A stretch of DNA of 47,239 bases, taken from NCBI GenBank assembly GCA_028279425.1, contig JANQNV010000017.1, positions 1 through 47,239 of the forward strand. Reading direction: 5' to 3'. Numbering within the stretch: position 1 is the stretch's first letter; each line of letters opens with the position of its first letter. Below, one piece after another: positions 1 through 47,239 of the stretch. The notes beneath the pieces were generated by a model. It worked only from the letters and a program-made list of their open reading frames with translations. It was not told where the DNA came from and did no database searches. Both the position numbers and the translations under genes were made by a program. Source of the DNA: Longimicrobiales bacterium (lineage in GTDB: Bacteria > Gemmatimonadota > Gemmatimonadetes > Longimicrobiales > Gaopeijiaceae).

Positions 1-47
1 GCCGCGAAGACCCCGCTCAGAAGCAGCGGGAGGACCGCTCGGGTCAC
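1..47 (-). CDS. Start of a secreted protein, cut by window edge
   Basis: Only the first 15 complete codons are visible. A GTG at 47 overlaps the TGA of the upstream oxidoreductase as GTGA, which suggests translational coupling. The residues read VTRAVLPLLLSGVFA: one Arg followed by a hydrophobic run, as expected for the start of a signal peptide. The remainder lies outside the window, so no function can be given. The coupling suggests it is the next member of the minus-strand operon. The alternative is that this is untranslated sequence that reads open by chance. Confidence 0.4.
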   Translation of the reverse strand, partial: MTRAVLPLLLSGVFA

Positions 48-1363
48 AGCACCTGGGTGACCCCGGGAATCGGGACCGCGTAGCGGCCGTCGGCGTCCGG
101 AAGCACCGGGGGCGGAGCGTCGAAGGCGAAGCGCTCCGGCATCAACGAGCGCTCCGAGGCCAGCGCCTCGTCCCACTCCACCACCTGCCCCGAATACGTG
201 GCCATGCGCCCGAGGATCGCCGTCATGGTGGCCTCGGCCCCTCGGTCGGCATCGGCGAAGCGGTACTCGCCGGCCGCGATGGCGGCGAAGAGTTCGTCGT
301 GCTCGACCTGATAGGGGTTCGGGTCGCCCTCGTCGTCGTGTTCGAACAAGACGTGGCCACGGGCCGACAAGATGCGCCCGGGTTCGGGCGCCACCCCGTT
401 GGTGCCATGGAACGCCTCCGACACGCGCCGGGCGGTGTTGGGCATGTGCCGGCACTGGCTCAACACCCGCGCGCCCGCGGCGTACTCGAGTTCGACGAAA
501 TGGTGATCGAAGATCTCGCCGTGGTCGGGCCCGTTTCGGATCTCTCGCCCCCCCTGACCCTGCGCCCGCACCGGCGGGCCACCGAGCACCCAGTTGGCCA
601 CGTCGAGATTGTGGATGTGTTGCTCCACGATGTGGTCGCCGCACAGCCAGGTGAAGTAGTACCAGTTGCGCATCTGGTACTCCATTTCGCTCTGGCCGGG
701 CTCGCGCTCCCGCACCCACACGCCCCCGTCGTTCCAGTAGACGCGGCCGAGTACGATGTCGCCGATCATGCCCGCGTGGAGCCGCTGCACCCACTCCCGA
801 TACACCGTCTGGTAGTGGCGCTGGAGTCCCACCACGACGTTGAGTCGAGCCTCCTTGGCGCGCGCAGCCGCCGCGATCACCGTTCGCACGCCGGGAGCGT
901 CCGTCGCGACCGGCTTCTCCATGAAGACGTGCTTGCCGGCGTCGACCGCGGCCGCGAAGTGGAGTGGCCGAAACCCGGGCGGGGTCGCGAGAAGCACCAC
1001 ATCGACGAGGGGGAGCACCTTCTCGTAGGCGTCGAAGCCCGCGAACCGTCGCGACTCGGGCACGTCGATGCGAGGCGAGAGGTCGACGCCTCCCGACCAG
1101 CTGTCGTCGGCCGCGTCCATGAGGTTGGCGTAGCTGCTTTCTACGCGGTCGGCGAAGGCGTCGGCCATGGCCACGAGCTGCACGTCCTGCTGCGTGCTCA
1201 ACGCCTGCACGGCGGCGCCCGTGCCGCGTCCCCCACACCCGATGAGCCCGATCCGAATCGGGTTCGCCCCGGACGGCTGCGCCCGCAGAGGACGCGCATC
1301 GGGAAGGGCGATCCCGCCGATCGCCGCGGCCGCCCCGGCCTTCACGAAGTCACGCCGTCTCAT
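44..1363 (-). CDS. Tat-exported Gfo/Idh/MocA family oxidoreductase
   Basis: A 439-residue NAD(P)-dependent sugar or polyol oxidoreductase-like protein. The N-terminus MRRRDFVKAG is a twin-arginine signal (RRxFxK) followed by a hydrophobic Ala/Gly stretch and an RAQ cleavage-like site near residue 29. It is therefore probably exported folded, with its cofactor bound. The Rossmann motif IGCGGRGTG lies at about 41-49, and the EKP motif, whose Lys is catalytic in this family, at 149-151. The C-terminal half is the alpha/beta dimerisation domain typical of the family. A strong ribosome site, AGGAGGTGA, precedes the ATG by three bases. It lies 80 bp downstream of the FGE-like gene in the same direction. 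The substrate cannot be told; exported family members often act on glycans or glycosides. Confidence 0.88.
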   Translation of the reverse strand: MRRRDFVKAGAAAAIGGIALPDARPLRAQPSGANPIRIGLIGCGGRGTGAAVQALSTQQDVQLVAMADAFADRVESSYANLMDAADDSWSGGVDLSPRIDVPESRRFAGFDAYEKVLPLVDVVLLATPPGFRPLHFAAAVDAGKHVFMEKPVATDAPGVRTVIAAAARAKEARLNVVVGLQRHYQTVYREWVQRLHAGMIGDIVLGRVYWNDGGVWVREREPGQSEMEYQMRNWYYFTWLCGDHIVEQHIHNLDVANWVLGGPPVRAQGQGGREIRNGPDHGEIFDHHFVELEYAAGARVLSQCRHMPNTARRVSEAFHGTNGVAPEPGRILSARGHVLFEHDDEGDPNPYQVEHDELFAAIAAGEYRFADADRGAEATMTAILGRMATYSGQVVEWDEALASERSLMPERFAFDAPPPVLPDADGRYAVPIPGVTQVL

Positions 1364-1443
1364 CGCTCACCTCCTGGAGCGGCCCTCGGGCAGGCCCAAG
1401 CGCCGGGTGGATCTCTGTCGCGGACGGCGAATGTAGGATCGCC

Positions 1444-2568
1444 TCAGGGCCGGGGCGAGGCCGCCGGATCGCCCAGGGCGGAATCGAACCACGCCGCCGC
1501 GCGCGACGGATCGACGGGCGCCCCGGGAATCACGATGCGAAACCCGATGTGAGGGGCGTCGGTGTTCCACCACCGGCTCTTGGGGATCTGGGGGTCGCGC
1601 CGCTTCCACGCGCGCTGCTCCGGAAGGCGCTCGGCGCAACGGAGGCGACTCGCGGGATCGTCGAAGGCCCCGCCTCGCACCACGCCGCGACCCCGCACGA
1701 TGTCGCCGAGCTCGGGCAGCGCCACCGTCGCGAACGACCCCGTCTCAGCCGCTGCCCCGGCCGAACCGGCGGGCGCGTCGGTTCCCCCGCTATCCGCGGC
1801 GACCCGCGCGGCGTAGGCCCCGGCGTCGAAGTCGTCGACGACCCACTCCGCGACGTTGCCCTGCATGTCGAAGAGCCCCCACGCGTTCGGGTCGCGCTCG
1901 CCGACGGGGTGCGGCGTGCCCTCACTGTTCGTCTCGAACCAGGCTCGCGTATCGAGGTCGTGGGTCGCATCCATCGCCGCCCCGGCGCGGCAGGCGTACT
2001 CCCACTCCGCCTCCGAAGGCAGCCGCACGAACCGTCCCGTCTTGCGCGACAGCCACTGAGCGAAGCGCAGGGCGTTGTAGCGGGTCAGGCCGGTGGCCGG
2101 GTGACCCGCCCCACCCATCCCGTGCGCGGGGTCCTCGTAGGGAGGCGAGGGCCGGGTCACGGCGTCGGCCGAGAAGGCCGCGTCCGGCGACGCCGACACG
2201 TCGGTGTCGAACTCCCGGTGCCGGAACGGGGCGTAGGCGGCCTGAGTCACCTCGTGGGCGCTCATCCAGAACCCCGCGACGATCACACCGTGCACCGGGC
2301 CCTCGTCATCGTCGCGGCCGGCTTCGTCCATCGGGCTACCCATGCGGAAGGAGCCCCCTGGCACCCAGACGAAGTCGATCGACTGATCCGTGCCGGGGAT
2401 CTCGACGACCATCCGCTCGCCCGGCTGCTGCGCCGAGACACCGGCCGGGATCGCGACTGCGACCCCGGCTGCAAGTGCGAGCGCTCCGGCTACGGACGCA
2501 CACACACCGACCACAGGATTCGCCCCCGCCGGGAGCGGCGACACACCCGGAGCCGACCTCGACATCAT
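1444..2568 (-). CDS. Formylglycine-generating enzyme-like (SUMF1 domain) secreted protein
   Basis: A 374-residue protein with an N-terminal hydrophobic segment (about 20-47) ending ...SAQQ, then an FGE-sulfatase/SUMF1 fold. Landmarks are VPGGSFRMGS near 70, a SEAEWEYACRAG block, a GNVAEWV block, VVRGGAF, and a closing GFR. True sulfatase-activating enzymes carry a Cys pair just after the GGS(F/Y) motif. Here that position reads GGAFDDPAS with no Cys; the nearby RCAER Cys aligns with a non-catalytic one. It is thus more likely a structural or ligand-binding member than an active formylglycine generator. Its ATG overlaps the stop of the M14 peptidase gene as ATGA. No sulfatase gene is seen in the window. 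Confidence 0.85.
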   Translation of the reverse strand: MMSRSAPGVSPLPAGANPVVGVCASVAGALALAAGVAVAIPAGVSAQQPGERMVVEIPGTDQSIDFVWVPGGSFRMGSPMDEAGRDDDEGPVHGVIVAGFWMSAHEVTQAAYAPFRHREFDTDVSASPDAAFSADAVTRPSPPYEDPAHGMGGAGHPATGLTRYNALRFAQWLSRKTGRFVRLPSEAEWEYACRAGAAMDATHDLDTRAWFETNSEGTPHPVGERDPNAWGLFDMQGNVAEWVVDDFDAGAYAARVAADSGGTDAPAGSAGAAAETGSFATVALPELGDIVRGRGVVRGGAFDDPASRLRCAERLPEQRAWKRRDPQIPKSRWWNTDAPHIGFRIVIPGAPVDPSRAAAWFDSALGDPAASPRP

Positions 2569-4163
2569 CCGGCGGGCACCCGCACGATCGGATACTCCCC
2601 ACCCTCGAGGTAGCGATTCAGGAGTGCCCAGTTCACGAGGCCGTCGTCGGACCGCGGTTCGAGGAGGTAGAAGGCGAGGCGTCCGAGCGGCTGCGCGACG
2701 TCGACCCGCACCGTGCCCGCCGGCAGTGTCCGCTGTTCAGTGCGCCACGTGCCGAACAACTCCACCTCGTTGTGGCCCTGGAAGGGCCGCTCCGACACCG
2801 AGGTGGAGTCGATCGCGAAGACCTCCACCTGCTGCACGAGGTCATCGGCGAGGGGGGTCGTCTCGACCCCATGCGCCGCGAGGCGGTCGAGCGCCGGCGC
2901 CACCTCGGCCGGGACGAAGTAGGTGGCCGGCGCGGTCTCTTCGTGCGTCGCCGCGAAGGTGCCGTACTCCCGCATCTCGGTGGGCGTCACCACATCGCGG
3001 CGCTTCAACATCAACTGGCCCGACCAGGGATTGCGCTCTTCGTCGACCTCACCCATGAGGATCGTCGAGAGGGTGTCGGCGGCCGCAAACGTCGCGCGGG
3101 TGGGCAGCACGCGGCCCACGACGGAGGCGTCGGCCGCTGCGACGGTGCTTCGGATCCGGTCGGCGTCGAGCACGGCCCAATCGAGGATCTCGTCGACGAA
3201 CCACCGCGTGGCCTTCACGCGGTCCTCGAAGGTGGCGTAGGAATACGCCTCGCCGAGGATGGCGAAACGGTTGCGAAGGCCGATGTAGTTGTTGTTGAAG
3301 CGGGGGCGGTGGTCGAAGGTGTACCACCCCACCTCGCCGTCGTCGGTGAGACGGGTGTTTCCGTAGAGGTAGGTGTGCCAGCCGTAGGTCTCGAGGATCC
3401 CCTGCGAGACCATCGGAAGTGCCCGATCCCGCAGCAGCGTATCGATCCCGGTGTCGACGCCCGGGTGGAGCGGCGGGGAGTAGGTCAGGTGGTAGGCATG
3501 ACGCGAGCCGTTGGTGGTGTGCAGGTCGACAGCCACCTCCGGGTCGTAGCGGTTCATCATCGACACGACCGAGCGGGCCTCGGGCGAGTCGAGCTTCATG
3601 TGGTCGCGATTCAGGTCGAGGCCCATCGCGTTGGGTCGCTGCCCCATGCCCGCGATCGGCCCGTGCTGTCTCGGTCGGTTGGTCAGCGTGACCCGCTCGT
3701 TGCCGTCGGCGTTGTAGAGGGGCGTCACCAGCAGCACGAGGTCGTCGGTCCAGGCGGCCGGAGCGGCGTCGGAGGCCAGATCCCGCAGGAGCATCTGCAG
3801 CGCCTCCTTTCCGGGCACCTCACCCGCGTGGATGTTGCCCTGCAGGTAGACGCGCAGCTTTCCACTCGACCGCACCGTCTCGGGAGAGGGGTCCGGCACG
3901 CCGACCACGACCATCGGGATGGCCCGGCCTTCGTGACTGTAGCCCATCGTCACGAGATGCATGTCCGAGCGGCGCGACACCACGGCCTCGAGGAATCCCA
4001 CGACGTCGTCGTAGCGACTCGTCTCGACCCAGCCCGACGCTTCGGCCCGCGTGGGCAGCGTCGTGGCATCGAGGGTGCGCTGGGCCGCCGCGGGATCGGG
4101 CGACAGCGCGCCGGCGCAGATGGGGAAGAGAGCGACGAAGGCGAGAGGGCGGAGGGACCGCAT
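2565..4163 (-). CDS. Secreted M14-family zinc carboxypeptidase
   Basis: A 532-residue M14 metallopeptidase-like protein, predicted to remove C-terminal residues from peptides or peptidoglycan stems outside the cytoplasm. The signal peptide is residues 1-28, ending DPAAAQ. The zinc ligands are visible as the HAGE motif (H112, E115) and H215 in VDLHTT. NRDH near 185-188 matches the substrate-binding Arg region, and the Glu of LGEAYSY is a candidate catalytic base. The catalytic domain fills about residues 30-330; the C-terminal 200 residues form an accessory region I do not recognise. I chose the ATG at 4163 (GGAAG ribosome site, signal peptide directly after) over an in-frame GTG at 4187. It is followed by the FGE-like gene with a 4-bp overlap. 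Confidence 0.87.
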   Translation of the reverse strand: MRSLRPLAFVALFPICAGALSPDPAAAQRTLDATTLPTRAEASGWVETSRYDDVVGFLEAVVSRRSDMHLVTMGYSHEGRAIPMVVVGVPDPSPETVRSSGKLRVYLQGNIHAGEVPGKEALQMLLRDLASDAAPAAWTDDLVLLVTPLYNADGNERVTLTNRPRQHGPIAGMGQRPNAMGLDLNRDHMKLDSPEARSVVSMMNRYDPEVAVDLHTTNGSRHAYHLTYSPPLHPGVDTGIDTLLRDRALPMVSQGILETYGWHTYLYGNTRLTDDGEVGWYTFDHRPRFNNNYIGLRNRFAILGEAYSYATFEDRVKATRWFVDEILDWAVLDADRIRSTVAAADASVVGRVLPTRATFAAADTLSTILMGEVDEERNPWSGQLMLKRRDVVTPTEMREYGTFAATHEETAPATYFVPAEVAPALDRLAAHGVETTPLADDLVQQVEVFAIDSTSVSERPFQGHNEVELFGTWRTEQRTLPAGTVRVDVAQPLGRLAFYLLEPRSDDGLVNWALLNRYLEGGEYPIVRVPAG

Positions 4164-4177
4164 CGGGCTTCCAGCGA

Positions 4178-4222
4178 GAGGTGGCACCAGGGGCGAAACG
4201 ACTAGGCCGAAGGTACCACCTC
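4178..4222 (-). terminator. Hairpin between anti-sigma and peptidase genes
   Basis: Arms GAGGTGG-C-ACC (4178-4188) and GGT-A-CCACCTC (4212-4222) pair with one mismatch across a loop of about 23 bases. The hairpin begins at the anti-sigma stop codon. The loop is long and there is no T-run, so it may be a weak terminator, an attenuator or an RNA processing site rather than a strong stop. It marks the only likely break in the minus-strand gene run. Confidence 0.3.
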
Positions 4223-5858
4223 AGCGGATCGTTGCCAGCAGGCGGGCCAGCGCCTCGGCCGACAACGGACCGTCGAGGGCTGCCCACCCCCCGTTGAAGG
4301 GAGCGAGCGCACGCGCCCACGTCTCGTCGTCGCCGTCCGGTGCGCCCGTCGGTGCGCCGGGGGGCGGCTCGACGGGCTCCGTGCCACCCACCGCAGGACC
4401 TGCGACCCGGAGTTCGACGAGCCGGCCGTCCGGCAGGCGTTGACGCGACAGGAGCCCCGCCTGCCCCGGCCACACCTCGGTCCAGCGTAGCTCTTCGATC
4501 CGGAGCCCCTCGATCACGAGCGACCGTTCACCCGATACGTCGCCCGAGCCGGCGCCCCGCTGGCGCACCTCGCCGGACGGGAGACGCGGGGCGGTCGGCG
4601 CCGCACCCCGCCGGAAGCCCGGCGGCGCGATGCTCGACGACTCCGAGCGCTGTGCCACGGCCCGCTCCCGGAGCTCCCCCGTGAGGCCTCGCAGATCTGC
4701 GGCGGGTGAGGATGGGGTTGTGGCCGGGGGCGTGGCCAAAGAGTCGAGGCGATCCAGGAGGCGCTCGGCGCGCTGATCCGCCGACGCCACCGCCTCGTCG
4801 GGCTGATCGCCGAGCGGAGGGGCGACGACGAGCTCGGCGGAGTCGACACGCTGGGCTGCAGGGTCGAGTTCGTCGGATCGGAGAGCGATCTCGCTTGCGA
4901 GCTCCGTAGGCGGCGGCGTCACCGACGAGGGGACCCGCACGAGCGGCGACTCGGGCGAGGCCGACGAGGGCGGGGCGACAGCGGCCACCGTGACTTCGCC
5001 CGGCGCGGCTTGCCCCGGTGCAGGGGCCGCGGCTCCGTCGGCGGCTATGGGACGGCGCGCCAACGCCGCACCGGTGGGGGTGGTGCCGGCTGCGGGGTCC
5101 GCGGTCAGGGGCGAGGCCGCCGCCGGTCGGGAAGGCTCCGGGCCCGTGGCATCGGCAGCGCCGGCGGCAACCCCGGGGGCATCGGTGACCCCGGGGGCAT
5201 CGACCATGCCCGCGTCACCGGTACGCGTGACTTCGGCCGGCGCAGCGTCGGTCGCCACCACCGCGCCCGCGGCCGCCGCTTCCGCGCCCCCACCACCGCC
5301 CGCCGTCGACCGAGCCACCGGCGCGTCGCCCCAGGCACCCACCCCGTACCCTACCCCGAGTGACAGCACGACCGCCGCGGCCCACCCCCAACGGGCACGT
5401 CGTTCCACAGAGCCGACACCAGGAGCGGCGTCCGCGCCGGCATCCAGCCGAGCGTTCGATCCCCCGCCCGGCGCAGCCGACGGATCCGACGCCCCCGCTG
5501 CACCCGACCTCGACTCCAGCACCCGCGCGCGGGCCTCCAGCTCTTCGAACGACACCCCTCCGTGGGGTGCGCTCGAGCCGTAGGGTGCGCCCGAGCGGCG
5601 GGGTGCGCCCGAGCCCTCGGACCCGCTCGAGCCCTCGGGCGCCCCCAGGCCGACCTGCAGAATCGACGAGGCCCGCTCGCGTACGGCCGCCTCCACCGCG
5701 AGCCGATCTCGGCAGGCCGGGCACACCTCGAGGTGCCGCCGGACCTCTTCGGCGCGCCCGGCCCCGAGCGCATCGACCTGGCCGTCGAGGAAGGCGTGGA
5801 GCTCCCCTCCGCTCAGATGCGGCTGCGCCGCCGCTCGCCCGTCATCCATCGGCCGCAT
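4221..5858 (-). CDS. Membrane anti-sigma factor with zinc-finger (zf-HC2) domain
   Basis: A 545-residue protein encoded directly after the ECF sigma gene. Residues 10-50 hold the zinc-binding anti-sigma motif HLEVCPAC (HxxxCxxC), which in this family clamps the sigma factor. One transmembrane helix follows near residues 155-178, in the stretch ending VGYGVGAWG. The rest, about 300 residues, is an Ala/Pro/Gly/Thr-rich low-complexity region predicted to be extracytoplasmic. A compact end domain (about 455-545) contains paired strands around LVIEGLRIEELRW. The start was chosen at 5858 because GAGGAG lies six bases before that ATG; it overlaps the sigma stop. It is much longer than usual anti-sigma factors (about 200-300 residues), and the periplasmic part may sense the signal. 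Confidence 0.85.
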   Translation of the reverse strand: MRPMDDGRAAAQPHLSGGELHAFLDGQVDALGAGRAEEVRRHLEVCPACRDRLAVEAAVRERASSILQVGLGAPEGSSGSEGSGAPRRSGAPYGSSAPHGGVSFEELEARARVLESRSGAAGASDPSAAPGGGSNARLDAGADAAPGVGSVERRARWGWAAAVVLSLGVGYGVGAWGDAPVARSTAGGGGGAEAAAAGAVVATDAAPAEVTRTGDAGMVDAPGVTDAPGVAAGAADATGPEPSRPAAASPLTADPAAGTTPTGAALARRPIAADGAAAPAPGQAAPGEVTVAAVAPPSSASPESPLVRVPSSVTPPPTELASEIALRSDELDPAAQRVDSAELVVAPPLGDQPDEAVASADQRAERLLDRLDSLATPPATTPSSPAADLRGLTGELRERAVAQRSESSSIAPPGFRRGAAPTAPRLPSGEVRQRGAGSGDVSGERSLVIEGLRIEELRWTEVWPGQAGLLSRQRLPDGRLVELRVAGPAVGGTEPVEPPPGAPTGAPDGDDETWARALAPFNGGWAALDGPLSAEALARLLATIR

Positions 5859-6348
5859 GGTCGTTCTCCTCGATTCCGTAAGCGGCGACGAGTCGCTTCC
5901 GCGCCCGCGCCAGCGTGGTTCCGACCGCCCCGGCCGAGAGTCCCGTTCGGTCGGCGATCTCGCCGTAGTCCAACCCCGCGTCCCACAACAGCAGCACCTC
6001 GCGGTCCCGCTCCCCGAGACGATCGAGCGCATCGCGCACCCGGCGTCGGCGCTGCGCCTCGGCCGCCACCTCGAGTGGATCCGGACGGGGGTCGACCTCC
6101 GAGAGTCCGCCTTCGATCACGGCCAAGTGGTCGCGGCGCCGGAGCGCGGTCCGCGCCTCGTCCCGCGCAAGGTTCGCCGCCACCTGGAAGAGCCACGCCC
6201 GGGGCCGGCGAGGCTGCTCGCGAAGAGCCCGCACGAACACCTCCTGCGCCAGCTCACGCGCGCGCTCCACATCCCACACCTTCCCCTGCAGAAAGCGTAC
6301 GAGCCCCGGGAAGGTGCTTCGGTAGATCTCGGCCCAGTCGTTGCTCAC
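5842..6348 (-). CDS. ECF-type RNA polymerase sigma factor
   Basis: A 168-residue ECF sigma factor. Region 2 covers about residues 8-75, with the conserved ARELAQEVFVRAL segment followed by AWLFQVAANLARDEAR. Region 4 is the helix-turn-helix near 110-155, with RDREVLLLWDAGLDYGEIADRTGLS-type spacing and an ARARKRL end. The start is taken as the GTG at 6348, which has AGGAGAG 8-9 bases upstream and begins VSNDWAEIY; a longer frame adds a basic, non-conserved N-terminus. It sits 25 bp after the VIT/VWA gene and overlaps the anti-sigma gene by 17 bp, so the pair is translationally coupled. The target promoters are unknown, but autoregulation of this operon is usual in the family. Confidence 0.9.
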   Translation of the reverse strand: MSNDWAEIYRSTFPGLVRFLQGKVWDVERARELAQEVFVRALREQPRRPRAWLFQVAANLARDEARTALRRRDHLAVIEGGLSEVDPRPDPLEVAAEAQRRRRVRDALDRLGERDREVLLLWDAGLDYGEIADRTGLSAGAVGTTLARARKRLVAAYGIEENDHAADG

Positions 6349-6373
6349 GGCGTCGTCTCTCTCCTGGTCGGAC

Positions 6374-8623
6374 TCAGCGCCCGCGCCCGAACGCCTCGGC
6401 CAGCGACGCGCGGCTCTGCGCATCGAGGGCTGCCCGACCGCCTTCGTCGACCCGCAGGCGCAAGCCCTGGCCGGACACCTCGACGCGTCCCAATCCGAAG
6501 ACCGGCTCGAGTTCGGGCAGGAGCGCCACCACCTCGAACCAGGCGTCGCTGAAGCGCTCCACCGTCAGCGTCGGTTCGTCGCCGCCCTGGGCCCCCTGCC
6601 CCACCTCGACCCATACCCCGTCGTCGAGGCGGAGGACGCGCCCCGCGAGCACCACCTGATCGGCGCCGGACTCACCGCGGATTTCGCGCACCAGATCGGC
6701 GAGCTCGTCGGCCCGGTCGGCCTGACGGAAGCGGCGCGACTGCTCGGCCATGCGAACGGCCTCGGCGCCCGTCCCCCTCGAGACCACCTGCTGCACGCGT
6801 CGGGCGCCGCCGATGCCCCGGAGTCCAGTCTCCGAAGAGGCGGCCGCCGGTCGCCCCCGCAGCGAGGCGGCATCGACGACCACCTCCGGCTCTTGTACGA
6901 GGATGCTCGTGAACGGGCTCGGCAAGCCGTACCGCAGGGCCGTCTGTCGGATCTCGTCGATGAGTTCGGGCGATTCGCCCTCGGTCCAGAGCTGACGCGT
7001 CAGGTGTCCGATCTTCCGGGCTCCCCACAGCCGCGGCAGCGCGGCGTGTGCCGTCTGCCCTGCGGGGAAGTCGGCCACGGTCTCCACCCGACGCAATTCG
7101 CCCGCGCTCCGACCCTCGATCACCACGCGGCCGCGCCCCTCGCCGGCGTAGCGCGCGAGCAGAACGAGCGACTCTCCGGCGAAGACGTCGGGAATGTGGA
7201 CCGGATACCAGTCCGAGATCGCGACGGGCGACGCGGCGATGCGCAGATCGGTCAGGACCGGATGCGAGATCCGCGATGCGAGCAGCGACAGCGGCCGCTC
7301 CACATCTTCGCCGGGTTCGACGTACTGGGTCGTGCCCCGGGTCGAGGCCGACAGCCGATCCAGCAGGCCGGTATTCACATCGTGCCCGACACCGAAGGCG
7401 AAGACCCGGAAGCGACCGCGACGACGCTCGGCCGCGCCACTGATGCGGGCCGGGTCCCGCTCCCCGACGGTGGGCAGACCATCGGTCAGGAACACCACGA
7501 CCGGCAGTCTCTCCCGCCCAGGAGCCTCCTCGAAAGCCGCCTCGAGGGCCCCGTCGATGTTGGTGCCCCCATCGGCCCTCAGTCCGTCGATCCAGCTCCG
7601 AGCGTCGGCCAGCGCCGCCTCGTCGCGGTATCGCCACCCGCAGTCCAGCCGGTCGACGGCGTTGCTGAACGAGATCAGCCGGAAGCGATCGTCGGGTCGG
7701 AGCGTCTCGAGGAGGCCACCTACGGCCGCCTTCGCCTGCTCGATCTTGGCGCCCGCCATCGAGCCGGACACGTCGACCACCACGACGACGTCGCGCGGCT
7801 CGGGGTCACGGGCGACATCGGGGGGTGTCACGCTGAGCAGCACGTAGCCGTCTTCACCCACAGGGCGGTGCGCGAGCACCGAGAGTCCCGCTACGTCGTC
7901 ACTCCGCGGCAGGAACACCGAGACCCGACCCCTCGCCTCGGGCACGTCGACCCAGAGTGTGTCGCTCTGCCGCTCGGCCTCGAGGGCGTGGGAGGGCGAA
8001 AACGGGTCGAGGAACTCCGACGCCGGTGTGACCGCCATGTGCAGGTAGACCGGCGCCGTCGAGAGGGTGCGCGCCGACGGTCGGCCGTCGCGGGTGGGGA
8101 GGGTGGGCCGGAGCGCACCCGACGTTCGAAAGTGGAGGCTCGCGCCTGCCGGCTCGAGGATCTGGGAATACCGCAGCGTCATCCGACGCCGTTGCCCCGG
8201 CTCGATCGGAAACACACGGGCCCGGAACAGCCCCTCGCCGACGTACTCCACCAGCGCCGGATCCGCCCGTCGACGAACGATGTCTTCGTAGATGCGGCGG
8301 GCCTCGTCGGCGTCGATGACCTCGCCCCGCAACTCCGTTTCGCCCTGGAACAGGGAGGCGCCGCTCAGCGCCGCGCCCGCGGGGAGGGGATAGAGGTAGT
8401 GGCCCTCGGCCACCTCGTCACCGGCGTTCTCGAACCACTCGTCGACCTCGACGGTGGCCACGTTGCCCTCCACGCCCACGGTAACCCGACTCTCGACCCG
8501 CTCGATGGCACCCATGCCCGGGCGCACCGGATCGATCCATCCCTGGGCGGCCAGCGTCCGCGGCTGCGCGAAGAGGGCCAACACTCCGGCGACCAGAAGG
8601 GACTCCACGATTCGGCGCGACAT
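6374..8623 (-). CDS. VIT and VWA domain-containing secreted protein
   Basis: A 749-residue protein with a signal peptide (1-27, ending TLAAQ). An N-terminal VIT domain (about 35-165) shows the usual WFENAGDEVAEGHYLYPLP and IYEDIVRRRADPALVEY signatures. A von Willebrand A domain (about 277-450) has an intact MIDAS metal site: DVSGS at 284-288, the Thr of GGTNIDGAL near 354, and LTDG near 379-382. This is the architecture of inter-alpha-trypsin-inhibitor-like proteins. In bacteria, these are envelope proteins often linked to adhesion or stress; no sortase signal or C-terminal membrane anchor is seen. The ribosome site GAGGTGATGT precedes the ATG. It heads the run of minus-strand genes that includes the ECF sigma/anti-sigma pair, which suggests that pair controls it. 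Confidence 0.9.
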   Translation of the reverse strand: MSRRIVESLLVAGVLALFAQPRTLAAQGWIDPVRPGMGAIERVESRVTVGVEGNVATVEVDEWFENAGDEVAEGHYLYPLPAGAALSGASLFQGETELRGEVIDADEARRIYEDIVRRRADPALVEYVGEGLFRARVFPIEPGQRRRMTLRYSQILEPAGASLHFRTSGALRPTLPTRDGRPSARTLSTAPVYLHMAVTPASEFLDPFSPSHALEAERQSDTLWVDVPEARGRVSVFLPRSDDVAGLSVLAHRPVGEDGYVLLSVTPPDVARDPEPRDVVVVVDVSGSMAGAKIEQAKAAVGGLLETLRPDDRFRLISFSNAVDRLDCGWRYRDEAALADARSWIDGLRADGGTNIDGALEAAFEEAPGRERLPVVVFLTDGLPTVGERDPARISGAAERRRGRFRVFAFGVGHDVNTGLLDRLSASTRGTTQYVEPGEDVERPLSLLASRISHPVLTDLRIAASPVAISDWYPVHIPDVFAGESLVLLARYAGEGRGRVVIEGRSAGELRRVETVADFPAGQTAHAALPRLWGARKIGHLTRQLWTEGESPELIDEIRQTALRYGLPSPFTSILVQEPEVVVDAASLRGRPAAASSETGLRGIGGARRVQQVVSRGTGAEAVRMAEQSRRFRQADRADELADLVREIRGESGADQVVLAGRVLRLDDGVWVEVGQGAQGGDEPTLTVERFSDAWFEVVALLPELEPVFGLGRVEVSGQGLRLRVDEGGRAALDAQSRASLAEAFGRGR

Positions 8624-8634
8624 ACATCACCTCG

Positions 8635-8658
8635 GGTTCGAGAATCGTCATTCGAACC
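8635..8658. promoter_or_regulatory. Inverted repeat upstream of the VIT/VWA gene
   Basis: Seven-base perfect arms GGTTCGA (8635-8641) and TCGAACC (8652-8658) are separated by 10 bases, in the untranslated leader just before the VIT/VWA ATG at 8623. The geometry fits a dimeric regulator site. It could also form a weak stem in the mRNA leader. No known regulator can be assigned. Confidence 0.35.
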
Positions 8659-8771
8659 GTATGACGTCCAGCCCGCCGAATCTTGCACACCTGCCCGGAC
8701 GCGTCGTCCGCGATCACCGGGCGCGCGGTCGTGGGGCGCGCGGCCGGCCATCGCCGACCGCGCCGTGGTCG

Positions 8772-9512
8772 TCAGTCGTGCCCGGCGACGTCGAAGCCCG
8801 CCTCTTCGAGCTCGTGGGCCCGACGCACATCGTCTTCGCTCACCACCTGACCGTCGAAGAGGTGCACCGTGCGATCGGCCACGTCGGCGTAGCGCGGATC
8901 GTGGGTGACCATGCAGATGGTGGCGCCCTCGTCGTGAAGCTCCTTCATCAGGTCCATGACCGCGTTGCCGTTCTTCGAGTCGAGGTTACCCGTCGGCTCG
9001 TCGGCCAGAAGGATCAGAGGCTTGCCGACGATGGCGCGGGCCACGGCGACGCGCTGCTGTTGACCACCGGACAGCTGGCTGGGGTAGTGCCCCATGCGAT
9101 GGGCCATCCCGACTCGCTCGAGCGACGCCTGGACCCGCTCCTTCCGCTCCGACCCCGGCATGCCGCGGTAGGTGAGCGGGAGCTCGACGTTTTCGTAGAC
9201 GGTCAGGTCGCCGATCAGATTGAAGGCCTGGAAGATGAAACCGATGGCCTGATTTCGGATCTTCGCGCGCTGGCCAGCGCTGAGGTTTTCGACAGGCTCG
9301 GAGTCGAGCAGATACTTGCCCCCCGAGGGGGAGTCGAGCAAACCCAGGATGGAGAGCAGGGTCGTCTTGCCGCACCCCGAGGGTCCCGCGATCGACACGA
9401 ACTCACCGCTCTGGACGTCGAGGTTGATCGCCGACAGGGCGTGGGTCTCGACCTCTTCGGTGTGAAACACCTTCGACAGGTCGCGCAGATGGATCAGGGG
9501 CTTGTCGCTCAT
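8772..9512 (-). CDS. LolD/MacB-type ABC transporter ATP-binding protein
   Basis: A 246-residue cytoplasmic ATPase of the type that powers MacB, LolCDE or FtsX-like permeases. Walker A is GPSGCGKTT (43-51), the Q-loop is FQAFNLI near 94-100, the signature is LSGGQQQR (147-154), Walker B is LILLADEP (166-173), and the D-loop NLDS and switch His (VTHD) follow. I chose the ATG at 9512, preceded by GAGAAGAG, giving the usual family N-terminus MSDKPLIHLRDLSKVF. No permease is adjacent, which is unusual because these ATPases normally sit beside one. The window's ADOP-type permeases all lack an ATPase, so this subunit is a candidate partner for them; that is inference. Confidence 0.92.
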   Translation of the reverse strand: MSDKPLIHLRDLSKVFHTEEVETHALSAINLDVQSGEFVSIAGPSGCGKTTLLSILGLLDSPSGGKYLLDSEPVENLSAGQRAKIRNQAIGFIFQAFNLIGDLTVYENVELPLTYRGMPGSERKERVQASLERVGMAHRMGHYPSQLSGGQQQRVAVARAIVGKPLILLADEPTGNLDSKNGNAVMDLMKELHDEGATICMVTHDPRYADVADRTVHLFDGQVVSEDDVRRAHELEEAGFDVAGHD

Positions 9513-9627
9513 GGCTCTCTTCTCTGAAAGGCGCAACGAGGAGGCGCCGGCGCGCTCCTCCCCGTAGTCTGACGAGACGAGCCGCCAGGAAGTTGCATCC
9601 AGGGCGTCGAGGCACCCGCAAACGAAC

Positions 9628-9662
9628 GATGGGCGCCGCCCCCAACCGGAGCGACGCCCATC
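9628..9662 (-). terminator. Strong hairpin terminator after the cupredoxin gene
   Basis: The arms GATGGGCG (9628-9635) and CGCCCATC (9655-9662) extend inward to a stem of about 15 bp when G-U pairs are allowed on the minus-strand transcript, with a short loop. It lies 26 bases past the cupredoxin stop codon and is followed by GTTCGTTTG, a weak U-rich tail. It separates the cupredoxin gene from the ABC ATPase gene. Confidence 0.65.
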
Positions 9663-9688
9663 GATGTACTACCGGAAAACGCCTGTGA

Positions 9689-10279
9689 TCAGGCTCCGGT
9701 CACGCCCGCCTCACCATCGGCCGACACGACGAAGTTGAGCCACATGCCGCTGACCGCGTGGCCCGCGATGTAGCAGACCATGGAGTACTCACCGGCCTCG
9801 GACGCCACGAACGAAACGGTCGTGGACTGGCCCGGGAGCGTCGCCTCGGTCATCGACGTCGGGTTCTCCGAGATCGCGCCGTCGAACACCGCGACTGCCT
9901 CGACCATGGCCGGAGCCGTCTCGAAGCCCTCCGAGATGCCGATCGAGTGCGCCATGTTCGGGTCTTCATTCGAGAAGTTGATCGTGACGTTGGCGCCCAC
10001 GGGCACCGTGATCGTCATCTCGCCGAACTGCGAGCCGTTGTAGTTCCAGTAGTTCCCGCGGTCGGTCTGACCGGCCACGATGTCGAGCGTGACGTTGTCG
10101 CCGTCCATGGTGTACCAGGAAGGCATCGTCATCTCGCCCGAGGCCGCGGGAGCCGGAGCCTCGGCGGGAGCCTCCGCAGGAGCGGCGGCCTCGGCCGGGG
10201 CCTCGGTCTCGGCAGTGTCGGATCCGCCACAGGCGGCCAGGCCGAAGAGAAGAGCAGTGGAAAAGACTGTACGCTTCAT
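9689..10279 (-). CDS. Sulfocyanin-like type 1 copper lipoprotein
   Basis: A 196-residue blue-copper protein. The N-terminus has a signal with lipobox LAAC, giving lipidated Cys17, then an acidic Ala/Pro/Glu linker (about 21-48). The cupredoxin domain spans about 50-190. The type 1 copper ligands can all be placed: H111 in AHSIGI, then C169, H174 and M179 in CxxxxHxxxxM spacing. The stretch NYWNYNGSQFGEMTITVPVGA resembles the sulfocyanin core that follows the first strands. It should be a one-electron carrier tethered to a membrane facing the periplasm. GAGGA precedes the ATG. It is a single-gene unit with its own terminator. A nitrosocyanin- or plastocyanin-like assignment is less likely. Confidence 0.85.
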   Translation of the reverse strand: MKRTVFSTALLFGLAACGGSDTAETEAPAEAAAPAEAPAEAPAPAASGEMTMPSWYTMDGDNVTLDIVAGQTDRGNYWNYNGSQFGEMTITVPVGANVTINFSNEDPNMAHSIGISEGFETAPAMVEAVAVFDGAISENPTSMTEATLPGQSTTVSFVASEAGEYSMVCYIAGHAVSGMWLNFVVSADGEAGVTGA

Positions 10280-10427
10280 GTCGAATAGTCCTCGGTGCGA
10301 TGGCGGTGGGTCGAATTCCGGAGCGGCACGCCAGAGCCGATCCGGGGCACGTTACCCGGGGGCCGCCCCGGTGTGCCATTCCGCCCCACCGTCGTCGAGA
10401 TCACCTTCCCGGCGGGGCCTGTCTTGC

Positions 10428-10450
10428 GCTTGTGAAAGTAATGCACAAGC
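10428..10450 (-). terminator. Hairpin downstream of argJ
   Basis: Seven-base perfect arms GCTTGTG (10428-10434) and CACAAGC (10444-10450) enclose a 9-base A/T-rich loop, 30 bases past the argJ stop. There is no T-run after the stem, so termination strength is uncertain. The rest of the 200-bp gap (10280-10480) must hold the cupredoxin promoter, but I see no clear -35/-10 pair. Confidence 0.4.
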
Positions 10451-10480
10451 ACTGGATGGTGAAGGGAACGGGGGCGTAGG

Positions 10481-11662
10481 TCAAGAGGAATAGTACGCCG
10501 CGTTTTCGTCGACATAGCCGTGCGACAGGTCGCATCCCCACGCCCGCGCGTGATCGGCCCCGACGCCCAGGTCGACCTGGAGATCGACCGTTTCGTCGAG
10601 CAACGCCGACCGCACCTCCGCCTCGTCGAACTCGGCGCGCCGCCCGGCATCCACGACCCGCGCGCCCGCGATGGTCGCCGACACCCGCTCCGGCTCCACG
10701 CGGGCGTCCACGCACTTCCCCACCGCCATCAGGATGCGGCCCACGTTGGGGTCGCCTCCGTGCACCATGGTCTTGATCAGAGGGGATTCGACGAGACTGC
10801 GCGCGACGGCCCGCGCATCGCCGGGGGTGGAGGCCCCCGCCACGCGCACACGAAGCAGCCGCGTGGCCCCCTCGCCGTCGCGCGCGAGCATCTCGGCCAT
10901 CGCGGTGCACCCGTGGAGGAGCGCCTCCTCGAACACATCGGCATCCACGGCCCCGCTGCGCCCGTTCGCCAGAATGGCGCAGGTATCGGACGTGCTCGTG
11001 TCGGAGTCGACCGAAAGCATGTTGAAGGTGCGATCGACCACGCGACGAAGCATGGCGTCCAGGGGACGGGCGTCGACCTCGGCGTCGGTGAAGATGAAGA
11101 CGAGCACCGTGGCCATATCGGGCGCCACCATCCCCGAGCCTTTCGCCACCACGGTGATGGTCACGGGCGTGTCGTCGCGGCCCCGCACCTCGCACGACCA
11201 CGCCTTGGGGTGCGTGTCGGTGGTCATGATTCCGCGCGCGCCCACCAGCGGATCTTCCTGCAACCGCCGGCCGAGCCCCTCGATCCCGGCCTCGATGCGG
11301 TCGATCGGAAGGGGCACGCCGATCACACCCGTGGAACTCATCAGCACCCGTTCGGGAGCGATCCCCAACTCCGCGGCGGCGGCCGACGCCATGCGCCTCG
11401 CCGCCTCGATGCCGTCGGGGCCCGTCCCCACGTTGCTGACCTTGGAGTTCGCGACGATGGCCTGGAGCGATCCGGCGGCGATCCTCTCCCGCCCCACCAC
11501 GATCGGGGCACCCGGAAAGTGGTTGCGCGTGAACACCGCAGCCGCCGAAGCCGGGACGTCGGAGGCGAAGAGGGCGAGGTCGTCGCCATCTTCCTTCAAC
11601 CCGCACGAGGTGGCGGCGCAGCGAAAGCCCAGGGGGAGCCGAGCCACCGAGTGTGCTTTCAA
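10481..11662 (-). CDS. argJ: Bifunctional glutamate N-acetyltransferase / N-acetylglutamate synthase
   Basis: A 393-residue ArgJ. It transfers the acetyl group from N-acetylornithine to glutamate in arginine biosynthesis; some members also use acetyl-CoA. The self-cleavage and catalytic motif [12 protein letters not shown] is at 174-185, with T185 as the predicted N-terminal nucleophile of the beta subunit after autoprocessing. The oxyanion-hole motif STGVIG lies near 110-115, and the C-terminus ends AAYYSS as usual. The start is TTG at 11662 with no clear ribosome site; a GTG five codons later is the alternative. A 46-codon frame ends 12 bases upstream in the same reading frame, so coupled initiation is likely. 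No other arginine gene is nearby apart from tRNA-Arg. Confidence 0.95.
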
Positions 11663-11674
11663 GAGGGCGAGATC

Positions 11675-11815
11675 CTACTCAGCGGCCCCGCGCCCAGCGG
11701 GAGACGAGAACTCCGCAGCCATGCGCCGAAGCGATCGGGCGACGCGCTCATGACCTTCCATCTCGGCCCGCTGTGCGGCCCGGAGCAAGTGCTGAATCCG
11801 GTCGTTGAAATCCAC
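11675..11815 (-). CDS. Small unknown protein upstream of argJ
   Basis: A 46-codon reading frame starting at GTG 11815, directly behind the purine-rich ribosome site GGAGGGAGGGG, and ending at TAG 12 bases before the argJ TTG. The translation begins [20 protein letters not shown] and continues as a highly charged, helix-forming Arg/Glu/Ala peptide with no membrane segment or Cys. It is in the same frame as argJ, so only the TAG separates them. It could be a leader or coupling peptide for argJ, a small regulatory protein, or chance. I know no family for it. The ribosome site and helix-like composition favour translation. Confidence 0.42.
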
Positions 11816-11915
11816 CCCTCCCTCCTGGCTGCGCCCGCATCGGGTCGTTCACGTCGTCCTGCCATCTACTACGCAGAACTCGGCGTCGGGTTTCCACGTT
11901 CCCGCATACACCAAC

Positions 11916-11942
11916 GGCCCCCCGTCGCGGGACGGGAGGGCC
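11916..11942 (-). terminator. Hairpin downstream of tRNA-Arg
   Basis: Arms GGCCCCCCGTC (11916-11926) and GACGGGAGGGCC (11931-11942) pair over 11 bp with one bulge and a 4-base loop. It starts 25 bases past the tRNA 3' end on the minus strand. No T-run follows. It is the likely end of the tRNA transcript. Confidence 0.5.
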
Positions 11943-11966
11943 GGCGTGCGACGGGAGGGCCGCCAA

Positions 11967-12040
<74 letters not shown>

Positions 12041-12055
12041 GTGCTGGAGCCGCTC

Positions 12056-12084
12056 AATCTCCACGCGCCGCCAGGTAGGGTCAA
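12056..12084 (-). promoter_or_regulatory. Candidate promoter for tRNA-Arg
   Basis: On the minus strand TTGACC (12084-12079) is followed after 17 bases by GAGATT (12061-12056), which ends 15 bases before the tRNA 5' end. The -35 is close to consensus; the -10 matches only half. Spacing and position fit a housekeeping promoter placed between the RNase P terminator and the tRNA. Confidence 0.35.
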
Positions 12085-12105
12085 GGCCCGGGGGGGCAAA
12101 GCGAA

Positions 12106-12136
12106 CGGCGTCCACCAGTCGAGCCGGGGGACGCCG
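12106..12136 (-). terminator. Terminator downstream of RNase P RNA
   Basis: Perfect arms CGGCGTCC (12106-12113) and GGACGCCG (12129-12136) with a 15-base loop, starting 4 bases beyond the mature 3' end of the RNase P RNA. On the minus strand it is followed by TTCGCTTTG, a weak U-rich tail. Confidence 0.55.
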
Positions 12137-12140
12137 CAAG

Positions 12141-12503
<363 letters not shown>

Positions 12504-12568
12504 ACCACAGAGTACTCCGGGCTCGGTCCCCCGGGTCCGCACGGTCGGCCCACCGGGTGCGCTCCGCC

Positions 12569-15500
12569 CTACCACCCCGCGCCGAGCACGTCCACGCGCA
12601 CGCTCCACCGCCGCACGGGTGGCTGCGTCATGAAGTCGCGCTGCAAGACGCCCACGGCCCCGAATTGGTTGACCTCGGGGTCCATCCCGGAGTAGTCGGT
12701 CCACAGAGCCAGGTTCTGCCCCACGAGGGTGACCCGCAGCCCGGCGTCTCCCATCGACGCCGAGCGAGACGCCCAACCGATCGAAGCCTGCGCGAGGCGC
12801 CAGAACGACGCGTCTTCGATGAAGCCCGCCTCCGTCTCGAAATCGGGCGGGAAGATCGCCGCGGCCTGGGCCCGAGCCTGCTCCGCCAGCGGTGCCGACG
12901 CATCGTTGAAGCCGCGACAGAGGGTGACCTGGCAACGGTAGCCCTCCGTGAGGTTGCGCAGGTGGTGACCGCCCCGGTGCTGCAGGCGGGCCGCGAGCGA
13001 CCAGCGACCGACGCTCAGACGCGAGGCTACGGCGATGTCACGCGACGGATGGGGAGACCCGAGGAAGCGGGCGTCGGGCTCGACGTTGATCTCCGACGGG
13101 ATCAACACGCCGTCACCGTCGCGATCGGCCCACGACAGCGCCCGATCCCAGTACCCCGCAAGCGGGTATCCCGGCACCGTCCACTGTACTCCCTGTCGGA
13201 TCTCGGGCGCCTGCGACTCTCCCGGCAGGGGCTCGAGACGGAGGACCTCGTTGCGGGGCCACACGGCCGCCACCGACGCCACCCAACGCCAGGCCCCCTC
13301 GACCACCAGGGGCAGCTCTGCCCAGGCCTCCCATCCACGGTCGCGGAGTGCGCCGATGGGGTCGTAGCGGGCCTCGTCCTGCGCCTGCGCGAAGAGGAGC
13401 GGAGTGCGCAGAAGCAGGTCGTCGACGGTGCGCGAGTACCGGGTCAACGTCACCGCCGCGCCACTCGAAGCGGGGGCCCATCGCACCGACGTTTCCCACG
13501 CCGTCACCCGCTCGAGAGGTGGGTCCTGGTCGGGCCTCAGAGAGACGCGGTCGAGGTCGCGCCCGTCGTCGAGCGGCACGGCCGCACCCCGACCCCACGA
13601 CGCCTCGATCGACAACCCGGCCGGCCACCACTCGCGAACCGGTCCCCCGCGCGCGGGATCGAGCGACACCATCCCCCACGGCAGGGCCACGGCGTCGTAG
13701 CGCGCCCCGAGCGCCCGGCTCTGCTCGACTCGCACCCCGACCGCGAGCGCGACACCGGGGCGGGCGAGCTGCTGCGTGGCCGATAGCGCCACGGTGCGAC
13801 GCCGCCCGTCGAGCACGACGCGGCTCTGGTCTGTCGCGTCGCTGAACGCCCCCCCACCCGCTGGGAGCCCCACGCCCCGTTGGTCGAGCCGATCGAAGTC
13901 CGACTCCCACACGTCGGCTGCCAGGCGCGTCCTCGCCCGGCGATCGGCGCGCCCCGACCAGTCGGCCCACACCGCCGCCGAAAGCGATCCGGTGCGTATG
14001 GTCGTCCGGTCCTCGTCGGCGATGCCGCGGGGAAGGTCGGGGCCGAGATCGACCACCTCGGGAGGCACGCGCTGCTCGTCGTCCCGCACGACGTGGTCCA
14101 GCCCCGCACCGATCTCCGCCTCGACTCTCGACGAGAGACGAGACGAGAGTCGAACGCCGGCGTTCCAACGACGTACGTCCTGTTCGAGGCGACGCGCGTA
14201 GACCTGGCCCGGATCGAACAGCCGGTAGCCGTAGTTCGCGTCGGGGCCCCCCTCGGCGAATCCGAGCAGACCGGCGGGGTGCAGGCCCGCGAAGTCGTTG
14301 CCGTCGTGGACCCGCCGCACCTGTCCATCGGCGATCCCCAACCACACGCGCGCATTGGATCTCGCGCCCAGGGCGAGGCGCCCCCCCACGTCGGCACGCG
14401 TCCAGCGAACACCGTCGGGAGCCGCCGCATCGGTCGGATCGGCGAAAGGGGTGGAGCCGAGCACGCCCTCATCCGTGTCGTGCGTCACGCCGAGGGCGAT
14501 GTCCGCCCCTCCCACGCGCGTGTGCACTCGCGCCCCGGTCGCGAAGGTGCGACCCACCCGAAAGGGCGTGCTCTCGGCCGCGGAGAGCGGACCGTAGCGC
14601 TGGAGCTCCGTCTGCGTGCACCGCTCGAGCGCCGCTTCGTACGCGAAGCAGGCGCCCGTGCCCTCTCGGCCGAACCAGTTGTCCGGACGGTCCGCGACGT
14701 CTTCCACCTGGCCCAGGCTCACCCAACTCGCCAACCGCGTGCCTCCCGACGGAGCCGAGGCCCCCACCCCACCGACCGCAGCCGCCCGCGAGGTGAGACG
14801 AATCACGGCGGTGTGGACCCCCGCGCCCCAGAGGGCGGCAGCCGAGGGACCCCGGATCAGCTCCACCTCGGCGAGCGACGAGACCGCGATGTCGTCGAGA
14901 CGGTGGGGCGCCTGGCCTCCGACGGCGATCGAGGTGGAGCGGCTGCCGGACTCGATGCGGACGCCGTCGAGAACCACGATCGGCTCGTTCGACAGCGACA
15001 ACGACGTGGGACCACGCACCCGCAGACGCGGGGCCGCGCCGGGCAGCCCCGACGACGCCATGACCTGCAGACCGGGAAAACGACCGGCCAGCCAGCTCGT
15101 CAGGGTCTCGCCCGCCCCCTCGCCAGGCGAGAGGCGGACCACCTGGGCGGCCGCCGGCTGCGCACCCGCGAGGCAGAGGAACACGACGGCCACGAGCCCG
15201 AGCGCACGTCTGCGGTTGGCGCGACGAAGCAGGACGGTACCGATCGCGAGCGCGATCCCCGACCCGATGGCCGTACCCGGCTTGAGCAGCAACACACCTC
15301 CCACCGCGAACATCGCCCCGAACAGAATCAGGAGTCCCGCCGCGACGCGTTCGAGATCGGCCGCGAGCGACCCATCGGGCTCGACACCCGTACGCGCACG
15401 CTGCACCGACCACCCCGGACCGCCCGGGCGCACCTTGCGATAGAACGCGTCGAGTCGTTCCGGGGTCTCGGGGGCCGTCGCCAGCATCACGGGCACCCAC

Positions 15501-16954
15501 ACGGCCGTGGTCACGCCAGCGGTCACCAGCAGCCGCAGCCCGAAATCGGAGATGGTCAGGACGGGCACGACCGAGGTGAGGAGCCCGACGAGGAAGCCCG
15601 CCACCATCGCGGCGAGCTCCGACCAGGCGTTCACGCGCCACCAGAACCAGCGCAGGATCAGCACGAGTCCCGGGCCGGTCCCGACCGCGATGATCAGTCG
15701 GAACAGCGTGGTGACGTTTTCGCTGTAGAAGGCCGCGGCGGCGCCCAGCGCGGTGACCAGGACCGACGCGATGCGTGCGGCGGCGAGTCGTTCTCCAGCC
15801 CCGGCGTTCGGTCGCGCGAAGCGGAGGTAGAGGTCGTGCGTCAGATACGACGCCGACCAGTTGATCGTGGTCGACACCGTGCTCATGAACGCCGCGACCA
15901 GGGAGGCGACCACCAGCCCCAGCACCCCGGCCGGAAGGAAGTCGAGCATCAGCCGGGGGTAGCCGAGCTCCGGATCGGCCAGGTCGGGATACAACACCAC
16001 AGCCGCCAGAGCCACGATGATCCAGGGCCAGGTGCGCACGACGTAGTGGAGGAGATTGAAGAGCCAGGCCGCCTTCTGAGCGTCGGCCTCGGTTCGCGCT
16101 GCGGCGAGCCGTTGCACGAATTCCCCGCCTCCGTCGGAGCGCCGGAAGGCCCACCACTGGAGTCCCACGTACGCCAGAAACGTGGACGCACTGATCCCCG
16201 CCAGCGACGACCAGACGATCCGCCCCCCATCGCCGATGCTGAGCGGGGTGAAGGCCAGGAGGTCACGCCCTTCCACCGCCGCGGCCCCCGCCACGAGGTC
16301 GCCGAGCCCCCCGAGATGCGAGACCGCCGCGAAGGCGACGAGGAGCGCGCCGGCCATCCCCAGCACGAACTGCACGAAGTCGGTGACGACCACGCCCCAC
16401 AGCCCGGAGATGCCCGAGTAGACGAGCACGAGCGCCGAGACCCCGGTGACCACCCAGAGCCGATCCTGATCACCGGACAGGCCGAGGGCCGGCAGCACCT
16501 CGAGGGCGTCGATCACCTTGACCATCGCAAGCATCGAGAGGCCCAAGGTGATGGGCCCGAGGACACCGGCGAAGAGGAACCCCTTCACCCCGCGCAGGAG
16601 TGCGGCGGGGCGACCGCCGTAGCGGAGCTCGCTGAGCTCGTTGTCGGTCACGACCTCGGCGCGCCGCCAGAGGCGGGCGAAGACGTACAGGAGCACCACG
16701 TGGGCCACACCGAAGCTCCACCACTCCCAGTTGCCGGCGATCCCGCGTGTGCCGACCACTCCGGCCACATAGAGCGGCGTGTCGATGCTGAAGGTGGTCG
16801 CCGCCATCGACGTACCCGCGAGCCACCACGGAAGCGACCGTCCGCCGACGAAGAAGTCCTCGAGACTCCCGGACGCCCTCTGCGCCAACGCGACCCCGAC
16901 CGCCAGGGTGGCGACGAGGTATCCGGCGACGACCCAGAGATCGAGCGAGGTCAA
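12569..16954 (-). CDS. Fusion: sodium/solute symporter plus TonB-dependent receptor
   Basis: One unbroken 1461-codon frame. Residues 1-580 are an SSS-family symporter with many transmembrane helices and family signatures such as [12 protein letters not shown] (33-44) and [13 protein letters not shown] (357-369). Residues 581-604 (Arg/Asn-rich start, then a hydrophobic run ending AQPAAAQ) look exactly like a signal peptide. Residues 612-725 are a SusC-like TonB plug domain ([46 protein letters not shown]). About 730-1461 are beta-barrel sequence ending in the expected terminal aromatic, Trp. The parts belong in different membranes. Cleavage at the internal signal could free the receptor; alternatively a stop/start has been lost by mutation or assembly error. 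No ATG, GTG or TTG lies at the junction before the signal. The start is TTG at 16954, with a weak ribosome site. The substrate is unknown. Confidence 0.82.
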
Positions 16955-17143
16955 GACGAATCGGGGTGTGAGGTCGGCCGGCGCATGCCCGGGAAGCTAG
17001 AACGGTGAAACGGCGTGCGCGACGGCTACTCCTCGGCGACGCAGGCACTTGCCCCGGGTCGCGCCGCCTCGGAAGTTGAGGCGTTCAGGGTCTCGCGCCC
17101 TCCCCGCGCGACCGAATCGTTTCCGAGGAACTCGCGCTGGTGG

Positions 17144-18412
17144 ATGCCGCGACTGTTCGGGCTTCGGGTCCTGATACCGACGAATACACCGTTGTTGGCG
17201 GCCTCGCGTGGGCTCACGCTGGCGGCAACCGTCGTGCTCGCAGGGGCGACCGCGCTTGCGGCTCCGAGCGCACTCGCAGCGCAGGCACCCGCCGACCACG
17301 ACCCCGACGGGTGCTCGCTTTGCCACGGTGAGGTGGAGCTGCTGCGGCAACACGTGCCCACCCTGGCGGACGCCGAACGCTTCACCGTCACCGAAGAGGT
17401 GATCGCCGCATCGGCCCATGTAGACGAATCGTGTTCGTCCTGCCACTCGGGCTACACGCGCTGGCCGCACCCCGACGACGGGCAAACGGAGTCGTGCGTC
17501 TCGTGCCACGAAGAGCAGGCGGAGCTCTTCGATCTGGGCATCCACGCCCACCCGCTGTCGACCTCGATGGAGCCGGCCGCCTGTGTCGACTGTCACGGCA
17601 CGCACGCGGTGCGCACCCTCGAACAGTTGCGCGACACCGCGGGCATTCACGCGATGAATGCCAACTGCGTGTCGTGTCACGAGACCCAGAGTCTGGCGCT
17701 GCACGACCCCCACGCCGACTCGGTGTCGTGCGCCGGCTGCCACAGCCCCCACGACACTCGCGGTGTGGGGCAAGCCACCTCGGCCATCGCCCCCATGAGC
17801 CAGGCCGCGACCTGCGGGGTCTGTCACGAAGAGGCAGCCGAAGCCTTCCCCCTCGACGCGCACGGCGCCGCGCTCTCGACCTCCGGTCTGCGGACGATCC
17901 CCGCTCTCGACTCCGTCGGTTACGACGCCGCTCCGACGTGCACCACCTGTCACGGCGGCCACGACATGCTGGCCGTCGAGGCCCCCGACGCGATCGTGCT
18001 CCATGTGGACGGCTGCGCCAACTGCCACATGGTCGAGGCCGAGCGCTACTTCGGCACATACCACGGGAAAGCCACGGCCCTCGGGTCGCATGTGGTGGCG
18101 TCGTGTGACGACTGCCACGGCGCCCACGGCATCTACGCCTCCACATCGCCCGAATCGTGGCTCCACGAAGAACGGGTGATCGAGACCTGCGCCACCTGCC
18201 ACGAGCAGGCCCGGCCGGCCTTCGTGAGCTACGATTCGCACCCCGATCCCATGGATCCGGACCGCAACGGGCCCCTCTTCATGGCCTTCATCGGGATGAA
18301 CACGCTGCTGTTCGGTGTCCTCATCGTCTTCGGGCTGCACACCTTCCTGTGGTGGGTGCGGATCCTGATCGACCAGCGGCGGCCGAAGGCCGACGGAGGC
18401 CACCATGGCTGA
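17144..18412 (+). CDS. Membrane-anchored undecaheme c-type cytochrome
   Basis: A 422-residue protein with an N-terminal signal (about 15-47, ending SALAAQ) and 11 CxxCH heme-binding motifs (CSLCH, CSSCH, CVSCH, CVDCH, CVSCH, CAGCH, CGVCH, CTTCH, CANCH, CDDCH, CATCH). Several distal His-containing GTH, GGH and GAH stretches could give bis-His ligation. A transmembrane helix near 385-412 anchors the C-terminus, with a short basic tail inside. It should carry electrons in the periplasm at the inner membrane. Its end overlaps the cytochrome b gene by 8 bp. The start is uncertain: the ATG at 17144 is used, while the frame is open back to 17015. I cannot place it in a named catalytic family, and no CxxCK site is present. 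Confidence 0.88.
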   Translation: MPRLFGLRVLIPTNTPLLAASRGLTLAATVVLAGATALAAPSALAAQAPADHDPDGCSLCHGEVELLRQHVPTLADAERFTVTEEVIAASAHVDESCSSCHSGYTRWPHPDDGQTESCVSCHEEQAELFDLGIHAHPLSTSMEPAACVDCHGTHAVRTLEQLRDTAGIHAMNANCVSCHETQSLALHDPHADSVSCAGCHSPHDTRGVGQATSAIAPMSQAATCGVCHEEAAEAFPLDAHGAALSTSGLRTIPALDSVGYDAAPTCTTCHGGHDMLAVEAPDAIVLHVDGCANCHMVEAERYFGTYHGKATALGSHVVASCDDCHGAHGIYASTSPESWLHEERVIETCATCHEQARPAFVSYDSHPDPMDPDRNGPLFMAFIGMNTLLFGVLIVFGLHTFLWWVRILIDQRRPKADGGHHG

Positions 18413-19310
18413 TCGGTCGGGCGCCTTCGACGCCCCGGCGCTCACGCCACTCGACACATCCCAGCGGGGCGACGGCCCGTTCATCTGGCGCTTCACCCTG
18501 TTGCACCGGCTCGTCCACGCACTGGCGATGTCGACGTTCTACATCCTGGTGCTCACCGGGATTCCGCTCCGCTTCAGCTGTGCGCCCTTCTCGGCCGCGC
18601 TGATGAATCTGTGGGGCGGCGTCGAACGGGCAGGCTTGATCCACCGCATCTCGGCCGGGGTCATGGTCGTCTACTCCTTCGCCTTCCTCGGCTGGTTGGC
18701 GGCGCGGTTCGTGGTGGCGAAAGACAAGCTGGCCTGGCTGCGCGGATACGACAGCATGGTGCCCGACCTCCAGGACGCCCGCGACTTCATCAAGCAGTGG
18801 AAGTGGTACTTCACCGGTCGCGATCGCCCTCGTTTCGGTCGCTACGGCTACCTCGAGAAGCTCGACTTCTTCGGAGAAGTGTGGGGGCTGGTGATCATCG
18901 GCGGATCCGGGATGGTGCTCTGGTTTCCGGAGTTCTTCTCGCGCTGGCTCCCGGGGTGGGCCTTCAACGTGGCGACGGTGTTTCACGGCTACGAGGCGCT
19001 GATCGCCGCCGGCTTCATCTTCATCGTGCACTTCTTCAACGTGCATCTGCGCCCCGACAAGTTTCCGCTCGACGCCGTCATGTTTCACGGCCGGGGCACC
19101 CTGGAGTACATGGAAGAAGAGCACCCGGCGCTGGTCGACGAGATCGAGGGACGCCTCGACGGTCCCGTCTCGCGGCAGCCGAAGCTCGACCACCCGGCCC
19201 CGCCGCCGACGGCCGTCCAGACGGTACTCGGCGCTGTGCTCGGCTTCATCGCCCTCGGCATCGGGGTGCTCTGCATCGGGCTGATCTTCTGGGCGGTGCT
19301 GTTTTGCTGA
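18405..19310 (+). CDS. Membrane cytochrome b subunit (FdhI/HyaC/b561-like)
   Basis: A 301-residue inner-membrane protein with five predicted helices near 30-55, 76-102, 155-175, 187-215 and 271-300. His residues that could hold two b-type hemes lie in HRLVHA (34, 38), HRISA (80), HGYEA (194) and HFFNVH (209, 214). It resembles the di-heme cytochrome b subunits that pass electrons between quinones and a periplasmic partner. It overlaps the 11-heme gene by 8 bp and the 12-13-heme gene by about 7 bp, so the three proteins are almost surely made together. The direction of electron flow (quinol oxidation or quinone reduction) cannot be told from sequence. The C-terminal fifth helix beyond the usual four is an addition. 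Confidence 0.87.
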   Translation: MADRSGAFDAPALTPLDTSQRGDGPFIWRFTLLHRLVHALAMSTFYILVLTGIPLRFSCAPFSAALMNLWGGVERAGLIHRISAGVMVVYSFAFLGWLAARFVVAKDKLAWLRGYDSMVPDLQDARDFIKQWKWYFTGRDRPRFGRYGYLEKLDFFGEVWGLVIIGGSGMVLWFPEFFSRWLPGWAFNVATVFHGYEALIAAGFIFIVHFFNVHLRPDKFPLDAVMFHGRGTLEYMEEEHPALVDEIEGRLDGPVSRQPKLDHPAPPPTAVQTVLGAVLGFIALGIGVLCIGLIFWAVLFC

Positions 19311-20701
19311 GCCCGTGCGGGAGGGGGCGGCCGTACCTGCTCCTCGCCGCGTTGACCGCAGGGGCGCTGGCCGCGGGGGCGCTGGGCTGCTTCGCCCCCG
19401 AGTCGGCCTCGGTGGCCCGCTCCGTCGACGACCCGCATCGCGACGTGGCCTGTGCAGAGTGCCACGACGGTCCACTGTCGGACCGACGCATGCCTCAGGT
19501 GACCTCCGGTACGTGCACCACCTCGGGCTGCCACAGCGACGGCGGGCCACGGGTCGTCGAGCTGGCCTCGGTCGCCTTCGAGCACCGCGACCACGGCGCC
19601 GACTCGGTCGCGCCCATGGGCTGCGCAGGGTGCCACACCCACTCCGATCCGTCAGCGCCCCTGGTGGCGGCGGTCGATGCCTGTTCGTTCTGCCACATCG
19701 GGCGTCAGGCGGCAGGACGCACGGGCGAGTGCCGGCTCTGCCATACCGACCCGGAGCATGCCCCGCTCACCAGCCAGCGGGTCGCCATCCCGCACGACCA
19801 ACTGTCGTGGCTCGACGGAGGTTGTGTTCGCTGCCACTACGACGTGACCGAACCCCTCCCCACCGTGTCGACGCTTCGCTGCGCCGCCTGCCACACCGAC
19901 GTCGATGCGGTCGTGCCGGCCGGCACCGGGCCCGGACCGGAGCTGCACGAGAGCCACACCTCGGCATCGTGTGTCTCCTGCCACGAAAATGGTGCCCACG
20001 AGATCCGCGCCATGTCGTCGGTGGTGCAGCTGGCGTGTGTGGACTGCCACGCCGAGGTGCACGACGTCGGGGTGAGCGCGGGGTTCCCCACGCCCGAGAC
20101 GTGCAACCACTGCCACGCCGACAGCCACGCCGCGCAGCAGCGGCTCGTTCTGGGTCTGGCCGCCGGGGTGGAGGGCGCGTTCCCGAGCGAAAAGTTCGTG
20201 ACGGGCCTCACCTGCCGGTCGTGCCATCAGGCTCCGGCCGGCGCCGATCCTACCGTGGCGGTGGTGGGCAACCCCGAAAGCTGCGTCACCTGTCACCGCC
20301 GCGAGTACGCCACGGTGGAGCGGTGGTGGCGCGAGGGTTCGGCCACCCGTCTGCGACGCGTGGAGGCGGCACTCGATGCAGCGCGCGCTCGGTTGCGTGA
20401 CACCGGCGAGGCCCCCGCCCTCGCCCTCGCGCAGGCGGACCAGTCGGTGACTCTCGTGCGGGAGGCCGGCGCGGTCCACAACCTCGCCTTCGCCCACCGC
20501 CTGCTCGAAGGGGCCCTCGAACGGGTGTCGGAGGCCTACACCGCCGCCGACCGCTCACCCCCCGCCACCCCGGACCTCGGCCGGCGCCCGTCGCAGGGGG
20601 TCTGCACGTACTGCCACTTCCGCGCCGACGATCCCTGGGTCTTCCAGGACATGTCGGGCCCGTTCCACCGCGACGTGATGCGGCTGGAAGCCGGGCGCTG
20701 A
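19304..20701 (+). CDS. Exported multiheme c-type cytochrome, 12-13 hemes
   Basis: A 465-residue protein with 12 CxxCH motifs (CAECH, CAGCH, CSFCH, CRLCH, CVRCH, CAACH, CVSCH, CVDCH, CNHCH, CRSCH, CVTCH, CTYCH) and one CTTSGCH, a CX4CH variant that may hold a thirteenth heme. An N-terminal hydrophobic segment (about 11-28) ends AGALGC and may be a lipoprotein signal, though the lipobox is atypical. Residues about 340-420 form a heme-free, Ala-rich helical insert before the last CTYCH. The TTG at 19304 is the only plausible start that keeps this signal; it overlaps the cytochrome b stop. Probably the outer partner of the cytochrome b/11-heme unit. No catalytic signature is recognised. Confidence 0.85.
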   Translation: MLSPCGRGRPYLLLAALTAGALAAGALGCFAPESASVARSVDDPHRDVACAECHDGPLSDRRMPQVTSGTCTTSGCHSDGGPRVVELASVAFEHRDHGADSVAPMGCAGCHTHSDPSAPLVAAVDACSFCHIGRQAAGRTGECRLCHTDPEHAPLTSQRVAIPHDQLSWLDGGCVRCHYDVTEPLPTVSTLRCAACHTDVDAVVPAGTGPGPELHESHTSASCVSCHENGAHEIRAMSSVVQLACVDCHAEVHDVGVSAGFPTPETCNHCHADSHAAQQRLVLGLAAGVEGAFPSEKFVTGLTCRSCHQAPAGADPTVAVVGNPESCVTCHRREYATVERWWREGSATRLRRVEAALDAARARLRDTGEAPALALAQADQSVTLVREAGAVHNLAFAHRLLEGALERVSEAYTAADRSPPATPDLGRRPSQGVCTYCHFRADDPWVFQDMSGPFHRDVMRLEAGR

Positions 20702-20743
20702 AGCAGCGGAACCCCATCGGGCACCCTGGACGGCCGCATACAT

Positions 20744-20785
20744 AGTATCGTATAGTCAGTATCGTATACTCAGTTTCGTATACCC
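20744..20785 (+). promoter_or_regulatory. Three 14-bp direct repeats upstream of PadR gene
   Basis: Three abutting 14-base units: AGTATCGTATAGTC, AGTATCGTATACTC and AGTTTCGTATACCC. The second and third contain the palindrome GTATAC. They form an A/T-rich island in GC-rich sequence, 68 bases before the PadR ATG and 42 bases after the cytochrome stop. This looks like an iterated operator over the promoter, most simply for autoregulation by the PadR protein. The 14-base period is not an integral number of helix turns. Confidence 0.6.
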
Positions 20786-20853
20786 ACATGCGCCCCCACG
20801 GTCCGGCCCCGGGCCGGACGGAAGGGCCTGGAGCCAGTCCAAAGCGGGGAGCC

Positions 20854-21183
20854 ATGAAGATGGGCAAGTACCTTCTCGGCGAGTTCGAACACCTCGTGAT
20901 GCTCAGCATCCTCGGCCTGGGCGACGATGCCTACGGCGTGTCGATCACCCGCGACCTGGAGCGGCGCACCGGCAAGCCCGTCGCACAGGCCGCCACCTAC
21001 CTCACGCTCCGGCGGATCGAAGAGAAGGGGTGGGCGGTGGGCCGAGCAGGCGAGGCGACCGGCCGACGCGGAGGTCGAGTGAAGCGCTGCTACTCGCTCA
21101 CCCCGGACGGCATCGAGCGGCTTCGGAAGAGCCGTGAGATGCTGCTCGGCCTGTGGGCCGATGCCGGCGAGGCGCTCTCGTGA
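20854..21183 (+). CDS. PadR-family transcriptional regulator (1)
   Basis: A 109-residue winged-helix regulator. The PadR signature is clear: LGEFEHLVMLSILGLGDDAYGVSI followed by a recognition helix with TYLTLRRIEEKGW (about 50-62), a wing with RRGGRVKRCYSLTPDGIERL, and a short C-terminal helix. The start is the ATG at 20854, with GGGGAG four bases upstream. The stop overlaps the GTG of the downstream permease as GTGA, so the pair is coupled. PadR proteins usually repress their own operon and respond to small hydrophobic compounds; the repeats at 20744-20785 are the likely operator. Confidence 0.92.
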   Translation: MKMGKYLLGEFEHLVMLSILGLGDDAYGVSITRDLERRTGKPVAQAATYLTLRRIEEKGWAVGRAGEATGRRGGRVKRCYSLTPDGIERLRKSREMLLGLWADAGEALS

Positions 21184-23777
21184 AGAGCCGCCCGCCGGCA
21201 TGGGCGGAGCGCCTGGTCGATCGACTCACCAGGTCGCCGCACCTGCTGGGCGATCTACAGGAGGAGTTCGAGGACCGGTGCACGCGCCGGGGCCGCACCA
21301 GCGCACACCTGTGGTACTGGCGACAGGCCGGACGGCTCCTCGTGGCCCTCGGCCCCAGGGCTCTCGGGCTCTGGATGCACCCCGGCGAATTGGCGCACGA
21401 CATCCGCACGGCTCTGCGTGGTGTTCGCCGTGCACCCGGCCTGACGACCGCCGGGGCCCTCACCCTCGGTATCGGGATCGGCGGGCCCACCGCTCTCTTC
21501 GGCATCGTCGACGGTATGTTCGCACGCCTCCCGGTGCCCCATCCCGAACGAGTGGTCAGCATTCGCATGCTCGACCCCGCCTCCGGCAGCGCCGTCTCGC
21601 CTACGGCCGAGGCGTACGCAGCGTGGCAGGCCGGGGTCCGCGGGCTCTCGCATGTGGGTGCGTACGCCCCGGATCGGGTCGCGATCGCGTCCGAGGGGGT
21701 CGTCCCCACCCGGGTCGCGTCGGCGCAGATCACTCCGGACGTCCTCACCCTTCTGGAGGTGCGCCCCGTTCGCGGCCGCACCTTCGTCGACGCCGACCTG
21801 CGGGGCGGAGCGGAGCCGGTCGCACTCATCCGAGAAGACGTCTGGCGCTCGACGTTCGGCGCCGACCCGGGCATCCTCGGGCGCACCCTTCGAGTCGACG
21901 GCCAGCCCCACACCGTCGTCGGCGTGCTTCCCCAGGACTTCGGCTTCCCGGAGCAGCAACGACTGTGGACCGCCTTCGACCCGTCGTGGGACCGCACCCG
22001 GGGTCTGCGGCTCGTCGGTCGGCTCGCCCCGGACTCCGAGGCAAGCGCCGTGGCGCAGGCCATGGCCGCCACCATGCCCGCGCTCGCCCGGGCCGACACG
22101 CTGATCCCCGTCGGGGCGGCGGTGCAGGTCGAGGAGTACGTGGTGGCGACCCTCGGCGTCGAGACGCGGCGTCAGCTCTGGTTTCTCCTGACCGTTGTGA
22201 CGTCGCTCGTCGTCATCGCCGCCGCCAACGTGGCGGCGCTTCTTCTCGCCCGAGGCGCAACGCGCACGTCGGAGGTGGCGGTGAGGATCGCGATGGGTGC
22301 CGGCCGAAGGCGGGTGATTCGCCAGTTGATGGTCGAGGCGAGCGCACTCGCCGGCGTCGGCATGGTGCTGGGCCTAGCGATCGCCGTCCCGACCCTGGGC
22401 GCCTTCGCGCGCGTCATGGAGAACCGCGGCTCCCTCCCCTACTGGGCCGACTTCGGCCTCACCCCCGGCGTCCTGGGCTTCACCGGCGCCCTCATGCTGC
22501 TGGCAACCCTGGCCTCCGGTGTCGTCCCGGCGCTGCGAACGTCGGAGGTCGACCTTTCGGCGGCCATGAAGGCGGGCAATCCACGAGGCGGCCGATCCAC
22601 CGGGCGATTGCTCCCGACGTTGGTCGGGCTCGAAATGGCGCTGTCGTGCGTGCTGTTGATCCTCTCGGGTCTGGTGGTCAAGGGGGCACTGGCTCAGATC
22701 CAGAGGCCGGCCGACTTCGATCTGGCCGGCGTGCTGACAGGCCGGATCGTGCTCGAGGACTTCGCCTACCCCGGGCGCGCGGCCCGCGACCGCTTCATCG
22801 GCGAACTTGGACGGCGGCTCGACGAGGATGGATCCATCGCATCGTTTTCGTTCACTTCGGCGCTACCGGGCGACGGAAGCGCGGCCGTCCGCATGCAGCT
22901 CGCCCACCGCGCCGACGAGCCGGTTCAGACGTGGCCCTTCACCCAGTCGCGATCAGTGGGGCTTCGATTCTTCAACATGTTCTCGATGTCGGTTCGAAGC
23001 GGTCGGGGGTTCACGGCGGCCGACCGCGAGAGAGCGCCTCGCGTCGCGGTCGTCAATGAGGCGTTCCTCGTCGAACGAGCGCTCGACACCGATGTCGTGG
23101 GCCGAAGCGTGTTGATTCCCGACGCCGACGGGACGCCGGTTGCACACGAGGTCGTGGGAGTGGTGACCGACCCGGGAGTCAGTGTGGACGACGGCCGGCG
23201 CGTCGCGGCCGTCTTCCTTCCACTCCGCCAGGACGAGGTGGAGGGCCTCGCGATCGCCGTCCGAGCTGCGAGTGGAGACGACGCGGTGGCCCGCTTGCGG
23301 TCGCATCTGGCCGCCCTCGACCCCGATCTACCCCTGGAGCGTGTCATGACGCTGGAGAGGGTGATCCAGCGCGAAAACGATGGCGGTCGCGTGTTCGGAC
23401 TTCTCTTCGGGGGCTTTGGACTCGCTGCTCTCGTTCTGGCGATCGTGGGACTTCACGGCGTGGTGTCGTTCACGGCGCACCAACGGCGACACGAGATCGG
23501 GGTGATGCGGGCCCTGGGCGCGCCGCGAGCCCGAGTCATACGACAGACCACGGGGCGCGGGATGCGCCCGGTGCTCATCGGCCTCGTAGCCGGTATCGCA
23601 CTCTCCTGGCTGATGTCGCCGATGTTGGGTGACGGTCTCTTCGGCACCGATGCGCGTGACCCCCTCGTGTGGACCGCGGTCCCCCTCACGCTGCTCGTGG
23701 GCGGCCTTCTCGCTGCGGTAGGGCCCGCGTTGCGCGCGGCCCGCGCCGACCCCGCGCGCGCTCTGCGTCCAGAGTAG
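21180..23777 (+). CDS. ADOP/MacB-like FtsX-domain permease (1)
   Basis: An 865-residue permease of the 'duplicated orphan permease' type. After a soluble N-terminal part (1-75) come transmembrane helix 1 (about 80-105), a periplasmic MacB-type domain (about 110-310) and an FtsX core (about 320-460). A second copy of the same plan fills 470-865, and the protein ends RAARADPARALRPE. Both FtsX cores have the typical three helices with the conserved RRHEIGVMRALGAPR-like cytoplasmic loop. No ATPase is encoded beside it. The GTG start overlaps the PadR stop. Such permeases may export a compound or act as mechanotransmitters for envelope processes; the substrate is unknown. Confidence 0.9.
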   Translation: MKSRPPAWAERLVDRLTRSPHLLGDLQEEFEDRCTRRGRTSAHLWYWRQAGRLLVALGPRALGLWMHPGELAHDIRTALRGVRRAPGLTTAGALTLGIGIGGPTALFGIVDGMFARLPVPHPERVVSIRMLDPASGSAVSPTAEAYAAWQAGVRGLSHVGAYAPDRVAIASEGVVPTRVASAQITPDVLTLLEVRPVRGRTFVDADLRGGAEPVALIREDVWRSTFGADPGILGRTLRVDGQPHTVVGVLPQDFGFPEQQRLWTAFDPSWDRTRGLRLVGRLAPDSEASAVAQAMAATMPALARADTLIPVGAAVQVEEYVVATLGVETRRQLWFLLTVVTSLVVIAAANVAALLLARGATRTSEVAVRIAMGAGRRRVIRQLMVEASALAGVGMVLGLAIAVPTLGAFARVMENRGSLPYWADFGLTPGVLGFTGALMLLATLASGVVPALRTSEVDLSAAMKAGNPRGGRSTGRLLPTLVGLEMALSCVLLILSGLVVKGALAQIQRPADFDLAGVLTGRIVLEDFAYPGRAARDRFIGELGRRLDEDGSIASFSFTSALPGDGSAAVRMQLAHRADEPVQTWPFTQSRSVGLRFFNMFSMSVRSGRGFTAADRERAPRVAVVNEAFLVERALDTDVVGRSVLIPDADGTPVAHEVVGVVTDPGVSVDDGRRVAAVFLPLRQDEVEGLAIAVRAASGDDAVARLRSHLAALDPDLPLERVMTLERVIQRENDGGRVFGLLFGGFGLAALVLAIVGLHGVVSFTAHQRRHEIGVMRALGAPRARVIRQTTGRGMRPVLIGLVAGIALSWLMSPMLGDGLFGTDARDPLVWTAVPLTLLVGGLLAAVGPALRAARADPARALRPE

Positions 23778-23787
23778 ACGCAGAGCG
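23759..23787 (+). terminator. Hairpin spanning the permease stop codon
   Basis: Perfect 11-base arms CGCTCTGCGTC (23759-23769) and GACGCAGAGCG (23777-23787) with a 7-base loop that contains the stop codon TAG. No T-run follows. It is stable enough to halt transcription or protect the 3' end, and it separates the permease from the arrestin-like gene. The rest of the 118-bp gap shows no clear promoter. Confidence 0.5.
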
Positions 23788-23895
23788 GACGGGCGCGTGG
23801 GGTCGCGCGTCGGCACGACAACCTGTCTTGGGAGTAGCTTGGGGAGGAGCCACGCGCCCCACCTCCCGCACCCGACCGCCCGCGAAAGCCACGCG

Positions 23896-25635
23896 ATGTC
23901 CGACGTCGTTCGCATCGAGCTCGACCGTTCCAGCCGTATCTACCGAAGCGGCGAAGACATCTCCGGAGCCATCATCGTCGACGAGTCGGTCGCGCGGCGG
24001 GCTCGACGCATCGTTCTGCGCACCTGGTGGGAAACCTCGGGACGAGGCACCGCCGTCAAGGGCGGCAAGCGGATGGCCGTTCTCCACGAGGGGGCGCCCC
24101 GCAACAAGGGGAGCGCCTCGGAATACCGCTTCCGGTTCGACACTCCCGAGGGGCCCTTCACCTATCGCGGTCACCTGCTCGCGGTGGAGCACATCGTGCA
24201 GGCCGTGGTGGAGCTGCCCGACGACGACGAGGAGGCGCGCGGGGTGTTCGAGTTGCTTCCGGGCGAGGCCGTCGCGGTGGCGCCCGAAGCGGCTCTGACG
24301 CCGGGTGACGCGAGCATCCGATCCCGCAGGACTCGGGGCGTGCTCCTGTTCGGGACGATCTTCGTCGGGGTCGGGGTGATCAGCCTCCCTCTTCCCGGAC
24401 TCCCCTTCGTCGTGGTCGGTGCGACGCTCATCGGGGTCGGGCTGCGCCGCGAGATCGCGGCGTCGAAAACGGGCGAGGTGTTCGTTCGCATCGAGCCTCC
24501 CGTCGCGGCACCGGGCGATACCGTCGACGTGCACGTCCGGATCAATCCCCCGAGGCCGCTGCCGGTCCAGGGGGTGACGGTCTATCTCCAGGCCCGTGAG
24601 CTCTGCATGTCGGGCGGGTCCGACAATCGAAAGAACCATCGCTACGTTCTGCATCTCGACGAAAAGGAGGCGCTGGGCGAGACGACGCTGGCCGGAGAAC
24701 TCAACAACGAGTTGAGCGCGTCCTTCATGATCCCGCGACTCGACGCCTGGACGTTTCAGACGATGGACAACGAGGTCCGGTGGGAAGCCGGGGCCCGGGT
24801 GCGCCTCCCGAGGTGGCCCGATTGGTCGGGCGAGACCCCCCTCGTGGTATGGCCTCGGACGCAGGTGGCGGCGCCCCCGTCGGGGAAGGCATTGCCGGAG
24901 GAAGCTGCGCGACCGCCCGCGGCGGCGGAGGCCCGCGACCAGGGCGCGCCGCCCGAGGCCGCCCCGCCCCCGAGCGCCGCGACCGCGCCGGACGCTGCCG
25001 ATGGCATCCACGCTCACGGCGCCGCGGCCGAGCCCGAGGCGCCGGTGGGCATCCCCGCGCGGGGCGCCGCGGCCGGGAGCGCCACGACCGACCAGGCGGC
25101 CCCGGCGCCCGTCACGCCACCTTCGACCAGACCACGCCGCGAGGCCGGTCGCCTCGCCACCGAACGCCCGGCTCGTCGAGGCGGCGCGCGGAGCGCATCG
25201 GCCGACCCGCGGGTAGCTCCGGCCCCCGCGCCGTTCCGCGCCAGCGGAGCCTCCACCGATCCGTTCGTCGGGACCGTCGAAGAAATCCTGGCCCTGCGCC
25301 GATACGGCTCCGGGCGCGACGCCCTGATCGAAGGCATGATCGATTCGTCGGTCACGGTCGACGTCGTGGTCGAACGCATCGATCGCCCGTTCGGACGCAC
25401 GCGGACGCCGGGGTACGAAGGAGGCGCGGTGGTGCGCGGCAGGCTGGGCGACGAGGGGCCCGCCGTCGAGATCCTCGTACCGACCGACCGCCGAGAGCTG
25501 ATCGACGGGGTCGCGCGCGGCGACCTCCTTACCGCGTCGGGGGTTGTAGCATCATGGCAGCGTCTTCCGGAGCGACCCGTGATCCGGGTCCCGGTGCCAC
25601 CCGTGGCCGAGGGCGCCGACAACGAAGGAGGGTAG
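23896..25635 (+). CDS. Membrane protein with two arrestin-like domains
   Basis: A 579-residue protein that I read as four parts. An N-terminal all-beta domain (about 1-130) resembles arrestin-N/Spo0M, with RSGEDISGAIIVDE, a middle strand RRIVLRTWW and PFTYRGHLLAVEHIVQA. A transmembrane hairpin (about 150-185) is followed by a second arrestin-like domain (about 190-320), with VFVRIEPPVAAPGDTVDV and a closing LPRWPDWSG strand. Next is an Ala/Pro-rich linker (about 330-450). The C-terminal domain (about 455-579) is beta-rich and possibly an OB-like fold. No signal peptide is seen, so the topology is unclear. The start is the ATG at 23896; the stop abuts the next gene's ATG. The arrestin reading is from pattern and should be tested by structure prediction. 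Confidence 0.68.
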   Translation: MSDVVRIELDRSSRIYRSGEDISGAIIVDESVARRARRIVLRTWWETSGRGTAVKGGKRMAVLHEGAPRNKGSASEYRFRFDTPEGPFTYRGHLLAVEHIVQAVVELPDDDEEARGVFELLPGEAVAVAPEAALTPGDASIRSRRTRGVLLFGTIFVGVGVISLPLPGLPFVVVGATLIGVGLRREIAASKTGEVFVRIEPPVAAPGDTVDVHVRINPPRPLPVQGVTVYLQARELCMSGGSDNRKNHRYVLHLDEKEALGETTLAGELNNELSASFMIPRLDAWTFQTMDNEVRWEAGARVRLPRWPDWSGETPLVVWPRTQVAAPPSGKALPEEAARPPAAAEARDQGAPPEAAPPPSAATAPDAADGIHAHGAAAEPEAPVGIPARGAAAGSATTDQAAPAPVTPPSTRPRREAGRLATERPARRGGARSASADPRVAPAPAPFRASGASTDPFVGTVEEILALRRYGSGRDALIEGMIDSSVTVDVVVERIDRPFGRTRTPGYEGGAVVRGRLGDEGPAVEILVPTDRRELIDGVARGDLLTASGVVASWQRLPERPVIRVPVPPVAEGADNEGG

Positions 25636-27330
25636 ATGCGAGCGAACCCGACGCGGTGGAACGCACTGGCGGTCACTCTCGTGATCGGTACGTGCCCGCA
25701 GGCCGGCTTCGACGGATGGGCGCCGCCAGGTAGGCTCGACGACGCGTCGCCTCGAGCGGGGTGGGAGCGCTCCGCGTTGCCGCCGAACGAAGGGGCGTCG
25801 GATCTGCCCGTGCTCTTCACCGACGACTTCGAGGGCGACGGCTCGTCGTTCTTCGAAGTCGAGGGATTCGAACGCGAACCGGGCTCGGGCGTCGACGGTT
25901 CGCGGGGACTCAGCGCGACGATCGAACGGGGTGAACAGAACGCAGGGTCGGCGAAGTTGGGCATCGGCGCGGTTCCCGACGCATACCTCGCGGGCGTCGG
26001 AGACCCCGCGACGGCATACGACGACCTCGAGTACGAGTTCGACGTACGGGTCCAGGGGTCGCGAGGTATGCCCTACAAGCTCGTGCGATCCGCCGTCCTG
26101 GCGAGAGCCGACTGGTCGGAGGCCGCCGTCGCACACGCCTGGGGCTCGCCGAACCTCCGCCAGATACGAGGCGACCCCGCCACCGGTGTCGAGGGAAGCA
26201 GCGTGGCCGCGTCAGGCTACAACGACTTCGAGGCGTTCCGCTGGCTGGGACAGATGCCGGGCGGCGTGGTGGCCGACGGCGCGTGGCATCGGGTGCGGAT
26301 TCGCCAGGCGCTCAACACCCTCGGGCGCCGCGACGGACTCTTCGAGATCGAGGTCGACGGCGAGCTCGTGCGCCGCGATGACCTGGATTGGCGCGGCCGG
26401 TATTCGGGCTACGGGTGGAATGTCATCTTCTTCGAGGCCTACTACAACGGCGGCGCGCCGAACGACATCGAGGTCACCTTCGACAATCTGGTCGTTCGGG
26501 GCGAGGGTGCCCGGTACGAGCCGGTGGTCGACGCCGAGTCCGGCGCGGCCGAGGTGTCCGAGGTCCCCGACGAGTCCGGTTCGGGCGAGGTCCCCGACGA
26601 CCCCGACGACCGCGACGACCGCGGGGCCGAGAGTCCCGACGTTTCGCCCTCGGGCGCCTGGTATGAGCAACGATGGGACGCGCCGGACCTCGGCGCGCTC
26701 CTCGCGCAGCCGGGGATCGACCGCATCGAATACGAACCGTCGTACGTCTCGCTGATCGACGACGCCGACGGGCCCGGGTTCGATCGAGCTCTGCGCGTCA
26801 CCTTCCCGCCGAGCGGGGGCAGCAATACGGCCGGCATCAACGTCTACTTTCCCCGCGCAGGTCAGGACCGGCCGAAGGAGATCTGGTTCGAGTACTACGC
26901 GCGCCACTCCGACAACTGGACGACCGAAGGACCCGGACCGGGCTCGGCCGGCCACAAGCACCTCTTCCTCTTCGATCAGGAGGAGACGTCGGCCGGACGC
27001 TGGGAGGTCATGGCAGGCACCTTCGGTAGCCAGACCTACATGCAGATCGCGGGTGGTCGGGGGAGCGGAGCCAACGCTCCCGTACACACGCCGTGGGACG
27101 GCGAGTGGCGGTTGTATCGCTGCCACGCGCGCATGCACCAGATCCGCGGCGCCTGGGAGTGCTGGGTGGATGGACGGCACTTCACATGGGGCCGGGGCAA
27201 CACCGACCGGAAGCAGGGCCTGTACTTCAACCAGATCGCCCTGTCGCGCAATTCGAACCGCGGGGTCGCCGAGGTCATGACCCTCGACTTCGGTCCGCTG
27301 TTCGTCTACACGACCGATCCGGGCTGGTAG
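25636..27330 (+). CDS. Exported two-domain concanavalin-like protein (lyase/lectin-like)
   Basis: A 564-residue protein starting one base after the previous stop, with GGAGGG just upstream. The N-terminus is hydrophobic (about 8-18) but a cleavage site is unclear. The first domain (about 55-295) ends in jelly-roll strands of the type LFEIEVDGELV and IEVTFDNLVVRG. An acidic linker with EVPDE/EVPDD repeats (about 300-335) follows. The second domain (about 340-564) has WYEQRWD, EIWFEYYARHSDNW, WDGEWRLYRCHARMH, CWVDGRHF and LDFGPLFVYT, as in beta-jelly-roll polysaccharide lyase-like or LamG-like proteins. It may bind or cleave a polysaccharide. The catalytic residues cannot be assigned, so this is not called a lyase. 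Confidence 0.68.
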   Translation: MRANPTRWNALAVTLVIGTCPQAGFDGWAPPGRLDDASPRAGWERSALPPNEGASDLPVLFTDDFEGDGSSFFEVEGFEREPGSGVDGSRGLSATIERGEQNAGSAKLGIGAVPDAYLAGVGDPATAYDDLEYEFDVRVQGSRGMPYKLVRSAVLARADWSEAAVAHAWGSPNLRQIRGDPATGVEGSSVAASGYNDFEAFRWLGQMPGGVVADGAWHRVRIRQALNTLGRRDGLFEIEVDGELVRRDDLDWRGRYSGYGWNVIFFEAYYNGGAPNDIEVTFDNLVVRGEGARYEPVVDAESGAAEVSEVPDESGSGEVPDDPDDRDDRGAESPDVSPSGAWYEQRWDAPDLGALLAQPGIDRIEYEPSYVSLIDDADGPGFDRALRVTFPPSGGSNTAGINVYFPRAGQDRPKEIWFEYYARHSDNWTTEGPGPGSAGHKHLFLFDQEETSAGRWEVMAGTFGSQTYMQIAGGRGSGANAPVHTPWDGEWRLYRCHARMHQIRGAWECWVDGRHFTWGRGNTDRKQGLYFNQIALSRNSNRGVAEVMTLDFGPLFVYTTDPGW

Positions 27331-27374
27331 GAGCGCCGACGGCCCTGTCGCAACCCTCCGAGGAATCAGGGTGT

Positions 27375-27390
27375 CGTAACTATAGGTACG
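27375..27390 (+). promoter_or_regulatory. Palindromic operator-like site upstream of PadR gene 2
   Basis: The 16-base sequence CGTAACTATAGGTACG matches its own complement at 14 of 16 positions (arms CGTA/TACG, centre CTATAG). It lies in the 122-bp gap between the concanavalin-like gene and the second PadR gene, 62 bases before the PadR ATG. This is the natural place for an autoregulatory operator. Confidence 0.5.
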
Positions 27391-27452
27391 TCATCTACAG
27401 CTACGATGACGACGACCCGCCTCACGACAGCGACAACCCCCGGACGGGACAC

Positions 27453-27818
27453 ATGACACCTCGGACACCTGGCCGCTCCGCCGTACCTTCCCTCACTCCG
27501 CTCGAGCTCGAAATCCTGATTGCGCTCGGCGATCGGCCTCGACACGGGTACGGCATCATTCAGGATATCGAAGCTCGCGTGCGAGGGTTCGGCGACTTGC
27601 GTTCCGGTACGCTCTACCTCGCGCTGCGCCGGCTGGAACGGGCGGGTTGGGTGCGGTCCTGTGCGACGCCCGCCGAGGAGGTCGGGGGAGATCGGCGGCG
27701 CAAGTTCGTCGAAATCACGAAGGCCGGCCGTGACGTAGCTCGAAAACGACTCCGCGAAATGCGACGTACGCTCGAAGCGGCCGAGGATCGGGCACTCGTG
27801 CGCCGCCGTGGTACCTGA
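27453..27818 (+). CDS. PadR-family transcriptional regulator (2)
   Basis: A 121-residue winged-helix protein. PadR features are LTPLELEILIALGDRPRHGYGIIQDIE (about 14-40), the recognition helix with SGTLYLALRRLERAGWV (about 52-68), and a wing with RRRKFVEITKAGRDVARKRL. The ATG at 27453 was chosen because the preceding open stretch overlaps the concanavalin-like gene in another frame. It ends two bases before the GTG of the downstream permease. It probably represses itself and that permease through the palindrome at 27375-27390. Confidence 0.92.
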   Translation: MTPRTPGRSAVPSLTPLELEILIALGDRPRHGYGIIQDIEARVRGFGDLRSGTLYLALRRLERAGWVRSCATPAEEVGGDRRRKFVEITKAGRDVARKRLREMRRTLEAAEDRALVRRRGT

Positions 27819-27820
27819 GG

Positions 27821-30475
27821 GTGGGCCGCCTCGATGGGGGCCGATTCGACGAAACGGTGCTGCGCGTGGCGCTACGCGCTTGGCCAAGGGCTGCGCGATC
27901 AGAGGCCGAGCGCCAGATCCGCCCGGCATTCGAAGCCCGGCGCGCACGGGGCGGGGGATTGGTGGACCTGGCGCTCGAGGCCGCGGACGTCGCCTGGTCT
28001 GGGCTCCGGGTACGGTGGAGCGAGCGCAGCATAGCGAGCCGATCGAAGCCTGAAGCGGCGTGGGCCGCGACCTCGGGGGTGGGATCGGCAGCCGTGAAGA
28101 GTCTTGCGAGAAGCCCCGGATGGAGCTTGCTGACCGTGGGAATCCTCGGCGTGGGGCTCGCCGCGTCGACAGGAGTCTTCGCGGTAGTCGATGCCGTGGC
28201 GCTTCGTCCTCTTCCCTACTCGCAGCCCGAAGGGCTGGTTCGGGTGGGGGTGGAGCGGGAGGGACGCCCGGGACTATCCACCGTATCGGGGCCCAACTTC
28301 CGGGACATCGCCGCGCAGGTCTCCACGCTCCAGTCACTGGCCGCCGTTACGCCCAGCACGATGGGTGTGTCCGCCACCGGCGGGCCGTCGGAGCTGGTAA
28401 GCGGCGCCTGGGTCTCTGGTGACTTCTTCGCAGTCCTGGAGACGGTTCCGACCGAAGGACGCACCCTCGTGGCATCCGATGATCGGGCCGCCGCACCCCC
28501 TGCCATCGTCCTGAGCCATGCGCTGGCTCGCCGGCTCTTCGGTGAGGAAGCGCCGGTTGGCCGATCTCTGACGATCGACGATCTGCGGGCCACCGTGGTC
28601 GGCGTCATGCCTCGGGACTTCCATCCTCCGGAAGGGGTGAATCTCGGAAGGACCGCCCTGTGGGTCCCGCTCGCCCACGCACCTCTCCCGGTTCACGAGC
28701 GGGGCCTCGCATTTCTCGACTTGCTGGGCCGCCTTCGACCCGGTGTAGCGGCCGAGTCCGCCGCCGTGGAACTCGCAGCAATCGGCGGCGCTCTCATCGA
28801 GTCTCACGCCCTGCCCCCGCGTGCGTTCGCTCGGCTGGGTCTTCGGCCACTTCGAGACGAAACCGTCGGAGAGACGGGCCCCCTCCTGACGCTTCTTCTA
28901 ACCGCAGTCGTCCTGGTGCTCGGCATCGCCGTGCTCAACGCCGCCAATCTCACCCTTCTCCGGGCCCTCGACCGAACCGACAGCCTCCGACTACGGATGG
29001 CGCTTGGCGCGTCGAAGGCGAGAGTCGTGGCAGAGTCGGCGGTCGAGGGCGCCCTCGTAGGTGTGCTTGGCGGTGCACTGGGCACGGCCCTGGCAGGCCT
29101 CGCGCTCCAGGCTGTCGCTCGAGTTCAGCCGGTCGACCTCCCACGTCTCGCGGAGGTCACGGTCGATGCCCGCATCACGGGGGTCGCGCTGGCGGTGGCC
29201 ATCGCATCCGGGCTCCTGGCGGGAATGGTGCCGGCAATGGCCGCCGTGGGCGGAATGGACTCACCCCGGGTGGGCCGGGTGCGCACGACCGCGCCCCTGC
29301 GCGCTCACCTGCTTCGGGATGGCGTTGTGGTGGCCCAGGTCGCGCTCGGCCTCGCTCTGGCTGGCAGCGCCGCGCTCGTTGGCCGCAGCCTGGCAGCCTT
29401 CCGCGCCACGCCCCTTGGCCTGGAGGCCGGCGGGCTCCACGTAGCCACGCTGCGCATGGACGGCGTGGGCGGACCCGACTTCGAACCGGCGCACGTGGAC
29501 GACCTGGTGACCGCCGTCCGCAACCAGCCCGGCGTAGTCGACGCCGGCGTCGGCTCCGGATCCCCTTACGTCCCCGGCGGCTTCGTCGGGTACCTCGTTC
29601 CCGACGGAGTCGACGTTTCACCCGAGGAGCGGGCGCGTGCACGGGTCGAATTCCACCGGGTGGGGGGTGGTGCGCTCGGCTTGCTCGGAATACAGCTCAT
29701 GCGGGGTCGCGATATAGCCGAAACGGATCGTGCCGATTCGGAGCCGGTCGTGGTCGTGTCGCGGGCCGTCGCTGAAGCGTGGTGGAAGGGCGAGGATCCA
29801 CTCGGTCGCCTCGTCACGCTGGGAGGTGACGGGCTCGCGACACCGCGCCGAGTGGTTGGGATCGCCGCGGACCCTCGCTACCGTGGTCCGGCAACCGAAC
29901 CCGAACAGCACGTTTGGATCCCGTGGCGTCAAATGCCCGCCGCCCCTCTCGATCTTCGCGTGCGGGTCTCCGGCGAGGTCAGCCCCGACCAGCTGGTCGC
30001 GTCGGCCGTCGCCACCGTCCCCGGCGTCCACGTCCGCGGGGTCCGCTCCGTCTCTGCGTCTCTCGCCGAGCGCTACGTGGAGCCCACCTTCTTCGCTGCT
30101 CTGTTCGGGGGCTTCGCCAGCATTGCGCTCGTGTTCGCGGCGGTCGGCTTGCACTCCACGCTCTCACAGGCCGTGCGCGCGCGACGAGCCGAACTCGGAA
30201 TCAGGATGGCGCTCGGAGCCGATCGGGCCCGCCTCACGCGTCGAGTGATTCTTCGTGGCCTGGCAGTTGCCGGCGTGGGCGTCGTCGCCGGGGGCCTCCT
30301 TTCGCTCCTGGGCACTCGGCTGACGACGTCACTCCTGTTCGGCGTACACACCGACGACCCTCTCGCGTGGTCGTGGGCTGTGGTCGGCGTTCTGGTGACC
30401 GCACTCATGGCAAGTGGAGTCCCCGCGTGGAGTGCGGGTCGTACGGATCCCGTGGAGAGTCTGCGAGGCGAATAG
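27821..30475 (+). CDS. ADOP/MacB-like FtsX-domain permease (2)
   Basis: An 884-residue permease with the duplicated MacB-domain/FtsX plan. The soluble N-terminal helical part (1-90) includes a short LRVALRAWPRAARSEAE region typical of these proteins. The first transmembrane helix is near 100-125 and the first FtsX core about 345-480, with LRMALGASKARVVAESAVEGA. The second half begins near 500, and the final FtsX core has AELGIRMALGADRARLTRRVILRG. It ends AGRTDPVESLRGE. The start is GTG at 27821, just after the PadR stop; a later in-frame GTG cannot be excluded. No ATPase is encoded beside it and the substrate is unknown. Confidence 0.88.
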   Translation: MGRLDGGRFDETVLRVALRAWPRAARSEAERQIRPAFEARRARGGGLVDLALEAADVAWSGLRVRWSERSIASRSKPEAAWAATSGVGSAAVKSLARSPGWSLLTVGILGVGLAASTGVFAVVDAVALRPLPYSQPEGLVRVGVEREGRPGLSTVSGPNFRDIAAQVSTLQSLAAVTPSTMGVSATGGPSELVSGAWVSGDFFAVLETVPTEGRTLVASDDRAAAPPAIVLSHALARRLFGEEAPVGRSLTIDDLRATVVGVMPRDFHPPEGVNLGRTALWVPLAHAPLPVHERGLAFLDLLGRLRPGVAAESAAVELAAIGGALIESHALPPRAFARLGLRPLRDETVGETGPLLTLLLTAVVLVLGIAVLNAANLTLLRALDRTDSLRLRMALGASKARVVAESAVEGALVGVLGGALGTALAGLALQAVARVQPVDLPRLAEVTVDARITGVALAVAIASGLLAGMVPAMAAVGGMDSPRVGRVRTTAPLRAHLLRDGVVVAQVALGLALAGSAALVGRSLAAFRATPLGLEAGGLHVATLRMDGVGGPDFEPAHVDDLVTAVRNQPGVVDAGVGSGSPYVPGGFVGYLVPDGVDVSPEERARARVEFHRVGGGALGLLGIQLMRGRDIAETDRADSEPVVVVSRAVAEAWWKGEDPLGRLVTLGGDGLATPRRVVGIAADPRYRGPATEPEQHVWIPWRQMPAAPLDLRVRVSGEVSPDQLVASAVATVPGVHVRGVRSVSASLAERYVEPTFFAALFGGFASIALVFAAVGLHSTLSQAVRARRAELGIRMALGADRARLTRRVILRGLAVAGVGVVAGGLLSLLGTRLTTSLLFGVHTDDPLAWSWAVVGVLVTALMASGVPAWSAGRTDPVESLRGE

Positions 30476-30576
30476 GTCCCAATCCAACGGCCCCCTGTCG
30501 CCCTCCCCTCGCTCGGGTTATTCTCACAAACGACAAAAATCTCGCTCCTCCCCCGACCGGGTGTCGTGCCGTGCAG

Positions 30577-30888
30577 ATGACCCTCTTCCAGATCCTCGCC
30601 GTGTTCAGCGAGGCGGGACCGACCGATGCCGCGTCGGTCCTGGAGCGCCTGGACGAACTTCTTCCCGCACGCGAGGTGCCCTCGCTGCCGGCCTTCTACC
30701 GGCACGTACGACGGGCGACCGAACTCGGCTGGATCGCAGTCGATGGCACGGAAGACCCGGCCGCAGAGCGCGGCGGGCGCCCGGCAAGACTCTTCCGGCT
30801 GACCCCGGCAGGCGCCGACGCCGTCCGCGGGCGGGCGCTCGAAATCGAGTCGATCACCCGGCTGGCGCTGGGTGGCGAGAGATCGTAG
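30577..30888 (+). CDS. PadR-like regulator (3), divergent
   Basis: A 103-residue protein (105 if it starts at the GTG at 30571). It looks like a drifted PadR winged helix: TLFQILAVFSEAGPTDAASVLERLDELLP, then a recognition region LPAFYRHVRRATELGWIAVDG and a wing RGGRPARLFRLTPAGADAVRGRAL. The GYGI-type turn of ordinary PadR proteins is missing. It overlaps the possible early starts of the downstream permease, and the position directly before an ADOP permease supports the assignment. The 100-bp gap upstream holds an A/T-rich stretch (about 30520-30542), a plausible promoter, without a clear palindrome. Confidence 0.72.
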   Translation: MTLFQILAVFSEAGPTDAASVLERLDELLPAREVPSLPAFYRHVRRATELGWIAVDGTEDPAAERGGRPARLFRLTPAGADAVRGRALEIESITRLALGGERS

Positions 30889-30904
30889 GCGCCGAGATCG
30901 GAGC

Positions 30905-33562
30905 ATGGGCACAGGAGCGGGTGGAGAGGAGGGGTTCTGGGTACGCCGCATGCGCTCGGCGCTCCGAGCGTATCCCTCTTCGTTCCGCGACGCCCTGGGC
31001 CCCGACATGCTCGAGGCCTTCCGGCGGGAGCTCGAGCGTCGGTCGCGAGGCGGTCGCTTCAGGGCCGACCGGTGGGCCATGGGGACGGTGCTCGCCACGG
31101 TCGGAGAAGGCCTTCGCGAGCGATGGCACGAGGCACGCGGCGGGACCGCGAGCGCGGGTGGACGACGACGAACGGGGGGAGATGCGATGTGGACCGAAGA
31201 GCTGCGCCAGAACCTGACCCTCCTCGCCCGGCAGAGCCGCCGACGGCCTGGGTTCACCGCACTCGTGACGCTGACTCTCGGACTCGGTATCGGTGCCACC
31301 GCCGGCGTCTACAGCGTGGTCCGCGGCGTCCTCCTACGGCCGCTGGCCTACCCCGACCCCGACCGACTGGTCTACGTCGACGGAGGCGGTGCCGCATCGC
31401 TTCTGAATCTGCGCGACCTCGGCGCGCGCCTCGAATCGCTCGAATCGCTCGAGGGCATGTTCGTTCCCAACACGGTGAACCTCACCGGCGAGGGCGAGGC
31501 GGAGCAGCTACAGCGGAGCTGGGTGTCGGGGGACTTCTTCGGGGTGGTGGGCCTTCCGCCCGCGGTTGGGCGCTGGCTGACCCCGGCCGACCTGGGTACC
31601 CAACGTGCCGTCCTCGATCACGGACTCTGGCAACGCCGATTCGGAGGCGATCCCGATATCGCCGGTCACACCGTACTGCTCGACGAAACCCCGTACGAGG
31701 TGGTGGGCGTCGCCTCCCCCGAGACGGACGCCCCCTTCCTGGTCGATGTGTGGACGTCGGTGCCGTACGGCCCCGGCGAGGGACCGCGCGAGATCCGTGG
31801 CTGGCGCGCGGTCGAACCGTACGGACGCCTGGCCGAGGGCTGGTCGCTCGAAGCGGCCCGGGCCGAGATCGAGACCGAATGGGCGCATCTGGAGGCCGAG
31901 TACCCGGAGGCGAACGAAGGGTGGGACGTGGGTGTGCAACCGCTGAAGTCGCACGTGACCGCAGGCGACGCCACCCCCCTCCGCCTTCTCGCGGGGGCAG
32001 CCGGCCTCTTCCTGCTCATCGCCTGCGCAAACGTCGCGAGTCTCTTCCTGGGACGACTCGATGAGCGGCGTCGGGAGTTCGCGGTGCGGTCTTCGATCGG
32101 CGCCGGGCACGGGCGGCTGCTCCGACAGGCGTGGACGGAGATTCTCGGGCTGGCGCTCCTGGGCGGCACCGTCGGCATCGCGCTCGCCACACTGGGTGTG
32201 GAGTGGGGTGTGGCATGGTTCGGAGCCGGCTTGTCCCGCCCGGACCAGGTCGTACTCGACGGCGGCGTGCTCGTGTTCTCACTCGCCTCGGCTCTGGGTG
32301 CGGCCGCCCTCGTCGGCACGATCACGGTGGTCGCGTGGGGCGCGGGCGAGCCGGCCGATGCGCTCCGACGTCTCGGGCGTACGGTAGCCGGGCGCACGGG
32401 GCTGCTGCGACGCAGTATGGTCGTCGCCCAGGTGGCCATGGCGCTGATGATGGTGGTGGGGCTGGGACTCCTGGTGCGCAGCTTCCAGAACATGCAAGCC
32501 ATCGACCTCGGCGTGACCACGGAGTCGGTGCTCGTGGCGAGCATCGGTCGTCTCTCCGGCAGTCGCTACCCCGACGGCGACGCCCGGCGACTGCTGGCCA
32601 CCCAGCTGCAGGACCGCATCGGGGCCGTACCCGGGGTCGAGGGTGTCGCACTCGCCAGCTACCTGCCGCTGGGCGGGTGCTGCTCGAACCAGCTCTTCCG
32701 CTCCATCGAAGATGCGGACGCCGAATCGGGGGCGGAGGTGCGGTGGGTGACCCCGAGTTACTTCCATGTGCTCGGAATCCCCCTCCTCGCGGGCGACCCC
32801 ATGGAGTCGCTGGGTCCCGGCGAGCCGAGGGGCGTGCTGGTCAGCTCGGTCATGACCCGGGAGCTCTTCGGAACCGTCGACGGCGCCGTCGGGCGGGAGG
32901 TGCAGCGCAACGACGACGAAGGCCCCCTACGCATTCACGGGGTGGTCGGCCCGGTGCGCGAGTGGGCCCCCACCCGAGAGGCGCCACCGGTGCTCTACTT
33001 CTCGGCACGGCAGGTCCCGTTGTCGGGAGGCTACCTGGTCGTGCGCGCGAGTCTTCCTGCGCCCCAGGTGGTGCCGGCGGTGCGCGCCGCGCTGGCGGAG
33101 GTCGATCCGCTGATCCCCTTGGACGAGGTGAAGCCACTCGACGACGTCGTGGCCGGGTACATGTCCGACCATCGGGCGACCACCCTGCTGATGACCCTGC
33201 TCGGTGCACTGGCCCTCGTGCTCGGCGTGGTGGGGATCTACGGCGTCATGAGCCACGCCGTGCAGGGCCGCCAGCGAGAAATCGGGGTGAGGCTGGCGTT
33301 GGGCGCCAGCCGACGCCGGGTCGCGCGGGGCATTCTGCGCGGAGCCCTGGAGCTGCTCGTTCCCGGCCTTGCACTGGGTCTGGCCGGAGCGTGGGTGGCC
33401 CGCCGCTTCGTCGAGAGCCTGCTCTACGAAGTCGGGCTGCTCGATCCCTGGGTGATCGGCGGCGTGGTGGCCCTCTTCACCATGACCGCGCTCGCGGCGG
33501 CGTCGGGCCCGGCGCGGCGAGCCGCCCGGGTCGACGTGGTCGACATTCTCAGCGAGGGGTAG
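30905..33562 (+). CDS. ADOP/MacB-like FtsX-domain permease (3)
   Basis: An 885-residue duplicated permease. The N-terminal helical region has the ADOP-type signature RAYPSSFRDALGPDMLEAF (about 20-38). The first transmembrane helix is near 120-145. The FtsX core of the first half shows EFAVRSSIGAGHGRLLRQAW, and the second half ends with REIGVRLALGASRRRVARGI and AARVDVVDILSEG. The start at 30905 has GGAGC nearby; an upstream in-frame start at 30872 would overlap the PadR gene, and an ATG at 30950 is also possible. Its stop lies 14 bases from the stop of the convergent fourth permease, with no obvious terminator between them. Confidence 0.9.
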   Translation: MGTGAGGEEGFWVRRMRSALRAYPSSFRDALGPDMLEAFRRELERRSRGGRFRADRWAMGTVLATVGEGLRERWHEARGGTASAGGRRRTGGDAMWTEELRQNLTLLARQSRRRPGFTALVTLTLGLGIGATAGVYSVVRGVLLRPLAYPDPDRLVYVDGGGAASLLNLRDLGARLESLESLEGMFVPNTVNLTGEGEAEQLQRSWVSGDFFGVVGLPPAVGRWLTPADLGTQRAVLDHGLWQRRFGGDPDIAGHTVLLDETPYEVVGVASPETDAPFLVDVWTSVPYGPGEGPREIRGWRAVEPYGRLAEGWSLEAARAEIETEWAHLEAEYPEANEGWDVGVQPLKSHVTAGDATPLRLLAGAAGLFLLIACANVASLFLGRLDERRREFAVRSSIGAGHGRLLRQAWTEILGLALLGGTVGIALATLGVEWGVAWFGAGLSRPDQVVLDGGVLVFSLASALGAAALVGTITVVAWGAGEPADALRRLGRTVAGRTGLLRRSMVVAQVAMALMMVVGLGLLVRSFQNMQAIDLGVTTESVLVASIGRLSGSRYPDGDARRLLATQLQDRIGAVPGVEGVALASYLPLGGCCSNQLFRSIEDADAESGAEVRWVTPSYFHVLGIPLLAGDPMESLGPGEPRGVLVSSVMTRELFGTVDGAVGREVQRNDDEGPLRIHGVVGPVREWAPTREAPPVLYFSARQVPLSGGYLVVRASLPAPQVVPAVRAALAEVDPLIPLDEVKPLDDVVAGYMSDHRATTLLMTLLGALALVLGVVGIYGVMSHAVQGRQREIGVRLALGASRRRVARGILRGALELLVPGLALGLAGAWVARRFVESLLYEVGLLDPWVIGGVVALFTMTALAAASGPARRAARVDVVDILSEG

Positions 33563-33576
33563 GGCTCAGGCTCCGC

Positions 33577-36312
33577 CTACTCGCCTTGCAGGCTGGCCAG
33601 GGGATCGACGGAGGCCGCTTGGACGGCCGGTCGCACACTCGCCAAGAGGGTCGCGGCGAGCACGATGGCAGACACCAGCCCCAGGGTCCGAACGTCGGTT
33701 CTGTCTACGCCGAACAGATAGCTCTCGAGCAGTCCGCTCAGCCAGAGGGTGCCCACGAGGCCTGCGGCAACACCGAACATTCCCAGCACGGCCCCTTGGC
33801 GGAGAACACGGCCGAGCACCCGCGCAGGGGGCGCTCCCATGGCCATCCGGAGTCCGATCTCGCGGCGCCGGTTCTCGACGTTCTGGGCGACGACGCCATA
33901 CACGCCGATCGCCCCGAGCACGAGGGCCAGACTTCCGAAGGTGCTCAGAAGCAGAGACAGGGTCCGCTCGCTCACCATCGTGGCCGCGACCTGTTCGTCC
34001 ATCGACCGCACACGGCCCACGGGGATCCCGGGGTCGATGGCGGCGAGGGCCGCCGTAACCGCCTCCCGCACCTCGTCGGTGTCGAGCGAGGAGCGGATGG
34101 TGAGATCCATCGCAGCCACGCCGTCGAAGGGGCCGGGCGCGAGGGTGGTGTAGCTCTGGAGTCGGGCGTCGCGGTCGAGCCCACGGCCTTTGACGTCGGC
34201 TACGACCCCTACCACCTCGCGCCACACCGGCGTGCGGAAGTCGAGATTGACTCGGCGACCAACGGCTCCGCCTTCCGGCCACAGCCGCCGCGCCGCCGTC
34301 TCGTTCAGAATCACGGGGCCGTCCGCGCGGTCGAGGTCGGAGCGGTCGAAGAAGCGGCCTTCGAGCAGAGCGATTCCGTAGGTGTCGAAGTAGCTGGGTG
34401 TGACGTGGTTCGGGTCGGCGCCGAACCACTCCGAGTCCTCGCCGTGGTCGGGCATGACCGGCCAGTCGCTCATGCTCGGCTGCAGAGGGGTCTGCCACGA
34501 CGCCGTGACCGACTCTACCCCGGGTACCGCGGCAACCCTCTCCTCCAACGCCTCGTAGAGCTGTCGAACGGCCTCGAGGGAATCGTAGGCGAACCGAGAC
34601 GCGCTGATCGGCACGACGTGAAGTTCGGCCCGGTCGAATCCGGCATCGACCGACTCCAACTCGTCCACAGTCCGGAGCAACAGTCCCGCTCCCGCAGCCA
34701 TGACGACGGCACCTGCGACCTGGGCCGTTGCCAGGAAGCGGTTGAGCAGCTGGGAGCGCCGATCGGGCGAGTTGCGATGGGTTCCCGACTTCAGCCCGGA
34801 CACCAGGTCTCCGCGGTTCACCCGCACGCCCGGCAGAGCACCGGCCGTCAGGCCCGCCATCAGCGACATCCCGATGCTGAACAGCAGGACGGGTGCACCG
34901 AAGGTGGGGGTTCCTCCGAGCGTCGCGATGTCCGGAGCCAGCAGCGACAACGTTCGCCAGGCCACGAGCGCCAGCACCCAACCGACCCCGCCCCCCACCA
35001 GTCCGAGGACCACGCTCTCCGCCAGGGCATGCACGGTGAGCCGAGTCCGTCCCGCGCCGAGCGCGGCGCGAACGGCCACCTCGGACCGCCGATGATCGGC
35101 TCGGGCGATGAGGAGGGTCGTCACGTTGACGCACGCGAGGAGGAGCACGAGTCCCACCGCCCCGGAGAGAAGGAGGAGCGGGGTACGCACGTCTCCCGCG
35201 ATGCGCTCGCGGAGCGGCATGGCCACGACGTCGCGGGCGTTCTCATTTGAGATCCCGGGATACAGTGCTTCGACGCGGTCGACGGCGACCCGGAGATCGG
35301 CTTCCGCGTCGTCGATCGAGGCGTTCGCAGCGAGCCGGCCGACGACGAAGAGGTTGTGTCGCTCGACGGTGACGGCGCTGAAGGAGGCGGGGTCCATGCG
35401 ATGCGGAATCCAGTAGTCCACCTGGGCACCCGGGCTCAGGAGCTCCCAGAGGGGAGTATGCCCCTGCGGCATGACCCCCACGACGGTGAGGGATCGCTCG
35501 TCGAGCTGAATCGTGCTCCCCAGGATGTCGGGCGTTGCGCCGAACGCGCCCTGCCACAGGCGGTGGCTCAAGATGACGACGGGGGGCGTACCCGGGTCCT
35601 CGTCTTCGGGCGCGAATCCCCGCCCTAGTGCAGGTGCCGCACCGATCAGATCGAAGTATCCGGGCGAGACGAGCACCCCTTCCACCACCGCCGGTTGATC
35701 GAGGCCGGTAAGGTTCCCACCCGTACCGCCGATCGCAGCCATCCCGTCCAGCGCCGAAGAGCCCCGGCGGTACTCCCATAGTTCGGGCGCCGAGATCGCA
35801 CCGGTGGTACCGCTCTCGGTATACCGGTTCAAGAGCCAGACCAACCGTTCCCCATTCGGAACGGGGAGCGGCGCGAGCAACGCCTCGTGCACGACCCCGA
35901 ACACCGCGGTGTTCGCGCCTACCCCGAGTCCCAGCGTGAGCACCGAGACGAGCGCCACAGCAGGCGCCCGCAGCAACGAGCGCACGGCCAGCTTCAACTC
36001 TCCCCACCACATCGTCATCACCTCACCTCCCCCCTTCCCTTTCGTCACGTACGTCCCCTGCGTCGTCCGCTTCCCCTTCGACCGGCGCTCGGCGCGCGAC
36101 TCCATCCGGATGCGTGCCGAGGTCGACAGCGCGTCCCGCACGAGCCAGGCCCACACTCTCGTCCTCGAGGCGCGGCGCTCGGCGGCCGCGCGTAACGCCT
36201 CGTCGTAGGTGCGGCGTATGTCGGCCCCCGCGCGCTCCCGGAAATCGCGGGGGTAGAGACGGATCAGCGCCTCGACCGCCCGCACCGCGACGGGCCCCTC
36301 GAGCGGGAGCAC
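33577..36312 (-). CDS. ADOP/MacB-like FtsX-domain permease (4)
   Basis: A 911-residue duplicated permease on the minus strand. The N-terminal helical part contains LIRLYPRDFRERAGADIRRTYDEAL (about 17-40), the ADOP N-terminal signature. The first membrane helix is near 120-145. The FtsX loops read EVAVRAALGAGRTRLTVHAL in the first half and REIGLRMAMGAPPARVLGRV in the second. The end is SVDPLASLQGE. The GTG start lies one base after the PadR stop, so the two are co-translated. A PadR-permease pair in the opposite direction to the other three makes the locus convergent at 33.57 kb. Confidence 0.9.
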   Translation of the reverse strand: MLPLEGPVAVRAVEALIRLYPRDFRERAGADIRRTYDEALRAAAERRASRTRVWAWLVRDALSTSARIRMESRAERRSKGKRTTQGTYVTKGKGGGEVMTMWWGELKLAVRSLLRAPAVALVSVLTLGLGVGANTAVFGVVHEALLAPLPVPNGERLVWLLNRYTESGTTGAISAPELWEYRRGSSALDGMAAIGGTGGNLTGLDQPAVVEGVLVSPGYFDLIGAAPALGRGFAPEDEDPGTPPVVILSHRLWQGAFGATPDILGSTIQLDERSLTVVGVMPQGHTPLWELLSPGAQVDYWIPHRMDPASFSAVTVERHNLFVVGRLAANASIDDAEADLRVAVDRVEALYPGISNENARDVVAMPLRERIAGDVRTPLLLLSGAVGLVLLLACVNVTTLLIARADHRRSEVAVRAALGAGRTRLTVHALAESVVLGLVGGGVGWVLALVAWRTLSLLAPDIATLGGTPTFGAPVLLFSIGMSLMAGLTAGALPGVRVNRGDLVSGLKSGTHRNSPDRRSQLLNRFLATAQVAGAVVMAAGAGLLLRTVDELESVDAGFDRAELHVVPISASRFAYDSLEAVRQLYEALEERVAAVPGVESVTASWQTPLQPSMSDWPVMPDHGEDSEWFGADPNHVTPSYFDTYGIALLEGRFFDRSDLDRADGPVILNETAARRLWPEGGAVGRRVNLDFRTPVWREVVGVVADVKGRGLDRDARLQSYTTLAPGPFDGVAAMDLTIRSSLDTDEVREAVTAALAAIDPGIPVGRVRSMDEQVAATMVSERTLSLLLSTFGSLALVLGAIGVYGVVAQNVENRRREIGLRMAMGAPPARVLGRVLRQGAVLGMFGVAAGLVGTLWLSGLLESYLFGVDRTDVRTLGLVSAIVLAATLLASVRPAVQAASVDPLASLQGE

Positions 36313-36313
36313 C

Positions 36314-36670
36314 TCACGACCCTCCGGGAATCAGCTTCTTCTCCCGGGCTACCTCGACGATCTGTGCGAGGCTGCGCAACTCCGCGGCCAGGACGTCGCG
36401 TCCGTAGGGCGTGATCCGGTAGTACTTCCGCCTCGAATCGTGGTCCGCTCCCGACCTCCGCGGCGCATCCGCGATCATGTCGGCGTCGAGCAACTTGTTC
36501 AGCGTGAAGTGCATCGAGCCCGGACCGACGCTCACCGAACCGCCCGTCCTGACCTCGACCTCCTTCATGATGCCATAGGCGTGCGCATCGCCGTCGGCCA
36601 CGCTCAAGAGGACGTGAAAGACGACGGGAGTCATGCGGAACGGTGCGCGTGCTCGATCACGGCTGGTCAT
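36314..36670 (-). CDS. PadR-family transcriptional regulator (4)
   Basis: A 118-residue winged-helix repressor-like protein with the PadR signature TPVVFHVLLSVADGDAHAYGIMKEVE (about 14-39), recognition helix SMHFTLNKLLDADMI (about 52-66), and a wing with SRRKYYRITPYGRDVLAAEL. AAGGG precedes the ATG at a normal distance. It is transcribed away from the promoter region at 36671-36720, which carries two palindromes likely to be its own binding sites. The downstream permease begins one base after its stop. Confidence 0.93.
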   Translation of the reverse strand: MTSRDRARAPFRMTPVVFHVLLSVADGDAHAYGIMKEVEVRTGGSVSVGPGSMHFTLNKLLDADMIADAPRRSGADHDSRRKYYRITPYGRDVLAAELRSLAQIVEVAREKKLIPGGS

Positions 36671-36687
36671 GGCGCCCTTATGTCAGA

Positions 36688-36704
36688 AACTGAATGATTC
36701 AGTT
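36688..36704. promoter_or_regulatory. Perfect 17-bp palindrome upstream of PadR gene 4
   Basis: AACTGAAT-G-ATTCAGTT: eight-base perfect arms around one central base, 18 bases upstream of the PadR start codon. It lies in a distinctly A/T-rich 40-bp stretch that must also hold the promoter. This is very likely an operator for the PadR dimer. Confidence 0.65.
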
Positions 36705-36719
36705 ATTGAACTAATGACT
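36701..36719. promoter_or_regulatory. Second dyad upstream of PadR gene 4
   Basis: The 19-base AGTTATTGAACTAATGACT has arms AGT-N-ATT and AAT-N-ACT around five central bases. It shares its first four bases with the palindrome at 36688-36704, so two dimers could bind side by side or compete. Confidence 0.4.
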
Positions 36720-36835
36720 CGAGGGTCGAGCGTCAAGAGAGCCCCGGGCTGCCGCCCCCTGATCCCTGCCAGCCGCTCACCACGCGCGAGTCAGTGAAGA
36801 TGGACACGAGTCTCGCACGATCCGGGAGGTCAAGC

Positions 36836-37762
36836 ATGGACATGCCTTTCAGCAGGACCCTCGCTACGAGCACGATCGCGGTGGCCGTCTTCGGCCTGAG
36901 CGCGCTCCTCGCGGCGCCCCCGGTCGTCGGGCAGAGCTCGGATGCGACGGCGATGGCGCAGGTGTCGGAGCCGGAGACGGAGACGGACGTCCTCGAGGAG
37001 ATGGGCGCCCAGCTTCAACGCATCCAGTTCTACGAAGGGCGACGGGTCACCCCCCTGACCAACGAGCGCCGCTACCGCACGACGTTCGACGCCACGCGAA
37101 CCTACCGCATAGGAACCGAGTTGACGTTCTCATTCGACGCTCCGGGTGAGACGCGTTCGTTCACCGTCGACTGTACGTACGCGCGGGCCGGAGCCGACCC
37201 GTTCCCCCCGATCGCGATCCAGTTCACGGTGCAACCGGAGTGGGAGAGCGTTCGCCACGCCCAGTCGCTGGGGTGGTCCGAGCCCGGTCGTTGGCCGGTT
37301 GGGGACTACACCGTGGAGTGTTCGAGCGCCGGTCGCTCCGTCGCTACCGGATCGTTCACCGTTGAAGAGGGACCCGCGACGATCGAGGCGATCGGTGGCA
37401 AGCTCAGGGAGATCCGATTCTACGAGACGCCGTCGGGTGCCCTCGCCGGCGACGAGCGGGAGTACACGACCAGCTTTCCACGCCCCGACACCCGCTTCAT
37501 CCGGGTCGAGCTGGAGATCGTTGCCCCCGAGCTCGAAGAGGCCGCGAGCTTCGTGAGCACCTGCGTGTTCATCCGCGACAACGGCACCGTTCTGGGGAGC
37601 ACCGGTATCGGCTTCAATCTCGAAGCCGGATGGAAGGGCGGCATCGCGAGCCATGGACTCGGTTGGGCAGAGCCCGGGAACTGGGCCACCGGCCGGTACC
37701 GCGTGGCCTGCACCGTGGATGGGAAGTTGCTGGGCGACGCGGTGTTCACGATCACGGAGTAA
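36836..37762 (+). CDS. Secreted protein with a tandem duplicated domain, unknown function
   Basis: A 308-residue protein with a signal peptide (1-33, ending PPVVGQ) and a short acidic linker. Two copies of a domain of about 115 residues follow, at about 59-177 and 189-308. The copies share the pattern L..I.FYE, R.Y.T.F, EL...AP, a central Cys, SLGW.EPG.W..G.Y.V.C (second copy HGLGWAEPGNW) and a final G...FT. Each copy has two Cys that could form a disulfide. It is beta-rich. The start is set at 36836 by GGGAGG six bases upstream; ATG codons at 36800 and 36842 are also in frame. I do not recognise the family; a ligand- or surface-binding role is possible. Confidence 0.75.
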   Translation: MDMPFSRTLATSTIAVAVFGLSALLAAPPVVGQSSDATAMAQVSEPETETDVLEEMGAQLQRIQFYEGRRVTPLTNERRYRTTFDATRTYRIGTELTFSFDAPGETRSFTVDCTYARAGADPFPPIAIQFTVQPEWESVRHAQSLGWSEPGRWPVGDYTVECSSAGRSVATGSFTVEEGPATIEAIGGKLREIRFYETPSGALAGDEREYTTSFPRPDTRFIRVELEIVAPELEEAASFVSTCVFIRDNGTVLGSTGIGFNLEAGWKGGIASHGLGWAEPGNWATGRYRVACTVDGKLLGDAVFTITE

Positions 37763-37803
37763 GGGGACGCTCAGCGCGCTCGCACTTCGTTCGGTCGCCG
37801 AGT

Positions 37804-37834
37804 AGCGCCCCGGGGTGGCGAAGCCCGGGGCGCT
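37804..37834. terminator. Bidirectional hairpin terminator
   Basis: Perfect 11-base arms AGCGCCCCGGG (37804-37814) and CCCGGGGCGCT (37824-37834) with a 9-base loop, sitting between the stops of two convergent genes. There is no T-run on either side; the stem is strong enough to serve both. Confidence 0.6.
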
Positions 37835-37840
37835 GTGGCG

Positions 37841-38614
37841 TCACCAGGCCGTCTCGATCATCGCGCGCCGGGGCAGATCCTGGAGCGACCGCGATGTGCC
37901 CCACAGGGAGTCTCCCCAAATGTGATACACGCAGGCGGTTCCCTGGTCGTCTCCCCCGCACACCACCGTGTCCGCCTGGTCCCATATGTCGGTCTGACAC
38001 GCGCCAGCGAAATCGGTGCGGGGATCACCGTCGTCGAAGAGGTTGCCGCCACGATAGTCGTCGTCGCCGGCGAAGGTGATCGCCACGATGTTCGCAGGCC
38101 CCCCCTGGTACAGCACCCGGTCCGTATCCACCCGGGGCACCTCGGTCAGCACCCGGGTGTCGAGCACACAGGGATCGTCGAAGAGCTCGACTTCGAAGTT
38201 GGTTACCGACAGCCGGAGCATGGCCGCGCCCGGCAACGACGAGAGATCCACCTCGTGCACGCCGGGGCCGAAATCGACCGCGAGCTCGAACCGGTCGAAG
38301 CTCACCGTGGTTTGTGCCCCAGGCGAGACGGGATTTCCCCTCCACAGATCGAGTACGAGGGTGCCGGTCCGGCGCGCCCCTCCATCGAAGCGCCCTCGGG
38401 TTTCCAGGCCGTCTCCCTCGAGCTGGATCGACTCCCCCGCAAGCTGAGCCGTACCCCCCGTGTAGCTCGCTGCTGCACCGGTCACGCGAAACTCGACGGC
38501 CTGCGGATCGGGGGACGCCGGGTCGGAGTCACACGCCCCCAAGGCGGCGACTGCCATAAGTACGAAGTGCATGCCCCTCAATCGAACGGCATGCGCGAAT
38601 CGAATATCCGTCAT
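37841..38614 (-). CDS. Lipoprotein of unknown function
   Basis: A 257-residue exported protein. The N-terminus has Arg residues, then a hydrophobic stretch MHFVLMAVAALGAC whose LGAC is a lipobox; the acylated Cys would be residue 28. The mature part begins with an Asp/Pro-rich linker and is then beta-rich (VEFRVTGAAASYTGG, FDRFELAVDFGPGVHEVDLS). The C-terminal third has Cys residues in PCVLD, GACQTDIW, VVCGG and TACVYHIW that may form disulfides. The ATG at 38614 has GAGGG eight bases upstream; ATGs at 38629 and 38572 are alternatives. It lies downstream of the MarR gene on the same strand, 135 bp away. No family recognised. Confidence 0.72.
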   Translation of the reverse strand: MTDIRFAHAVRLRGMHFVLMAVAALGACDSDPASPDPQAVEFRVTGAAASYTGGTAQLAGESIQLEGDGLETRGRFDGGARRTGTLVLDLWRGNPVSPGAQTTVSFDRFELAVDFGPGVHEVDLSSLPGAAMLRLSVTNFEVELFDDPCVLDTRVLTEVPRVDTDRVLYQGGPANIVAITFAGDDDYRGGNLFDDGDPRTDFAGACQTDIWDQADTVVCGGDDQGTACVYHIWGDSLWGTSRSLQDLPRRAMIETAW

Positions 38615-38659
38615 GTGTCGTGCCCTCATGTCTGGTCTGTGTTGCCCATTCTGGATTCA

Positions 38660-38674
38660 CCCCCACCCTGGGGG
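38660..38674 (-). terminator. Small G/C hairpin between MarR and lipoprotein genes
   Basis: Arms CCCCCA and TGGGGG with a 3-base loop, in the 135-bp gap downstream of the MarR stop. It is short and has no T-run. It may end part of the MarR transcript. The rest of the gap holds no site I can name. Confidence 0.25.
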
Positions 38675-38749
38675 CCCGTTCATCCAAAGTCCGTAGCGCA
38701 GGCAGAGGGTGAATCGGCTCATCGGAGGCGGCGGGCGCACGTCGGCACC

Positions 38750-39193
38750 TCAGCGCGAGTCCCCGCGCACTCGGCCGAGAAGATCGGCCAGGACCCCAGC
38801 CTCCTCCTCCGACATCCGGCCCGCGAATACCGCGTCGATTCCGCGCGCGTACAGGGGCCACGTGCGTCGAAACGCGGTCTCCCCCTCGCCGGTCAACTCG
38901 GCGTAGACCCCCCGGGCGTCCGTGGGCACGGACCCACGTCGGACCAGGCCGTCCTGCTCGAGGCGCGTGACCAGCCTGGAGATACCACTCCTCGTGAGAA
39001 CGACCCGCTCCCCAAGCTCGCGGAGCCTCAATCGCCGCTCCGGCGCCTCGTACAGTTCGAGAAGCACATCGTAGGACTCCAGTGGAAGCCCGCCCTCTTC
39101 CTGCAACCGGCGATTGATTTCCCGGACGGCTGCGGCGTGGGCGTTCAGGAGTCCGCGCCAAGCCGCGAGATGGATATCTGTGAGTCGTGCCAT
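38750..39193 (-). CDS. MarR-family transcriptional regulator
   Basis: A 147-residue winged-helix regulator. The DNA-binding domain runs from about residue 32 to 110: LPLESYDVLLELYEAPERRLRLRELGERVVLTRSGISRLVTRLEQDGLVRR, then the wing DARGVYAELTGEGE. Flanking helices would form the dimer interface. The ATG at 39193 was preferred because the upstream in-frame codons overlap the operator. It is divergent from doxX, and both starts flank two TTGTTG/CAACAA dyads, so it likely represses both. MarR/DoxX pairs of this kind often respond to oxidative or electrophile stress; that is from family knowledge, not shown here. Confidence 0.93.
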   Translation of the reverse strand: MARLTDIHLAAWRGLLNAHAAAVREINRRLQEEGGLPLESYDVLLELYEAPERRLRLRELGERVVLTRSGISRLVTRLEQDGLVRRGSVPTDARGVYAELTGEGETAFRRTWPLYARGIDAVFAGRMSEEEAGVLADLLGRVRGDSR

Positions 39194-39202
39194 GGGGCCT
39201 TG

Positions 39203-39242
39203 TTGTTGAGCGTGCAACAAAGTATTGTTGTTCACGCAACAA
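39203..39242. promoter_or_regulatory. Double MarR operator between marR and doxX
   Basis: Two copies of the inverted repeat TTGTTG-N6-CAACAA, at 39203-39220 and 39225-39242. Their centres are 22 bases apart, two helix turns, so two MarR dimers would bind the same face of the DNA. The sites cover the 77-bp divergent intergenic region where both promoters must lie. Confidence 0.8.
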
Positions 39243-39270
39243 TATGACCTCTTGTTCAGGAGGAGTCAAA

Positions 39271-39789
39271 ATGACCCCCTTAGTGAAGACTCTGGACACG
39301 CCCAACTCAGCGGCCTTGCCGGTCGCTCGTATCGGGCTGGCCCTCGTGATCCTGCCCCACGGCCTCCAGAAGGCGTTGGGGTGGTTCGGCGGATTCGGAT
39401 TCGAAGGCACCATGGCCTTCTTCACCGAAACCATGGGGATCCCCTACCTGCTCGGCCTCGCGGCGATCGCGACCGAGTCGCTCGGAGCGCTCCTGTTGCT
39501 ATTGGGACTGGCGACCCGCCTCTCGGCGCTGATGATCGGCGTCACCATGCTGGTCGCGATGCTCACCGTGCACCTGCAGCACGGGTTCTTCATGAACTGG
39601 TTCGGTACCCAAGCCGGAGAAGGAATCGAGTTCTTCCTACTCGCCATCGCCCTCTCCGCCGCGCTCGTCATCGGAGGCGGCGGGCGCCTATCCCTCGACC
39701 GGCGCCTCGCCCGCACCCTTGGCTCCACCGGAGGGCTCGACTCGCCCGCCTCCGACCATCGCTCCACGCCGCATATCCATGCGGCATAA
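39271..39789 (+). CDS. DoxX-family membrane protein
   Basis: A 172-residue inner-membrane protein with four hydrophobic helices: near 14-32 (ARIGLALVILPHGLQKALGW), 47-70, 73-98 and 118-135. The family motif region GFGFEGTMAFF lies after the first helix. AGGAGG stands before the ATG at 39271, which follows the double MarR operator. DoxX proteins are linked to thiol and oxidant homeostasis or to respiratory complexes. The C-terminal tail is basic and Pro/His-rich and ends HIHAA. Probably a single-gene unit controlled by the divergent MarR protein. Confidence 0.92.
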   Translation: MTPLVKTLDTPNSAALPVARIGLALVILPHGLQKALGWFGGFGFEGTMAFFTETMGIPYLLGLAAIATESLGALLLLLGLATRLSALMIGVTMLVAMLTVHLQHGFFMNWFGTQAGEGIEFFLLAIALSAALVIGGGGRLSLDRRLARTLGSTGGLDSPASDHRSTPHIHAA

Positions 39790-39815
39790 CGAACTAGAGT
39801 CCTCGGGTCAGCCCG

Positions 39816-39864
39816 ATGACCCGATCTCGGGTGCTTTGGAGCTATACGGTTTGAAGCGACCCGA
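39816..39864 (+). promoter_or_regulatory. 49-bp promoter-like element, copy 1
   Basis: Ungapped match of 37 of 49 bases to the stretch at 45932-45980, including an identical core TTTGGAGCTATA (39835-39846) and an identical 3' CCCGA. Upstream of the core is a dyad ACCCGA/TCGGGT. It lies 95 bases before the peroxidase ATG, on the same strand. GGAGC followed after 14 bases by CGAC could be read as -35 and -10 boxes of an ECF-type promoter, but this is tentative. Confidence 0.5.
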
Positions 39865-39958
39865 TACACGGCGTGGGGAACGCCCAACTCACCTCGCTGA
39901 ATCGGCGCCGCGCGCGCCGCTCTCGGTGAGGCGAGGGAGACGAAGAGAGGGAACTCCG

Positions 39959-41488
39959 ATGTGGATTCTGAAAGCGATCAACGCCCTGGCGCGTCGAAGG
40001 CTCGGGATGCCCCCGACCGCGAGGGTGCGCACGCCACCGGATGCCGGCACCGTGGTGTTCGCCGCACTTTCGTGCGGCCTCTTCGGGGGTCGTACGCTCG
40101 AGGCCCAGACCGGAGCCGTCGCCGCACCATCGGCGCGCGCGTGGCCAGTCGCGCAGGCGCAGATGGCCCCGGCCGATTCCCTCGCCCCGGGTGAACGTCT
40201 TCGTGCAGTGATGCGGCGATACGGTGTCACCCCCCTCGCGCAACCTGAACGGGGAGATCCCGCCAAGGTGCGCCTCGGCCAGGCGCTTTTCTTCGACCCG
40301 ATTCTCTCGGGGAATCGCAACATCAGCTGCGCCACATGTCACCTTCCGACGGCCGCATCGGGCGACGGGCTCGCGCTTCCCATCGGCGAGGGGGGAGCCG
40401 GCCGTGGACGGTCACGCGACCTGGGTGAGGCCGCCCTCGTCGCCCGGAATTCCCCCGGCCTGTACAACCTCGGCAACCCGAGCATGACCACGATCTTCTG
40501 GGATGGTCGGCTGCAGTACGATCCTCGCCAGGGAGTCTTCCACACCCCCGAACCGATGCTGAACGGGAGGAGCCCCGCGCTCCCCGCGTACGTCGATCCG
40601 CTCACCGCCGCCCTCGCCGCTCAGGCCATGTTCCCGCCCACCTCGTCCGACGAGATGCGCGGTCAGCCCGGCGAAAACGAGATCGCCGACGCGGGCACGA
40701 ATGTGCAGGTGTGGCAGCTGCTGATGGCACGCCTCATCGGAGACGGCCGGGGTCCTGCTACCGGCGAATCCGGGATCGACGCCTATCGTACGCTCTTCGC
40801 GCAGGCATTCCCGACGACGGAGCCGGCGGAGTTGACCTTCGGCCATGCGGCCGAGGCGCTCGCGGCCTTCGAGGCGGACGCGTTCGTCGCGACGGAGAGT
40901 CGGTTCGACCACTTCCTTCGAGGTGACGATGCCGCGCTCTCCGAGCGAGAGCGGCGGGGCGCCGCCCTCTTCTTCGGAGCAGCCGGCTGCGCGTCGTGCC
41001 ACTCGGGCCCACTCCTCACGGATCAGCGGTTCCATGTGCTCGCCGTTCCGCAGGTGGGGCCGGGGAAGCGGTTCCCCGGTGAAGACCTCGGTCGAGCCGA
41101 GGTCACCGGCCGGGCGGACGACGCCTACGCTTTCCGCACGCCACCCCTACGAAATGTGGCTGCAACCGGCCCATGGATGCACGACGGCGCCTACGACACC
41201 CTCGAGGGCGTCGTCCGGCATCACGCCGATCCCGTAGCATCGGCCCTGGCCTTCGATGCGGATGCGTTCGCTGGCAGCCCTCGACCCTCGGCTGATCGTG
41301 ATGCGGCGCGTCGAAGGGCTCGCCTCCGTGCGCTGGCCGGCCCACGGGCGATTCGAGGTGTGGCGCTCACGGAGGAGCAAATCGGCGACCTCGTGCTCTT
41401 CCTGCACGCACTCACGGATCCCGCATCCCTCGATACCGGGCGCCTGGTACCGCTCACCGTCCCGAGCGGGCTCCCGGTCCACCACTAG
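39959..41488 (+). CDS. Di-heme cytochrome c peroxidase (CcpA/MauG family)
   Basis: A 509-residue exported protein. A hydrophobic segment (about 30-50) ends LEAQ and serves as the signal region after a basic start. Two heme c sites are present: CATCH (124-128) in the N-terminal domain and CASCH (344-348) in the C-terminal domain. Conserved family features include FFDPILSGNRNISCATCH, NSPGLYNLGN, FWDGR, RTPPLRNVAATGPWMHDGAYDTLEGVVRHH and a closing LFLHALTDP. It reduces hydrogen peroxide or oxidises a substrate in the periplasm using electrons from a cytochrome or cupredoxin. The start at 39959 has GAGGGA upstream. It is longer than most of the family (about 350-400) because of insertions around 190-300. 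Confidence 0.9.
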   Translation: MWILKAINALARRRLGMPPTARVRTPPDAGTVVFAALSCGLFGGRTLEAQTGAVAAPSARAWPVAQAQMAPADSLAPGERLRAVMRRYGVTPLAQPERGDPAKVRLGQALFFDPILSGNRNISCATCHLPTAASGDGLALPIGEGGAGRGRSRDLGEAALVARNSPGLYNLGNPSMTTIFWDGRLQYDPRQGVFHTPEPMLNGRSPALPAYVDPLTAALAAQAMFPPTSSDEMRGQPGENEIADAGTNVQVWQLLMARLIGDGRGPATGESGIDAYRTLFAQAFPTTEPAELTFGHAAEALAAFEADAFVATESRFDHFLRGDDAALSERERRGAALFFGAAGCASCHSGPLLTDQRFHVLAVPQVGPGKRFPGEDLGRAEVTGRADDAYAFRTPPLRNVAATGPWMHDGAYDTLEGVVRHHADPVASALAFDADAFAGSPRPSADRDAARRRARLRALAGPRAIRGVALTEEQIGDLVLFLHALTDPASLDTGRLVPLTVPSGLPVHH

Positions 41489-41588
41489 TGTCCCGACCCG
41501 ACCCATGACTCGCGCCCCTTCCTCCTTCGCCTCGGGAAGGACCGGCGCACGACGGAGGCGAACCGAATACCGAACAAGGAAGCCATAG

Positions 41589-42305
41589 ATGAATAGATCG
41601 ATGCTCACCACGATCATGGCCGCAGCTCTGGCCACAACCGGGCTCTCCGCCCAGGAGGTCCGTCTCGAGGTCGAATTCGTGGACCACCTTGGCGCGGGAA
41701 TGATCGAGCAGGACGTCTACGTTGCACTCCCGGACGGTGCCGGGGTGCAGCGGGTCACGCCCGAAACGTATCGGCACTTCCTGCGACAGCCCCTGTTCGC
41801 GACCGCCGCAGAGGTGCATCACGATCCGATGAATCCGCTCGCTCTGGGCCCGTTTCCGCAGGGCGCGCCCCTCGGGATCACCTTGGAGCAGTGGATGGGA
41901 GCCGAAGGGAGGTTGACGTACACCTGCTCCGGGGGCACGGGGAGGGTAGAGGCGGATTTCGAGGGCCTCGTTCCCCAGGGTCTCTACACGGCCTGGTACG
42001 CTTTCATGCCCAACCCCGCCACACGCCCCTTCACCACGTACGACCTCCCCCTCGGGGCTCGCGACGGCTCTCAGTCGGTCTTCACATCCGACGAGGCAGG
42101 CATGGCTCGAGTGGTGCGGGAGTTCAGCCCATGTCTACAGCTCAGCGGACGGCAGCTTACCGCGATGCTGGCCGTGGCCTGGCATAGCGACAACCGCAGC
42201 TGGGGCTCGAATCCCGGCCCCTTCGGCTCGGCAACGCATCTTCATCTGTTCGCGCCGCTCCCGGCCGAATCCGAGATGAACGCCGCCGAGGGCATGCAGC
42301 GGTAG
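41589..42305 (+). CDS. Secreted protein of unknown function
   Basis: A 238-residue protein with a clear signal peptide (1-21, ending GLSAQ) and AGGAAG before the ATG. The mature part is a compact beta-rich domain. Distinct stretches are LEVEFVDHLG, RLTYTCSGGTGRVEADFEGLVPQGLYTAWYAF and SATHLHLFAPLP. Two Cys residues, in YTCSGG and FSPCLQL, may pair, and the His residues of VHHDP, VAWHS and HLHLF might bind metal. It lies 100 bp after the peroxidase gene in the same direction, so the two may share a transcript. I do not recognise a family. Confidence 0.78.
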   Translation: MNRSMLTTIMAAALATTGLSAQEVRLEVEFVDHLGAGMIEQDVYVALPDGAGVQRVTPETYRHFLRQPLFATAAEVHHDPMNPLALGPFPQGAPLGITLEQWMGAEGRLTYTCSGGTGRVEADFEGLVPQGLYTAWYAFMPNPATRPFTTYDLPLGARDGSQSVFTSDEAGMARVVREFSPCLQLSGRQLTAMLAVAWHSDNRSWGSNPGPFGSATHLHLFAPLPAESEMNAAEGMQR

Positions 42306-42350
42306 CGCGACCGTACCCCTGCGGATCAAAGCACCCTCGGTACGCATCCT

Positions 42351-42383
42351 GTGCGGGTTCGGGGCCCCGCCCCGGGCCCGCAC
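42351..42383. terminator. Strong bidirectional hairpin terminator
   Basis: Arms from GTGCGGG (42351-42357) through CGGGGC, and GCCCCG through CCCGCAC (42377-42383), form a nearly perfect 15-bp stem with a CCC loop; two T/G positions can pair as U-G in the plus-strand RNA. It lies between two convergent stop codons. The tail is not U-rich. Confidence 0.6.
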
Positions 42384-42393
42384 TGCGATGCCG

Positions 42394-45282
42394 TCACCCC
42401 CCGGCCCCGGCCGCCTGCCGGTAGGCGTCGGCCCGATCGGGCCGCCCCCAGGCATCGTAGAGCTCGATCATGGCCTCCGTCGCGTCGGTGACCGTCGGCG
42501 GATCTCGACTGAATCCGTCGATGACGACCGGATATGCCGTCAGGAGTGCAGCCTCCGCTTGCTCGAACCTGCCCTGCCTCAACAGGGCCCGACCCACATC
42601 GATTTGCGCAAGTGCCGCCTGAGGATGCCCTACGCCGAAGCGGTCCTCCAACAGGGAAAGGGCGCGGTTGAGCACGGCCTCCGCCTCGACAGGCCTCTCA
42701 TGTTCGAGGAGGAAGCGGCCGCGATCGTAGAAGAGAGACCCGATCGCCCCATCGTCCGGGCCGAAGATGCGCTCTCCCTCCGACAGGGCCAGCCGGAAGG
42801 CGGCCTCGGCCGCCCGCTCGTCGCCCATCGTCTGATACGCGAAGGCGCGCGCACGATGCGTGGCGAAGATGAAGGGGTGGTCGGCGCCGAAGAGCCGGAC
42901 GCGCATCGCGAGCGCCTCATCGAGGAAGCGCTCGATATCGGCCGGAGCCGACAGGTCGCCGGCGAGGAGTCCACGATTGTGCAGGGTGTGCGCCAACACG
43001 ACGTGGTCGCCGCCGTAGAGTCGGCGCTGAAGCGGAATCACGATGGCGTAGAGCGAATCAGCCCGGGCCAGATCGCCGATCTCGCGGTACGCCGCCGCGA
43101 GCGCGACCAGGGCGGTCGAAGTCCGCCGATGATCCGGGCCATACACCGTACGGTACAGGCCCAACGCCTGCTCGATGTACTCCGCGCCACCGCTCCAATC
43201 GGAGCGCATCATGCGACTACGGCCCACGCTATAGAGGATCGCTGCCACATCCGGGTGTCCCTCACCCTTCAACGTGCGCTCCGCGTCGAGCGCCTCTCGA
43301 TAGAAGCCGTCGGCGCGCTCGCGCTCGCCCCGGGCGGCCGCGACATCTCCTAGACCGACGAGCGCGGCCGCAACCTCCATCTGCGACTCGCCGACGAGGG
43401 TCTTCCTCGTCTCCAGAGCCGAGGCAAAGAACCCCTCGGCTCCCTCCCAGTCGCCGCGGTCGCCGTGCGTCTTCCCGATCAACTCCAGGACCTCGGCCAC
43501 CAGGCGATGGTCCTCGGGCGGTAATCGCTCAGCCGTTGCGAGCGCCGTGTCGAGGAGGGAGTCGGCTGCCGCATGCTCGCTGAGCTCGTAGTGGAGTTGG
43601 CCGAGATCCCTGAGCGCCGTGACCCGATCCACAGCCGTCGCACCTTCACGGAGGCCCGCGACACGCTCGAGAAGCCTCCGCGCGGTCTCGTAGTCGCCGA
43701 TCGCCAGGTACGAGCGCCCGAGGACCCCGAGCAGTTCGGCCTGCACGTCGGGGACACCCACCAGGTCGCGTTCGACCCGCCGCGTTCCCTCGGCGAGAAG
43801 TTCGAACACCGTTAGAGTATCGCCGAGCGCGATGGAGGGATCGGCCTCCTCGAACAGGCCGGCGATGAGGGCCGATGTCTGCAGGGCCTTGCTGGCTTCG
43901 GCGCGCGCGAGAGCGGCCGCCCGCGCCGCCCGCCGAGCCTGCGACGTGGTCCCGATGATCCCCGCGACGAGAGATACGATCAGAAGCCCGGTACCCGCGA
44001 CCGCCGTCCGATTCCTGCCGACGAATCGTCGAAACCGGTAGGTCCGAGAGTCGCGGCGCGCCTCGATCGGGAGTCCTTCCAGAAATCGCGCGACATCCTG
44101 CGACAGCGCGGCCGCCGAGCTGTACCGACGCGCGGGATCCTTCGCCATCGCACGAAGCACGATCACATCGAGGTCCCCAGCCAGCAGTCGTTCCAGCCGT
44201 GACAGCGGTTCACCGCGAAGCCGGGCGACCTCTGCCGGAGCGGGCTGGCCCTCGGCGGTACCGAGGCCGGCCCCTACCGCGGTCGACGGCGGCCGGGGCT
44301 CCTCGGTAGAAATCACCCTCTCCATGTCGGCGGCCGTCAGCGAGGTGAGGTCGAAGGGTCGACGCCCGCTGAGCAGTTCGTAGAGGAGTACGCCCAGCGA
44401 GTAGACGTCCGCAGCGGTGGTCGCGGGCTCACCGAGAACGAGCTCCGGTGCGGCATATTCCGGAGTCAGCCTGCGCGCGCCGGTGCGCGTGAGTGGAGCG
44501 CTCCCGCCGCCTTCTCCCAGAAGGCGGGCCACCCCGAAGTCGAGGAGCTTGGGGTCCCCCTCGGGGGTCACGAGGACGTTGGATGGCTTCAAGTCGCGAT
44601 GCACGACGAGATGCGTGTGTGCGTGGTGGACCGCCGTGCAGACCTGCCGGAACAACTCGAGGCGCTCGCGCACGGGCAGCCGCACACGGTCGGCATGCCG
44701 CGTGATCGGCTCCCCCTCGACGTACTCCATGACGATGTAGGGTTGCCGTTCGGGCCGGCCCACCGCGGGCTCCATCCATCCACCATCAATGAATCGAGCG
44801 ATCCCGGGGTGCTCGAGACTGGCGAGGATCTTCCGCTCGTCGATGAACTTCTCTTCGAGCAACGTCGATCCAGGTTCCGCCCGCGCCACCTTGATCGCGA
44901 CGCGCTGCTCGAAGTCTGCATCTTCGCGCTCCGCGAGGTAGACCGAGCCCATGCCCCCCGACCCGAGCAGACGTACGAGCCGGTAGGGGCCCACACGATC
45001 GCCTGCGGGGGTCTGCGGAGGGACGCCGCCGAGGAGTACGGCTCCGATCTCTTCTTCCAACTCATCGAAGAGGCCCCGGCGGCCCGCCGCGGAGAGAAGC
45101 GACTCGACCTCGTGCCGCACGGACTCGTCGGCGATGCTCCGTGCGAGCCACGCCGTGCGATCACCCTCCGCGACCTGCAGCGCATCTGCAAACAGAGCCT
45201 CGACGACCCGTCGACGCTCAGCAGCGGCCGCGGTGTCGTCCTCCCCCGCCTGCTCCGGCGGGCTCCCGTCCCCTTCGTTCAC
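42394..45282 (-). CDS. Membrane Ser/Thr protein kinase with TPR repeats
   Basis: A 962-residue Hanks-type kinase. A short N-terminal helical region precedes the kinase domain (about 98-400): Gly-loop [10 protein letters not shown] (106-115), Lys131 in VAIKVA, catalytic HRDLKPSN (228-235), DFG (248-250), APE (278-280). A transmembrane helix lies at about 426-446. After a short coiled region come many tetratricopeptide repeats (about 490-955), outside the cytoplasm and likely for protein binding or sensing. The start is the GTG at 45282, which overlaps the sigma factor stop as GTGA. No anti-sigma gene is present, so the kinase may control the sigma factor by phosphorylation, as known for other ECF-kinase pairs. 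Confidence 0.92.
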
Positions 45283-45857
45283 GCGCCGTCTCCATCCTTT
45301 TCCAACTCGCGGTTCAGCCACGCTCGGGCGAAGCTCCAGTCGCGTTTCACCGTTGCGGGCGACACCCCGAGCACCTCGGCCATCTCCTCATTCGTCATCC
45401 CGGCGAAGAAGCGGCCCTCGACGACGCGATGCTGTCGCTCGTTGAGCCGCTCCAACCGTTGTAGCGCGTCATCGAGACTGATCAGGTCATCGGAGCGTTC
45501 TTCGCTGACGATCACGACGTCGTCGAGCGACGCGTCGACCTGCCCCCCACCCCTCTTGGCGGCCGCCCTGCGTCGCGCATGCGTCACCAGAATGTTGCGC
45601 ATCGCCTGAGCCGCCACCGCAAAGAAGTGCGCCCGACCCGCGTACTCGATGCGCTTCAGGTCGACGAGTTTGAGGTACGTCTCGTGGACGAGTTCGGTGG
45701 TCGACAGCGTGTGATCGCGCCGCTCCTGAGCGAGTCGTCGGTGCGCGACGGCTCGCAGAGCGTCGTACACCACCGGAAACGCCCGGTCGAAGGCTCGGGT
45801 GTCTCCCGCTGCGGACGCCTTGAGGAGCTGTGTCAGGCCCTCCGTCGGCGACGTCAT
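45279..45857 (-). CDS. ECF-type sigma factor (kinase-linked, sigma70_ECF group)
   Basis: A 192-residue sigma factor of the acidobacterial/planctomycete-type ECF group. Region 2 includes [31 protein letters not shown] and [22 protein letters not shown] (about 35-95). Region 4 (about 130-185) is [51 protein letters not shown]. The start is the ATG at 45857 with GGGGAAC upstream; the longer frame beyond it covers the divergent promoter region and is not conserved-looking. It is translationally coupled to the downstream kinase gene. Its promoter lies in the 168-bp gap shared with the rhodanese gene. Confidence 0.92.
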
Positions 45858-45931
45858 GCCCCGTTCCCCGGCGCACGATCCGACCCCCCAATCACTGCAA
45901 ACATACGACGCACGGCCATAGGCGGAGACCA

Positions 45932-45980
45932 ATGACCCAATACTGGGCGTTTTGGAGCTATAGGGTGAGGAACGTCCCGA
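45932..45980 (+). promoter_or_regulatory. 49-bp promoter-like element, copy 2
   Basis: The second copy of the element at 39816-39864, in the divergent region between the ECF sigma gene and the rhodanese gene and in the same orientation relative to the plus-strand gene. The dyad here is CCCA/TGGG, followed by the identical core TTTGGAGCTATA (45951-45962). GGAGC and CGTC are 14 bases apart. It ends 45 bases before the rhodanese ATG. Confidence 0.5.
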
Positions 45981-46025
45981 GATGAGCCTCGGGGAACCCG
46001 GTACACCCCTCTTTTCTGAAGACCA

Positions 46026-46916
46026 ATGACGGAATATGCGAACCCGGATGCCCTCGTCACAACGGCGTGGGTTGATGCCCATCGGAAGGACAGCGACATA
46101 CGACTCGTCGAGGTGAACGTAGATCATGATCTCTACGCCTCCGGGCACGTCCCGGAGGCGATCAGCTGGAGCTGGAAGACACAGCTCGCGGACGCCCGTC
46201 GCCGTGACATTCTATCGCCGCATGCATTCGCCTCCCTCATGGAGACGAGTGGGATCAGCCCGTCCACCACCGTGATCCTCTACGGCGACTTCAACAACTG
46301 GTTCGCCGCGTGGGCGTTCTGGCAGATGAAGGTCTATCGGCACCCGGACGTGCGCATCATGGACGGCGGCCGGGCCAAGTGGCTCGCGGAGGAGCGCGAA
46401 ACCAGTGTGTCGCCGACGACGGTCCCGTTGGCCGAGTATCCTGTACCCGACGCCGACGTCTCGCTTCGAGCCAGGCTCGGCGAGGTATGGGTTTCCACAG
46501 GACTCGGTGCGGCGGATCTGGTCGACGTGCGGAGCCCCGAAGAGTTCTCTGGAGAGATCCTGGCCCCGGAGGGTCTCCCAGAGACGTGCCAGCGCGGCGG
46601 GCACATCCCGGGAGCCAGCAGCATACCCTGGTCGAAGGCCGTGCGGGGAGACGGGACGTTCAAGACGCGGGCCGAGCTCGTTCGGATCTATGCCGATGCC
46701 GGGATCACAGGGAACAAGCCGGTCATCACCTACTGCCGCATCGGCGAACGGAGCAGCCACTCCTGGTTCGTGCTCCGCTACCTCCTCGGCTTCAATGCGG
46801 TCCGCAACTACGACGGCTCGTGGACGGAGTGGGGCAATCTCGTCGGCGCCCCGATCGAGACCGGTGCGCCCGCCCGAGAGCTCGCCGCCACTTCAACCGA
46901 CAGGGCGGACCCATGA
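46026..46916 (+). CDS. Thiosulfate/mercaptopyruvate sulfurtransferase (rhodanese)
   Basis: A 296-residue tandem rhodanese. The N-terminal domain (about 5-130) has lost the active Cys: its loop reads YGDFNNWF. The C-terminal domain (about 160-280) is active-looking, with VRSPEEFSGE and the catalytic loop CRIGERSS, where C237 would carry the persulfide. The motif GGHIPGA is also intact. It transfers sulfur from thiosulfate or 3-mercaptopyruvate to cyanide or thiol acceptors. There is no signal peptide, so it is cytoplasmic. GAAGA precedes the ATG. It is divergent from the ECF sigma factor and preceded by copy 2 of the 49-bp element. Confidence 0.93.
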   Translation: MTEYANPDALVTTAWVDAHRKDSDIRLVEVNVDHDLYASGHVPEAISWSWKTQLADARRRDILSPHAFASLMETSGISPSTTVILYGDFNNWFAAWAFWQMKVYRHPDVRIMDGGRAKWLAEERETSVSPTTVPLAEYPVPDADVSLRARLGEVWVSTGLGAADLVDVRSPEEFSGEILAPEGLPETCQRGGHIPGASSIPWSKAVRGDGTFKTRAELVRIYADAGITGNKPVITYCRIGERSSHSWFVLRYLLGFNAVRNYDGSWTEWGNLVGAPIETGAPARELAATSTDRADP

Positions 46917-47065
46917 GACCGGGCGTGGGCCGGCTCCGGCTCCTGCTCCGCCCCTTTCACTGGAGCGAGCTCGGGGACCGCCGTTTCCCGCTCCTCGACC
47001 CGAAGGTGCGAACGCATCTCGGCGATGCGCAGCTCCTACCCTTCCGCGAAATCTGGCGGCCGGCC

Positions 47066-47239
47066 CTACTCCGCGCGCATCGCGGCCGCGGGATCGATGC
47101 GCGTGGCTCGACGCGCCGGGATCCAGGTCGCGACCATGGCCACGACGGAGAGCAAGGCGGCCGCGACCCCGTATTCGAGCGCTCCTCCCCCCTCGACGCC
47201 GAAGAGCTGGCTCGACACGACACCGAGTCCGGCCATCGC
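47066..47239 (-). CDS. C-terminus of an FtsX-domain permease, cut by window edge
   Basis: The last 57 codons of a permease whose beginning lies beyond the right edge. The visible part has QLFGVEGGGALEYG, a final transmembrane helix (AAALLSVVAMVATWIPA) and the ending RRATRIDPAAAMRAE, which is the classic end of MacB/ADOP-type permeases. It is convergent with the rhodanese gene, with 149 bp between the stops. Whether it is a duplicated ADOP permease cannot be told from this fragment. Confidence 0.82.
   Translation of the reverse strand, partial: AMAGLGVVSSQLFGVEGGGALEYGVAAALLSVVAMVATWIPARRATRIDPAAAMRAE

Follow-up and report, generated by a model that had tools for sequence, protein, structure and literature searches.

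The closest described systems to the locus reported here include the sodium/solute symporters of the SSS family (TC 2.A.21), the SusC/RagA transporters, and Bradyrhizobium FbcH, a cytochrome b/c1 polyprotein that signal peptidase cleaves at an internal signal. In the window (the whole 47,239-nucleotide stretch of contig JANQNV010000017.1 analysed here, from a Longimicrobiales bacterium) we found an SSS-type symporter and a SusC-type barrel encoded one behind the other in one gene. The reading frame (12569..16954, on the minus strand like all features given below) runs unbroken from a TTG start to a TAG stop over 1461 codons, and a preliminary description of this DNA, which had seen in it a single frame carrying an SSS-type symporter, a TonB plug and a barrel ending in Trp, was right on each of these points.

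The symporter core (residues 1-494; 15473..16954) was delimited by Pfam, by its relationship to a solved structure and by hydropathy. The Pfam SSF domain spans residues 34-453 at 103.6 bits against a cut-off of 22.8, approximately 13 hydrophobic segments can be counted by eye, and the nearest solved chain is 2xq2, the Vibrio sodium/sugar symporter vSGLT. The sole residue pair compared between the two, S358/T359, aligns with S364/S365 of 2xq2, which we take to be sodium-site residues to which S358/T359 would correspond. AlphaFold2 modelling of residues 1-735 was uninformative (pLDDT 38; 3 rows). Alignment with orthologues that stand alone shows that the fusion sets in where the symporter would natively end, and the last two hydrophobic segments before it (approximately residues 538-576; 15227..15343, by alignment and hydropathy) are present in those solo orthologues as well.

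Immediately beyond these segments lies the basic stretch RRANRRR (residues 577-583; 15206..15226), which would serve both as the C-terminal tail of the symporter and as the n-region of an internal signal peptide, followed by a putative h-region (residues 584-600; 15155..15205, from hydropathy and alignment) and a predicted signal peptidase I site, A601-A602-A603/Q604 (15143..15154), where the cut would fall between 15146 and 15145. Identity at the junction is no more than 48% among the four fused copies that we identified (described below), yet each of them shows by eye the succession of basic residues, hydrophobic residues and an AxA-Q-type end, and each has a hydropathy peak at the internal signal. 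The residues at the predicted cut site are AAAQ, AAAQ, LAAQ and GSAQ, so that by eye all four possess an n-region, an h-region and small residues at -3 and -1, save for a Leu at -3 in one copy. The same type of ending is enriched locally, occurring in 21 of 87 signal-peptide-like N-termini, whereas 500 shuffles gave 4.7 on average and 11 at most; these 87 were picked by a crude filter, and of 60 inspected some are clearly no signal peptides. For the Bacteroidetes, the pertinent part of PMC5837995 gives a glutamine after the cut as the rule, but not for the entire FCB group. The suggestion made earlier that signal peptidase I cuts an internal signal is thus supported indirectly by a signal-like segment (577-604) whose three-part make-up is kept in all four copies and whose ending is locally enriched, with the cut itself a prediction. 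A Tat signal was considered and rejected, as RR motifs (by eye) are not common to all copies. From hydropathy and the positive-inside rule, with the segments counted by eye, the symporter tail should be cytoplasmic and the stretch that follows should export whatever comes after it.

What comes after it is a predicted mature outer-membrane protein (residues 604-1461; 12572..15145) that alignments, AlphaFold2 and Foldseek all relate to SusC. It comprises a plug domain (Pfam Plug at residues 617-712, 14819..15106; 32.0 bits against a cut-off of 23.9) and a predicted 22-strand barrel (approximately residues 740-1459; 12578..14737), and its last residue, 1461, is a Trp, as it is at the end of all four fused genes. 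An AlphaFold2 model of residues 590-1461 shows the plug and 22 long strands at moderate confidence (pTM 0.73, mean pLDDT 64.7; 27 rows), and the top Foldseek matches of this model are SusC/RagA chains (BT2264, BT1763 and RagA) with TM-scores of approximately 0.6-0.7. By sequence the barrel half matches the solved chains 5fq6 and RagA, and it scores 92.4 bits with TIGR04056, below that model's cut-off of 368.25.

Six solo Gemmatimonadota barrels used for comparison start with a signal peptide, which is followed by an N-terminal extension of approximately 75 residues, a TonB box (e.g. DEIVITATGEQR) and then the plug, the extension being judged CarboxypepD_reg-like in all six from its place and length in the alignment. 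Behind the solo barrels stands a gene for a lipoprotein-like product, SusD-like by eye, but Pfam named neither of the 2 tested. The N-terminal extension is absent from the alignment of the window copy and of the other three fused copies, in which the first strand of the plug, modelled at residues 604-607, follows the signal directly. A strict TonB-box motif was found at 71 of 84 loci. The remaining 13 comprise the 2 fused copies of this set and 11 solo barrels with near variants (by eye), and no box could be seen by eye in the two fused copies outside this set, those of the window and of genome G002. Proteins with a TonB_C domain are encoded in 6 of 6 genomes of the genus. In the part of PMC7782687 that deals with Bt1763, TonB-box mutants are judged non-functional and deletion of the extension is described as giving no growth for 24 h. 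Since both the TonB box and the N-terminal extension are absent, ordinary TonB-driven import is not predicted here, and the label of TonB receptor that had been given to this half goes too far. The fused barrel is SusC-derived, but on these sequence features it is not to be classed with the ordinary TonB-dependent transporters.

The distribution of the fusion was followed from an initial homologue search of 58 relatives to progressively wider genome sets. The unbroken fusion was found in 4 genomes, namely the window's own, G001, G002 and G004, which belong to one genus of six genomes and whose fused proteins share 65-68% identity; the preliminary description had proposed looking for junction-spanning proteins in relatives, and three further genomes of the genus do carry uninterrupted full-length homologues, at 66-68% identity. 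A junction-spanning query gave the fusion in at least 4 of 121 genomes of the family and at least 4 of 154 of the order among the matches listed, and a profile of the junction region gave it in at least 4 of 394 genomes of the class and at least 3 of 395 in a draw on the phylum that lacked G004. These four draws overlap and span genomes G000-G436, with the best 3-10 candidates per genome scored, and among the matches listed in the junction searches the fused copies ranked top by a wide margin. Seven other long frames were examined and rejected as fusions: in four (G040:C435, G146, G259 and G379) the upstream part is open by chance, with low GC3 and a non-coding codon-position composition, and the other three (G026, G034:C3 and G040:C638) hold solo TonB-dependent transporters whose frames stay open for some codons further upstream. 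A barrel profile run against a named genome collection, which may omit the window's own genome, returned 79 loci, of which 2 are fused, both from Gemmatimonadota; these (JAHHMJ010000660.1 and JAUIEJ010000004.1) are, judging by length, the same contigs as in G004 and G001. In the flanking sequence of the other 77 loci, taken to a length of up to 6 kb, no symporter match reached E 1e-5.

The two remaining genomes of the genus are informative as to origin. G003 encodes the symporter alone, at 75% identity, and in G005 neither half was found at comparable similarity. In a tree of 25 symporters the four fused halves group together (100/100), their sister being the solo symporter of G003 (100/99), and both are nested inside solo symporters. 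A single fused clade within the solo symporters points to one fusion event, and on the sequences compared the fusion is one that arose once and has been kept since. Across 29 loci with 31 unfused symporter matches, at most 140 open codons follow the match and none reaches a barrel. Behind the solo symporter of G003 no remnant of a broken fusion was seen, a convergent permease gene directly adjoining it.

Clues to the substrate come from neighbouring genes. At 23 loci of solo orthologues, searches with named representatives revealed a NagZ-like GH3 protein at 20, AnmK at 17, MurQ at 15 and an amidase at 14, several of these loci ending at contig ends. The NagZ-like proteins scored 184 and 167 bits, under the curated NagZ cut-off of 207. 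At three loci (L037, L040 and L042) a different gene adjoins the solo symporter, yet the recycling genes are present. Because the solo symporters sit among peptidoglycan-recycling genes, their ancestral substrate is likely a cell-wall sugar. The fused gene keeps other company: in 4 of 4 genomes it is adjoined by tRNA-Arg(ccg) (11967..12040), with argJ (10481..11662) and a gene for a cupredoxin-like protein with a SoxE domain (9689..10279) as further neighbours, and within the stretch searched at the four fused loci no GH3, AnmK, MurQ or amidase gene lies beside it. For the sister solo symporter of G003, GH3 is the sole recycling gene alongside. The peptidoglycan-sugar reading is accordingly a good one for the solo family; for the fused members, which have left the recycling cluster, it is weaker. 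MurQ and AnmK occur together elsewhere in the genome in G001, G003, G004 and G005; the genome search of G002 found AnmK and no MurQ, and neither was found in the window's own genome, which is 89.8% complete, so that the substrate inference is weakest for the fused loci. As to other bacteria, the relevant portions of the literature describe importers that replace AmpG (PMC9790009) and report Rhodothermus marinus as having AnmK and no AmpG (PMC6987092).

Taken together, we consider it reasonably probable that the gene encodes one polyprotein, that signal peptidase I cleaves it at its internal signal (A603/Q604), and that its symporter is probably for a peptidoglycan-derived sugar. In the scheme that we infer, in its topology, cleavage, outer-membrane localisation, substrate and TonB independence alike, the symporter would be made first and joined to the barrel, because no stop lies between the halves, and would insert into the inner membrane with its RRANRRR tail on the cytoplasmic side. 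This tail and the hydrophobic stretch after it would then act as the internal signal peptide, signal peptidase I would cleave after A603, and the released chain beginning at Q604 would cross the periplasm and fold in the outer membrane to give a 22-strand barrel with its plug. The products would be an inner-membrane symporter of 64 kDa, probably importing a peptidoglycan-derived sugar with sodium, and an outer-membrane barrel of 92 kDa.

Several other explanations have to be weighed against this polyprotein. The oddity of the architecture, and nothing else, speaks for an error of sequencing or assembly, or for the recent loss of a stop codon in a single strain, the second of the two readings offered in the preliminary description. 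Four assemblies, including a single-contig one of 4.2 Mb, carry the same frame at 65-68% identity with conserved neighbours, and the start position of the fused gene is common to all four. GC3 remains high through the junction in every copy (0.78-0.98 in the windows measured), codons 575-604 differ among the four copies at positions 1/2/3 by 0.44/0.30/0.59, junction indels are of whole codons, and for residues 575-604 dN (0.33-0.77) is lower than dS (0.88-1.60) in 6 of 6 pairs, the stretch being short and dS high. A continuous frame, this codon-position composition and dN below dS across the junction exclude an assembly error, leaving the chance of error or fresh mutation negligible, and they indicate a fused frame that is translated through the junction. 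Nested translation, in which internal starts such as GTG554, TTG555 or GTG588 would yield a separate barrel that carries its own signal, in addition to some full-length read-through, draws on in-frame GTG, ATG or TTG codons within approximately 60 codons upstream of the barrel in all four copies and on a Shine-Dalgarno-like GGGAGG (by eye) before GTG554/TTG555 in the window copy. It had been claimed that no ATG, GTG or TTG precedes the signal, which is not so in the letter: GTG554 and TTG555 lie upstream, and GTG588 and GTG591 inside the hydrophobic stretch. None occurs at 556-587, where a signal peptide with a basic n-region would need to start, and the claim is therefore right in effect. Moreover, apart from ATG548 no start position is common to all four copies, in the G001 copy the interval 575-606 is free of starts, and ATG548 falls within a symporter helix, leaving two hydrophobic segments ahead of the signal. 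Even with internal starts the symporter would always remain joined to a barrel, because the frame holds no stop, and we regard nested translation as quite unlikely.

For the second half, the strongest competing explanation is that the symporter functions and the barrel is a decaying, tolerated passenger that is degraded or misfolded. The missing N-terminal extension and TonB box fit with decay, as does the fast divergence of the barrel (dN 0.37-0.48, compared with 0.05-0.09 in the symporter core). Against this, the barrel codons contain no stop or frameshift in any of the four genomes at 52-56% identity, dN/dS is approximately 0.40-0.55 in six pairs, 22 strands are still predicted, and many plug and C-terminal residues are invariant, the terminal Trp among them, which makes a mere passenger unlikely. 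Looking in the other direction, we tentatively raise the possibility of a one-gene, two-membrane import route formed by a sodium symporter for peptidoglycan sugars and a TonB-free SusC-type barrel, both released from a single chain by signal peptidase, the extreme form of which would be an uncut chain with the symporter replacing TonB. Such a tether, with the plug joined to the symporter and pulled in place of TonB, or with the chain bridging both membranes, would account for the lack of a TonB box in precisely those barrels to which a symporter is joined. The Pfam plug match starts 13 residues after the predicted cut, however, and the periplasm is too wide for 13 residues to span; from the last membrane segment as far as the plug the chain is likewise too short, so that a cut would be needed on size grounds, and a signal-peptidase-type site is kept in all four copies. 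We therefore rate an uncut bridge as very improbable, and return to the cleaved polyprotein in comparing the locus with known systems.

The fused architecture is apparently new, its component parts being already known. Among the open-access literature matches listed, we saw no report of a fusion between a symporter and a TonB-type transporter, nor of an SSS-family muropeptide importer. With the SSS symporter vSGLT (2xq2) the first half shares a full-length SSF domain and the aligned S358/T359, whereas its C-terminus is not closed by a stop and continues through an export signal to a barrel, and its genomic kin sit among peptidoglycan-recycling genes. The second half resembles the SusC/RagA transporters BT2264, BT1763 and RagA in its plug and modelled 22-strand barrel, and differs from them in having no extension and no TonB box, in its terminal Trp, and in forming the C-terminal half of a symporter gene. 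The muropeptide importers AmpG and YejBEF-YepA, as treated in the relevant portion of PMC9790009, are comparable to the solo symporter in its probable role, the import of peptidoglycan turnover products, but are MFS or ABC transporters, in contrast to an SSS protein whose role is suggested by neighbouring genes only. The solo orthologues suggest that Gemmatimonadota use an SSS-family importer in cell-wall recycling. If the fused protein is cut as proposed, production of its two halves would be forced to be one-to-one, and the gene would encode a bacterial polyprotein with products bound for different membranes. Like FbcH it would be one bacterial gene with two membrane-associated products, separated here by a predicted cleavage; both products of FbcH, however, belong to one complex at the inner membrane, whereas the barrel of the fused gene would be expected in the outer membrane.

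The fused symporter-barrel gene of the window (12569-16954, minus strand) is overlapped in antisense by an open frame of 1042 codons (13880-17008, plus strand), which we take to be open for reasons of high GC content, the same cause to which we attribute open frames, as long as 865 codons, that lie upstream of genes in other genomes. Divergent from the fused gene lies a plus-strand stretch (17015-20701) of multihaem cytochrome c genes (Cytochrome_C7) flanking a membrane-protein gene, whose product (18405-19310) gave no match in a Pfam search. In genome G001, the one fused locus examined in this respect, the fused gene is adjoined at its 3' end by a gene for a 148-residue protein (L032:6969-7415, plus strand) that consists of a Plug domain (PF07715) and hardly anything else. 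Predicted signal-peptide ends of the AxA-Q form were common among the Gemmatimonadota loci surveyed for signal-like N-termini, and resemble the Q-rule described for Bacteroidetes.

Among the 23 loci of unfused (solo) orthologues of the symporter half (e.g. L040, L041, L166, L167, L169, L172, L175 and L177), murQ, anmK, a NagZ-like GH3 gene and an amidase gene were clustered with the SSS symporter in several Gemmatimonadota families. This clustering makes the solo symporter a candidate for the sodium-coupled import of peptidoglycan sugars, a proposed role similar to that of AmpG. Masked runs of N occur within genes at L034:10124-11587 and in L171, one of the two falling in the GH3 gene adjoining the G003 symporter.
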